DNA of 64,000 bases from Amyelois transitella. Its lineage: Eukaryota > Arthropoda > Insecta > Lepidoptera > Pyralidae. The notes below the pieces were generated by a model. It ran no database searches and was not told the origin of the DNA. It saw only the letters and a program-made list of their open reading frames with translations. The DNA is taken from the NCBI RefSeq assembly GCF_032362555.1, contig NC_083515.1, positions 2,019,001 to 2,083,000 of the forward strand, given 5' to 3'. The position numbers and the translations under genes were made by a program. This document shows positions 1-64,000 of this stretch, piece after piece (the stretch's first letter is position 1; each line of letters starts with the position of its first letter).

Positions 1-3000
1 GCCGCCATACTTCTTGAACTGGCCGTCCAGGTCGTCCAGAGCTTCCAGCAGATACCGCATTCGATTGTAGCCCACCAGTTTGGTACCTGTTACAGACATA
101 AATATATACATATTGGTCAAACAGGCAGTTAAAATGAAACACAAACTCATTGGATAGTAGGTAGTACTGGCTGGAAAACAAATGAAATTAAAAAAAAGGA
201 ACAAAAAATGGAATATTAGCGCCAAACCATATTTTAAGTTCGTGTTTATTGTTTAGTTCAACTTGAATAGTTAGTTCATCAGTGCATATTGTAAGTGTTG
301 CGATATTACAGTGCAATTTCCATAGCTTATTCTGCAGTTTTATTCACGACGCCTACAAATCATTTTCTTTACTTATATTTCAAGAAATGCGTATGTTCAT
401 TTTGTGAGTTCATTAAACACATATAATTACGTGTATATCCCTTACGGGGTAAACAGAGCTAACGGTCTTGAAAAGACTGGTACGCCACGTTCAGCTGTTT
501 GGCTTAATGATACAATTGATGAAATACAGAATTGTGACGTATAGAATTGTGACTAACAGAATTTTGACTTACAAAATGGTGACTTACAGAATTGTGACTT
601 ACAGAATTGTGACTTACAGAATTGTGACTTACAGAATTGTGACTTTCAGAACGGTGACATACAGAGTGATGACTTACAAGGGTTATCATTTAACGATTTC
701 TTTGCATGCCTGTTTGAATCTGAATACTTAACTTATACTTGACTATTACGAGTATGAACACCAGCTGTACTTGTGGAAATAAACGATTTATTTCTAACAT
801 AATATTTGTAACATAGTTTAACAATATGTAAATTAAATAACAACCGAAAAAAATTTATACAGATAGATTAATAAACTTGAAATAACCATAATACGTTCCC
901 TTTTGTTCGGGAGGTTATTAGAATCACGCGTATACAAGCCGGCTTTACCTGTGACCTAATTAAGCCGGTTCGTTAATTAGCGGCATATGGAATTGGACTC
1001 GATTGAAACGGATTTGTTTAAACCAAACCACGAGCTCTTTCCCCATTTTATTGAATTTTCACTAACATTGTTTACGAGTATTGCACTGCTGAAATATGGG
1101 GTCATTTTATGTGAAACAAATAACAAACGAACTTAAGACTCGTAACTTTCAATGTAATTTGAACTAAATGCAATACATTAGGAGAGTGTGGAGGGAAAGG
1201 TCGGAGTGGGAAGACCTAGACGAACGTATCTTGATCAAATTAAGGACGTCCTGGTAAAGGGTTAGGTCAAGAGTACCCGAAACCGCCGAGCTTGCATGAA
1301 GAGAGTAATGAATGTGGATGAAGCGAAGGAAGTGTGCAGAGATCGTGGCAAGTGGAAAGAGGTAGTCTCTGCCTACCCCTCCGGGAAAGAGGCGTGATTT
1401 TATATATGTATGTATGCAATACATTTCATTTATTACTTTGAATTATAAACTATGATCTAAAATCAGAGAACTCGATTATTTAATATCATAATAATTATGC
1501 CAAAATAGAATTCAATTTTTTTTTACACCGAACTTACTTCGAGGAATTGAATTAGGTATAATTCAAATTCAAATTCAAACTTTTATTTGCATAATATGAG
1601 TACAACAAGGTCTTAAATATAATGTATAACAGATCTTCATATTTACCCTTTCGGATGTTGCAAACATTTTTTATGTATTAGTAGACATACAAACTTATAC
1701 ATAGAGGTACCTACTTAGTATCACATTATAATTTTAAATCTAATTAGAATTGTTTAAACCTAGTATTGCACAATTTATATTTATCTGTTAATAGGTGCTT
1801 ATTTATTATTATTGTAAATATTTATAATGTTCTAATGTTTTCAAGTTTACAATGTAAAACTATTATAATCCTACTACTTATTTAAATTAAGGTACTCATC
1901 TATAGAATAAAAATTGTTTTGAAGAAGCATAGACTTAATTTTTTTATTAAAGTGAGTTAATTTATTTTCATTTTTTATAGAATTTGGTAGTTTATTATAA
2001 ATTTTTATTCCCATATGAAATGGGCTTTGGTGGAGCATTTTTATTCTTGCAGGTTGAATGCATAAGTTATTTTTATTTCTGGTGTGATATGTATGTGTAT
2101 CTTTTATTTGAGTAAATAAATGCTTATTTTTGTGTACAAATTGACATATATCCTGAATGTAAATTGAAGGTAGTGTTAGTAATTCAAATTTTTTATAATA
2201 TGGTTTGCAGCTTTCAGTATTTTTTATTTCTGCTAATATTCTAACACATTTTTTCTGTAATATAAATACTTCATGAGCGCTACTACTATTACCCCATAGC
2301 ATTACCCCATACTTTAGCCAGGAGTAAGCATACGCATAGTAAGCCGATAGTGCAGTTTCAAGATTTGTGCAATGTTTTATTTGATATAGTGCATATATAA
2401 ATTTACTTAATTTTGCTTTGACATTTTCTATGTGACTTTTCCAGTTAATATGAGAATCTATATGTATATATTTATATTTTATATTTAAAATGACGTGAAA
2501 AAGTGCCTGCGAAAGCCTATTTTCTGAATGAAACTTTTTAATTTTGATTTTTGACAGCACGATATTCTTCCATTAGCAGAACCCACAAAGCGCCGGCTGT
2601 CGAACCGATTATGATGTTCGAAAAATTTGAATTACTTAATTTGACCCAAGAATAAATAAAACAAACGGGGTGAGCTAAATAAAACCGTTTAATAAAATAG
2701 TGTGTGCACAAGGAAGTACTGGATTAAATCCTACCTCGGAGGTAGCGATTCTTCAATTAATTGATAATTCGTCAAGACTTGAGTGCAAAGCGCGATGCTA
2801 GAATTTATCACTTCTTTCTTTCGTGTGTAGGTAACACATTGGTTGCTGGGAAAATATTGCAATGCGATAAAGACAAATGCACTCAAATCTATACTAATAT
2901 TATAAAGCTGAAGAATTTGTTTGTTTGTTTGAACTCGCTAATTCAGGAACTATTGGTACGAATTAAAAAAAAATTTCGTTGAATAGACCATTCATCAAGG

Positions 3001-3353
3001 AAGGCTTTAGGCTATATAACATATACGGTATATAACATCACACTGCTATAAAATAACTATCGCTGTTTCGCTATTTATAATGACGTGAAACGGGGCAGCG
3101 ATAGTTTTTCGCGCGTTAAAAACGGCGTCGCGCATGTCACGCTACGTGCCAACGTGCTAAGCGTAATAAAGTGCTAACTTACACAGATAACATGTTTTCT
3201 CCAGACAAAATTAGCATACTCACCAGCTGTTTCTCCATCGAAAATGAAGATAGGGAAGAAGGGCACGCCCCTGTCTTCGATGGCGCTCAGCAACGAAGGG
3301 TTGTCATGGAGCCGTAGACCGTGACGGAACCACAGCACACTGCCGCCCAGCAT
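1..3353 (-). CDS. cry1: cryptochrome 1 (light-sensing insect type), N-terminal exons, partial
   Basis: Two coding exons are visible on the minus strand: 3353-3224 (ATG at 3353, 43 codons plus one base) and 86-1 (phase fits, runs off the window). The reading begins [20 protein letters not shown], continues through [14 protein letters not shown], and resumes as [20 protein letters not shown]. This is the start of the photolyase-homology region ([12 protein letters not shown], then FxFDGExAG). The [12 protein letters not shown] segment matches the Drosophila-type light-sensing CRY1 rather than the vertebrate-like repressor CRY2. Family knowledge: a flavin-binding blue-light receptor that resets the circadian clock by promoting TIMELESS loss. 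The splice donor is at 3223 and the acceptor at 87-89; the 3.1-kb intron is filled with repeats. An acceptor just upstream of the ATG (3366-3368) shows that the 5' leader is spliced too. The rest of the gene lies left of the window. Confidence 0.93.
424..525 (-). repeat. family A short retroposon, 5'-truncated copy
   Basis: Inside cry1 intron 1. It carries the 3' part of the most frequent repeat in this window: a block like CCCTTACGGGGTAAACAG followed by the CAGCTGTTTGGCTTAATG block. It breaks off where a 15-bp tandem array begins. Confidence 0.75.
526..675. repeat. 15-bp minisatellite, ten units
   Basis: Ten consecutive 15-base units, consensus ACAGAATTGTGACTT, exactly 150 bases; the four central units are identical and the outer ones differ at one to four bases. 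It is open in several frames on both strands (repeated RIVTY or HNSVS), which is a by-product of the period. It directly abuts a family A repeat whose body contains AGAATTG and GTGAC. Confidence 0.9.
1178..1415 (+). mobile_element. LINE 3' end with TATG tail (fragment)
   Basis: The plus strand reads as the C-terminal tail of a non-LTR retrotransposon protein ([19 protein letters not shown], a stop, then [15 protein letters not shown] and [15 protein letters not shown]) and ends in a short TATG repeat. The in-frame stop near 1264 shows it is dead. Same family as 4722-5075. The clade is probably RTE/Proto2-like, from the general style of the tail domain only. Confidence 0.75.
1556..2560 (-). 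mobile_element. LINE 3' fragment, CR1/jockey-like reverse transcriptase C-terminus
   Basis: An open stretch of 228 codons (2560-1874) reads [20 protein letters not shown], then [12 protein letters not shown] and YHTRNKNNL...[14 protein letters not shown]. This is the typical end of CR1/jockey-group reverse transcriptases, downstream of the catalytic domain. About 300 bases of AT-rich 3' UTR follow, ending in a short GAATTT repeat tail at 1580-1556. The catalytic region is absent, so this is a 5'-truncated insertion within cry1 intron 1, with a strikingly open frame that suggests recent arrival. Confidence 0.8.
2888..3037 (+). mobile_element. Helitron 5' end fragment
   Basis: Starts TCTATACTAATATTATAAAG, the same end seen (reversed) on the complete non-autonomous Helitron at 39595-39857. 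Followed by TTTGTTTGTTTG and the usual AT-rich body. No CTAG end follows; the sequence passes into a different palindromic repeat. Confidence 0.6.
3040..3160. mobile_element. GC-rich palindromic MITE
   Basis: Two arms around ACTATCGCTG and CAGCGATAGTTTTTCGCGCG, ending in a GACGCC/GGCGTC-type edge. A second, better copy is at 36470-36585. No coding capacity. Confidence 0.6.
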
Positions 3354-3627
3354 CGCGACGTTACCCTGGAGAATAGGGAAAAATTAGTTTCATCTCTCTG
3401 TCCGTAGATGATAGTACATAAATGTCTTCCTATTCCATTCCCAGAAGCGTGGAGGGGGCACTAGAGGGGTTTTTGCGGTTAGGCTATCATACTATGTATG
3501 TACCAGGAGTCAATCCCCTGGGTGAGAATCCAGGGGTGAGCAGCATAAAGGGTTTCCCCTTCGTAGTCCTTGAAAAAACTTAGTCAAATCATGCACCCAA
3601 AAAAGTATTAAAATACATATGTGCCTA

Positions 3628-3878
3628 CATATCACCACGTCTATGTCTCTTGCGGGGAAGACAAAGCGAACAGTCTCGAAAAGACTGAAAGGCCACGGTC
3701 AGCTGTTTGGCTTAATGATATAATTGAGATTCCAATAGTGACAGGTTGCTAGCCCATCGCCTAAAAAAGAAGAATCCCAAGTTTATATGCCAATCCCTTA
3801 GTCGCCTTTTACGCCATTGGAAAAAGAGATGGAGTAGTCCTATTCTTTTTTATATTGGTGCCGGGAACCACGCGGCAC
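3628..3878 (-). mobile_element. family A short retroposon, near full length
   Basis: Full-length copy on the minus strand: head hairpin GTGCCG...CGGCAC at the right, body, and the GACGTG-like tail block at the left. It lies in the 5' leader intron of cry1. Family A is about 260 bases, has no open frame, and shows no clear A and B boxes. Confidence 0.8.
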
Positions 3879-4224
3879 AACCGCTTTTTCATAGAACATT
3901 TTATTTTTTTATGATATAACCAATCCGCGTTAACATACATATTATTATATGATGCGCCTTAGAAAAGCGTAGTATCTAAACAATACGTGGACGTTTTAAT
4001 TGCAATCAATACGTCATATAACCCTGAATACGAGCAGAACTCGGAAACAAGCAGCTAACCTTAGTAACTCGGTCTATTAATAACCGCGATGCAATTGCAC
4101 ATATTTCAAATAGACGATCAAGTAATTATGTCATAGGTATCAAGGTTACAACGGATAAATTGTATAATTGGATTTGGTAAGACGACACTGATGATAAATA
4201 AGGTTCGGTGCACACTTGTAGAAA

Positions 4225-4670
4225 TAAATAAACGTCGATGGTCGTATCAGAAAGGCGCCCGGTTAAAATGCGTGTGGCGCAAAAAGGCACAGATTGGAAT
4301 TCCACCTCTAAAATATACCACCAATAAAAAAGTAAGTACACTAAGTACTAAGTAAAGTAAGTACCTATGACTTTTTCAAAGTTATGTACATTAGTTTGAA
4401 TACTAACTGAGGCTCTTACGGTAAGAGAAAACAAAGTGAGGAAACCTGCACATTCAGGCAATTGGATGTGTAACCATGATCGATCCAATACGGGTTAGGT
4501 TTCCCCTGCAAAGGTTGCGGAGACGGTGTAAGACGGTAGTCGCTTCGCGTAAAAACCTGACTCACCCAATCAAGGATCCATGGTCAAAGGCATACCCCGG
4601 GCTCCTTTACCGTGGTGAGGATGCAACCGGGACTGAAGCCAGGAGGAAGACACACTTGAGAAAGTAAATG
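4225..4670 (+). mobile_element. family B tRNA-derived SINE
   Basis: A degenerate tRNA-like head (GATGGTCGTATCAGAAAGG ... GATTGGAATTCCACC) is followed by the family B body: TTTGAATACTAACTGAGG, ATTCAGGCAATTGGATGTG, ATCGATCCAATACGGGTTAG and AAAGGTTGCGGAGACGG. Other copies are at 7617, 12100, 40450, 56640, 59893 and 63800. Confidence 0.7.
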
Positions 4671-4721
4671 TGTGTTTCTTTAAACTTGACAATGATTTGA
4701 TTCTCTTTTTACATACATACA

Positions 4722-5075
4722 TACATACATAAAATCACGCCTCTTTCCCGGAGGGGTAGGCAGAGACTACCTCTTTCCACTTGCCACGATCTCTGCATAC
4801 TTCTTTCGCTTCGTCCACATTCATAACTCTCTTCATACAAGCTCGGCGGTTTCGGGTACTTTTGACCTGACCCTTTACCAGGACGTCCTTAATTTGATCA
4901 AGATACGTTCGTCTAGGTCTTCCCACTCCGACCTTTCCCTCCACACTCTCCTTGTATATCTGCTTAGTCAACCTGCTTTCATTCATCCTCTCCACATGAC
5001 CGAACCATCTTAACATACCCTTTTCTATTCCTGTAACTACATCTTCTTTCACATCACAACATTCCCTTATCACGC
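4722..5075 (-). mobile_element. LINE 3' end, open C-terminal tail domain, TATG tail
   Basis: A run of 112 codons without stop on the minus strand: [36 protein letters not shown], then [20 protein letters not shown] and [15 protein letters not shown]. The element ends in CATA repeats (TATG on its own strand) at 4712-4731. This is the C-terminal part of an RTE/Proto2-style reverse transcriptase. No catalytic domain is present, so it is a 5'-truncated insertion, but the frame is undamaged. Confidence 0.8.
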
Positions 5076-6395
5076 TGTTATTATAAAGTATTTAGTTATA
5101 TAATATATTCTCTTTTTAGTCGAAAACAAATTTGTTATGAATATATGGTGTGTTTGAATATATGAATAAACTTTACGAAATGCGTACTTGTGAGTTGTGA
5201 CCTCGTTTTCCTTATAGAAAAAATCTTATTAGTAAATAATTTTTACGGCTTATCAGTATATTTTATCACTACTGTTGTAATATGTTCTTTTAATAATACA
5301 ATAAATTTATATACTTCTAAATAAAAAATCATTTCAAATCAACAATGTAAACCAGACATTAGATATTACGTTTGCGATTTTTGCCTTTTTCACAAAAGAC
5401 AGCACAATGTTACTTATTATATCAAATTACTTGCTACAATTGTACTTTACATGACCTGCGCAAAACAGTGGGGTAATTCACGAATTTAAATAAGGCAGTA
5501 AAATAAATATGACCTGGACTAACGCTAGGAGGAAGAAGATAATAAGGCATGTCTTTATATTAGCAGCATATCTCTTTAGTAGAAGAGAGAGAGAGAAACA
5601 ACATATTGCCTTAGGAAATAAATTCATCTTTTTAGTGTAATAATCAATAAGAATCTTTCTGCATCTTGTTTGTGAAAAATCAAAAACAAATTTTTATAAA
5701 CGACCTATGCGGCTACATGGAAGTTGATAAGACATATTTCGTATCTTCTCTTTCCATATATTTCTTTAGTAAACCTCAAAAGATAAGATATACGCATACA
5801 TTAACTTTGGTGCATAGCCCTGCCGAGAGAGCCCAAAAACAATAGCGGTACAAGAACCCTTTATAGTAGGTGGAACCTTAGATAATATATGGTACCTAAT
5901 TTGTATCAAAAAATTGAAATTCGAAGGACGAGCGCCGATTAATAGAGGGTCTTGACAAAGAAAAAGAAACATGACTTTAAAGTGGTTTATCCAACAAAAA
6001 TAAATTACCGTCACTTGTTCAGTTCAATCGACATTGACAAAATCATAGTTTTGTTGAACGTAGGAGCCATAACATTAAAAAGTATAATGAACAAAAACAA
6101 TGTTGTAATGACCCACCGTGGACCCACCATTAGGTAAAGGTCTCCCCTTTCAAAAGAAAAATACAAATTGTAATCTTAATTACGTGCTGAAAATTGTGAT
6201 CGGCAGTGACTTGTTCCTTCGATTGAAATTTTGTCTTTGGTGTCTTAAAGTTTTACTTCTCAAATGGCCTAGAATTAGGAGCGCACTTTATTCTATTTCT
6301 GAACGAGTAGAATATAATAATTGACAATCAAAAATAGAAAGTAAGCATAAAACAATAGAAATATTGAAAAAAAAACTGATCAATTTTTAACTTAC
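5076..6395. other. AT-rich intronic stretch, no gene seen
   Basis: Remaining part of the presumed cry1 leader intron. Open frames are short and lack domain character. No repeat edges recognised. Confidence 0.5.
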
Positions 6396-6542
6396 CTTCA
6401 CGCAGTATCACCTCTATGTCTATAACTACTCTAACACCACTAATAAATACACAAACAACAAATAAGCTATTAATTCAAAGATTTAAAAAAAATGGTATTA
6501 ACAGGATACAAGTCCCCAACCGTCGGGATCCGAAAGTGGACT
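6396..6542 (-). other. cry1: candidate untranslated first exon of cry1
   Basis: On the minus strand a strong donor (GTAAGTT) follows position 6396, and an initiator-like TCAGTC lies at 6544-6539. Joining this stretch to the acceptor at 3366-3368 would give a 5' leader of about 160 bases. It lies where a promoter for cry1 is expected and no other gene is near. This is inference from splice signals and position; no transcript is seen. Confidence 0.4.
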
Positions 6543-6729
6543 GAAATCGCTCCCGGCCCGCGTCACCTTTCAGTGCAAAACTACACAATATACAAAAACC
6601 TTCCAGAATATTCTGATGGAAATTTTCGCGCAGAAGGCATCCTGTGAAAGTCGAAACTTTCGACCAGAGTATTCAACAAACGGACAAACAGAGCCTTTTC
6701 GAGTGTTTTGTTTGTTATATTTTGAGAGT

Positions 6730-6735
6730 CACGTG
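6730..6735. promoter_or_regulatory. CACGTG E-box upstream of candidate cry1 start
   Basis: A perfect CACGTG lies about 190 bases upstream (on the minus strand) of the candidate cry1 start, followed directly by another ACGTG half. CACGTG is the CLOCK/CYCLE binding site in insect clock promoters. Whether it acts here is inference. Confidence 0.35.
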
Positions 6736-6799
6736 ACGTGTTGCTATGTTATATTCTACGGTTATACTGAACAAATTGATATGAAAATAAATATTAAAC

Positions 6800-7334
6800 C
6801 ACGGGCAGTATAAATAAATGCTATATTAGTTACTGACTAGACATTTGTGTGGCAACACCCATATAAAGCTGATTTTTTTTTATTTTACGTTTTTTTTTTT
6901 TGTGTGCAATAAAGCGAATATCGATTCAAAGCTTCTTCTGCTTAAGTGAGGCGTCTTACCCAAATATTTTTATCGGTTTCGTCTTCCTCCCTGGTTAGGA
7001 GCGAGGTTCCCGAACTACGTGCTCTTAAATGGGTAACCGCTTTATCTGAAAGTGGAACGGCAAAGAGGATTGATCGCAAATGAAAGTGCCAGAAACCAGA
7101 CGACAATTGGAATCCTAAGAATTAAAAACGAAGTATTTATTTAGTCTTGGTTTGTAGTTGAAGATATAGAAAGCTTTAAAAAAAATTGTAAACAGTATTA
7201 TAATAATAACTTATGCAATGCCTGTAACAGTCACCTGTCAAGTGCAGATTATATTGATTCTATTGAGTCTAGCCTCGAGACTAACGATACTGAAATAACC
7301 ACATACATACTTAGGTATACAATTGCATTAGTTT
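6800..7334. other. intergenic, nothing recognised
   Basis: Poly-T runs at 6868-6900 and ordinary AT-rich sequence; no coding or repeat structure could be supported. Confidence 0.5.
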
Positions 7335-7616
7335 GTGCCGTGTGGTTCCCGGCACCAATATAAAATACATATATTCTTATATTCTATTTTATATTGGTGC
7401 CGGGAACCATATCATTCCTGTGGATGTCGCAAAAGGCGACTAAGGGATAGGCTCATTAACTTTGGATTCCTCCTTAATGCGATGGACTAGCAACCTGTCA
7501 CTATTTGAATCTCTATTTCATCATGATGCCATACAGCTGAACGTGGCCTTTTAGTTTTTTCGAGACTGTTGGCCCTGTCTACCCCGCATGGGATATAGAC
7601 GTGACTATATGTATGT
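7335..7616 (+). mobile_element. family A short retroposon
   Basis: Starts GTGCCGTGTGGTTCCCGGCA and ends GACGTGACTATATGTATG. Near the 5' end there is a second, inverted copy of the head (TATTGGTGCCGGGAACCAT near 7391), so the head is duplicated. The tail joins a family B body without spacer. Confidence 0.75.
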
Positions 7617-7880
7617 TTGAATACTAACCGATGCTTTTACGGTGAGGGAAAACATCGTGAGGAAACCTGCACATTCAGGCAACTGGATGTGTAACTATGA
7701 TCGATCCAATACGGGTTAGGTTCTCCTGCAAAGGTTGCGGAGGTCAGACGGGAGTCGCTTCGTGTCAAAACCTGTCTCTATAATCCAGGGTCCATGGTCA
7801 AAGGCATACCCCGGGCTCCACTCCAGAGTGGTGAGGATGCAACCGGGACTAAAGTCAGGTGAGAGAAGACACTTGTACTA
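7617..7880 (+). mobile_element. family B SINE, headless
   Basis: Begins directly at TTTGAATACTAACCGATGC after a family A tail; carries the full body to AGTCAGGTGAGAGAAGAC. The tRNA-like head is missing. Confidence 0.7.
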
Positions 7881-8150
7881 TTGCATGATTTGAATGATAT
7901 AAGTGTATGCTATTGTGAAATATTGAAAAGGTTGATATTTCAAAAGATTCTTTCAATATTCCCGTTTTCAGGAAAGGGCCCCGGTAAAAATAGATTCTTA
8001 ACATCTTCTGTACTTATACAAGATATAAATTTATGATTAACTATATTTTAACTAGAACATAAAAAAATTCGGTCAATTTACGTTTCCGTATAAATTTTGT
8101 GAAATCTTCTCTTAGTACACCCCTAGACCACATAAATCCCTTTTCGGACA

Positions 8151-8405
8151 ACATACATATAATCACGTCTATAACCCTTGCGGGGTCAGTCAGAGCCAAT
8201 AGTTTTGTAAATATGATAGACCACGTTCAGCTGTTTGGCTTAATGATAGAATTGAGATTCAAATAGTGACAGGTTGCTACCCCATCGCCTCAAAGAAGGA
8301 TCTCAAATTTATAAGCCTATTCCTTAGTCACCTTTTACGACATCAATGGAAATGAGACGGAATGGTCCTATTCTTTTTCTATTGGTGCTGGGAACCACAC
8401 GGCAC
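8151..8405 (-). mobile_element. family A short retroposon
   Basis: Minus-strand copy with ACATACATAT tail at left and GGAACCACACGGCACC head at right. Confidence 0.75.
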
Positions 8406-8706
8406 CAAAATTATTCAAACATCCTTTTTTTTGTTATCGATGGGGAAATCCTTTTTTTGGCAACATCCTGTCTTTAACTGGATTGTACGATGATGGATAT
8501 GTCAGTCACCTTTGCCTATTACATACACAGATTCATATGAAATCATACGTGTTTTCCATTTCTCATGAAGTAACTTCGAGAAACCTTATCGCTTTGTACA
8601 GTTAGCATAACAATTTAGTATTATTACCTAAGTCTATATGATTTTTATGTTATTCCGTAACGCTAAGGCGTAACTCTTCATGGAAATTATAAGTTAAACG
8701 TTTGAT

Positions 8707-8890
8707 ATATGTATATATACGTGATTTTAGACTATATATCCCTTGTGGGGTAGACAGAGCAAACAGTCTTGAAATGACCACGTTCAATTGAATTAAGACT
8801 AATCCATCCTAGTGGAAGTCCTACCTAAGGGAAGAATCCCAAGTTTATTAGCCTTAACCTTAGTGACTTTTCACGACATCTAAGGCAAAG
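8707..8890 (-). mobile_element. family A short retroposon, diverged fragment
   Basis: Contains TATATCCCTTGTGGGGTAGA and the CAGTCTTGAAATGACCACG block but has lost the head; many substitutions, so an old copy. Confidence 0.6.
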
Positions 8891-9225
8891 ATATGGATCT
8901 ATGACGATTAGGGACCTTCCCCGGCTTCTCACGGGTAGCATTATTGATGTTCATATAAACTTTCAACCACCAATTATAGTATCCTAGTGGATATTTGAAA
9001 AAAAAAAGGTCCTATGTTATTAATATATGCATACTAAAATTTCATTCAAATCGTTCAAGCGGTTTAGCTGTAAAAGCGGAACAGACAGACTTTCGTAATT
9101 ATAATATATTAGTTAAGGGTTGATTTGAGGATTTTGCGATTATGCAGATAAACTGTTACAAATTTCGTACGAATTTTTTACATTTTTATAAAAATATTTT
9201 ACAAATGCGTATACAATTTTTTGAA

Positions 9226-9593
9226 AGTTAGTAGGTGAAAGGATAAGGAACTGCGTGATAAGGATGTGATGTGAAAGAAGATATAGTGACAGAAATAGAA
9301 AAGAGTATGCTGAGATAGTTTGATCATATGGGAAGGATAAATGAAAGCAGGTTGACTAAGCAAATATACTTACAAAGAACAGACAGGACACATATTTGGG
9401 TATCCAGTTATTTTGTAAAATTTGACGGATATAGGCCTCCCTCCCAAAGGCCTCCCTCCCAAAGGGGTAGGCAGAGACTACATCTTTCCACTTGCCACGA
9501 TCACTGCATACTTCCTTCGCTTCATTCACATTCATAACTCTCTTCATGCAAGCTCGGCGGTTTCGGGTACTCTTGACCTGACCCTTTGACGGA
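9226..9593. mobile_element. LINE fragments in opposite orientation
   Basis: 9226-9380 (plus) matches the RWFGHVERMNESRLTKQIY part of the TATG-tailed LINE. 9452-9593 (minus) matches its [16 protein letters not shown] to KWKDVVSAYP part. The two pieces face each other, so this is a rearranged copy. Confidence 0.6.
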
Positions 9594-9813
9594 CACATAA
9601 ATTAAACTTATTTCTTTGGAAGGACCGGACCTGACTAACTGACCTGACCCTTCTTGCAATGACGTCATCAGTGATATTGCAACTGCCGACCGTACCTTAT
9701 CGCAACGAGGTTAACGCATAATGTTTACAAATAAAGCTAATGGTGGACTCGCTTGATTTAACTTTTCAAAACCCAACGCCACTAGGAAGAATGGATTCAA
9801 CACATTTTTAACA

Positions 9814-10082
9814 TAACATATAATCACGCTCAAAACCCATGCGGGGTAGACAGAGCCAACAGTCACCTAAAAGACTGAAAGGCCACGCTCAGCTGCTTGG
9901 CTTAATTATAGAATTGAGATTCAAATAGTGACAAGTTGCTAGCCCATCACCAAAAGAGAAATCCTAAGTATATAAGCCTGTATAGACTGTCACTGTTTGA
10001 ATAGCGGTCCAGCTGAGCGTCTTTGAGAGACTGTTAGCTCTTTCCACCTCTTAAGGGATAAAGACGTGATTATATTTATGTG
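9814..10082. mobile_element. two family A 3' parts in inverted arrangement
   Basis: 9814-9986 is a minus-strand 3' part, 9987-10082 a plus-strand 3' part, so both tails point outward and the middle is shared. No head is present. Confidence 0.6.
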
Positions 10083-10431
10083 TGTTACTTAAAATTCTAT
10101 TAGTTCTCATTCAATCAATAAATAATTCTAGACTTCTTATGTTAAAATGTCTGAAAAATAGAACGCCATTTTTGCAATGAGATACCTCTTTGGTGACCTT
10201 GATCTACCCTCAAAACCTTGTGAATTACGCAAAAATGACTTATAAAAAAATCATGACTTCAAAAATCATACACGATTGAATAATGTAAAGCAGACAAATA
10301 TACCTTATTCATAAAGACACAACAGTTATGAATTATTTGCGATGCGAATTCAAATTCGTGTTCGAATGTTTCTCGAACGTTCTGGTCACAGATATAGAAT
10401 AATTTCCTACTTCCTTTTCTGATACAAATAT

Positions 10432-10570
10432 TTTTTTTTTCGGAGGGTTGGGCAGAGACTGCATACACACATACATTACACTTGCCACGATCCCTGCACA
10501 CTTCTTTCGCTTCATCCACATTCATAACTCTCTTAATGCAAGCTCTTCGGTTTAGGTTACTCGACCTAAC
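10432..10570 (-). mobile_element. LINE 3' end fragment
   Basis: Reads [15 protein letters not shown] on the minus strand, then breaks with an inserted ACACACATACAT stretch; same family as 4722-5075. Confidence 0.55.
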
Positions 10571-10900
10571 TTTCGCCCGCGGTTCGGCCCGCGTAAAATT
10601 ACCCTTTGTCCTTTTCCGTACTGGCTGCTACCTTAAATGTATGCAAAATTTCATGGAGATTCCTTCAAATGGTTTTGATGCGAAAGACATACAAACGCGC
10701 TTTCATAATTATAATATTGGTATGGATATAATTCAGATGTAATTGTTTTCATAATTGGCGAGAAAAAAATTTAAGATTTGGATCATGTGATAGAAGTCAA
10801 AGGGACAAAATATGTACCGAAATTTGAGTAGGTAAATTTAATAACATTAATAGCCTTCGTATTTCCAATAACACGCAAACGGAGTTGCGGGCGTCAACTA
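10571..10900. mobile_element. Helitron-related fragments
   Basis: Contains a CGCCCGCGGTTCGGCCCGCG stretch near 10575, a run typical of these elements (ATGCAAAATTTCATGGAGAT), and a plus-strand 3' end (GAGTTGCGGGCGTCAACTAG) ending near 10900. Boundaries are uncertain. Confidence 0.45.
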
Positions 10901-11252
10901 GTTTTTTTAAATAAACGAATTGATCTATCGGATCAATTTTTTTTACTACCTTAACATTATTGCTTCACCATTAAGTCAAACATTTCTCCTTAATCATGTA
11001 ACATACAAAGTTCCAAAATACCAATATTTCCACAGCCCGTTACACAACTCTCTAGTTTCGGAGCATGAATCTTTAACAAAGAAATTCGAAACAATAGACC
11101 GAATTTAGAAGCGGCCAGTTAGGCAACAGCCTCAGTAAGAAAATTGGGCAATAAGTTATATAAAGTGTTTCTTTTTCCCAAAAAATATAATTTTTTATAA
11201 AGATATTTGTGATAGTACACAACAGTAGTGAAATAAAATCCTTTTCGTTTTG

Positions 11253-11523
11253 CATACATAAGTTTAATCACGTCTATATCCCTTGCGGGGTAGACACAGC
11301 CAACAGTCTTGAAAAGACTTATACATACGCCACGTTCAGCTGTTTGGCTTAAACATTTTACATCATAGAATTGAGATTCAAATAATGACAGGTTGCTAGC
11401 CCATCGCCTAAAAGAAGAATCCAAAGTTTAAAAGCCTATCCCTTACTCGCCTTTTACGATATCCATAGGAAAGAGATAGAGTGTTGCTGTTCTTTTTTAT
11501 TGATGCCGGGAACCACACAGCAC
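11253..11523 (-). mobile_element. family A short retroposon
   Basis: Full-length minus copy; head GGAACCACACAGCACC at right. An extra short insertion sits near 11350. Confidence 0.75.
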
Positions 11524-11817
11524 CGTTTTATCACCATTTTCGTTTTATCAACATTCATACGGCCGAACTCCCTTATTCGGGAACGTTGACATGCTATGCC
11601 TAATGTCTTATTATCTTCTCTTCTCCTCTAACTCTGCGGTGAACCTTAAAAATAAGTGTGAAGAATGAGAGACAAGTTAGGACATGCTCTAACAACGTTC
11701 GTAAATAACCACGCGAGAAGGCGTGAAAAGCCACGAGAAGCGTGAGTGTGGATCCTATGTGAATCGGATTCACTCTCACACTTGTCTTGGTTTATCTAAT
11801 GCGCGCTCCATACTCTT

Positions 11818-11992
11818 GTTGTGTTCTAGAGTAATATTCTTTCTTATGCAGTTAATAGTAAATCACAACTTTAAAATCACTTGAAGTAACATTTAATTTA
11901 TGTATCTGAAGACTCGTAATATGGGTAGTTTACTTACCAAATACAATAAAGTGTCTATATTTTTTGTCTGACGTATTATATTCGCAATATAG
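11818..11992. repeat. left arm of long inverted repeat
   Basis: About 175 bases that recur, reversed and complemented, at 13826-14003. Shared landmarks: CTAGAGTAATATTCTTT, AAATACAATAAAGTGTCTAT and TTTTTTGTCTGACGTATTAT. Identity is high in the inner half and lower in the outer half. Confidence 0.8.
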
Positions 11993-12099
11993 GTATAAGA
12001 CGATCCTTAAAGATATTCCAACTTCTTGCTTTCTAATTCTCTGCCATCATCGTCTTATGACGAGTTTGGTAGTACAGATTGTTTTCGAGTAAAAAGCGT

Positions 12100-12420
12100 G
12101 ATGTGCTTTAAATCTTACCACAGTACATCAATAGTTTTATTTCTGTCCAATGCTATTACGGCGAAGCAAAACATCTTAAGGTAACCTTCATATTCAGGTA
12201 GTCGTATAACCATGAAATGATAGTAATTAAATATGTGTCCATTATCATAAATGGTTTTGGTGTTTTTTTCCACTCCCTGTATAGGTTGCGGAGGTCAGAT
12301 GGGAGTTGCTCAGTGTAATCAACTGACCTGGTTCCAGATGATTAAGGGCCCTAGGCTCTGAGCTTCTCTACAGAGAGGTTAGGATGCAACCAGTTCTAAC
12401 AGCCACAAGGATGGTGACAT
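12100..12420 (+). mobile_element. family B SINE, old copy
   Basis: Diverged copy; landmarks are TACGGCGAAGCAAAACATC, GTATAGGTTGCGGAGGTCAG and GAGGTTAGGATGCAACCAG. Confidence 0.5.
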
Positions 12421-12477
12421 AATAAAAATAAATTATTAAATAATATAAATAAAAATAAATTATATATATATATATTG

Positions 12478-12935
12478 GTATGTTTAACTTCGCCGTTGCC
12501 GGTCCCAAGCCCGGATGAGAAAGAAGGAGGGTTGGTATGGATAAGAGCTAACCAACCGTAAAATAGCAACGCCGAGTATCGGGCGGCGGTAAACTAACCC
12601 GACCCCTCTATGCACACCCGCTGCTGCACAGAGAATGGCCTATAGAGACCATGAGGGACTAAATCCCCTCACAAAGTCTACCGTGGAAGGACCCGGGCGC
12701 CCACCACGATGTTCCTGCCGAAGAAAACCCCCCAATGAATGAATGGATAATACGAAAGATAGTGCTAGCTCGTTGGGCGATCCGGCTCCCTCCACGACGC
12801 AAAGGATCGCAACAGGTGGAAGGAAGAGATCAAAGAGAAAGTGATTCGGCGGGGGAGTCACGACCCTCAGCAATGAGGTATACGACGCGAGGAGGAGGAT
12901 GTTTATGTAGTTTATTACTGTCATTTATTTAATTG
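12478..12935. mobile_element. GC-rich repeat fragment, probably LINE 5' or UTR piece
   Basis: A GC-rich block (CCGTTGCCGGTCCCAAGCCC to GCGAGGAGGAGGATG) stands out from AT-rich surroundings and is open in short frames on both strands without domain character. Class not established. An AAAT-type microsatellite lies just downstream (13126-13165). Confidence 0.4.
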
Positions 12936-13125
12936 TTCCTTGTTTAATTATGTAAGTATTAGCATGTATGTTTAGTTAAATATGTTAAACGTTATTTATG
13001 CACACGCCATACCGCTCCAAAATTAATCTCTCCTCTCATGGGTCTACTGGAAGAGATTTCTTTTGAAATAAGTAGCACCTTTGTACTAGAATTACTGTAA
13101 TAAATGCTTCTGTATATAATTTTGT

Positions 13126-13165
13126 GTACATAAATAAATAAATAATAAATAAATAAATAAATAAA
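13126..13165. repeat. AAAT microsatellite
   Basis: Uneven run of AAATA units of about 40 bases. Confidence 0.8.
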
Positions 13166-13253
13166 ATTGAATGCGAATGTGACCATGACATTGAGTAACA
13201 TCAATCTGCAGCTAGAATAAATTGCATAATAACACCTTCAACTTGTCAGTTTT

Positions 13254-13518
13254 CAGGTGCCGTGTGGTTCCCGGCACCAATACAAAACAGAATAGGACCA
13301 CTCCATCTCTTTCCCATGGATGTCGTAAAAGGCGACTAAGGTATAGGCTCATAAACTTGGGATTCTTCTTTTAGGCGATGGGCTAGCAACCTGTCACTAT
13401 TTGAATCTCAATTCTATCATTAAGCCAAATAGCTGAACGTGGCCATTTAGTCTTCAAGACTGTTGGCTCTGTCTACCCCGCATGGGATATAGACGTGACG
13501 ATATGTATGTATGTATGT
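13254..13518 (+). mobile_element. family A short retroposon with 13-bp target duplication
   Basis: Complete copy, head GTGCCGTGTGGTTCCCGGCA and tail TATGTATGTATGTATG. The flanks carry the direct repeat ACTTGTCAGTTTT (13241-13253 and 13519-13531), the signature of target-primed retroposition. Confidence 0.85.
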
Positions 13519-13825
13519 ACTTGTCAGTTTTATATGTGAGCTCAGTGTTATGTTAAACTGTGCAGAGCCGATTATCTGTGCCTTCTGTTATATTCAACAT
13601 GAGAAGAATGATATTACAGGTACACCTAAGAAATTTTTCACTTGACAATGAGATGATATGCAAGCCTAAGGCCACTGGCTGACTGACTGAGTTGAAGCGA
13701 CAAGCTAAATATTTATATAAGCACTCAAACTATACTAATATTATAAGAGGCAGAGTTATAACTTCATTTGTTTAGTTGTGAGGACATAGGGATAATAACA
13801 ATTAATTCACTGTTTACAAGGTACA

Positions 13826-14003
13826 TTATATTGCGAATATAATACGTCAGACAAAAAATATAGACACTTTATTGTATTTGGTCGGTAAACTTCCTAGATT
13901 AGTAGTGTTTTCAGATACATAATATATGATACTTCAAGTGATCTTAAAGTTGTGATATACTATTAACTATATAAAAAAGAATATTACTCTAGTACATAAC
14001 CCC
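13826..14003. repeat. right arm of long inverted repeat
   Basis: Reverse complement of 11818-11992. The interval between the arms holds a family B copy, the GC-rich block and a family A copy. Confidence 0.8.
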
Positions 14004-14278
14004 TAGGCAACTAGGTACATTTAGCTAGATTATTAGTAGTTTTACCTTGAAATCGCCGATGTTTATCTCGTCTGGTGCGGTTGATTTGCACTTTTATTTT
14101 AAAACTTGTTTTTTGTTATAATTGACAATATATAATCCTAACACTATATAACGCTGCAATTAATACAATATCACGTAGTACCTACGTTTTTGGAATAATA
14201 ATTAAATAAAAATTTTAATACAATAAGTTTTACATTTTCCTGTGTGTGTGTTTACAGTTTAATGCACAGATGTTTAAT

Positions 14279-14340
14279 GTCAAATGTCAACTCAACTGCC
14301 AAGTTATGTCAAGGATGCTGACGGCTGTCTGATGCTGACA
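14279..14340. promoter_or_regulatory. TGTCA/TGACA cluster upstream of mRpL12
   Basis: TGTCA at 14279, 14285 and 14307 and TGACA at 14336, within 62 bases and 165-230 bases upstream of the mRpL12 ATG. Similar clusters lie near other predicted starts in this window. Confidence 0.35.
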
Positions 14341-14504
14341 TTGACGTTGCAGCGGTTTTATTTGAGCCTAAAAAAAGTAATCAAATTAATCACTGCCAAG
14401 TCGAAGTCAACAGTCAAGTAATATAACCAAAAAAATTCCTAAAGTAGGAGCATTTTCTTACTTGATCATTCAATAAATTAATCTTTTACTTTAATCAATT
14501 CATC

Positions 14505-15402
14505 ATGAACGGTGTACGAATCATCAAAAAATTACCTTTACGGCAGTGGCGCTCGTTTTCTCGATGGTATTTTCACATACTATTTCTTTTGTATTTTTTA
14601 GTTGGCATAGAAAAGAGGTTATATCTAATATTTTAATTTTGTTTGTAGCTCTATTTTACAACAAGAAGTGGTACAAGCAGCTGCCCCCCTCACAGTACCT
14701 GTTCCCGAAGGAGTTGACAAGCCAGTGTCCCCGAAAATTGAGAAATTAGTAGCAGATATATCGAATCTTAACCTACTTGAGGTCTCAGAACTAAGCCAGG
14801 TCCTGAAAAAGAGACTGAATTTACCTGACGCCCCAGTCATGCCTGTCGGTGGTTTTTCTATGGCCGCACCTGCCCAGGAAGAGGAAGAAGCTGCACCAAA
14901 AGCTGTTAAAACTAACTTTACGGTAATATCAAAGAATTATTTTTTTCATCTCTATTATTTCTATATATTTTTATAATTATTTAGAAACAACAGAAAACTG
15001 CTCTTGCACATATTGAAGAGTAGGACAATAGGGCAAAATAGTCTTTAAACTCTGCCAGTAATGCTGACCAAAAGGCAGCTTGTGTTGTTTTCAATTGTAG
15101 GTCATGATGCAACTATTTTGCTAAAGTTATGTATTTCTTATTATCTTTTGTCTCCTTGTCTCATAATAATTAATAAAATTTTGAAATTTTGTCTCCAGGT
15201 GAAATTGACGAAGTTTGATGAGAAACAAAAAGTAGCACTAATCAAGGAAGTGAAGAACCTACTGGAAGGTTTCAACCTGGTGCAAGCCAAGAAGTTTGTC
15301 GAGAGTGCACCAACAATTGTAAAGGCGGATATATCCAAAGATGAAGCGGAGAAGTTAAAGGAGGCACTTTCCAAAGTTGGCGCAGTTATAGAAATTGAAT
15401 AG
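14505..15402 (+). CDS. mRpL12: mitochondrial ribosomal protein L12 (bL12m)
   Basis: Three exons: 14505-14566, 14649-14922 and 15199-15402, 179 codons plus stop, with phases 2 and 0 matching at both junctions. The first 20 residues (MNGVRIIKKLPLRQWRSFSR) are basic and lack acidic residues, as expected of a mitochondrial targeting peptide. Exon 2 carries the N-terminal dimer-forming helices (KIEKLVADISNLNLLEVSEL) and an acidic, alanine-rich hinge (APAQEEEEAAPKA). Exon 3 holds the conserved C-terminal domain (KVALIKEVKNLLEGFNLVQA, then KLKEALSKVGAVIEIE). Family role: stalk protein of the large mitoribosomal subunit that recruits translation factors; in animals it also binds mitochondrial RNA polymerase. 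Length is normal. Start chosen because it is the only ATG giving a targeting peptide and the correct splice phase. Confidence 0.95.
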
Positions 15403-15439
15403 GCTAAGATATTATATTTATAGTTGGTTAATTTTAGTT

Positions 15440-15446
15440 CAATAAA
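15440..15446 (+). terminator. poly(A) signal of mRpL12
   Basis: AATAAA about 40 bases after the stop codon. Confidence 0.7.
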
Positions 15447-15474
15447 AATACAAAATTCAGAGTTGTTTTTTTCT

Positions 15475-15600
15475 TCCCGAGGCAACAGGGGAATGCTGGA
15501 AGGAGATGGGCTAGACAAACATACCTTGATCGAATCTGGAATATCCTAGCAAAGTCAGGTCAAGGGCAAGTCGAAGCTTATGAGAGCCTAAAAAAATTTT
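15475..15600 (+). mobile_element. LINE tail-domain fragment, diverged
   Basis: GGGCTAGACAAACATACCTT then GATCGAATCTGGAATATCC resembles the [12 protein letters not shown] region of the TATG-tailed LINE, but is more diverged. Confidence 0.4.
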
Positions 15601-15602
15601 AA

Positions 15603-15870
15603 CAAACATACATATAGTCACATCTATATGTCTCGTGGGGAAAACAGATCCATCAGTCTTGAAAAGACTGAAAGACCATGTTCAACTGAATGGGTTGTGG
15701 AATTGAGATTCAAATGGTGAGGTGCTGCTTGTCCCTATTCAGAGAATGCATTCATATTACGAAATCCATTTCCAGGCCACTTTAACATTGAGGTGATAGT
15801 GGCAGATTGCTAAGCTCATTGTTTATAAGAAGAATCTCGAGTTTGAAAGCCTCGATTGGATTTTACAATC
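15603..15870 (-). mobile_element. family A short retroposon, old interrupted copy
   Basis: Tail and middle blocks recognisable (CATACATATAGTCACATC, CAGTCTTGAAAAGACTGAAA); the rest is diverged and interrupted, with AAGAAGAATCTCGAGTTTG near 15835. Confidence 0.55.
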
Positions 15871-16197
15871 TGATTGTTCTCAACTTCCTGGCGCTCACTT
15901 AACTCTAGACCATCACAGAAGCTTACACTAGATAAATGTGCTTCATCTGCTTACTGTCATTCACTTCTACCAAAAACCACACTCATAGAACCTTCTTTTT
16001 TTAGACTATCCACCTATGAGAATACCTGCGCAAAAAAAACAAGCATAGATATTTTTCACAAGGTAAATACCACTTGATTCAGTGTCTTTGTAAAGTAATA
16101 TACAAATCTGTAACAAGTGAAGTTTTAATTCCATAATTATAACAATTACAAAAGTAATAAAAAGAACTAACACTTTGCGACTTTCTCTTATACAACT
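15871..16197. other. intergenic, nothing recognised
   Basis: Short plus-strand open frame at 15874-16077 has no domain character and no supporting splice or promoter signals. Confidence 0.4.
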
Positions 16198-16290
16198 AGC
16201 AATCTCAATAACAATCTATATCTTTACTTATTCTGCTTCAGAATAGCTTTAAAATCTTTACTAGTTACGTGATTCACGAACAAATAACAA
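16198..16290 (-). pseudogene. partial duplicate of the 3' end of the BRAT1-like gene
   Basis: Immediately downstream of the real stop. 16229-16287 repeats 16393-16451 with few changes (shared block CAGAATAGCTTTAAAATCTT). 16200-16218 repeats the last codons, including the GAT TGT TAT TGA end. The sequence between these two blocks is missing, so the copy is internally deleted. It records a tandem duplication of the last exon. Confidence 0.7.
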
Positions 16291-16299
16291 TTAGCGGTC

Positions 16300-19200
16300 T
16301 CAATAACAATCTAAAGAATTCACGTCTTCATTCACCTCGTAGATACCGAGTATGTCATCTAAGAGCGATGATAAACTGCGTATACCTTCCTTCCACTGCT
16401 TATTCTGCTCCAGAATAGCTTTAAAATCTTTACTGGTCACGTGGTTCACGAACAAATATGGAGACGCTGACTTCAGCAGTCTTATTTTAGGTTTAACTTG
16501 CTCAGAATCTGAATTCTGTAAGCTCATGTGACGATCATATATGTTCGCCAGTAAGTTTATATCATCCGACTTTAATATGCCCTCAATGATATTATCAGCT
16601 CTTTCCGTGTAAGATGGTAAGGTTTCCATGTCATTAGAATCATCGTCCTCTTTGATAGAGCAAATTAGATCATCGGCTGTGATCGGATCCCCTTCATTTG
16701 GTTTTATACATTCACGTAACTTGTGTTTGTTCAATATATCCAAAAGTTCCAGCGATATGTTCAGAGCCAGCTCCATGATTTCAGTCTCGCTGTCATTGTT
16801 CAACAATTTTACCAAGACGGTGAGGCAACCGATTGAGGATAGTTCGTCTAAGACTTTTAGTAGTCTTTTTTGGATTTCAGCTGCATTTAATGTGACAATT
16901 TTGCGGGATTCCTTTGAGAAGGTAACGGGTGGGAAGGTCCCGTCTAACATGCCTTGTTCTGTGAGTAGGGTTTGTATGACGATTCTCCAGAACTTCAACG
17001 CGCTGATTTGGACTTCCCAGTGGAAATCGCTTAATGCTGATGACACCATGTACTCGTATAGTGTATGTTTCGCAATGGCAGACAGTTTTACATGCTGGTA
17101 GATCTCACACAGGACATTACAGGCCTCCTTTCTTACAATGCCCTCGGAGTTAGTTCTTAGGATAGCTAGTATTTGTTCCTGTTAACAAATAGCATAATTT
17201 AATATTGAATGAACCAATATAAAAAAGAATAAGACCACCCCTTCTCTTTCCCATGGATGTCTTAAAAGGTGACTAAGGGATAGGCTTATAAACTTGAGAT
17301 TATTATTTAAGGCAGTTACAATTTGAATCTCAACGCTATAAAAAAGCCAAACAGCTGGGCGAGGCCATCAGTCTTTTCGAGACTGTAGGCCCTGTCTACC
17401 CCGCAAGGGATATAGACGTGACTATATGTATGTATGTAATATTGAATCATAATGAAACAAGTTATCTACAAATGTTATACTTTTTTTCTTGAAAACTCTC
17501 GGAAACAAAAATGGCCGGAAGGTCTGTAAGAGCACAGTTAACAGTTATGAGTTGTGATAAAATACACACCTGTATGTTGGGGTACTCCGTCTTCAACTGT
17601 TCCCAGATGCTGGTGACCCTGCTGGCTGCACCCAAACACTTCAGGGCTGAAGCCTGCACGTATGACTCGTAATCGTTCAGGGCGATAGCCGCGGCCACAT
17701 TGATGAGGTTCTCCTCCATGATTTGTTTCTGGAACGGCGGGAATTCTGTAAAAAAAAATATGAAACATTTTGAAATTTAAAGATAAGCCATAAAGTTCGA
17801 ATTCCAGTATGTAAAGTACAGTCTCATAGACTTTATTGGTGTAATTTTAAGATTGCATTTTGAAGATTACATTATTTGCATATGGGTTTTACAACTATCT
17901 CTATCTTATACTTATTCACTATTTTTTTAAATGCAGACAATGAGCATTCGTTCACGACTTTAGACTTAAGAAATCAATATTTTTAAGTTGACTTTTTTTA
18001 TAATATTTTGTTACTAAGAAGGACATCGTTTAATTCCGAGCCTGGTATAGCAGACACGAGCAATAAAGAACATGACGATAATATTAAAAAAAAATTATAA
18101 CATTAACTTACTTATATAAGACAGGTCCGTGCAAACAAATAACAACTCTAGCGCCGAATCCCTCACTTCCCAGCGTAAATCATTCATCTTAGTGTTGATA
18201 AGGGATCCAATCTCGTACACAGCCGAGCCTGGTGTAGATTCCAGCAGCAGGGAGAGATTGGGAGTTAGGAACTTCTTTACCGATAGCGCAAGTACGTTTA
18301 GAGATACCACCACGAACTGAAAGAAACAATTATTCTTGGAAAAAATTGCGATGCCTTAGCCTAAACTTGTATAAAATGGTAGATTTTTTTTTGTTATTGA
18401 TTTTGTTTTTAATCTATACTAATCTAAAACTCTGCGTGTTACACGTTCACAGCTATCCTGATAATCCGATTATGTTAAAACTTTGTATGAATGTTGTTAT
18501 TTGCTATCAAGAATAGGCAATTTTAAATGAAAATTTCCACGGTAACTGTAAGTTAAATCTACGGTAAAAGATAGTTATTAATGTTATATAAATTAATCCG
18601 AAAAAATGCAAGCCAAATAAATAAACAAAGGTCTGATGAGAATCTGACCTCAAGATAACAACATAGTCCCTGCTTTTTATAAGCCCTTGAAAAGACTAAA
18701 GAACGTCACAAACCTTTGGCGGCAAATTTGGCTTTTTGAGAATACCATGTACGACGCCATACAGGCACAGCACCTCCAAGCTCTCATTCCAGGTTATGTT
18801 ATAGTTCTTCACCAGCGACAGTATGATCTCCATCACGTGGCACATCACCACAATCTTCTCCGAACACTCCGAATACCCTTCACCATCCGACTCGGTCACT
18901 TTCAGCGGATCATAGTCTTTTATAACAAAGAACAACGATTGAAACATTATGTTAGCCTGTTCATCTGTTAGGTGCGTCTTTAAACACGTCAGCATTTTGA
19001 CAGTCTGCATCACCGTGGACATGACATCCGTTTCCGTCATGAGATCTCTTATACCGTACGCGGCGCGCATCGTATGCTCGCTATAAATATTATTCACAAT
19101 ATTCTTCATATGCATTACAATAATCTCCTCCTCCATGATTTCTGTAGTCGTCCTACCCATAGTTATCCAAATCATCAGCGGCACCACACATATAAACAAT

Positions 19201-22200
19201 ATCTGAGTTTGCATCTCCAACTTTTTGTCATTCTCATTCATGAAGGGCTTTTGGTTCTGCCACACCATATTCCATATCATGTTGCATGCGCTGCAGAACT
19301 CTAAAACCAACTTAGTGTTGCGCCTCTGTATCAAAAATCTCAATGTGTTGAAATAAAAAGCGTTCAAACCGAGAAAGTCCTCTTGAGTATACGTAACTCC
19401 TTCTTCTAGCGGCTTCAACTGAAATATACTGCTCAATGTTGCCCAGAATATTATCTTAGCACACATGAGTATAGTCTCTTCGGATCGCAATCTGCCGAAA
19501 AACATTCCTATATTGGTGATAATGAAGCATTCTGATATAAGACAATTCATGAGTTTGCTTGCGGTGCGTATACGATCTTTCTCACTGCAAATAGCTAGCA
19601 GCATATGGCACATCGGTTCGATCTTCTTGCAAATTTCAATTTCATTCTCATCGCTTAATATATTCAGATTGACGAGTCCGATATCTTGAATGGGGGCTAG
19701 GATAAAGGTTAAAGCTATGTTAATGTTGTTGACATCGCCAAAATCATTTAATGCCCACATGAATTTGGCAACGAATTGGTAGACTTGCCGGACGACGAAC
19801 ACGGTTCTCTTCTCGTTGACTAACATCAAAATGTCTTTCCACACTCCTGTTCTTATCAACCACATCATGCCTGAAAAATGTCTGACGAGGGAAAGGGCCA
19901 CTTCCAGAAAAGCCACCCTCAGGCTTGCGTTCATGCTTGGCGAGTGAATCTCTTTGAAATTCTTAGCGACGTTATCTCCGATTAGCGCGAACATCTTAGC
20001 GAAATGAAGTTCTTTCCTTGAAGCCAGACCAAGAAGTCTTGTTAGGAATACTTTCACTGAAATGTGGTAGTTTTCAGACCGACTTAATGAGTCAGCTATC
20101 AAGTCAGACATAAGCGGCATGGTCGCAAGCTGAGCTATTTCTGTAAAGAAATTAAAACACAATTATACGAAACAGAATGGAAACAAGTAAATCATCATAA
20201 CAGAAACATGACAAAAAGACTGTCATGTGGCCTTATTAAGTTTTTACTCATGAGAGCGTATATGTATACAACCTCCGGCTGAAAATGGTCTGGAGCCAGG
20301 CATGGCACACAGTCTAAGGGTTGCTACACACATAATCGGGCCGGCATTAATCGGCACAGCCGGGCGGTAAAATCGAATATGTGTAGATGAATGTTCGGGA
20401 AAAAAGCCGCTCGTCTTTGCCGCTCGATTACAAAGGCCGGGCAACAGCCGAATGGAACAATCGGCCAAACCGGGCGGTAAAATCGAATATATGCAGATAA
20501 TGTTCGGGAATCACAAACCGCTCGGAGCCGCACACAATCACTCGGCTCGGCAACTGCCGACTTATGCCGATCGGCTTTTGGCAACAATTTTTGTTCAGTA
20601 GTGCTAAAAATGTGGGACGAAGACGACGTGTTGTTAATTTCCGCAGCTTTTGTCGTTATTGCCGGCTCTTTACTACGAAAACCTCGAAGATTCTGGGTGC
20701 GAAGAGGCCTTCAAAATCGTGACAATGAAGATTTTCTTAATAGATTACAAGAAGATGACTGTGATGTGTTAAACTTAGAATACAGAAGCAACGGTGGATT
20801 CAAAGATTTTTTTAAAATGTCAAGTAGTGATTTTGAATTACTTCTTCAACTGATTGGACCATCAATTAACAAAAATGATACAAAATGGAGAACTGCTTTA
20901 ACTGCAAAAGAAAAACTCGGAGTTACTTTAAGATATTATGTATCTGGAGACTCATTTGGAAGTTTAATGCAGACATTCAAAATTTCACAGCAAAGTGTTT
21001 CTGAAATAGTACCTGTAGTAAGTCAAGCTTTAATCACAGAGTTGAAGAGCTTTATGCAGGTAAGAAATAATTCAAGGTGATTAATTGTTGGGTTAAAGGA
21101 ACATATTCGAAATTAGAATCTGCATTTATTTTTTTATTTATTAAAAAAAATGGAAACATTTTTTGGTATTACGAAATCAATCACAAATAAAATTAACAAA
21201 TAAAGTCAACATAAAATAACTTTAGCATCTAGCTTTTAACTAAAAAATTATCAGTCACGCGAATATTACTCCGTAATAATTTCAGGAATGGAAAGTTGCG
21301 TCGCTTAAGAACTATCATCCATCATAAATCAACATAAACACCACATTTTTAGCATGTTGCTTTGAACAAACTAAATGCACGACATTAAGCTAAAGGATCA
21401 CGTGATTGTTCTTCTGCAATAACTTTAGGAACGGAAAGCTGCGTTTCTTGAGAATTATCAATCAAAGCTGGTTTATTGTTATTTATGGAAATATATCCTT
21501 GTTTGTCAGAATCTGGCACAAAGTTATTAGTACCATCATTAGTTGCAGAGCTGGTACTTGTGTCTGGTCGATAGTAATTATATGAGTCGTATACTCCGAG
21601 TTCCCCCTCCATTAGAAGGGTATTTATTTTATTTTGCAAAGTAAGTCTTGCGTAAGGACAATAAATTTTTCTCAACTTCACAGCTACTTGGTCACCGAAC
21701 AAGGAGAATTCATCTTTGTCACTCCGATTTTTGTATACCTCCGTCATAATAGAATATGCACTCGAAATTTTTTCGTTGACATTCCCCACGTTGCGTGAAC
21801 GCTTTCGGCATTCATCTGAGGTTTCAGTGCAAGCAGTCGTACTATCTAAGCTGTCTTCAGCAGTGTAATCAATCTGAAAAAATAATAATTACTTATAAAT
21901 AAATAGTTTTCTACATTTCAGATGCCAAATACCGAAGAAAAGTGGAAAAATATAGCAAAGGGTTTTAACGATAAATGGAACTTTCCGAATTGTCTCGGTG
22001 CGTTAGATGGGAAACATGTGCGAATTGAAGCACCATTTCACAGTGGCACTGATTACTACAATTTTAAAGAATACTTTAGTATTGTGTTAATGGCACTTGT
22101 AGATTCTGATTATAATATCCTGTATGCTAATGTTGGATGCCAAGGTCGAATATCAGACGGCGGAGTTTTTTCAAATACTATATTGGACAATATAGAAACA

Positions 22201-25200
22201 TTGAATGTGCCAGAAGACAGTGAGCTTCCTGGGAGACCGTGCCGGACACCATACGTAATTATAACTGATAATGCATTTCCTTTAACAGAAAGATTTATTA
22301 AACCATACACATCTTTAGGGAAAAAGGGATCGAAAATTAGAATTTTCAATTATCGTTTGAGTCGAGCACGTCGGATGGTTGAAAGTACTTTCGGAATTTT
22401 AAGTAAAGTGTATGGGTGCTTTCGAAGACCGTTCAAATTACAACCTAGCAAAGTAACAAAGGTTGTGATGGCATTATTACATCTACACAATTTTCTCCGA
22501 AGAAATGATGAATCGAGGCATTTATACGAATACTACGCGTTTCAAGGTGATAGAAGAAATGCCACAAATGACGTGGGAATAAACGTAGGAGAGGCTGAAG
22601 AAACTAACGCTGAAAATGCAAATATTGAACCAATAATGCTGTACAATTTTTCGCCCGGTGAAATTGTCAGGGATGAATTTGCTGAGTATTTCTGCTCGCA
22701 TCAAGGAAAAGTTCCTTGGCAAAATAAGTATTAAAATTTATTAATATGTACTAAAATCAGTGTAGCTAGCTAGATTTGTGTTGATAATTAAATAAATATG
22801 TTGTAGTATAGATTTTAGTTTTTTATTTACTACTAACTAGCAACCCGGCCCGGCTTCGCACGGGGATTTCTTACAATTATGTTTTGTATGAAAAAACTTT
22901 CGAGAATAAACTGTTTGAATATAATGTAAACTGCAATTAATTTCGTTGAATAAAACAAATACAAATGCTAACTTTGTTTTATACTATGTAGTCTAGGTAC
23001 ACTAATCTACACTAATATTATAAAGAGGGAAACTTTCTTTGTTTGTTTGGTTGTAATGAATAGGCTCAAAAACTACTGGACTTATTTTGATGAAATTTGA
23101 AAGATAGACTAAACCTTTAGGAGTAACATAGGCAATTTAAAAAAAATCCCAGGAACAAACATTTTAATAACATAGCAATCGACCGGGGCTTCGGTTGCGT
23201 TAAATTTCCTTTATTTTAACGTAATGCTGCACTGAAAACTATGTTGGCCGTCGTATTTGTAAGTGGCAACAAAACATATTGATTTTCTGGAGATCCTACT
23301 CGAGAAAGAGCAACATATAATTGCCCATGCGAAAAGCACTCCTTTCTGAGGTCGATGCCAACAATCGAAAATGTTTGTCTCTGGGATTTATTTATAGTGA
23401 GGGCAAATGAGACCTTTACAGGAAACTGTAACCTTTCAAAGTATATACTTAGGTAAATCCGTCGGTATCATTGGGATCCCTATCGGTAATGTAACTATTG
23501 GATTTTTGCATGTTAAGCCGATTTTAATTAGAAGTACCGGTTTAAAAAAATTACATAAATATACACCCTCAATAAAAAATTTATTTAATTCGAAAACGCA
23601 ATCATTCACTTTTAATTTTTTTAATAGCGCCATCTGTCGTTCCATACTATAAACTGGCAAAATTTCAAATTTTAATAAAAATTTTTGCATGTTAAGCCGA
23701 TTTTAATTAGAAGTACCGGTTTAAAAAAATTACATAGAAATACACCCTCAATAAAAAAAAATATTTAATTCGAAAACGCAATCATTCAAATTTAATTTTT
23801 TTAACAGTGCCATCTGTCGTTCCATACTATAAACTGGCAAAATTTCAAATTTTAATAAAAAAATTTTGCATGTTAAGCCGATTTTAAATAGAAGTACCGG
23901 TTTAAAAAAATAACATAAAAATACACCTTTAATAAAAAAAAATATTTAATTCGAAAACGCAATTATTCACATTTTAATTTTTTTAATAGCGCCCTCTGTC
24001 GTTCCATACTATAAACGGGCAAAATTTCAAATTTTAATAAAAATTAATCAAAATGTCAATGAATATAAGAAATATTTTCTAAAAATCAATAAAAATAAAT
24101 AAAATGAAAAAAAAAAAACTTACACACGGGTACCACGGATCGAACCATCGACATCGACATCAACTATATGACCCTTGGCATTTACCACTGAGCTATTGAA
24201 TGATACTTACAGGTGGCGAAATTTTGAATAGGATTCTTATAAATTTTTCTTTTCAACCTCATTTGGTCTTTTCTTAAAGTCAAATTTAAAAAACCTATTT
24301 TTTATTGCATAACATTAATAACATAAGCTACTGTCCAAATTTCGCTTTTATAGCTTCTATGGTTTAGGCTGGGCATTGATTAGTAAAAAATCATCGGTCC
24401 GCGCGCAGTTTCACCCGCGTGGACTACAAACAATGCCCAGCAGTGGGATAAAAAGTAGCCTATGTTACTCCTGAAGGTTAAGTCTATCTCTGTGCCAAAT
24501 TTCATTCAAATCGGTCCAGTAGTTTTTGAGTTTATTCGTTACAAACAAAAAAACAAAAAAACAAATCTTTCCTCTTTATAATATTAGTTTGGACTAGCTT
24601 CCCGCCCCGTGTCTTCGCCCGCACTTTATTAGATTTTCAACTAAGTAAATCGGTTTAGCGGCTTTGACGTGAAAAGGTAACAGACAGACAGATACTTTCG
24701 CAAGGATAAGGGTTACATGGATGGGATGGATAAGGAGAATGGATATTATCAGTTAATCTAATCTATAACACAGATACACTTAACATAGACAGAAAAGGCC
24801 ATTTATAATTGTGTAGACAACTTACCATTTGCGAATCCATAGTCTTGCGAGGTTTATTTCTGGATGATAAAAATAATAAAGATTTGTAGGCGAACCATTT
24901 CGAAGTAAATGATTCATCGGCCCCAGATCCACTCTTTTTGCTGTCTTGTTCTTTCTTTTTTTCCCTTAAAAAATGACTTTGGAGGTTTTTAATTTTTCTC
25001 TCAACTTCAACTTTTTCGACTTCAAACTTTGCTGCAATTTCTACTAAGGCATCATGTCTTTTGATTTTATTTTTATAGAATTCGTCTTTTGAATCCCATA
25101 ACAACGGGTAAGACCGATAGCACTCGATAAATTGGATTGTTTTTTCCTGCGACCACTCCATTTTACGTGTGTATACTACGACAAGCATGTACAAAATGAC

Positions 25201-26759
25201 CACAAACATTCAGAGACGACGCCGACGCGTGACGCCCGAATGAAAACCGAATTGTGCCGATTGAACCCGAATGAACTACGTATATACCCGATCGGCACAA
25301 GCCGAATGAAACCGAATGTTGTAGTAGTAGTTGCGAGTCGGCTTTTTCGTTCCACAAATACCGTTCGGCAGTTGCCGAATCGAATGATGCGTTTACTCGA
25401 ATGAACTACCCGATCGGCACAAGCCGAATAAAGCCGAACAAGTGCAGTGATTACTTCGGGTCGGCTTTGTTGATCGACAAATGCTGCCGAACCGACAGTG
25501 CCGACCCGCCTATGTGTGTAGCAACCCTAACAGAAGATTGACTTTTAACTATAGAGGAAATAACGTAGGAAATATAGTGGTTATGTTCAATCATGTCAGT
25601 GTTTCTAGCATACGAATTAAGATTAAGTAACCAATCATCATTAGTATAATAGGTTGAAGCTGTTAGCTACAAAGAATACAAAAAGTATTGATCAGGGAAG
25701 CAAGCTCAGTCATAGGGGCTTTTCACAAACCTTGACACAGCAGTTAAACAAGGCCATACAGGTTAAAGACTGTTGGCTTTGTCCAACCGTAAGTGATACA
25801 TATAAGATTAAATGTATAACAACGCATATGTTATATTCATTCTCTTCTTTAGAGGAAGAGAAATAGTATGGCCTATAAACATTATTTTATAACCCTTCTA
25901 GTCCAAGAGCTATTATATTAAAAAGAAAAAAGGATGTGGATGCGCAGGGAAGCGTAAAGATAAGACAGGTTTGAAGCTGTCTACGTAGTATAGCATGTGC
26001 GACGCCGTTTTTATCGTGTGAAAATGAAAAATTGTATGCTATAACCATTTTATGTTACTTATAAGAGGTTTCTTTACTTGTACTTTATTTTTTGTAAATT
26101 TATTTATATTATTATTTATTCATGACCCACTCTGCCCATCACTACCTACGCCACAGCGTACATAACAAGCATTCTCAAGTAGTTTCTATGATGCATAGTG
26201 TGCATTGACAAGGTTGGAAAAAAAAGTAACTCTTCCCTGCAAGTGGGTTTAAAATATACAACGGAAGATAAAACTCATAGAGAACATTCCTAAGAATGCT
26301 GATATGCATATTTACACAAGGTGTGGGCAATGTGATAACAGTTTATTTTGAGAGCATTGCTTGAGCATACTAATTATCAGTGTAAGATTCTTCCAACACA
26401 AGACCTTTTGACCTATATAAATCCAATTTTAAGTCATTTAGACTTAGAACCAATTTTAAGTCATTTAGTCTTAGAATTGGATTTATGTAGGTCAAAATAT
26501 TTTTAGGAGTTCAAAAAATTTATATTAGTTATCAAATATTTTTAAAATGGACAATATAATTGTATGTTTATATGAATAATGATTATAATATAACAATGAA
26601 TAATGATAGTAATTATTATTTACCTGGATCAGATCTATCCAAAAGTTTGTTGATAAAAGCGTCGGCATAGTAGTTGTTCATCACATAATTGGGAGTCTCA
26701 AGTTTCTCAAATAACAACTTTATTTTCTTAAGAGTTTGACAATATTTCTGAACTTCCAT
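16300..26759 (-). CDS. HEAT-like repeat protein, probable BRAT1 homologue
   Basis: Five exons on the minus strand: 26759-26624, 20140-18714, 18316-18112, 17745-17570 and 17178-16300; 940 codons plus stop. All junction phases match (1, 0, 1, 0). Exon 1 begins [20 protein letters not shown]. The protein is almost all alpha-helical with HEAT-like units ([55 protein letters not shown]), an acidic loop ([16 protein letters not shown]), and the C-terminus NSLDCY. Helical-repeat architecture, length and the DCY tail suggest BRAT1, the protein that binds INTS11 of the Integrator complex and was first linked to ATM activation; its extreme C-terminus is reported to reach the INTS11 active site (recalled, not checked). 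No catalytic motifs. Intron 1 (6.5 kb) hosts a complete Harbinger transposon; intron 4 carries a family A copy. The gene model is strong, the name moderate; another HEAT-repeat protein is possible. Confidence 0.8.
17211..17437 (+). mobile_element. family A short retroposon, 5'-truncated, with target duplication
   Basis: In intron 4 of the BRAT1-like gene, opposite strand. The head is missing; the TATG tail is present. Flanking direct repeat TAATATTGAAT (about 17200-17210 and 17438-17448). Confidence 0.75.
20610..22734 (+). CDS. PIF/Harbinger DDE transposase
   Basis: Two exons, 20610-21059 (150 codons) and 21922-22734 (270 codons with stop), joined in phase 0 by a GTAAGA donor and TTTCAG acceptor. 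Exon 1 holds the N-terminal part ([57 protein letters not shown]). Exon 2 holds the catalytic domain: first Asp in [10 protein letters not shown], second in [10 protein letters not shown], Glu in [11 protein letters not shown], so the triad is complete. It cuts and pastes the element; the MADF partner usually assists DNA binding or nuclear entry. No frameshift or stop. The ATG at 20610 is preferred over the GTG nine bases upstream. The intron contains the antisense last exon of the partner gene. Confidence 0.93.
21385..25161 (-). CDS. Harbinger-encoded MADF/Myb-like DNA-binding protein
   Basis: Two exons: 25161-24826 (112 codons) and 21873-21385 (162 codons plus stop), phase 0. Exon 1 opens [20 protein letters not shown] with [20 protein letters not shown] following, the tryptophan-spaced MADF (Myb/SANT-like) fold, then a lysine-rich linker. 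Exon 2 contains [17 protein letters not shown], a BESS-like interaction motif common in MADF proteins, and a polar tail. In Harbinger elements this second protein binds DNA and helps the transposase. The 2.95-kb intron contains the antisense transposase exon 2 and the nested Helitron sequence. An in-frame ATG at 25209 could extend the N-terminus by 16 hydrophobic residues, but MEWSQ is the typical MADF start. Confidence 0.85.
23250..23510 (-). pseudogene. Helitron Rep-helicase C-terminus, remnant
   Basis: The minus strand reads [12 protein letters not shown], a stop, then [40 protein letters not shown] and [12 protein letters not shown]: the last motifs of the PIF1-like helicase domain of Helitrons. 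Everything upstream is lost. Confidence 0.8.
23508..24045. repeat. three tandem copies of a ~180-bp unit
   Basis: Unit starts GCATGTTAAGCCGATTTTAA at 23508, 23687 and 23868 (periods 179 and 181). Copies differ by a few percent, mostly in A/T run lengths. The array abuts the upstream edge of the helicase remnant. Confidence 0.9.
24120..24205 (-). repeat. tRNA-like sequence
   Basis: The minus strand reads AATAGCTCAGTGGTAAATGC (A-box-like) and, about 35 bases on, GATGGTTCGATCC (B-box-like). The T-arm pairs poorly, so it is more likely a SINE head or decayed tRNA copy than a working tRNA gene. Confidence 0.4.
25531..26404. other. intron 1 of the BRAT1-like gene, right of the transposon
   Basis: AT-rich. 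A partial piece of the GC-rich palindromic MITE is recognisable near 25990-26015 (GTGCGACGCCGTTTTTATCG). Nothing else supported. Confidence 0.5.
26405..26496. repeat. short palindromic repeat
   Basis: Arms TTTTGACCTATATAAATCC and its near complement at 26471-26496; the centre repeats CCAATTTTAAGTCATTTAG twice. Possibly a MITE remnant. Confidence 0.65.
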
Positions 26760-27075
26760 TTTGAACATACACAGAAAATGATATTGCAGATGGCAAGGTA
26801 TTAAATACAACAATAAAGTCCAAAACGAAGCACACGAGTCATACTTTGATATAAATTAGTTTAAATATTTATCTAATTTATACAAGTTGTTGTTATTAAG
26901 TCATTAAATATACATTTTTAACTTAAAGCTTTGAGCCGAGTTAGCTGAATAATTGTATTTATATCGTTATTAAGATAAAATAAAATCTAAATAAATTTGT
27001 AATCGTGCGTGACTTGCTTGCAATTTTTTTGATTTGTACGCGTCGCAAAGAATCATAGAATAGAATAGAAACCAA

Positions 27076-27109
27076 TGACATCGCTCCGTCGCAGTCAGTG
27101 ACATTGACA
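27076..27109. promoter_or_regulatory. TGACA cluster upstream of the BRAT1-like gene
   Basis: TGACA at 27076, 27099 and 27105, about 320-350 bases upstream of the ATG at 26759. Confidence 0.35.
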
Positions 27110-27119
27110 ATGATAAAAC

Positions 27120-27990
27120 AAACTGCCATGTACCTACTTAATCAACAAAACAAAATGAACTATTATACGTACTGACTCAAAATAATTATGTATAGGTTGA
27201 ACTGTCATCGTAACTAGCACGCGTGCCAAAATCAACACTCATGAGTCTTTTTTGAGAACATCGATCTCACAAAAAATTTACAGTATTTAATATATTTTCA
27301 AGACAACATAAATAGAAGCTAAAATGAAGCGGGAGATAAATACTGTTTCATCTAGTGTTTTCTTTGTTTTTATGTTTTACTGTGAGACCCAAAGTGCCTT
27401 CCTGCATTCAATTAATTAATAATAACAATGGATAATTGTCAATCTATTGTTAAAATTGTAAAAAAATGATTATTTTAATTTTGGACTAATTTTAAATGCA
27501 ATACCAATAAAAAATATAAGTTAACTAAATTTTTTTATTATTCTGTTCAATTCTGCTCAAAAGGTATAGCCAATGTGTATAGTATAAACGCTAGGACAAT
27601 TTGATTATTAGAATTTTTATTTTCAAATTGCACTCTCGTATGGCATTTTTCATAATGACTGAGCATTATGTCTATTTTTTATCATTTAGTCCTCAATATA
27701 ATATAGAGAACATGAAGAAAAAACTGACACTTCACAAATTGATGATAAGTAGCATCTGATAGACACAACATCGATACATTAATAAGGTTTAGTTAGTGAA
27801 ACATAATATAATTATAAGCTTAGACTCGGAAGCCTTAACTTTGACATGCTTACCCTATATTGAAGACTGTGCTGTGAACAGCGAAAGAAGGAACTAATAT
27901 TTCGACTTTCCACGATAGCAACATTGAACAGCACTTGAAAAACTATCAATGTCAATTTGAAAATCGATGTAAGTCGATGTCACTCACTTT
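27120..27990. other. divergent intergenic region
   Basis: Between the BRAT1-like 5' end (minus) and the first candidate Samui exon (plus). AT-rich, with ATCGAT motifs near 27258, 27770 and 27963 and TGTCA at 27950 and 27978. No coding or repeat structure seen. Confidence 0.5.
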
Positions 27991-28008
27991 TGTGATGTGA
28001 TTCTGATT

Positions 28009-28018
28009 GTTCTAGAAA
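28009..28018. promoter_or_regulatory. heat-shock-element-like site
   Basis: GTTCTAGAAA is a perfect nTTCnnGAAn dimer, about 105 bases upstream of candidate exon 1a of Samui. A single dimer alone is weak evidence. Confidence 0.3.
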
Positions 28019-28119
28019 AGATACTAAGTCTGACGATTTTTGTTAGAATAATTATTAGGTCTTGCATTTGTAATATTCTTTAACTACAGCAGTTCTGTGT
28101 ATTATTGTGTTGGACTGAA

Positions 28120-28137
28120 ATGCCTTTGAGAAATTTT
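28120..28137 (+). other. Samui: candidate first coding exon 1a of Samui
   Basis: ATG CCT TTG AGA AAT TTT followed at once by a perfect GTAAGT donor, phase 0, matching the phase-0 acceptor at 50010. The product would begin MPLRNF then [10 protein letters not shown]. No upstream ATG lies between a plausible start near 28090 and this ATG. It would imply a 21.9-kb first intron. Inferred from splice signal, phase and position. Confidence 0.45.
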
Positions 28138-29842
28138 GTAAGTTACATTAACTGTATTCGAAGTCTGTAATCTTGCCTCGTATTCCGTAATATTCATCAG
28201 GGATTTTTTCTTTTGCACCTGATAACACGCTAACCCAATTTGTCCTAATGTGATTCATGAGTGCATAGATGATTTTCAGATTTCTTCAGCTGCATCACAT
28301 TTTTGGCACATGTCCAAATGTAGTATCCTTGACTGTGTGTAATATTGCTGGAATATTAATGTAAATTAATGTGAAAATTGTTTTATGGTGTTGCTATGTG
28401 GATTAATGGATCATGATGTTCCACAGGACCGTTGATGCCTGCCTAAAATAACCCGAGTGAACCAGAGTGCCTTCTAACAGCCTGTTTTGAGGTTAGTCCC
28501 AGTTTTTCTGTTTATATATTACATGAATTTAATTTATATTAGGTTTATAATGCAAAAGGTTTCTATCAGCAGCCTGATTTTTTATTTTATGTGGTGTTGT
28601 CTGTTAAATATGTACATATCGTAACATATAATCTCTTTCAATAATGTGTAACAGTAAAATACAATAGTTAATGTACCAGCTTTGTGGCAATTATACATAC
28701 CCTGAACTTTATGAGTTCAATTCTGATTTTTGTTCTCAGTGTTATTTTTATGAATTTATATTATAGTTGGTAAATTTGAGGGTTCATCATTCACTTGCAT
28801 ATTTTCAACTTGTTTTTCTTATGTTGTTGTTTATAAAAGAAATATATACAACAATATATTCATCAAACTGTAGCCAGGTTCATCAATCATTGACAAGGTG
28901 AATGATTTATCTATAAAGGGTCTAGCCGGATACGTATGACGAGTTGGCCCCCAAATGGGAATCAATATCGAAACTTGTGTTTTAATATCGACTTGATGTA
29001 CAAACACGATTTATGTACTTTTCGCAACCGACTTCCGCATTGACTTTGAGATAGAGAGCAAAATATTCATATTCTTGACTTTTACTGAATGTGATATATC
29101 TCTGAAGCTAATTAAGATAAAGAAGTGAAACTAACGCGAGGTGTTAGGTTACATTACAGAGAGACCCTTTAAGGTTTATTGCCTCATTAAATATAAAGTT
29201 TACTCATTTTTGGAAAAGGAGTCATGTCATTACGTTTAATTTTGTAGTTTAATTATAAAATGGAATGTGTTGCAGGCGTGCCCTATACCACTTTAACAGT
29301 TGTTCACTAAACATAAATATCAAAAGTGACGGAAAGAGAGAGTAGATAAGTCTTGTCAATATTCAAGAACAGTTAAAAAATATATACAAAAACTAGAATT
29401 ACAAATTAATTATTAAATTATACATGCAAAAGTAACTGTCTGTCTGTTACGCTTTCATGCCTAAACCACTTAACCTTTGTTGATGAACCAAACAGTTCAG
29501 GCATTACCAAAATGTTAACATTTTTCAGCTTTTATGTTTTGTCACTTCAATTACTTGGTTTGGTACCACCTCAGCTCTCCGAAACAAATAAATAAATACT
29601 CATTTAAAATGATGTTGAGTCTGCTCTCACACAAAGGAATAACGGGAATAAAAAAAAAATTCTTAACAATTTTTGGCAATAAAAGCGATAAAAACCGTGT
29701 CATCTAGATATCAGTGTGTTTTTTAATATGCGAAGGCGTAATATAGCCTCATTATTTACACGACCTTGCCTGTTTTCCGAGAACTGCGGAGATCGGTGTC
29801 ATTCGGATTCCAGCGCCTTTTGTCTATGTGTTTACTTATCGG
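28138..29842. other. presumed Samui intron, no gene seen
   Basis: AT-rich sequence without recognisable exons or repeat edges. A sentence-like GT donor near 28490 could mark an untranslated exon but nothing else supports it. Confidence 0.4.
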
Positions 29843-29995
29843 CATACATACATATAATCTATAGTCACGTCTATTGCCCTTGCAGGGTAGACAGAGCCAA
29901 CAGTCTTGAAAAGACTGAACGGCCACATTCATGATGGAAATGAGCTTCAAATAGTGACGCTAAGTCGCCCATCGCCTAAAAGAATCCCAAGTTAT
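29843..29995 (-). mobile_element. family A short retroposon, 3' part
   Basis: Tail CATACATACATATAATC at left; body to the AGCCCATCGCC-like block; head missing. Confidence 0.7.
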
Positions 29996-30454
29996 AATAT
30001 TACAATTATAATAAATCTAGGAATTATTGCTGTGATTTATTGTATTGATTCTGATTACCGTTTATTGTGTTCATTTTTTCACATTCATCCCTCTTAATAT
30101 GAATGGTCGAAGCATTCACTAGAGATGTATTCTGTTTCTCTATAACTTGAATATGAATGAATTGCCAACGCACTTCGACCTCGGCCAGTGGGCGTCCAAT
30201 GCGTAGATCATAGTCGTGTTTGCTTTACACTGCTGCCGAGACTTCTAGGGCGAGGTTGTAAATTAAATTTACATCTGCGAACTCTGTATTTGGAACGGTA
30301 ATGAATAGTGATTTATTACCAGCCATATATTTAATTCATTTCATTCTTCGTGTCGCTTATGGCATTAAATAAATATGATTCTGTCGTTCCAATTCTGGAT
30401 AAAATTAGTTTTTTTTTACATTTTTATGTTATATACTCTTACGTTTTATTGGGG

Positions 30455-30699
30455 CATATGAAATCACGTCTATATCCCTCACGGGATAGACAGAGCCAAC
30501 AGTCTTGAAAAGACTGTTAGGCCACGTTCAACTTTTTGGTTTAATGATAGAATTGAGATTCAAATAGTGACAGGTTGCTAGCCCAAGGTCTAAAAGAAGA
30601 TTCCCAAGTTTATATCCCTTAGTCGCCTTTAAGACATCAATGGAAAAGAGATGAATTGGTCCTATTCTTTTTCTATTGATGCTCGGAACCACACGGCAC
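30455..30699 (-). mobile_element. family A short retroposon
   Basis: Full-length minus copy. The short flanking match TTGGGGCA / TTTGGGGCA suggests a target duplication. Confidence 0.75.
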
Positions 30700-31074
30700 T
30701 TCTTTGGGGCAGTTTTTATTGAATTTAATGCCTACAAATGACACTCTTGCGATAACCTACATATTTTCCGTTTGATTCATTACTTATATATTTTCATTTA
30801 ACGTTTTTAAAAGAAGCAACTGAACAAACCTACATATATCACGGTTCCCCTTCGCCTTCTGAGGTTTGCATATTACCAATACCTACTTAAAAATTTACGA
30901 AAATTTAGATTGTTTTTTATATAAGTATATAAAAAAAAAAACAAAATTTTTAATTACTATTTTATTGAACAAATTCCAGAAATTGACAGGTTGATTAATA
31001 TTAAAACTATAAAATAATCCTTATTAAACTAATTCATTCATTTATTTAGGGACATTTCAACACTTGTCATACCT
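30700..31074. other. intronic, nothing recognised
   Basis: AT-rich, includes a poly-A run near 30930. Confidence 0.4.
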
Positions 31075-31200
31075 TTGGGTTTCACAACATTGGTAGACGT
31101 CAAATAAATTTAAAACTAAGTTTACTGCCGCTTCCAAAGCGTCAGTGCAGAAGAAGCGGTAACAAACTGCACTGCAGTATTTTATTCAATAACGTCAACT
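31075..31200. mobile_element. LINE/SINE 3' UTR-like fragment
   Basis: Shares CGCTTCCAAAGCG and AGAAGAAGCGG...AACAAACTGCACT with 34495-34645, so it is a dispersed repeat; class not identified. Confidence 0.5.
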
Positions 31201-31544
31201 TCACAGTTATCCAAACTCAGATTAGATATGTGGACGAAAGAATACATTTTAATGTTTAATAGATTTATACGGAATTTAAATATAATTTATAGAAAACGAT
31301 ATTTATTTCAAACCAGATTATCGATCTCAATTGTGTTTTATGAGTGACGCATTTTTGCAATTTTGACTGTAGTCATCTTGATGTTTTATTGTTGAAACAT
31401 GTGTTTTCAAACACAATCGTAATCAATTAATGAATAATCAGGTGGTGATTCACTACCGTCTTTCGACATTGATACAATTCTTTCAATAATTACAATGCAA
31501 TTTCTCATAACTTTGTTTACACGAAATTATAATTTTAACGATTG

Positions 31545-31795
31545 GTGCCGTGTGGTTCCTGGCAACGAAACAAAAAATAAGGACCACTCCATTTCTTCCC
31601 CATGGACGTCATAAAAGGTGACTAAGGGATTATAAACTTGGGATTCTTCTTATATGCGATGGGCTAGCAAACTGTCACTATTTGAATCTCAATTCTATCA
31701 TTAAGCCAAACAGCTGAACTTGACCTATTAGTCTTATCAAGACTATTGGCTCTGTCTACCCCGCAACAGATTTAGACGTGACTGTATGTATGTAT
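31545..31795 (+). mobile_element. family A short retroposon
   Basis: Plus copy, head GTGCCGTGTGGTTCCTGGCA, tail GTATGTATAA. Confidence 0.75.
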
Positions 31796-33814
31796 AATTT
31801 GAATTACGAAATTGTTCACCTTTAATGATAGTGTAATTTATGTGAAAAAGTTTAGTTTAGACCGCTATTATTCATGAATCCATATTAAGTGATTTGAGTT
31901 TAATTATATAATAATTACATCACGCGCTTATATAAATTGATACGTCGTTATGAGTGATACTAGAATTTTAATTATTTTATGATCGAGTGTTCCGTTATCT
32001 TCACGATATTACGGTTGACAGGGTAAACTTATTTGATTATGGTCTCGTCTACGTCTGCGTCTGTGTCGATATCTGTCTCTATGGCATTGGCGATTTTTTC
32101 TCGACATTATCATTACAATCATGTTTTTTTTTGGTTTGGTAAAAGGCGGGTGTTCAAATTTAGATATAGTCGTCGGTTCAAGTTTTGGCCGTTTGTGTGT
32201 GATGTTTTTGTGTGATAATTATACCTAACTTCAACGAAATATAATTTTGAGACATTATTATAAACAAACACATACTGCATTAATGTTTTTTAAGCTGCAC
32301 AACCAACTGGACTGCCATTGTCTGCAGCCCAAATATCTGCGTCTCTGTTTATTTAAACATCTTGCAAGAGATGAAACGATACATCTGTATGGAGTTACAG
32401 GACCGAATTTACTAATTAAAATAATTCTAGTAAAAATTGTTTTGAAGTATACGATCATATTTGAATTTTTGAATGAAAACCCGGAAAGTTAGGTAGAGCC
32501 CACATCATTCCATTTCCAACTCTACATACTTCTTCATCCAAATTTGTCACTACTTACTTCAAGACGTCCGTTTGATCAAGTTGCGTTGTAAGTAAGTGTA
32601 TGGTTTTGAAGGGGAACGACCCTTTCAGATTTACCATACACTTACCTTATATTTTTGCTAAAACTTGATGTGGTTTTTGAGCCTTTAAAATTTTAAGATT
32701 CTATCGAAATATTAAAAAAAAAAACATTTAGGTAATTAATTAAGTTTTGTCGAAATTTACAAATTAGTTTTCTCAATTACGCTCTGTAGAACTTACAGAT
32801 TGTAGAGTACTAATTTGTTTATGTTATGTGTGACCCTTCACAGCGCTTGGGCAAACCAGAATTAGGTACTTCTAGATATTCCGTCTCTGATCGGGTGCAT
32901 TGATGAATCACGTTTAGTTCTGCATTTAGAATTTGACCTAAAAACAGGCCGTGTTGAGAAATGCTTGGTAATGTTAACAGTTCTTGATTGATGAGCGCTT
33001 TACTTACCACGTTGATTTCTTAGTGAATTTCGATGTGTTCGATTAAAATTCACTTTAATTGAAACCTGAATGACATCCAGAAGTTGTGCCATAATTTTTT
33101 TTTGTCTTCCTCATTACGAGAATACGTCTATTTGATATAGTGTTTACAAATGTTAGAATTTTTCATGTTGGTATGGTGACAAAAGAACAATATAGTCTGT
33201 GCAATTTGCTTCTCTTCCTATGCTGAAGACTTGACTCAATTTAGTTCATCTTTGTTTCTAAAGAAGTCAATGTTTTCATGATTGTTAGAACTGCTCTTAT
33301 CAAAGAGTTGCTTGTCGGTGTACTGTTTGTAGGTACTAAATTGCAAACATTGTCTTTGTAAATAATGAATGAGTAAAAACGGCAAAACAAATGCAATTTT
33401 TTAATTCCCGATTGTATCATTGTTGTATGTTCGTTCAGGTAATTAATTCGCATTAATTGGATCCTTTGGTCCAAACCGTTGCATTCTTTGTTTTGCGAGC
33501 ACAAAAACATGTTAATGTATAGGTATTTTTTTTTCTAAATCCGTTCTGAAATGAATTCGATACCCTATTATAATTCTTGTCATTCGAACGACACGTGACG
33601 TGAATCATTCCGTGTTATTTGTAACATTATTCAAACGAAACGGTGCGTAACAAAAGCACGACATCTGAACATTGGCATTGAGTTGTTGTCACAAGTTGTA
33701 TGTAAAGGTATTACCCATTTCATTGCATTTTTGATGCACTTTCAATTTATAACTTTCGATTACCATACGCCTCAACTATTATGACTTTTCGGGCGGCATA
33801 TATCTGATCATCTC
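31796..33814. other. presumed Samui intron, no gene seen
   Basis: Several short open frames on both strands, none with domain character; no repeat edges recognised. Confidence 0.4.
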
Positions 33815-34073
33815 ACATACATGCAAACGTATTATATTATCACGTCTATATTCTTTGCGGGATAGACAGAGCCAACAGTCTTGAAAAGACCGAAAGGCCA
33901 CGTTCAGCTGTATGGCTTTATAATGGAACTGAGATTCAAATAGTGACTGGTTGCTTGCGCATCGCCTACAAGATGAATTCCAAAATATTGGCTTATCCCT
34001 TAGTCGCTTTTTACGACATCCATGGGAAAGAAATGGAGTGGTCCTATTATTTAGTTCCGGGAACCATACGGCA
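33815..34073 (-). mobile_element. family A short retroposon
   Basis: Minus copy with degraded tail and a short gap before the head. Confidence 0.7.
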
Positions 34074-34494
34074 CTCACTCCTCCCATTAATAGAGAGAGA
34101 GGGGTATTATAAAACAACTTATCAACGCTCGTAAAAGACCGTGTTAGCGAACTGACATCATTGATTTTGCATAATTACCAAAAATAGTGAATTTTGGAGA
34201 TGTTAAAATTACATAAGTATGATCTTTTGTACATATTATATAATTTAGATATCTACATTGACAGACTGACCAAATAATCTTGGGTAGCAGTTTCGCTTAA
34301 CATAATGTGGAACTAGTCTTTAAGTCAATTAATCTCGTTGAAATGATGAGCCCGAGAACAACTAATTCAAGGTCAAGAACAGCTAATTCTCCGCGACAAA
34401 TCGATTTTACATGAATCGATAGTTCCAGACTCAAGGCTCGAGTTATCAAGAGAGTTCTCTTAACTCAACACATACACCAAAATCAATGCAATTT

Positions 34495-34645
34495 TGAATA
34501 GAATAGATTTATTTTCAAAATTGGATACAAGGTATCACTTATTGACGTCACAATACTTAAATCTAATTATAACTACTACCGCTTCCAAAGCGCATGTGTA
34601 GAAGAAGCGGCGGAACAAACTACACTATCAATTTAACTTTTGTCA
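34495..34645. mobile_element. LINE/SINE 3' UTR-like fragment
   Basis: GAATAGATTTATTTTCAAAA start, CGCTTCCAAAGCG and AGAAGAAGCGG blocks as at 31075-31200; a shorter relative is at 55965-56090. Confidence 0.5.
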
Positions 34646-34787
34646 ATTTACAAAGATGTATAATCTGAAATTGAAGCGTGCCCACACTGAGTTTTAGTAC
34701 TTATAAGTTATCAATCTAAAACGCGGAACGCGGGTCTAACCGCTCTTCAGCCGTAACGCAGTATAACGACTGACTTTGAATAGTTTT

Positions 34788-35049
34788 TGCCGTGTGGTTC
34801 CCGGCGCTTAGTAAAAAAATAATAGGACCACTCCATCTCGTTCCTATGGATGTCGTAAAAGGCGACTAAGGGATAGGCTTATAAACTTGGCATTCATCTT
34901 TTGGGCGATGTGCTAGCAACCTGTCACTACCTATTTGAATCTCAATTTTATTATTACTAAGCCAAACAGCTGAACGGTGCCTACTATGTTTTTAGGACTA
35001 TTGGCTCTGTTTACCCCGCAAGGGATATAGACGTGTTATATGTATGTAT
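34788..35049 (+). mobile_element. family A short retroposon
   Basis: Plus copy; head TGCCGTGTGGTTCCCGGC, tail ATATGTATGTATG. Confidence 0.75.
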
Positions 35050-35252
35050 GAAAAGTTTCTCGTTTTAAAACTGTTTAGATGCGGGCCCGCTGCGCGCCTC
35101 TCACCTGCATTTTGTATGCTTTCAGTTATTCTAAGTATGTTGGCTTTGAATTTAAGCTCATGTCATTAGCACTTATCTGCCATCCTTGAGCTTAGTTTTA
35201 GGACCATTACAGGTTGAGAACGGCAGTAATTGTATTAAATACACAACTTATA

Positions 35253-35513
35253 TATACATACATACATATGGTCACGTTTATATCCCTTACGGGGTAGACA
35301 GAGCCAACAGTCTTGAAAAGACTGAATGGCCACGTTCAGCTGTTTGGCTTAATGACAGAATTGAGATTTAAATAGTGACAGGTTGCTAGCCCATCGCCAA
35401 AAAAAGAATCCCGAGTTTTGTAAGCCTATCCCTTAGTCGCCTTTTACGACACCCATGGGAAAGAGATGGAGTGGTCCTATTCTTTTTTGTATTGGTGCCG
35501 GGAACCACACGGC
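35253..35513 (-). mobile_element. family A short retroposon with target duplication
   Basis: Complete minus copy flanked by ACAACTTATA (35243-35252 and 35514-35523). Confidence 0.8.
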
Positions 35514-35779
35514 ACAACTTATACTCGCTAGTCATCTTGTAAATGCGTTGTTGCTTTGATTGATTCAATGGTTTTTGTTCCTTCGTCTTGAGATGTTTTT
35601 GTTTGTCTTTTGTGACCGTGGGTTCAGTGATGTATTGAGGCTTCTTTATAATGGTAATCATTTTTTCTTGAATAAGTTACAATATAGTTCTTAACTATTG
35701 AGGCACAGTTTTTGTGAACACCCATTCCACCACTCAAGGCGTCGTAATTAAATAAATATAAAAATATACGGAACAAATT

Positions 35780-35995
35780 ACACTGATTGAGTTAGCCTCG
35801 AAGTAAGTTCGAAACTTGTGTTACGAGATACTAACTCAACGATACTATATTTTATAATAAATACTTATATAGATAAACATCCAAGACACAGGCCAATTAG
35901 AAAAAGTTCTTTTCTCATCATGCCCTGATCGGGATTCGAACCCGGGACCGCCGGTGTCACAGACAAGCGTACTACCGCTGCGCCACAGTCAGTTA
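35780..35995 (-). mobile_element. family C tRNA-derived SINE
   Basis: Read on minus: CTGTGGCGCAGCGGTAGTAC (A box), GGGTTCGAATCCC (B box), a linker containing GGCCTGTGTCTTGGATG, then ACTCAATCAGTGTAATTTGT. Same family as 53311 and 54566. Confidence 0.8.
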
Positions 35996-35999
35996 TAAA

Positions 36000-36147
36000 G
36001 TCTACTTTCTCTGTCTGTATGTATGCGCTAATCGTGGAAAGTTGTGATCGGATTTTGTTCTATTTGGAAATGTTGGAAAGAGTGTTTTCTGAGGTAGGTT
36101 TATTTATGTATAACTGCTACTTGTGCGAAGCTGGGACGGGTCGCTAG
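36000..36147 (+). mobile_element. Helitron 3' end
   Basis: GTGCGAAGCTGGGACGGGTC followed by GCTAG|T: hairpin and CTAG end as in other Helitron copies here. 5' part not found. A diverged relative is at 60915-61015. Confidence 0.5.
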
Positions 36148-36469
36148 TATTTAATATAACAGAAATGGCTCGAGTGTTTTGTCTTACCTTTTTGTAAATA
36201 TCAGCATGTTTGGAAATGGCTGCAGTATATAAAAAAAATATTTACCTTTTTGTAAATTTCTGTTATCAAGTTTATTTATTTTATTCACATTAACTCGTGT
36301 TATATTTTATGTTCGAAAGAAATTAGCCACTAAAGTCTGTAATAAAAGATTCTCTGACCATATTCTCGTATAAGGGTTCAAAAAAATTGTTTTTGATTTA
36401 AAAAAAAAAAGAAATTATTTTATACTTTATTTATCAAGATTTCAACCTATAACTGCCTCCGCAGCAAGG

Positions 36470-36585
36470 CACGCGCGACGCCGTCTTTATCGCGCGAAAA
36501 ACTATCGCCCTTTCGCTTTTTATTATGATGTTAAACGGGACAGCGATAGTTTTTCGCGCGATAAAACGGCGTCGCACGTGACACG
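36470..36585. mobile_element. GC-rich palindromic MITE
   Basis: Inverted arms GCGACGCCGTCTTTATCGCG and, at the other side, CGCGCGATAAAACGGCGTCG around a short AT centre. Also seen at 3040-3160 and in part at 25990. Confidence 0.7.
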
Positions 36586-38780
36586 CTACGGGGGCTGGCA
36601 ATCAATCTTTTGTCCAACCGCGCAAAATAAAGATTTCTGTGACCTTGAAACTTTAAAATCTTGACATACATTCTCGTTTGCTAATACATTTTAAATAACT
36701 ACCTACATGCTTGCAATCCCAATTTACATTCCCGAAAACAACCCAATTTCTCCCGACATTTGGATTTATTGGCACGTGTTAATAAAAATCAGGCCGCAGC
36801 AACGTGTTTATGTTTTCGTTGTTTAGTTTTAAATTGAAATATATGTAGCGGAGAGAAGAATTAGTTATGTAATAAAACTTTTCTATCATGAAATAAATTT
36901 AAATAAAACCATTTGTAAGGGTGATCTCTCCACTCATTTCGCATGTTAATTTCACGCAGTGCGCTTATAATTCGCGTGACTTCATCAGGACAGAGTGTAT
37001 CTTTGCAAATGTGATGCCGTGTCACGGTCCACTTGCCCCCCAGCAGGGCGGAACAGCTAATTCATGCATGATGACCACTCCTAGAATAGATATATACTAT
37101 GAATATAGCATTATTCTGTGACCTCCATATTCTATTTATACACCTGCGAATTGTCACTAGGTAGGTATATCCTGTTTTCTGTAATTAATCATTTGTTTTT
37201 CTTTTTAATAGATTTAACTAGTGATTTGGTGTTATAGTTGGTTGTAGATTTAAAGATATTTAGGCATTATTAGTGGATATTAATTAAGAATTGAATACAT
37301 TTGATTATCCTGAAATAAGACAAACCACATTAGATCTCTCCAATTCCTAATAAGTTTTTTTAATACAGTTTAAAAGTTTAAGTGAAATGTTTGTGAATAA
37401 TAATATCCAAGTTCAGTCAGGTTGATGGATTCCTAAAAATATTGGAAAATTGGTTGTTTCCTTCTAATATTATTCTTATTAAGGACACTTTTGATTAAAC
37501 ATCATTTGTTCTTATCAGATTACTGTACTGCGATATGTCATCCTATTTGTAGGGTTATGGCAAAACATGAGTACTGTGTGTGTATTGTGAAACTTGAATA
37601 TAAACAAAACATGAGTATGTTTAAGATGTACCCGTCGTTCAAATCTCCATTTTTCATAAATTTAATTACATTAGATTCAGTGATAGACAGAGTGTTGACA
37701 AAAACTTGAATTTTAGTCTTGATCTTGTGAACAGTATGAACTGTAAAAAGATGTTTTTGCAATGGACATAAAATATAAAGAAAATTTTATATGTAACACT
37801 GAATTTGATTGAGTTTGTGTGTAGTGAGATGGAATATGAGTATCTGAAAACCTATAAGACATTAAACCTAAACTAGTTTAATTCGTTCCAGTTGCATAGT
37901 TCCACTTGTCAACCCTAAAGATCTGATATGCAGCGGTGATCGTTCAATAAATAGGTTGCAAATTGCACTGACTCGTTGCCGCGTGGGTGATAATGAATCA
38001 ACACCAGTGGGCAGCTCAAGGACTTCCCTTTTACTGCAGTTGATGAAGAAATTAATGCTTAGTTCATCATTTGTCTTATTAGTCTACAATTTTTGCATGA
38101 TGCATGTGACATTATTCAGTTGTAAGCATTGGGAGTAGCATCAGTGTTCGTCTGAATCTTATTTCATTAGTATGTAATCTTGAAAAGAATTTTAGTAATA
38201 TATGTCATGTTTTAGACATTTTATTAGATTTGCTGTAACGTTGACTTCTATTTATGATCATCACCAATATGTAGGTGTGAATATTTTACGTTTTTGTTGT
38301 TTTTATGTTTAATGAACAGTAATATTATTTTCTATTCCTGTCTCAGTTCTACATTTCTTTTTTCTTGTCATATGGCATGTTCTAGCTCATGTCAGTGGAG
38401 TTAAGTGGATCGTCAGCCATTAATTTCTTTACATTTCTTTCACTACATCCCTTGGAACCATGTAATTGGTGCAAATTTAAAACAATAGTAGTGTGTAGGT
38501 TACGCTCATTTCAATGAATTAAGTAATTAATAGTGTTTCTTTCTTTTCAATATATTATTTCGATAAATTTTTCCAAATATAACTTTGGAACCTTAAAAAC
38601 TTCATGTTTTTATTTGTTAGGTTCCTTTCAGCCCGTAATATAGACCAGACGTCCACGTCCGCTCTTGATCTTCATCTCAAGAGTTCGCGTCGTGACGCAA
38701 GGAATATAATTCGTGTTGAGTTATTCCAAAAATATCTGTTTCGGCGTTCCATAGCCACCCACAACGCGCGCAAAACGCGC
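36586..38780. other. presumed Samui intron, no gene seen
   Basis: Mostly AT-rich; a GC-richer block with TTTCGCATG and CCCCCCAGCAGGGCGGAAC lies at 36930-37080 but has no coding character. Confidence 0.4.
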
Positions 38781-38783
38781 AGA

Positions 38784-38909
38784 TCAGTCACATCGAATGA
38801 GTGGTGTTGAAGTCGTACCGACGGATATTAAGTGATCAATTGTAGAGAAAATTATCAAATACATGCAATTAGTGTTCATTGGATATGAAAGTGTAAAATG
38901 AAGCGAAAT
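38784..38909 (+). other. Samui: candidate first exon 1b of Samui with upstream ORFs
   Basis: ATG AAG CGA AAT (38898-38909) followed by a GTGAGT donor, phase 0, matching the acceptor at 50010; the product would begin MKRN then [13 protein letters not shown]-rich patch (CACAACGCGCGCAAAACGCG) and an initiator-like TCAGTC near 38784 lie upstream. Three short upstream ORFs begin at ATGs before 38898, the first reading MSGVEVVPTDIK, so translation from this leader might be limited. Confidence 0.4.
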
Positions 38910-39594
38910 GTGAGTAGTTGTGAAGGTCTTTATATAATGTTATAGGTAATGGCGTTTGTTGGAAGCTCTGATGTCATGGTATTGCCAACAGGCGAAATGT
39001 TTTGTTTACATGCCATTTGCTTCCATTATCTTGATCCATTTAGATTTTTACACTTGTTTGAACGCGATTAAATTATCAAATGACTTTACGGTCAATTTGT
39101 ATATTTAAATTTATATTAAATTCCCAGTTTAGTCTTAACTTTTTAATTCAAACTACCTTTTGGATAACATTTCATATTAGTTAACGAGTCTTCACTAAAT
39201 TACTTGGTGCCCACATCACTACAATATTAAAATGTCATCCCCCGCGTCTGTCTCTTTTTAGTGTTCTTCTTTTAAACTAAGTCGAAGTTGTTTTTGCAGT
39301 TTTCTCAGTTCTTCATAGCATCATTTTTCAAAGGACCACTATGTGCAGCCGAGCCGCTAGTCAACACTGAACCAAAAGATCCAATTTATTAATATGATCT
39401 TTCACTTTATTGTCAGTTAGTATTTTCTATACTAAAAATGAATTCATCATTTCGATTTCTTAAATTTTGTTTTCATCTACGCCTCCAGCTTCGGCTTTCG
39501 TCTGGAGCATATAAATAGTTTGCTGATTAACCCTGAATTATTCTCATCACTTGTTTTCTTTTTCAACCATTTGTAATGTAATTTTATTTTATTA
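38910..39594. other. presumed Samui intron, nothing recognised
   Basis: AT-rich without exons or repeat edges that could be supported. Confidence 0.4.
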
Positions 39595-39857
39595 CTAGCT
39601 GTGCCCGCGACTTCGTCCGCGTGGAATAGTTATTTTGGGCATCATTGAAGCCCTCAAGGATAAATAATTTTCCCCGTTTTTTTTCACGTTCTCCATTATT
39701 TCTTCGCTCCTATATAGTTGCAGCGTGATGTTATATAGCCTAAAGCCTTCCTCGATAAATGGTCTAGCCAACACAATAAGAATTTTTCAATTCGAACCAG
39801 TACTTGACGCGTTCAAACAAACAAACAAACTCTTCAGCTTTATAATATTAGTATAGA
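39595..39857 (-). mobile_element. complete non-autonomous Helitron
   Basis: Read on minus: starts TCTATACTAATATTATAAAG at 39857 and ends ...GCGGGCACAGCTAG at 39595, with hairpin-capable CGCGGACGAAGTCGCGGGC just before the end. Inserted between A and T, as Helitrons do, without target duplication. 263 bases, no coding. Confidence 0.85.
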
Positions 39858-40113
39858 TTTTGCATTTACATGATTCTTCGTTTAATTTCGAATTAACATT
39901 ATTATTAAAGTTTATAGGGAGCTAGTTAGACATAGATTAGTAAATTCGTCTTGTCTTATTATGTAAAAAAAGAACAGAAACGTTTTAGCAACACGTGACT
40001 TGCCATACGATGACACATAAACAGCTAGCGAGGTGTTTGATTAGCACTTAGTACCAGTATATCCTAAACTTTGTACATAGTTGATATTTTGCATCTCTTG
40101 AGTTGTACTACTA

Positions 40114-40366
40114 GTCCAGTCAAAATAGACATGTCAGGTTGCAATAATTCGCATAGAGCTGAAAATTGGTACAAACCTCTAATATATGAATGCAAATAAT
40201 ATGTCAAAAGTCCCCGTCGATCCCATGTTGCTAAAAAAGTTATTCTATATTATAGGAATAAACTTTTGATATTATTTGTATTCATATTTAGAGGTTTATA
40301 CCAATTTTCAGCTCTATGCGAATTATTGCAAGGTTAGCCCTATTTTTTGGTCTATTTTGACTGGAC
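40114..40366. mobile_element. palindromic TA-flanked MITE (Tc1/mariner-like)
   Basis: Ends GTCCAGTCAAAATAGAC and GTCTATTTTGACTGGAC, flanked by TA on both sides. Nearly the whole element is a palindrome: GCATAGAGCTGAAAATTGG recurs inverted near 40305. No coding. Confidence 0.85.
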
Positions 40367-40449
40367 TATACGTCAACGTCAAATTCAATCAAAAGTTCGC
40401 CATTTAAAAGCCCATTTAAAATAACTTTCTGTGGTTGGTCTTAGATAAT

Positions 40450-40680
40450 GTTAGATCAATTTTCAAATCTTGAAGAGCGTCGGTGCGTGTAAAAATCACA
40501 GATTCAAATTCCACTTCGGTCATGTTTCAATTACTATTTTAGAAGTTATGTACATTAGTTTAAATACTAACCGATGATTTTAAGGGAAGGGCAAATATCG
40601 TGAAGAAATCTGCGTATTCAGCCATCTGGATGTGTAATGGCATTCCTCTGCAAAGGTTGCCACAGCTTTTTTATTAGTAT
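40450..40680 (+). mobile_element. family B SINE, partial
   Basis: Head remnant AGAGCGTCGGTGCGTG ... CAGATTCAAATTCCACTTC, then GTTTAAATACTAACCGATG and AAAGGTTGCC. Confidence 0.55.
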
Positions 40681-40689
40681 TATTATAAT

Positions 40690-41287
40690 CGACATGTGAA
40701 CCATAGGTCATTAGCCTTGCTGGCTTTTGGGACAGAACAGCTGATCTGTTTTGTTCATCATTACCATCACGTGTTAATTTTGATACATCCACATTCCATT
40801 ATATGAATTGTGAACAACTACATATCAATTGTTATTCAATTTTTTACCTTCCTGTTTGTATCTCAGCTGATACTATGCCAGTTTATTTCTCTATATGAAA
40901 ACTAATTAATTTTCCATCCTAGAACAAAAAAAGAAGTTATCCTTTCCTTACTGAAGGAGTATTGGACAAAAATACTTAAAAATGATACCAAGTGTATTAT
41001 AGCGTTTGTATGAATTCAATATTTTGGATAATTTTGGCCGACACCCTACAATTTTATTCTTTGTATGGATTTTTCATTAATCAAAAGTTTTATAAGGAGC
41101 GCCGAAGGAGACAGTTTTTAATAAACAAGCGTTGTGATTGCCATTGTCTTGTCATCATCCATATATCCATACATATAATAAAACTGTAACTGAATTTTGT
41201 CTGTACATTGAAGATATTTAAGAAAAAAAATTATAAGGGGTCTTTTTAGGGTCAATAGAAGCCAAAACAATTTTTTTTAGAATTTTT
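40690..41287. other. presumed Samui intron, nothing recognised
   Basis: No repeat edges or exons supported. Confidence 0.35.
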
Positions 41288-41321
<34 letters not shown>

Positions 41322-41329
41322 CTGTCTGT
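41288..41329. repeat. TCTG microsatellite
   Basis: About ten TCTG units with one TCCG variant; followed by ATCTACCGAACGGATCTGAA, typical of a dispersed element's body. Confidence 0.85.
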
Positions 41330-41524
41330 ATGTTTGTACGCGCATCACGCAAAATCTACCGAACGGATCTGAACGAAATTCGGCACAGATATAGTTAGTA
41401 AACTGGATTAGAATATAGGCTACTTTTTATCCTGAAATTCTATCCCATGGGGATGAAATAGGGGGTGCAAGTTTGTATGGAACTTCGTCATTTTTGAATC
41501 GATATAAAGAGCTATAAATAATTA

Positions 41525-41787
41525 TACATACATACATACATATGGTCACGTCTATATCCCTTGCGGGGTAGACAGAGCCAACAGTCTTGAAAAGACTGAA
41601 TGGCCACGTTCAGCTATTTGGCTTAATGATAGAATTGAGATTCAAATAGTGACAGGTTGCTAACCCAACGCCTAAAAAAGAATCCCAAGTTTGTAAGCCT
41701 ATCCCTTAGTCGCCTTTTACGACATCCATGGGAAAGAGATGAAGTGGTCCTATTCTTTTTTATGTTGGTGCCGGGAACCACACGGCA
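41525..41787 (-). mobile_element. family A short retroposon with 13-bp target duplication
   Basis: Complete minus copy bounded exactly by CTATAAATAATTA (41512-41524 and 41788-41800). Defines the element ends: TATG tail at left, TGCCGTGTGGTTCCCGGCAC at the 5' end. Confidence 0.9.
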
Positions 41788-41816
41788 CTATAAATAATTA
41801 ATCCTTATATTTATTA

Positions 41817-42080
41817 TACATACATACATACATATAATCACGTCTATATCCCTTGCGGGGTAGACAGAGCCAACAGTCCTGAGCGGACTGATAGGCCACG
41901 TTCAGCTATTTGGCTTTAAGATAGAATTGAGATTCGAATAGTGACAAGTTGCTAGCCTATCGCCTAAAAAAAGAATCTCAAGTTTGTAAGCCTATCCCTT
42001 AGTCGCCTTTTACGACATCCATGGGAAAGAGATGGAGTGGTCCTATTCTTTTTTGTATTGGTGCCGGGAACCACACGGCA
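41817..42080 (-). mobile_element. family A short retroposon, second neighbouring copy
   Basis: Only about 16 bases beyond the previous copy's target duplication, same strand, flanked by TATTTATTAT on both sides, so an independent insertion. Confidence 0.85.
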
Positions 42081-42158
42081 CTTTATTTATTATGATGATG
42101 ATGATTAAGAAAATAGCAATTTATTGATTTAATTCAAAATGCTTTGTTTATTGATTTA

Positions 42159-42600
42159 GTTCCCGTGGTTTAGATATTTATTTTTTGACCACCCGATACG
42201 AGATGGCGCCTCATGAGAATTTAAGAAATAACACGAATGTAGCCGCTGGCAAAATTTTTAATTAATTAATTAATTAAGTTTTAATTAAGTAATTTTAGTT
42301 TCGCCAGTACTTACCGTTTCACCACATCTTTAAGAAGATTTTTTTTTATGTATGAGAAGATTTTTTGTATGTAGGTAGTTTGACGAACCCCGCATCGGCG
42401 ACGGTTGCCATGTTCCTCAAGATTAGCAGGAATAACACACATGTAGTAACGCCAGTACTTACCGTTTCATTGATTTAGTTCCCGTGGTTTAGATATTTGA
42501 CCACCCGATACGAGATGGCGCCACATGAGAATTTAAGAAATAACACGAGGAGCCGCTGGCAAAATTTTTAATTAATTAATTAAAAATTATTTTTTCATTG
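42159..42600. repeat. imperfect direct repeats
   Basis: GTTCCCGTGGTTTAGATATT ... CACCCGATACGAGATGGCGC ... GCCGCTGGCAAAATTTTTAA occurs at 42159-42285 and again at 42478-42583; CGCCAGTACTTACCGTTTCA occurs at 42301 and 42450. A third partial start lies near 42600. Confidence 0.8.
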
Positions 42601-42639
42601 ATTTAGTTTCCATGGTTTAGACATTTACTTATTTGGAGA

Positions 42640-43580
42640 AAAATAACAGGGAATCGCATTATGGGGGGTACCACTGTATTATTTTGTGGTGATTTCCGCC
42701 AGACTACCCGTCATAAGCCGAGGTACTACAGCTGATGAAGTAAGCGCATGTCTCAAACGTTCCATACTCTGGCCTCAGTTTAAGAAATTAAGTCTAACAC
42801 GTAATATGAGACCTCAGTTGGGTGGTGATCCTCGAGCGCAAGAATTCTCAGATGTGTTATTAAAAATCGGTAATGGTACGTTGCCTGAATGGAACGGATT
42901 GGTGACTCTGCCTGAGAACCTCTGTCAAGTAGTTACTTCGGTGGACGAACTTATTCATTTCGTTTATGGAGACCTATCTCAAATAATTCATCACGAGGAT
43001 TCTTGGATATGCGAGCGAGCAATCCTAACACCCAAAAATGAGCAACCAGCTGATAATAATTTAAGTATTTTGGAAAAAAACATTATATACCAATCCATAA
43101 ATACAGTTTTAGATAGTACCGATGCTACAACTTATCCGGTAGAGTTCCTTAATTCACTTTCGGCATCTGGACTGCCCGCGCATATAATTGCACTAAAAGT
43201 AGGCATTCCAACTTAACGCCGCCGAAACGTTGTAATGGGACTCGCCTTAAAGTGGTGTCGCTTCATAACAATATTATAGAAGCTAAAATTCTTACTGGTT
43301 GTGCAGCTGTTGAAATTGTTTTTATACCGCGCATTCCCCTCATTCCCAACAACTTTCCATTTCAATTTAAGCGTGTACAGTTTCCAGTGGCTATATGTTT
43401 CACGATGACAATTAACAAATCGCAAGGTCAAACGCTTGGAGCAGCCGGAGTCGACCTCAGGACGAACTGCTTCTCACACAGCTCTACGTCGCTTGCTCGC
43501 GGGTCACCAGCTGTGACAGTTTATTTGTGATGTCTCCAATGGGCAAGACAGCAAATATTGTATACAAAGAGATACTTTAA
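42640..43580 (+). pseudogene. Helitron helicase remnant
   Basis: Reads GGTTVLFCGDFRQT, then after a frameshift PVISRGTTADEVSACLKRSI, LTRNMRPQLGGDPRAQEFSD, CERAILTPKNEQPAD and YPVEFLNSLSASGLPAHI; after another break CNGTRLKVVSLHNNIIEAK, FPVAICFTMTINKSQGQTLG; after a third, QLYVACSRVTSCDSLFVMSP. These are the C-terminal motifs of the PIF1-type helicase in Helitron Rep-Hel proteins. At least three frame breaks and a small deletion mean it is dead. Confidence 0.9.
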
Positions 43581-43847
43581 CTTTCCATTATTATAATTTC
43601 CTTTTAGAATTTGGTCGTTTTTTAACAGCTGCGCCCCCGGGACTTTGCTTTTGTAGGAAAAATAAACTATGTTCTATTCTAGGCATCATTCTTTCCGTGT
43701 ACGTAAGTTTCATCAAAATCCATCCAGTAGAATTTGCGTGATTGAATAGCATCCTCAAACACGCACTCACGTAGGTACATCTATTTTTTTTTCATAATAT
43801 TAGTTTATGTCAATGCAAGGCTCTTTATCTAAGCAATCTTTTTATGG

Positions 43848-43887
43848 AAGCGAAATTAACGCAGGCGAAGCCGCGGGCAAATGCTAG
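43848..43887 (+). mobile_element. Helitron 3' end of the helicase remnant
   Basis: GCAGGCGAAGCCGCGGGC hairpin followed by AAATGCTAG and T: the CTAG terminus downstream of the helicase, in the right orientation. Confidence 0.75.
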
Positions 43888-44151
43888 TGGTTTATAAATA
43901 TGGTCGTTGATTGCAGTGTTTGCTCTTACGGTGTAGGCTTTCGAATTTATTAGCGCCTTTCGAAATCATCGAACGTATTTTCCAAAGGATTAATTGCTTT
44001 TTGTTCTTCCTAAAGCTTTTATTTAATTTATATCTGATAATCACCCTTTTCCACATCATTCTTAATTTTGTCAGCAGGTTTTAGTTTTGCTAGTTTTAAT
44101 GCCAATTCCATTTATTCCAATTTTTGCTTCTTGTGAGAATCCCTCGATCCC

Positions 44152-44430
44152 TTTTCGGAACATTGTCGAAAACGTTTCTCGAAAAGTCCTTAAAAATGCA
44201 GTACGCAGGCGCACGCCGGCCCTCGTACCACGTTTCGGTCTTCACAGTCGGACGGAGCGATACAGCCGAACAATAAAGCTGTGTGGGTTGAAAACATGGC
44301 CGTTCTATGGTACGGGGTCTCCCAACTCCCCAACCACGTTACTGACGTCTCTCGAACGTTCTCGCCTCGTCGAGAAGCATCGAGTTCGTGCCACTTGTAT
44401 AAATACGATTCGGGGCCAGCGTCGACTGCA
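44152..44430 (+). promoter_or_regulatory. Samui: heat-shock promoter of Samui exon 1c
   Basis: Heat-shock elements at 44158-44170 (GAAcaTTgtcGAA) and 44176-44183 (TTCtcGAA), and a second cluster at 44354-44361 (GAAcgTTC). A TATA box TATAAATA lies at 44398-44405, and an initiator-like CAGT with A at 44430, 32 bases from the TATA start. No ATG occurs between 44430 and the start codon at 44538. This is the classic layout of an HSF-driven gene. Confidence 0.75.
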
Positions 44431-44537
44431 GTATACGAACAGAATCGGTGAAAAGAGTTACTCCTTGCGAGTTATCAGTATTACAGCGTGCTATTGTAGT
44501 GAAGTGTTTACCTGTGATACGATCCAGTTATATTATT

Positions 44538-47500
44538 ATGGAATCTCCAGTAGTTGTTGAAAAACCACCCGAGTATCATGGAAAGGGAGCGAGGGATAAT
44601 GAAGTGAGTAATTTTAATTAATGAAATGTGTTAATTTAAATTCTTAAATCATAATTTAAAAAAAAAACTATCATAAATAAAAGTTTAATTGATTGATTGT
44701 TACTTTACAATCAATTTTAATAGTTTTCATTTACCACAAATAAATAAAGCAAATTTAATCTAAAGTTTATAAAGAAATAAACAGATGCGAAATTAGTTTC
44801 AATTTGAATTATAATATTTTTTTTTTATATTTGTATAAAAATTTTTTAATCCATACTTGTTCATATAAAGTGATTTAAGTCAATGTTAAGAATTAAAGTC
44901 CATTTATATATACAGATTATACTTAATTTCGTAATAATCAAAATTTTATTCACTCATAAATTAAAAGATACCTATAGTACCTTTTAAAAATTTCTGATAA
45001 TAAGAATTTAACTTTCAACTTTCTTTTGTTAAGTAATGTTTATCCTTGTAAGACAAAAAATTTGCATACTGTATCTTTAACTGTACGATGAGTTAATGTT
45101 TATCGCATTTAGCAAAGCGGAATGACCCGTTCTGTAAATATTATACCTTCTTGGCCGTTGGAACATTGCCAAAAATGGTCCACCACTAGAGTCCAAATTT
45201 CAAGACTTAGTCATTGAATATGTTTTTTAAAATAAGTATTCTAAATTTGATTACATAGTTTCTTAGTGTGACAATGCTAAATTACAACTATCGTTAAGAA
45301 AATATCCCAATATTTTTTATAAGTATTTTTTGGTAATTAATTTATGTACACCACTCACGTTCCATTAGCTTTGAGTTCCAAAAAAATCCAGATCTTATGG
45401 TATCATGCAAATTAATTATTAAATTATTCTTTTCATAAGTGCTGAATGATCTAGAAATTTTACTTGCATTTCATCAGGTCGTTCTTATTAATTTATAAAT
45501 TTTATCGGGGTAGCTTATATGGTTTATTACGCCTTTGTTCCGCCTAATTATGTCAAGTGTTCCTGCGTAGAAGTGTATCACTTTTAAAATATGGAAACTT
45601 TGGTAGTAATGAACACATTTCTGGCTAGCTTCCAATAGCCGAAAGGCAATTATATCCAAGATGTGTAATTCTTAATTTGCTAAAAAGCAAAATTGAGTGT
45701 GATTAACTGTTTGAATGGCCCGTAAATACGTCGTACCAAGTAATTTTTATCTTTTCAAAGTACTTACGCCATAAATAAATGCCGTTATATCAGCAAAAAA
45801 AAAAAATTAAAATATGTTAAAATATTATAATAAAATATATTTTGTTACGAAATTTAAATAATAATAAAAGCACGGGCTGGCTGTCACAACAAATGACGTC
45901 ACACACGTTTGCGGTATTAGTCAGCCGACGACCTGGCGGCGGTGGGCCGCGCAGCTGTTAATGTAACGCCTTTTATAGAGCTCGGTGAAATATACGAAAC
46001 AAAGATTGGAAACCAAAAACAAAATAGTGGACAAAGTGCCAATTTGAACAAATATCACAATTTATAGTGTCGAAATAATCATAAGTAAATAATAATGAAA
46101 TATATGTTTACTTGATAATACAAAATTATGAAGAAAGATCAATTGTGAACTAATTTAATTTAATATCAGAATTTATAGTTTCGCAAAATACGTGACAAAT
46201 CTTATGAAATTATGGGTTTACTTGATTGCAAATTACAAAATTATTTATGTTTAAGTAAACATATGTGTCGCGAACAGTACAATTTAGTTTTAAAACAACT
46301 ATATTTGATTCATTTCCAACACTGATTTATTCTAATGTTATATAGTTAATCAGGGTTCTGGCGTCTATAATTGTATCTGCAAACTTCTTTCATGTTTAAA
46401 ATTCTTGTGATTATCTTTAATTTTAATAATATCTCTGGATTGGAGGCTTCCTTGTTCTAAAAATAGTTATTTTTCGATTGATGCAGCAATATATTTCTGT
46501 AACTGATATCTAATCAAAGCTCGCTTCCTACTGCCGAATGCATTCTGATCTAAATGCGGTTCGCCTCTCATCCTCTTAATATCATGCTCGTAATCCCTCT
46601 TTTAGTATCGGTCATTCACATTGCAATTTAAAGCCTCAAGTGTGTTGTGTCTGAACTTATTTTTGAGTTAGGCATTTCAAAGACTTGGTACGTTTGGCGT
46701 AAGTTAAATATTTGGGCAGATTTATTTTTGGTGAAGGGTTGCGCAATTGGCTGGCTCTTACGTAAATCAAAGTTTGTATTATAACGACAACAATAATCGG
46801 ACACGTGAGCGTTTTTGCGAGGCAAGTTCACGGTCGGCTGCTAATGGCTGAGGCTTCGCAAATCATCACGACATGTAAATATTTACCTTAGTATAACCAA
46901 CTTGATGCTGATCTCATCCATGTTTTTGTAAGACATTAAAATCTAAGAGACGATAAGACGTTAACACAGTCGCAGATTCAGAACGCCTACCAGATGCAAA
47001 TATGGTCGAATGTTCCAATCGAGACTCTAGCTTGATAAGATGGCGATTTCCGGATATTCTACGCTTAATCCTGTTATGGTAAAGTCGTGGGATACTAAAT
47101 GACTCAAGTAGTAAGATTATATGGGTCATCGTTGGTTCATTTGCCATATCGGTAGTTATCAGAACAAGTCTGAGTTAATGAGTTAGGTATTTGCAATACA
47201 AAAACGTATCGTGCATTCATTTTTCGTTTGGAATTGCTAATGTCTGTACCGTTAATATTCAGTCAATCATTCAATTTGAATGATGATGCTTAGTTCCTGG
47301 CTTTAGGTCAATGAACTTGTCGTTACGTCAGCCGGTATTATAATTCGGTTGTGTTTTGCATTCAAATTGAACATTGATATTTTCTACGATATGTTTTCAC
47401 TAAGTACCTTTAATATCTTTTTAAATTTCAACACGTATTATATTGTTTAGGTTAGGATACTTCTTTCAGGGATTAACGATTATTCGTGTTTATATAATAA

Positions 47501-50500
47501 TTACATTGCTTAGTTTTAGTTTTTCCTTCTCTTAATACAATTCTGCTACAAGTTTATTTATTTATGTTTGAAAAACATCAATATTTGGTTTTCTCAACCA
47601 GTGCATTTTTGTACTGTCCGTTTGGTCACGAACTTGTTCACGTGCCATACTAACATTGCCGTCTCCTAATCGTCCTCTCTCGTTGCAAATGACGCAACGC
47701 CGCTTTTTGTACGGCTGCCCACTCGGTGATGTCATCGCAGTCATCGAACAGGTTTTGAGCGCGACAAACTAAAGAGTTTTCTTTTTTTTTCCTCATCGAC
47801 TACATCTCCATCACGATCTTGAATTTTATTATGTGTATGCGCAAATGCGCCTTCATCTATTGGCATTACGTCCTGCTGCAGAAAATTCTTAATTTCTATA
47901 AAATATTATAATACTTGTATTATTTTAGGGGTAATGGTTATTTTTTTTCATTTGCGATTATCTGAAGATTCATAATTATTTGGTGATACTTTTGAATAGA
48001 ATAATCAGACATCTACATGATAACATTTGCTGTAACTGTTGCATTTTTGCCATAACACATAATTATTCAATGGTTAACTGGAAGAGATCCCTAAATGGGA
48101 TTATTCCACCTTTGATATTTTGTCTTCCAAATTTACTGTATCTTTGTGTTCTTTCGTATGTACGATAATGCGTTAAGATATTACAAACGAACAAAACGTA
48201 GTGTGGCACAGAAACATACAAAAGAACTAAGCAAAACAAATATGCCCATATTTATGATAACCCAAATGCCATTCTGGTCGAACGAATGCTTAATTTGAAT
48301 ATTGTTTGTTTCGCTGAAATTGCAAAATCTACCGCCCACTCAGCTCCAGAAAAGATATTCCTTCCACGAACAACGCAATATAGGTACCTCATTACTACTG
48401 TGTGGGCGTCAATATTCATTATTAATACAGATTTGCATTCAAGCGTCGCATGTTCAAATTGCAATTTGTTGATCATTAATTGTTGGATATTGATTTGAGT
48501 GCAGCTGTGATTTGAATTTTAATAACAATCAAGTGTCCATTCATAACTGTGTACTTAGTTCCAATTGAATGTTGAAACTATGTCTGAAACTGAGTTAGTC
48601 TCATAAGATTTTGTTGTATGAAATAAGCTATTACTCTTTATTTATTTTTTCACCTACTTAAATCAAGGAGGAGGTTCTCAATTCCACAGTTTTTTTAATG
48701 TATTAATATCAGAGTCCCGCCATCGAGTCACGAAAGTCGCGACAGTAAGGCCGTCTCGGCCGGCCTTGCCTTATTTGGTAGTCTCTTCGTCGCAACAGAA
48801 GTTCACTAGGTACCTATAACACCTGCTGTTTGTATCTGTAATGTACTTACTCCACGAGAAATAGTGTTAAGCTTCCTGTATAACGAATGCCGTTTGGTTT
48901 TTTATGAACGTTGAGTTGACACAACTTGGCGTCAAGTAATCGATTCCTTGTCATTGTGCCTACCTACGTTTACCTGATATATTTTTGTGGTCTGATGTTT
49001 CCTCAATATTTGTTAAAAGAGTCTTCTTTTCATTTTGCAACCAGGATCTCGCCAGTGATTGTCTTTTTGTCATGTGATCACTAATTTTACTGAGATTTCC
49101 CAATAATTTTCTTTTGAAGAAAGGAAGGAAGATTTATAAGAAATATTTAGGGTGCCACCATCTTCCAAGTGTGAACCTCATAGGTGGTTTGGATTGAAAT
49201 CCTAATTTCATCTTCTTTGGAAGTCAGAAGTGTACACATACGATAGATTAAGTACCTTTGTCGAGATATGAGTACATACATATCATCAAGTCTGTATCCC
49301 TTGCGGGGTAGACAGACCCAACTGTCTCGAAAAGATTTATAGGTCACGTTCAGCTGTTTGGCTTAATGATAGAATTGAGATTCAAATAGTGACAGATTGC
49401 TAGCCCATCGCCTAAAATAAGAATCCTAAGTTCATAATATAAATACCCGTTAACCCTTCTTTGCATGATGATGGAAATTTCAATCATAACATTTAGTGAA
49501 GAAAAAAAGGTACTCAAAAACTGTAAACTTTAAATTTGTTGTTGCTGGCAACTTTATAAATGACTATTGCGTACAACAAAACTCCTAGTACCAGTCTACT
49601 AGAAGAATAATTACAATAAAAAAAAGAAAGGTCACTTCGGTGTAAATTTCCCAAATGTAAAGGCTATTCCACAATTTCGTGTAATCAATGTGGAGTTGAT
49701 TTGTGCTTGAATAATAATAATAATTGTTTTTTAAATTATCATTTAGAATTAAGGAGAATAAGTAAACAATATCTTTTGACTTATTTAGTACTAAGCTATA
49801 TATGTAACAATGCATAATGATGTAAATTTTCATCACTGTTTTTTAAATAATTCAAATTCTTATTTATACTAGGATTTTTTTAAATATTTTTCCTTTAATC
49901 TAGAGCATTAATTACATCAACCTGATTTATTTTAAAAAAATTGGAAAAATCATGCAATGAAGGGTTAAATATTAAACACATCGTCTAAAATAAACGTTTT
50001 TGTCAACAGCGCGTGTTCCCATTCGACGAGGAGGACGGGTCCGGCGCGTGGAGCGAGCTAGCGGCGCGGCACCCCGACATCGCGGCGCGGCTGCGACAGC
50101 GGCCCGCGGCCTGGGCCAGGAAGCGGCGGCCGTCCAGCCAGGACCACACTGACGGTAACTTGTCTCACCATTGTCATTGTTGTCGCCAGAATCATCGTCT
50201 GTCTCGATTATTGTTCAAATAACGTTTTTGTCGTCATAATTATGTTGAAATCGAAAGCGATAAATTGATTAATTACCAATCTGTTAAAGATATGACACGA
50301 TTTGAAATCCAGTCTTGTGCACTCTTTGAATATTTCTTACAGTCAAATAGTACACAAATACTGAATTTCGTTTTCTCCTTTGCAGGTTTTATAAAAAAAC
50401 GCATTACGTTATTTCCAGATTTTGGAGACGAATTCGGTGGCTTCGACAGATTTCCCTTCGACGACATCCCGCCGGAGTTCAGGGAACATTTCCCGTCACG

Positions 50501-52097
50501 TTGGAACCGACGGTTTGCTCCCCGTGACGAACCAGACGCGCAGACACATCCCCAGCAGCCACAACAGCAGCAGCCACCACCACAGCAACAGCAGCCGTCC
50601 ACACAGCAACAAACTACCTCCACACAAACAGAACAGAACGCTGGTCCCGCGCACGACCACACATATTTACCACAATACGGACTCAGGAACACAGTAGATC
50701 TAGGACAAAAAAGCCCCGCGGACCCCAGCTTGGTTGATGCTGAGGAGCGAAGCCAGCGGTCTATGTCAGCGCCGCCCGACCACCGGGCGAACCAGACTCC
50801 CAGCAAAATGAGCGACCAGAACCACCACGAACAGCCACACACCGAGTCGTCCAATGTCAGACACATACCCATATTTGTGGAGGGCAGGGACGAGCCCGTG
50901 ATCAACAAGAATGTCGACCACGGCGAGCCCAAGCAGGCGTACGCGCCGCCGCCGCAGCCGCACGTGGATCGAGAGCAGTACTTCGCGGACGACGGCGCGG
51001 CCGGTTTCCACGCGCCGACAAACTTCTCCAGAGCTTTTGGAACTCCTTTCAACACCTTCAGACAAGGCCCGCCGCAACCGTACGCCCAGCAGAAAGTGTA
51101 TCCGCAAACTGCTTACTCCAACACCTCCCCGCGGAGATCTCAGTCGCCGAAACCTCACTTCCCTGAAAAGAAATTTGGAAACGTGCCGCCCATGCATCAT
51201 GAATTCTTTAAACCGGCGCAGAAGAGTCAGCCGCCGCCGCAGCAGCGTGCGCCTCAACAGCAACCACCACCTCAACCGGAGCCTCCACAGCAACACAAGC
51301 AGCCGACCCCGCCGCGGCAGGAACCGCAGCCGCAGCAAGAACAGGCCCCTCCGCAACCCAAACCCCAGCCGGCCAACGATCCCATCTGCCAGATCCTCAG
51401 CATCCAGACTGACGTTCTGAACCTAATGACGGAGGTCGAGAACTTTACCGGTACTAAAAAAGACAAAAAATACATTTTCTTAGATGAGATGCTGACGAGG
51501 AATCTCATTAAATTAGATAATATTGAAACTGACGGCAAGGAGAACATCAGGCAGGCAAGGAAGGAGGCGATCAGGTGTATACAGAAATGTATTGCGGTGC
51601 TTGAAGCGAAGGCGGATAACAAGAATCTGAGCACTCCTCAGCCGCAGGAACAGCCGCAAGAGGCGCCTCTGGACGTGGAAATGAAGGAGAATTCTGAAGC
51701 GCCAAAAGAGAACGCGGTAGCTGTCACTGAGAACGGCGAAGTTGAAATGAAGGAGGCCACCAAAGAGGAAGAGAAGAGTGAACAGCAGCCGGAGCAGCAG
51801 AATGGTCAGCCCAAAGCGGAGGAGCAATCTGAGCCCGCGCCCGATAACAAGGAAAACGAGCAGACACAGACAGTGGACACGCGACCAGAGGAAAACCAGG
51901 CCCCGGAGGAACCTAAAGCTGAAAAGAAAAAGGACGACCCAAAGAAACCCAAAGCCAAAAACGCGAAGAAACGCGACAAGAGCAAAGACAACAAGCCCGA
52001 AGTTAACAATAAGCAAGCCGAAGTGATGCAAGTGGACGACAAAGGCGACAAGTCGGAGTCACAGACTATGGAAGTGGACAGTGCTGCTAGTCAATAA
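44538..52097 (+). CDS. Samui: BAG domain-containing protein Samui (starvin/BAG3-like co-chaperone)
   Basis: Exons 44538-44603 (22 codons, start [17 protein letters not shown]), 50010-50154 and 50386-52097, phases 0 and 1; 640 codons plus stop. Exon 2 begins [20 protein letters not shown]. Exon 3 contains [19 protein letters not shown], a Q/P-rich stretch, an IPV-like motif ([10 protein letters not shown], about residue 229; such motifs bind small heat-shock proteins in BAG3), a second Q/P-rich stretch, and the BAG domain at about residues 403-480 ([20 protein letters not shown] ... [18 protein letters not shown]). The tail is acidic and lysine-rich ([16 protein letters not shown]). BAG domains bind the Hsp70 ATPase domain and release nucleotide; the fly relative starvin acts in chaperone-assisted autophagy in muscle. 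Silkworm Samui was described as a cold-responsive gene of diapause eggs. Two more candidate first exons (28120, 38898) join the same acceptor. A second acceptor at 50418 would shorten exon 3 by 11 residues in frame. Confidence 0.92.
44604..45880. other. Samui intron, nothing recognised
   Basis: Very AT-rich; no exons or repeat edges seen. Confidence 0.5.
45894..46000 (+). promoter_or_regulatory. CRE-containing promoter-like block
   Basis: Perfect TGACGTCA at 45894-45901, a GC-rich stretch (ACCTGGCGGCGGTGGGCCGC), and TTTATAGA near 45971, in otherwise AT-rich intron. Looks like a further promoter, but no convincing exon with a donor follows. Confidence 0.35.
46080..49269. other. Samui intron, no gene seen
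   Basis: Low-complexity AT-rich DNA. A GC-rich palindrome-like block (GGCCGTCTCGGCCGGCC) lies near 48750. No exon or complete repeat was recognised. Confidence 0.4.
49270..49440 (-). mobile_element. family A short retroposon, 3' part
   Basis: Tail ACATACATATCATCAAGTC at left; ends after AAAATAAGAATCCTAAG; head missing. Confidence 0.7.
49441..50009. other. Samui intron end
   Basis: AT-rich; ends with the TTTTTGTCAACAG acceptor of exon 2. Confidence 0.5.
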
Positions 52098-52137
52098 ATT
52101 AAGGCGACTCTTAGTGAATATTTGTAGATACAGTTGC

Positions 52138-52143
52138 AATAAA
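52138..52143 (+). terminator. poly(A) signal of Samui
   Basis: AATAAA about 40 bases past the stop codon; a second AATAAA is at about 52366, so two 3' ends are possible. Confidence 0.6.
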
Positions 52144-52379
52144 ACGCACGGGGCCTAAACTTTCTTCCTCTTTTGTGTCGTTCGTTGCATAACATATGGT
52201 GTTAACTATACATACTATAGTGTTTACGTTTGTACAGCTACGTGATTAATGTTAAAGTATGATGTGTAAAGCGATTTGTTGTCTAGGATTTTTAATAGAA
52301 TTGTTAAGATCCTAATTATATTTAATTAATTTATTGTTTATCGACTTGAAACACACAATTTTCTCAATAAATGATGGAT

Positions 52380-53310
52380 CCACAGCTTGCGTTTTTTATT
52401 TTTATTATAATTTACTACAGGAAATGATACAAAATATAAATTACAAATAATTTATTTTATGATTTTATAAATACATAGGTCTACAATATACTTACATATT
52501 CAGTTTCAGAATATATTTCAAATATAATATTTAAAAAAAAAACTGATTATTATGTTTAAAGTATGAAAGTTTATACGATCTTGCCAAGCTACCTATCACA
52601 GTGATAAGCTTATATCTAATTCACATAATATACACAATTATCTATTCTAACTTTATTAGTGCTCAAAGGCATAACGAAAAACCTTAAAAAAATTAAAAAT
52701 CTAAATCATATCTATTCAGTCGTAAAAGGAATTAAAAAGCCCTTATAATATTTACGAATTTTGTGGTTTGACTACTTTGTTTGTTAATTTATGCTGTTTG
52801 GTTGACCGAGCGAAGCGAGTGAGATGGTAAGGTTTACCAATCAATTAGTAAGCAAGTAATTATGAGTGTTTGTAACCTATCGATATAGAGCGGTAACTAT
52901 CGACCTATAAACCTTTGGTCTGATTTTGATGAAATTTAAAATGTATGTAGGATCTGTCAATAGAATCGTTTTAGTTTGTAGGGCATCAAAATCGGCCAAG
53001 TAGTTGTGAGATATGTATTCACAATTTCGTAAAAACAATTCTGTGTGAGGTCTTAGTTCGCGGCGACCTACTAGTTTCACTAGTACTAGATAGACTATTA
53101 CAAATTTATACACAAAGACTTTACTAAAACGAGACATTGTTTGTATATGCGCTCATCAATCTTTTTAAATCTTCATAAAAAATCTATTTCGGTGCCCCAA
53201 ATTCGCGTACAAACCTATGTATTTACATATGTAACCTTTGCACAGTACGAAATTTACGATTCCTACAAAGCAAAATTCTTTCCCTTAGGCCACTTTCGAA
53301 ACTCAATAAC
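52380..53310. other. intergenic between convergent Samui and VPS18
   Basis: AT-rich; 52800-53100 resembles a decayed Helitron-type repeat (GATTTTGATGAAATTTAAAA, and GTTCGCGGCGACCTACTAGT near 53063). No gene seen. Confidence 0.45.
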
Positions 53311-53552
53311 GGCCTCTGTGGCGCAGCGGTAGTACGCTTGTCTGCGACACCAGAGGGCCCGGGTTCGAATCCCGGTCAGGGAATGATGAGAATTTTTTTT
53401 TTTCTGATTGGCCTGGGTCTTGGATGTTTATCTATATACATAAGTATTTATTATTAAATATAGTATCGTTGAGTTAGTATCTCGTAACACAAGTCTACTC
53501 ACTCGTATCGTAACACGAGGCTAACTCATTCTGTATAATTTGTCCCGTATAT
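53311..53552 (+). mobile_element. family C tRNA-derived SINE
   Basis: A box TGGCGCAGCGG at 53319-53329 and B box GGTTCGAATCC at 53362-53372, then GGCCTGGGTCTTGGATG and CTGTATAATTTGTCCCGTAT. Lies just beyond the VPS18 stop codon, in antisense. Confidence 0.85.
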
Positions 53553-53558
53553 TTTATT
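53553..53558 (-). terminator. poly(A) signal of VPS18
   Basis: AATAAA on the minus strand, 26 bases past the VPS18 stop, at or in the tail of the antisense family C SINE. Confidence 0.6.
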
Positions 53559-53583
53559 GGTCACGATATCATCTAAGATTATC

Positions 53584-56500
53584 TTACTCCCATTCCTTCA
53601 TTACTTTATCCCAATCTTCATCAGATATAAACGGTTTATCTATACAGTTGATCATATACTCGCCACAATACAAGCACTCGCTAGCCACTATATCGTCTAT
53701 TTCATTCTTCAGCAGTTCCCTCAGGGGTAGACCGCTCGAAGTCCTAGTGTTGAGCTCTATGGCAGGCAACACCGAGAGGCGGGTTTGGATGTCTTGAAGC
53801 TTGTTGCGACGAGCGGGGCCTGAAGAACATACATACATACAATACATATAGTCACGTCTATATCCCTGGCGGGGAAGAGAGAGCCAGCAGTCTTGAAAAG
53901 ACTGATAGGCCACGTTCAGGTTTTTGGCTTGATGATAGAATTGAGATTCAAATTGTGACAGGTTGCTAGCCCATCGCCTAAAATAACAATCCCAAATTTG
54001 TAACCCTATCCCTTAGTCGCCTTTTACGACATCCATGGGAATGAGAAGGAGCGAGAAAAAGAAAAGGCAACAATAAAAAAAAGAATACGACATTCTTTTT
54101 TTTTTTGTATTGGTGCCTTTTTTTGGTGTCTATTTTTTATATACATATAGATATAATATACAAATATTGCTAGTTTAAACGTATAGGATTTACCTAGTAT
54201 AGGCTGTATCTCCGCCAGCAAACAGTCGCTGTGGAACTTGTGCCCGCACGGGAACAGGTAGAACGGCCGCAGCAACAAAGTGATCTCGCACAGACAGCAC
54301 TCGTCCGTCACCGACACGTGAACGCTGCGGTTGCGGAACGATTGGATTTCGGAACGCACCTGTGAATGAGAGGCAATGGTATTTATTTATTTATTTGGAA
54401 GACCAACAACCGTTTACAAAAAATAGCGTCACATATGTAAAACAAATGGTCAATTATAGGTCCTCACAGATACAAAACACTAATACAATAAAAAAAGGAA
54501 CATCAATCTCTAAACAATCAACAATAACAATTTATGAGTTATTTAATAACAGTAACAGTTCATTTGTCGGCCTCTGTGGCGCAGCGGTAATACGCTTGTC
54601 TGTGACATCGGAGGTCCCGGGTTCAAATCACGGTCAGGGTATAATGAGAAAAGAACTTTTTCTGATTGGCCTGGGTCTTGGATACTTATAGAGATAAACT
54701 CTAAAGTATTTATTATAAAATAAAATATAGTATCGTTGAGTTAGTATCTCGTAACACAAGTCTCAAAGAACTTACTTCGAGGTAAACTCAATCAGTGTAA
54801 TTTGTCCTAAAAATAATAAAAATAAAAATAAATGGTAATACAATTACTTGTAATATGTAGCCTCTGCCTACCTCTTCGGGAGTGTATGTATGATACAATG
54901 ATGGAGAAGCGAAGTATGCAGGGATAGTGTTGAGATTCAAATTTAAGAAATTAAAATTGGTGCCGGGAACCACACAGCACCAATAAAATTTTATGTATGT
55001 AATTTTAATTCAAAACTTTGTAAACTCACTAATTCCGCGGATTTCGTGGCCTCTTCCATCTCTGCTTTTAATTCTTCGATTTGATTGTTGTATTCCTGAA
55101 AATGAAGGATACAAGTTAAATTTAGGAACGGGAGGAGATACACAATTAATACGATTTAAAAATACGGCCAGAGGTCAGGTCAAGTGTAGACCTAAGACCT
55201 AAACCGTCAAACTTTCATGAGGATGCTCCGACGATGTATGTTAGAGGTTCAATTTATGCTCCAATCTTGCGCGATTCAGACTCTTCGTTGCTATTGGTTG
55301 ACAGCGTAGCGTTCTTCGCTGTGATTGGCAGTTGGTGTCGCGCGACAACTTTATACCTGCAATGACTGACAGATGGGCTCCCTGAAGTGGTCTATGGTGA
55401 CCACGTCGCTGAAGAACGGCAGCAGATCCTCGATCTTGATGAGCGGACACTCGTGGAGGAAGCTCATCGCTTCACCCAGGTCTTGGTTCTTGGTGATCAC
55501 GTGTTCCGCTGAAATAGAGACGTATGGCCTTGAGCATAAAATTTTAAATAGAAGAAGAAGAAAATATCCTTTTTTTTATATACCTTATTCTCTTTAGAAC
55601 TTTAGAGATAAAACATAAGTCTTGCCAACGTTTGTGAATAAGCCTGCTGGACGGAATATTGGTGAATATCTCTTAGTGCCACCCTAAACAACTTAAGGAA
55701 CCTATGTACTTACCAAATTTCAAATCAATAGACACAGCGGTTTGGCATATGCTTAACATACAAACATAATAATGACGTCTATTATATCCTTTACGAAGTA
55801 AACAGAGCCAACAGTCTAAAAGGTCACGTTCAGCTGTATGGCTCTATAATGGAGTTGAGATTCAAATAGTGACAGGTTGCTAGCCCAACGCCTAAAAGAA
55901 CAATCTTTCTTTGATTGACCGGCGCACGTTATGCCAACGGCATGGCATGCATACAACCAACATGAAATAGAATAGATTTACTTTAAAAATTGACTACTAG
56001 GTCACATTACTTAAACCACATTATTATTCTTACTGACGTCACATCACTTAAATCTAATGAAATCTAAATCCTGAACGAATGCAAATTGTCAATATAATAA
56101 AAAAAAATTGTGTTTAATGAATACCGCTCACCAATATGTCGCCACAACGATCGTTGCAGCTGGATGTCTTCGGGCTGGTCTGCCACCGACTTGGCGAGCG
56201 GCAGCGACACTTGAAGAGCCAGCTCCACCGCAGCCTGCCACAGTGACAGCAGAGCTGACAGTTTTACGCAGGCTTCCGTAAGGTTCTTCTCGCGACACAG
56301 TCTGAAACGATTTGCGGCCAAGTGGTTGACATGCCTCTTGTTTTTTCCAAGGTAACATAAGTTATATAATATAACTAGCCGTCCCGGCAAACGTTGTTTT
56401 GCCATATTAATATTTTTTAAGTAATTTCTAGTTAAAAAAGTTCGTTAAGGGTGGACAACCCTTATCACTAAGGGGTATGAAAGACAGCCGATTCTCAGAC

Positions 56501-59500
56501 CACAAAATTTCATGAGAATCGGTCAAGCCGTTTCGGAGGAGAACGGGCCCGAACATTGGGACACGAGAATTTTATATACGAGTATAAGATGTTTGTAACT
56601 AGTAAAAGTGTTATTGGCTAATTTTCCAGGTGAAAAACATGACCACCCCTATGATTTTGGCGTCAGAAACATGCCTCATGCACATTAGTTTGATTGCTAA
56701 CCGACGTTCTCACTTACGGAGAGAGAAAACAGCGTAGAGAAACCTGCATTTTCTTAAATTATCTGATCAGTTAAGCCATACACTAACATTACAGAGCGTC
56801 AGTGGTCGAATTTGTAAGGTGCCTGGTTGAAATGCACAAAAAGGCACATGTTCGAATCGTACATCACCAATGACTATTTTCCAAGTCATGTAAATTAGTT
56901 TGAATACTAACCGATGCTCTTACGGTGAGGGAGATAATACATCGAGAGGAAACTTACACATTCAGGCAACTGGACGTGTAACCATGATCGATCAAATACG
57001 GGTTAGGTTCCTCTGCAAAGGTTGCGGAGATTAGCCGGGAGTCGCTTCGTGTAAAAACCTGTCTCGCCCAATCTAGGATCCATTGTCAAAGGCATACCCC
57101 GGGCTCCTCTCCTGAATGCTGGTGAAGATGTAACTGGGATTAAAGGCCAAGAGGAAGAAGATGAACATTAACAGTCTGCTTACCTCAAAGCATAATGTAC
57201 ATCATAGTTGACCAACACAGCGTCCGAGCCCTGTCGGTCCAGATACCTCATCAAGGCTTGGTGATCATGCTCCGAGTACAAAGTCAGCAAATAGTTGTGA
57301 ATAGCTCGGTCTTTGACGTTGTAATTCTGAACCATGAACTCGAGGTACCGTATGATCTCGGATATGTGGGCTTCATCGTTCTCACAGGATAGGAACGCTG
57401 GAAGGAGCTTTGACGGAATCAGTCTTGGACCTGGAATTAATATTTAGATGTCGCAATCTTCTATCAAATTTTAATAACTTATAGCTGTCAAGGGTTGGGT
57501 GTAAACCTGTAATAGATTAGAACCAGTGATATAAATATATATGTATGTTTGGTCGTGTGTAGAGGATGAATGAAAGCAGATTGCCTAAGCAAATATACTA
57601 GGATAGTGTGGATGGAAAGGTATGAGTGAGAACGCCTAAGTACCTTGATCAAAATAAGGACATCCTCGCAAAAGGTCAAGCTAAGAGAGTTATGAATATG
57701 AATGAAGGGAAAGAAGTATGCAGAGATCGTGGCAAGTGAAAAGATTTAGTGTCTGCGTACCCCTCTGATAAAAAAGCGTGACTTCATGTATGTATGATAT
57801 AAATGCGAAAGTAGGTTTGTCATTCAATATTGTGATAAATACATATAATATGGAGGTTGTTAAAGTTTGGAGAGGCATTTTCCTAATAAGTGTTAGTGAC
57901 AGTTGGCATCATCCAATAGCTTATAGATGGCGCTGCTCTTACTCAGGACTTGGCTATGTCAGCAGTATGTAAGTTTTCTTTTCCTGACGAATATAACAAA
58001 GGTTGTGCCTTGTAACGAAATATCATACCTTGAGATATCAAAGCGTTCACCGTACGCTTCGGATCTTCCTCCATCAGAACCGGAGCGAATTGATAGAACA
58101 ACTCCGGCTTCCTCAACTCTTGCAATGTCTTCAACGCTTCTACATACGACTTCCTGTATATATTCTGAGCCACAACATTCTCATAGTCCTCATTCATCAA
58201 CGTCAACTTGATCAAATTCTGCTTATCACCGTGAGATGACATCAAATCATATATCACCTTCTTAACATGCTGCATACATTTCGACACTTTAGGGTGCACT
58301 AAAAACACATCGAAATCACTTTGTATGCGGCTGTACTCGTCTGTATTTTCCTTCCCTGTCCTTCTTAGGAGACCGAGTTGAGACAGATATAGCTCAGTCA
58401 TCCAAATAACGACCATTGAAATTAGAGTCTTATCGTCATCTTCTAAGGCATCAAATCGCTTGGACAAATATATTTGTAAGGCAGATATCTGGTCTTGCTC
58501 TAAGAATTTCAGGCATATAGTTTCGAAACTGCTTTGAGTGTCAGCATAGACCATAGCACTCTCTTCATACTTTCCTTTAGAAAAGAGTAGTTCAGCTTGT
58601 TTCACATTAATAATATCCACGTAAACGGGATTCTGCTGACAATACTCTTTAGCCAAATCGAATTGTTCCTTCTCCATATAGATCCTCCAGACATTCCTCT
58701 CTTCTTTGACCACTTTGTATCTGAACACTGTCTTTTCAGTAATCGCCCACACGGTTCTTCTTTTCACATCTTTGATAATATTCTTGAGTTTTCCATGAGC
58801 CTCTGAGAAGCGGTCTTCGTAGACACACTCTTGGTTTAGAAGGGAGACGGCTCGGATCTTGTCGGAGTACATAAGCAGAGCGTGGAACTCTGTAAGGACG
58901 AATGACAGAGGCGCCTTATCTTTGGATTCCGACTCGGGCCCGTCTTCTGGAGGGTAATTTATGAGTTCGCCTTGAGTAAATAGAGTGTTAGAGTTTTGTT
59001 GCGATGTTGGATCCAACTGCAAAAGAAGAGTTTTTTAAATATTAATTTTAGAACTATGAATTCTTCTAACTTTCTATGTTTTATTCATTATCTATTAACA
59101 GTCTTAAATATTGTTTTCTATATCTGTCTCATGTGTTTACATATAGTCTAATATACAACGAGTCTTACGTCTCTACTTCTATTAAGTGTTTTATCTTATT
59201 ACAGTAAGTAAATGGTTTATTGTTCACTAAAGCAGTACATTAAAAATAGAAAACAATAGTACAGTACAAAGGCGGGCTTATCCCTTAGTGGGATCTCTTC
59301 CAGCCAACCTGATGTCGACGTATTAAGTATGACTTCTTTTTCTTTTTTAAATTTTGTGTGTGAAGTTAAGTGGACCTGCCATCTCTTACGTATGACAATA
59401 AGACATTATTAAACTCACTTGTCCATAAAAGATGCCAGGCTCTGTCAACCAGGCGAAGCTCTTCGGCGTCCCGTCTCTGTCATAATGGAACTGCAGTTTG

Positions 59501-61379
59501 GAGTATTTTAGTGTGGACGGTATTTCTTGGAAGCCCGTGTCCGGCATGGTGAGGTACTGGTAGAAGAGGGCCTGGAGGCTCGGCCTGCCGTCCGTGGTCA
59601 CAGCATTGCCCATGAACTGGTACAATCTTGTAGGGGTTGTGATGAAGATGTAGTATTTAGTAGTGTTGGCAACGCGGTGTGATTGGATCCCGGTGATGGG
59701 CATGTCTGTGCCTTGGCCGATGTCAAAGATCTATATAATGATGAAACATATAGAAACACAAGTGCAATGATATACACGCATCAGCTTTATGTTGATATTG
59801 TATTTTAATAATAATATTTATCTTTTAATTAACATGTTCAATGCTGATATCACTTTTGTAATAACTGCCTTAACAAGATACACACTTGTTTTCAGTGAAC
59901 ATCCAGTTGCCTGAATGTGCAGGTTTCCTCGTGATGTTTTCCCTCACCGCTTAAGCATCAGTTAGTATCAAACTAATGTAAATGACCTTGAAAATAGTCA
60001 AGGATACATGAATGAGGTGGGATTTGAACCTGTGCCTAAATGCACATCACTTATTTTAACAGGCACTTTACCGATTCGACCAAGAAGCTCTAAGAGCTCT
60101 TAACAAATAAATAACTTGACATTTAAAATATAAATTAGGAATGTTAAGTGATAGCACTAAATAATTGAAAAAGGTAGGCAAAAAGTGAGAAGGTAACATT
60201 TATTTTTCATAATTTCTTCTACAATAGTCTAGAGGCCTTCTTGTTTATAAAAAAAGAGATAAGCAATATATTTATACTTTACCAATCCTTCAATTTCCTT
60301 GTTTCCATACAGAGGCAGGTAATTTGGCAGCTTGTGGAGAATAAAACATTTTATTGAATGTGGTGCATAGGAATCTGACCCCAGTTGGAAGTTGCTACTA
60401 CTATTTGTGGCAACTTTCAATCAATGTTATGGCTTTAACAACCAGGAATGTATTACATATGAAGATGAAGATGGATCACAATATTCTTGAAAAGCTATTT
60501 ACTACGTACCTGTCGCCAATACTGCTGGTTGGCCGTAAACATTTTGTCATTGTCTGCTTCTAATTCTGTCTCAATGATGTGACCTTGAGAGGTGCCCAGT
60601 AAAATCGGACCAGTTGTGATTTCAAATGTGTTCTCATTGTTCCACCCAACTTCTGTCACCTCATAAGATCGTGATTTGGTAACAGATTTCAATTTTAAAC
60701 TCTTACGGTGAAGGTAAACTAATTCTGGGTTGCCGTCTTTGGTTCTTGGTGCGAATGCCATAAGAAGATGAAAGCCAAGTGGATCAAGAAATAAACCAGT
60801 CAGCTTAGTGTTCGGTTGAATATATTTTGTATATTTTATTTCTGAAATAAAAGGTTCCGTTTAATGTAATGGAACTTCAATAATGTGCTGAAAAATAATT
60901 TCAATCAATCAAAAGTTGCTGACAGATTTTGTTCCTATTGGATATTGGAAATGTTGGAAAGAAGATTTTATGAGGAAGGTTATCTATACATGTTGCCCGC
61001 GAGATGACAAGGCAGGTCGCTAATTTATAACAAAAGCATGCATTCTTTAGAAAACTGTTACAGATTAAGATAAACTATGTTGTGTTTCTCCAATAAGATA
61101 TTTTGCTTTGAATTAACTACCTTCATGATGGTTTGGCATTTTCAGGTCCATCCTAAAAAGATTTCCGTTAGCCATAGCAAGCACCAGGTAGTCGCTGGCG
61201 ACAGCTCCATGAGTGATCACATCAGACGGGTTGAAGTTCATCTTTTGTTTAGAAAACATTGGAGTGTTGTCTTCCGGTTGCACATTTATATACCCTGAAG
61301 AAGTCATGGTTTCCTCCACAGGTTTCGCGCGCTGCGAAACCTGGGCAGCTTGCTCGTACTGATCGAGTATCGAAGTCAT
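53584..61379 (-). CDS. Vps18: VPS18 (deep orange), HOPS/CORVET subunit
   Basis: Ten exons, minus strand: 61379-61121, 60841-60510, 59730-59419, 59016-58029, 57430-57184, 56301-56132, 55508-55357, 55095-55030, 54359-54194, 53819-53584. The total is 2,928 bases, 975 codons plus stop, and every phase matches; the human protein is about the same length. Exons 1-4 encode the Pep3/Vps18 beta-propeller (SDYLVLAMANGNLFRMDLKM; LTGLFLDPLGFHLLMAF; DRFSEAHGKLKNIIKDVKRR). Exons 4-7 encode the alpha-solenoid with clathrin-type repeats (EHVITKNQDLGEAMSFLHEC). Exon 8 is a short coiled coil (NQIEELKAEMEEATKSAE). The C-terminus is a RING-H2 domain: CCLC about residue 863, PCGHKFHSDC about 880-890, and the last zinc pair CLYC at 946-949 in exon 10. 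It is a core subunit of the tethering complexes that drive endosome-lysosome fusion; fly deep orange mutants have pigment-granule defects. Introns carry family A, B and C repeats. Start ATG is 86 codons before the first junction. Confidence 0.96.
53826..54125 (-). mobile_element. family A short retroposon filling VPS18 intron 9
   Basis: Tail ACATACATACATAC at left, head GTATTGGTGCC at right, with an A-rich insertion near 54055-54100. Same strand as the host gene. Confidence 0.75.
54566..54813 (+). mobile_element. family C tRNA-derived SINE
   Basis: In VPS18 intron 8: GCGCAGCGGTAATACGCTTG, GGTTCAAATCACGG, GGCCTGGGTCTTGGATACTT and AACTCAATCAGTGTAATTTG. Confidence 0.8.
54840..55005. mobile_element. 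composite of LINE tail and family A head fragments
   Basis: GCCTCTGCCTACCTCTTCGG resembles the LINE 3' end; GGTGCCGGGAACCACACAGC is a family A head. Boundaries unclear. Confidence 0.4.
55757..55905 (-). mobile_element. family A short retroposon, 3' part
   Basis: In VPS18 intron 6: AATGACGTCTATTATATCC, then CAGCTGTATGGCTCTATAAT; head missing. Confidence 0.65.
55965..56090. mobile_element. LINE/SINE 3' UTR-like fragment
   Basis: GAATAGATTTACTTT start and GACGTCACATCACTTAAATC, related to 34495-34645. Confidence 0.45.
56384..56590. mobile_element. dispersed repeat of unknown class
   Basis: Starts CTAGCCGTCCCGGCAAACGT and contains ATTTCATGAGAATCGGTCAA and AGCCGTTTCGGAGGAGAACG, phrases typical of dispersed arthropod elements. 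Class not settled. Confidence 0.45.
56640..57165 (+). mobile_element. family B tRNA-derived SINE with clear head
   Basis: In VPS18 intron 5. Head AGCGTCAGTGGTCGAATTTG ... GGCACATGTTCGAATCG (B-box-like), body TTTGAATACTAACCGATGC to GGTGAAGATGTAACTGGG. An additional body fragment precedes the head (56690-56750). Confidence 0.7.
57560..57795 (+). mobile_element. LINE 3' end with TATG tail, decayed
   Basis: In VPS18 intron 4, opposite strand: GATGAATGAAAGCAGATTGC, then AGATCGTGGCAAGTGAAAAG and GCGTGACTTCATGTATGTAT. Several indels. Confidence 0.65.
59893..60105 (-). mobile_element. family B tRNA-derived SINE, head plus partial body
   Basis: In VPS18 intron 2. The minus strand reads CTTGGTCGAATCGGTAAAG ... 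GGCACAGGTTCAAATCCC (A- and B-box-like) and then the CTAACTGATGCTTAAGCGG body start. Confidence 0.7.
60915..61015 (+). mobile_element. Helitron-end-like fragment
   Basis: GACAGATTTTGTTCCTATTG and GATATTGGAAATGTTGGAAA resemble 36050-36090; ends CAGGTCGCTAATT, a CTAG-end variant. Confidence 0.35.
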
Positions 61380-62345
61380 GACAAACTATTGTTGTAGATA
61401 CGCCCAAATTACAAAACTATATTCATCATTATGAATGTATATAATGCCAATATGTAAACACAAAGTTTAACTAGGCTAGATGAGGATATTTCATTTTAAA
61501 TTCAAACATTAAATATGAAATCTAAATGTTCTCACACGTTAATAGTTTTCAGTTCCTTCTTATTAGCTTTACGATTATTAAAATTATTTTGCAATTGCCA
61601 TATGAGCAACCAATTGTCAATGTCAGTTTGTCTATCAAACAAGGTAAATAAATAAAAGACGTTCCATTCCATTTTCTATAGTCTTGCATTTTCTATTATT
61701 GTACGTGTTTGCGTACCTACACTATGTGTAATATCAGAATAGATAGGTACTAATGATCAATTATTCAAATAAATCAAAAGTAAATGCTGTTTAACGATTG
61801 AGTGTGTAGCTGAAAATAAAATAAGTTCCTGCTACTTTCGTACCTACATGATATTGGGACGGAACCGGTTAATGCCAATCAATATGCCAATGTCAAACAT
61901 TTTTGTCAATTTGTTAAGATACAGAATTTTAAAACTTATCGCGCTTAATATAAGACTTATTTTAATAAAACTTACAAGAATATGAAATTATTCGTAATGG
62001 TTTATTTTGAAATTCATTCTTGTTTTTTTTTCAGAAATGAAATAAATATTTTCATGTTTATAGTTTTATAGAAGTGGTATTTTAATTGGGTACTTATGAA
62101 ACAGAGTTAGAACCTTATGATTAGAACCGTACTGCTTAACTTAATCGGCACGGTATAACGAAAGTGTTGTGGCGGTACTTAAATTGGGAAATAAGAAGGA
62201 TTCAAACAAGTTTGGTGTGACCTTGTCCCGTTATCATTATCATACAATTACCTATCGCATTCGACTGTCGGTTGTGTGTGGATCAGTGTATGCCCTGCAT
62301 TGTAGCTCTGAACTTTATGGCAAGAGACTTTTATCTGAACTTATC
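61380..62345. promoter_or_regulatory. divergent promoter region of Vps18 and the acyl-CoA dehydrogenase
   Basis: 966 bases between two start codons pointing away from each other. TGTCA pairs at 61615-61625 and 61891-61908 lie toward the two sides. No TATA box convincing enough to name. Confidence 0.45.
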
Positions 62346-63769
62346 ATGGCAAGAGGCGCACTTTTAAAATCGGCTACGACCTGTAAGTATTAATATTGAA
62401 TTTTTTTGTTTGGTTAATTAGTAACAAGCAATTTTATTTAAGTAGTTGTTTTTCAATACCTACATATTATAACGCCTTTATCCCTAATGGGGTAGACAGT
62501 TTCAGTGGAGTTGAGTCTCTGATAGTGACGGGCTGCTAGCTCTTTGCATAGAAAGGAATCCAACGCTTACTAGCTTTTCCCTTTATTGACTTTTACAATT
62601 GGCATGGGAAGAGCAGCAGCTGGCACACACACTGTGTTTTCCAGTTACCAGAGAAGCATGGAAAGTTGCACTAGATTAATGTACATACACCTACTCCAGT
62701 AGTTAACTTATACAACATGCATGAGAAATGGATCAAGTGGTCCTATTCAAAGCATCAGGAACCACATGGCATTACATTAGATGCGGACAGATCTGTCAGC
62801 ACAGTACTAACTTGATAAAACATAGGTATCATATTATTAAAATTGTTGATTGGCATCATATAAAATAATGGTATGTTATCTGCGTGTTTGAAACTAACCA
62901 TATTATTTTTAAGTAAATACATTGCAACACTAAAGTTTAATATCAGTTATCTATCTATCCCAGTGTACAGTCGCCAAAATTCAAAAGCTGTAGCCTCACA
63001 ATGCCGAGGCTTCACCACCCAGCTTACGGAGCAGCAGCAGAGTGTCCAGGACCGTGCACGCCAGTTCAGCATTGAGCACCTGAAACCCATTGCCTCGAGA
63101 CTGGACACGGAGGGGCGCTTCCCTCATGGGGAGGTATATTTCATGAATTGTTTGGGATTTTAAAATACATATATAACATTAAAATGAATTTGTTCATGGT
63201 GAGGTATATTTCATGAATATTTTGTGATTTTAAAATACAAATTACATTAATATGAATTTGTTCATGGTGTATTTTGAAATACATTATTGATTGTTTCAGA
63301 AATTAAATATCTGAATATTTTTATAGATTCACAGAAGCAGTATTTTAATTATGTAGGTACTTATAAAACAAGGTTGAAACTGCATAACTTAATCAAGAAT
63401 GTCACAGGCTATTCATAAGGGTAACATCACATGTGATGTAATCAAACATAAGCTTTTATCTTGGTGAAGTTAAATAAATCAAGATACTCTCATGTACAAA
63501 TCCTCCACAGATAAAGAAACTAACAAACATGGGCTACATGGGAGCTACAGTCTCTGAAGAATACGGCGGCCTGGGGCTGGACTACCTGTCCCTTGCCATC
63601 ATTGTGGAGGAGCTCTCCCGAGGGTGCGCCAGTACCGGCATGACACTCTCCATTCATAACTTCCTGTATGTGAACCTGGTTAATGAGAAAGGAACTCCGG
63701 AGCAGAAGGAGCAGTTCCTGAGGGATTTCACCAAAGGATCGATTGGGTGCTTCGCCTTGAGTGAGCCTG
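62346..63769 (+). CDS. short-chain acyl-CoA dehydrogenase, mitochondrial, 5' exons (partial)
   Basis: Exons 62346-62382, 62964-63133 and 63511-63769 (continues beyond the window); phases 1 and 0 match, and the last exon ends in phase 1 before GTGAGA. The N-terminus MARGALLKSATTLYSRQNSK is basic with no acidic residues, a mitochondrial presequence. Mature start: LTEQQQSVQDRARQFSIEHL with KPIASRLDTEGRFPHGE. Exon 3: MGYMGATVSEEYGGLGLDYL, VEELSRGCASTGMTLSIHN and IGCFALSEPG, the helical N-terminal domain and the FAD-contacting start of the middle domain. ASTG and CFALSEPG match short-chain acyl-CoA dehydrogenase best. It performs the first, FAD-linked step of beta-oxidation of C4-C6 acyl-CoAs in the matrix. 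The catalytic Glu lies beyond the window, so a short/branched-chain relative is not fully excluded. Confidence 0.88.
62458..62775 (-). mobile_element. family A short retroposon, old copy
   Basis: In intron 1 of the dehydrogenase. CCCTAATGGGGTAGACAG, GTGACGGGCTGCTAGC, GTGGTCCTATTC and GGAACCACATGGCA remain, heavily diverged with an insertion. Confidence 0.55.
63131..63270 (+). repeat. 70-bp tandem duplication covering a splice donor
   Basis: GAGGTATATTTCATGAAT occurs at 63131 and again at 63201, with GATTTTAAAATACA and GAATTTGTTCATGG following in both copies. Confidence 0.85.
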
Positions 63770-63799
63770 GTGAGATAGAATGAATCATTAGAACATGAG

Positions 63800-64000
63800 A
63801 AGATTAACTCTTCTTCCTCTCGGCTGCATCCTCACCACTCTGGAGAGGAGCCCGGGGTATGCCTTTGACAATGGATCCTGGATTGAGTGAGTCAGGTTTT
63901 ACACGAAGCGACTGCCGTCTTTCTTTGCAGGGGAACCAAACCCGTATTGGATCCATGGTTATACATCCAGTTGCCTGAATGTTCTACTTCGAAAATAGTC
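63800..64000 (-). mobile_element. family B SINE, cut by window edge
   Basis: Minus copy: CGGCTGCATCCTCACCACTC, GCCTTTGACAATGGATCC, AACCCGTATTGGATCCATGG, ending in the CAGTTGCCTGAATG block at the right edge. Confidence 0.75.

Follow-up and report, generated by a model that had tools for sequence, protein, structure and literature searches.

PIF/Harbinger transposons of zebrafish and rice depend on two proteins: according to the sections of PMC9710019 used here, the terminal inverted repeats (TIRs) are cut by the transposase, which is carried into the nucleus by a MADF/Myb protein that also binds subterminal DNA. Harbinger-like relatives are differently composed, ISL2EU elements carrying a YqaJ exonuclease as their second gene and Spy elements having mostly a single gene (PMC9179366, in the part available). 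For Harbinger-Snek of sea kraits, the available text of PMC8437027 infers a horizontal entry into the lineage followed by spread, and gives 8-12% of the genome as Snek, with many solo-ORF and short variants.

The window analysed here, a stretch of 64,000 nucleotides, contained a PIF/Harbinger transposon of 5,210 bp inside an intron of a host gene, with ends placed exactly at 20318 and 25527 (Table 1). Compared with zebrafish Harbinger3_DR and insect PIF, as far as the sections of PMC9710019 used here describe them, it had in common a DDE_Tnp_4 transposase, a MADF partner, short TIRs, TNA target duplications and the presence of two genes, whereas under the splice-site model its genes would be interlocked through introns on opposite strands. 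Assignment to ISL2EU or Spy was discarded because the second gene encodes a MADF protein. A horizontal entry with subsequent spread is inferred here as it was for Snek; in contrast to the multiple variants in the Snek account, the focal element was represented by 13 complete, identical copies, and the search for exact ends gave no additional copy. It is thus an ordinary PIF/Harbinger element in its parts, the burst and the layout being its interesting features.

Table 1. Features of the Harbinger element and its surroundings (positions in the window; a point in brackets means no strand).
Feature	Position	Strand	Remarks
Left target-site duplication, TAA	20315..20317	(.)	
Left 17-bp TIR	20318..20334	+	exact 17-mer present 26 times genome-wide, two per copy
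Transposase exon 1, 150 aa	20610..21059	+	
Transposase intron, GTAAGA...TTTCAG	21060..21921	+	predicted from sequence; holds opposite-strand MADF exon 2
MADF protein exon 2, 162 aa + stop	21385..21873	-	no Pfam match in the exon-2 part
Transposase exon 2, 270 aa, DDE_Tnp_4	21922..22734	+	D179, D266, E304
MADF intron, GTAAGT...TTTCAG	21874..24825	-	predicted likewise; holds transposase exon 2 and nested insert
Nested Helitron-like insert	22837..24593	-	adjoins a second CTAG-type end at 24594-24597
About 3 head-to-tail copies of a ~180-bp unit	23502..24043	(.)	inside nested insert
MADF protein exon 1, 112 aa, MADF domain	24826..25161	-	
Right 17-bp TIR	25511..25527	-	
Right target-site duplication, TAA	25528..25530	(.)	
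Host-gene intron bearing the element	20141..26623	-	flanking exons: 26759-26624 upstream, next from 20140

The initial annotation had described an apparently intact element, and its parts withstood closer analysis. The TIRs matched at 17/17 bp and imperfectly beyond, with TAA on both flanks. The transposase, read as two exons joined at GT/AG sites, comprised 420 aa with no internal stop; the three stops in each tblastn alignment of the focal exon 2 corresponded to a 12-residue run into the intron (query from 138). Exon 2 matched DDE_Tnp_4 of Pfam (E 1.9e-24; score 86.5 bits, cut-off 24.8), and exon 1 displayed weak similarity to CENP-B_N/HTH_Tnp_4, under the Pfam cut-offs. The DDE triad was complete and invariant in the seven aligned Harbinger transposases (numbered D29, D116 and E154 in the exon-2 row of the alignment). 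A search of the PDB gave no sequence relative of exon 2 at E ≤ 1. The partner, also intact, was a protein of 274 aa from two minus-strand exons, with a MADF_DNA_bdg match in Pfam (E 1.5e-16); the product of its second exon is presumably BESS-like, as judged by eye. A DDE_Tnp_4 transposase, TIRs and a second gene with a domain of the Myb/SANT/MADF kind, all of them marks of PIF/Harbinger, were therefore present. By analogy with the zebrafish and rice elements, the MADF protein would import the transposase and bind subterminal DNA, and the transposase would cut at the TIRs. Subterminal repeats such as ATCGGCACA occurred in the element and are candidate protein-binding motifs by that analogy.

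Thirteen full-length copies were found on 10 contigs, with zero differences across 13 x 5,210 bases and hence no amino-acid-changing differences; the outcome of no second copy was thereby excluded. Both proteins were open in 13/13 copies, as follows from their identity. The target-site duplications obeyed the TNA rule (TWA in PIF/Harbinger elements), being exact in 11 of the 13 copies (TAA in five, TTA in four, TGA and TCA in one each) and carrying one mismatch in the other two (ATA|TTA and TCA|TAA). The copy on contig C23 had an empty counterpart on C30, where TTA occurs once and 627 + 54 flanking bases are identical. Mobility, another PIF/Harbinger mark, was thus evident from 13 sites with different flanks and one empty site, so that the earlier claim of recent mobility is well supported, and it is plausible from the sequence that the element still moves today. 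MITEs or solo ends of the focal family with exact ends were absent from the genome in the exact 17-mer search; allowing up to two mismatches, 56 further matches were obtained vs. 44 for a reversed control pattern. An inverted pair at C25:2597051/2597511 may be a MITE belonging to a related family.

Older remnants of the family were sought in the same genome. For the transposase region, all 21 candidates were scored, 13 of them at 100% and the next best at 75% over 91 bp; for the core of the nested insert (23140-24430), all 34 were scored, again 13 at 100%, the next best reaching 86% over 75 bp. The outer parts (20318-20559, 22761-23139 and 24431-25527) were searched within larger queries, 40 of 2,760 or 2,764 candidates being scored, so that small degenerate fragments of them could have escaped detection. 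A Helitron-end piece of the insert, 115-155 bp long, matched 27 other scored places at 92-97%, so part of the insert does have local relatives.

The identity of the copies and the failure to detect older remnants point to a very recent spread and possibly to arrival from another species. We regard it as highly probable that this is an autonomous PIF/Harbinger cut-and-paste transposon very recently amplified to 13 copies, and a horizontal entry shortly before the amplification as the favoured origin, which the lack of close matches of the Helitron core elsewhere in the genome also supports. A search for a donor with transposase exon 2 gave 3 pattern matches in viral and 24 in prokaryote contigs, none confirmed. 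Vertical reactivation, in which a single member of an old resident family outlasted the others and was then re-amplified with no horizontal transfer, is a possible but clearly less probable history. Harbingers are indeed resident in this genome, accounting for 74 non-focal rows among 100 scored by tblastn, and the short insert piece with its local matches would also fit such a history; nevertheless, among those 100 the best-scoring other transposases were only 43-48% identical in protein (≤52% over a 200-residue part), and the searches yielded no extra exact end and no degenerate copy or piece of either the transposase region or the insert core. With 13 identical, complete copies and no remnants detected, the family would represent a transposon invasion caught near its start, before visible derivatives with matching ends, a snapshot useful for models of invasion and of piRNA traps.

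The transposase and MADF genes appear to interlock, being on opposite strands with an exon of each in the intron of the other. In the splice-site model the exon order was transposase exon 1, MADF exon 2, transposase exon 2 and MADF exon 1, with GT/AG sites in phase in both genes; the two genes would be transcribed towards each other, and each spliced from within the introns of the other. It is unlikely, in our view, that the exons are spliced differently and that the partner is a lone MADF exon (148-aa ORF) in an element whose genes are not interlocked. The exon junctions are indeed predicted from splice-site sequence, and another complete element of this genome (L041 6145-9464) had an intronless transposase in a simple convergent layout and gave the sole match to the window MADF exon 2 used as a tblastn query. 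Against this, besides the fit of phase in both genes, the four-exon order recurred in two other Harbinger families (A and B) on contig C30, although their second MADF exons were assigned by eye, and the family A transposase had an intron at the equivalent position with its own in-phase GT/AG sites. With genes lying in each other's introns, a simple internal deletion could hardly remove one gene without harming the other. No description of such a layout for Harbinger/MADF genes was found in the titles and abstracts yielded by literature searches, which does not establish its absence from print. If confirmed by RNA, the interlocked layout would offer a concrete and testable explanation of how a transposon with two genes retains both.

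By eye, the insert at 22837-24593 had TC...CTAG ends and a helicase C-terminal remnant, and it is presumably Helitron-like. The Helitron debris that the initial annotation placed between the genes was indeed present, but in the splice-site model it lies in the MADF intron and not merely between genes; this intronic position would explain why it is tolerated. That it was local junk landed in one copy was excluded by its presence in 13/13 copies, which also indicated that the insertion predates the start of the burst.

That diverged copies were homogenised by consensus or polishing, or that contigs were duplicated, is very improbable: the data come from a single assembly, and 3 of the 10 copy-bearing contigs are round-sized (7450000, 11365000 and 12012500), a hint of heavy scaffolding edits, but flanks differed in all 13 copies, 11 had their own exact duplication, two family A copies on C30 differed from each other (99.87% over 758 bp, 99.53% over 849 bp), and further repeats of that contig were only 94-98% alike. 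The distinct flanks, the exact 3-bp duplications and the empty site equally oppose an assembly artefact at the ends of the element. Just as improbable is an element mobilised by the proteins of another Harbinger family, many of which exist in the genome, most with open frames, since its own two proteins are open in every copy, the two other elements with ends found have different TIRs (AGGTCATAGCT... and AGCGGTCTACA...), and the focal TIR at ≤2 mismatches occurred outside its own copies near the control level.

Other Harbingers of the genome were concentrated in strand-polarised islands, defined by 150 kb linkage and at least 3 hits (a definition chosen after the tables had been seen); such islands lie on contigs C7, C19, C20, C23, C27 and C30. 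Nearby piggyBacs lay for the most part on the other strand. Five of the seven islands had all their hits on one strand, and the majority strand held 32 of 36 hits, not all of them independent as islands share identical DNA. For the piggyBac comparison the C19 island was divided in two, left and right, also after the tables had been seen. Islands as general TE traps fit the piggyBacs but not BEL/Pao, which was not enriched inside. Judging from sequence features, the islands may be piRNA clusters. Like them, uni-strand piRNA clusters such as flamenco and those of Trichoplusia ni (PMC5844692) are TE-dense with one superfamily mostly on one strand; the islands differ in their mostly opposite Harbinger and piggyBac orientation, in the lack of BEL/Pao enrichment and in being predicted from sequence. 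We put forward, as a doubtful reading, that interlocked antisense pairs are a common Harbinger design here, acting against single-gene loss, and that island silencing acts via the MADF transcript. Either strand of such an element would code for an essential protein, so that an insertion in a one-way, piRNA-type island would be antisense to one gene in any orientation; and in resident Harbingers of the islands the MADF gene, not the transposase, would share its strand with the neighbouring piggyBac transposases, which would point to silencing via the MADF transcript. Provided that small RNAs confirm the islands, the opposite orientation of Harbinger and piggyBac within them could reveal which of the transcripts is silenced by the host.

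The claimed location of the element in an intron was borne out, the flanking host exons joining in frame at GT/AG sites. The host 474-aa ORF matched PDB chain 8uic_T ('FI02071p', E 5.5e-8), the sole support for calling the gene conserved; it had no Pfam match at E ≤ 1 and only a sub-threshold match in NCBIfam. ARAGORN detected no tRNA in the nested insert and one in the window, at 53313.

The focal element occupies exactly positions 20318-25527 of the window (C11:2019001-2083000 in the assembly, which comprises 327 Mb in 33 contigs), as placed by the initial annotation. At the left it carries GGGTTGCTACACACATA, whose reverse complement forms the right end (17/17), and TAA lies on either side; the perfect 17-bp terminal inverted repeats (TIR) and TAA duplications described previously were thus borne out. 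The transposase (plus strand, 420 aa, DDE_Tnp_4) and its partner, a MADF protein (minus strand, 274 aa), are each encoded by two exons with in-phase GT/AG borders. The catalytic triad, reported as complete, was indeed present, D179, D266, and E304 being invariant in 7/7 aligned Harbinger transposases. The surrounding host intron, as read from the sequence, spans 20141-26623, and the 474-aa ORF of the host gene matched PDB chain 8uic_T ("FI02071p"; E 5.5e-8). In its parts the element is a PIF/Harbinger, with every testable defining feature found; what goes beyond the routine is a very young burst without detected relics, together with an interlocked gene pair.

The search for further copies and their comparison, proposed earlier as a check, yielded 13 full-length matches including the window copy, each 100% over 5,210 bp (whole-genome search, best 40 of 2,760 candidates); by exact string comparison, the 12 other copies showed no differences from the window copy. 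These copies, spread over 10 contigs, are independent insertions and not a segmental duplication. The 25-base flanks differed at every one of the 13 sites, and 11/13 copies had an exact 3-bp TNA duplication (TAA in 5, TTA in 4, TGA in 1, and TCA in 1). The remaining two presented a one-base mismatch between sides (ATA and TTA on contig C20, TCA and TAA on C19); since both elements are unchanged over 5,210 bp, this mismatch may have originated at insertion and not through ageing. For the copy on contig C23, the C30 island provided an empty counterpart, where one TTA is surrounded by 627 + 54 identical bases; none was found for the other 12 copies in the portion of the genome sequence examined. 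Two copies on contig C9 (C9:9153024-9163922) lie 479 bp apart in opposed orientations, which suggests local hopping.

The exact 17-mer occurred 26 times in the genome, corresponding to the two ends of the 13 focal copies and none besides; allowing up to 2 mismatches gave 56 more matches vs. 44 for the reversed control. Beyond the 13 perfect matches, the best match was 75% over 91 bp for the transposase region (20560-22760; all 21 genome candidates scored) and 86% over 75 bp for the nested-insert core (23140-24430; all 34 scored). A Helitron-end piece of 115-155 bp was common to 27 other scored genome places (92-97%). Small fragments of the outer parts of the element could occur in the genome, because these parts were covered solely by larger queries with the best 40 candidates scored. 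At 2.9e-9 mutations per site per generation, a moth-like rate, the absence of changes in 13 copies sets the 95% upper limit for the age of the burst at around 15,000 generations under a star tree, and the weakest (pairwise) bound at around 99,000. The most parsimonious explanation is a recent arrival, probably through horizontal transfer; no donor was found in viral and prokaryote contigs, the groups scanned. Its main rival is the reactivation of a single resident copy, horizontal transfer playing no part.

The plus-strand order is transposase exon 1, MADF exon 2 (minus), transposase exon 2, the nested insert, and MADF exon 1 (minus). According to the splice-site model, the intron of either gene holds an exon of the other, without overlap of coding exons; the Helitron debris, noted in the initial annotation but placed between the genes, would then lie within the MADF intron. 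Mechanistically, such a layout would make single-gene deletion derivatives unlikely and would generate complementary precursor RNAs. No description of it was found in the accessible portions of the Harbinger/MADF literature, where it may still be published.

Layouts were compared across 26 kb of other Harbinger-rich DNA of the same genome. Families A and B, on contig C30, presented the exon order of the focal element, and in family A the transposase splice sites were in phase and at the same position as in the focal transposase. Transposase exons and MADF exon 1 of both families were located by tblastn, whereas their MADF exons 2 were assigned by eye from open frames because tblastn with the MADF exon 2 of the window gave no match there. 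In family C (sequence pieces L043/L003) and in the longer element of piece L041 (Table), the order was transposase exon 1, MADF exon 2, transposase exon 2, and MADF exon 1 was not located. The complete element of the same piece has an intronless transposase and a simple convergent MADF gene, unlike the interlocked layout. Within the longer element lies a 591-aa open frame that had no Pfam match at E up to 0.01 and may represent a third gene or a nested element. Separately, the inverted pair GGGTTGCTATACATATA on contig C25 may be a MITE belonging to a related family.

Table. Location of other Harbinger features in the genome (C, contig; L, sequence piece)
Feature	Sequence	Position	Details
Harbinger, longer	L041	169-5671	5,503 bp, 32-bp TIR, TTA
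Open frame within it	L041	1391-3163	minus strand
Harbinger, complete	L041	6145-9464	37-bp TIR, TAA
Inverted pair	C25	2597051-2597511	end-to-end span 461 bp
Island	C7	2.82-2.87 Mb	many Harbinger families
Island	C19	1.79-2.05 Mb	many Harbinger families
Island	C20	1.82-1.89 Mb	many Harbinger families
Island	C20	7.29-7.36 Mb	many Harbinger families
Island	C23	4.80-4.84 Mb	many Harbinger families
Island	C27	2.95-3.00 Mb	many Harbinger families
Island	C30	1.81-1.90 Mb	many Harbinger families

Among the best 100 of 491 tblastn candidates obtained with the transposase, the two exons of each of the 13 focal copies accounted for 26 rows, and other Harbingers for 74; seven equal-score groups of 5-9 rows each appeared, five without stops in the matched stretch and two with one. 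Linking non-focal hits at 150 kb and requiring at least 3 per island, with limits chosen after the data were seen, gave seven islands that made up 0.19% of the genome and held 36 of these 74 hits; the island DNA is partly duplicated. All hits lay on one strand in 5/7 islands, those on C19 and C27 being mixed. Two of the 13 focal copies (C19 and C23) fell inside islands (P 7e-4, 25 kb padding, post hoc limits), with the transposase strand opposite to that of the nearest residents; the C19 island also has residents on the same strand as the focal copy.

Considering the best 116 of 535 piggyBac candidates, enrichment in islands was found at 25 kb padding (8/116 vs. 0.33 expected), all 8 being opposite to the local Harbinger strand. 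With wider padding, 10 were opposite and 2 on the same strand at 100 kb, and 11 and 5, respectively, at 250 kb; within 60 kb of a Harbinger, 17/21 were opposite to the nearest one (C19 island split in two by strand). BEL/Pao elements (best 150 of 395 scored) were not enriched inside islands at 25 kb padding (1/150 vs. 0.44 expected), and reached 7 vs. 1.24 expected at 150 kb, 5 of them together on C27. The islands resemble the uni-strand piRNA clusters documented in Trichoplusia ni (PMC5844692), and are candidate clusters with post hoc limits and partly duplicated DNA. Several piggyBac families had many equal-scoring copies with open frames (among the best 116 of 535, 31 rows shared a score of 299.3 bits and 12 one of 296.2), which suggests other recent bursts in this genome.
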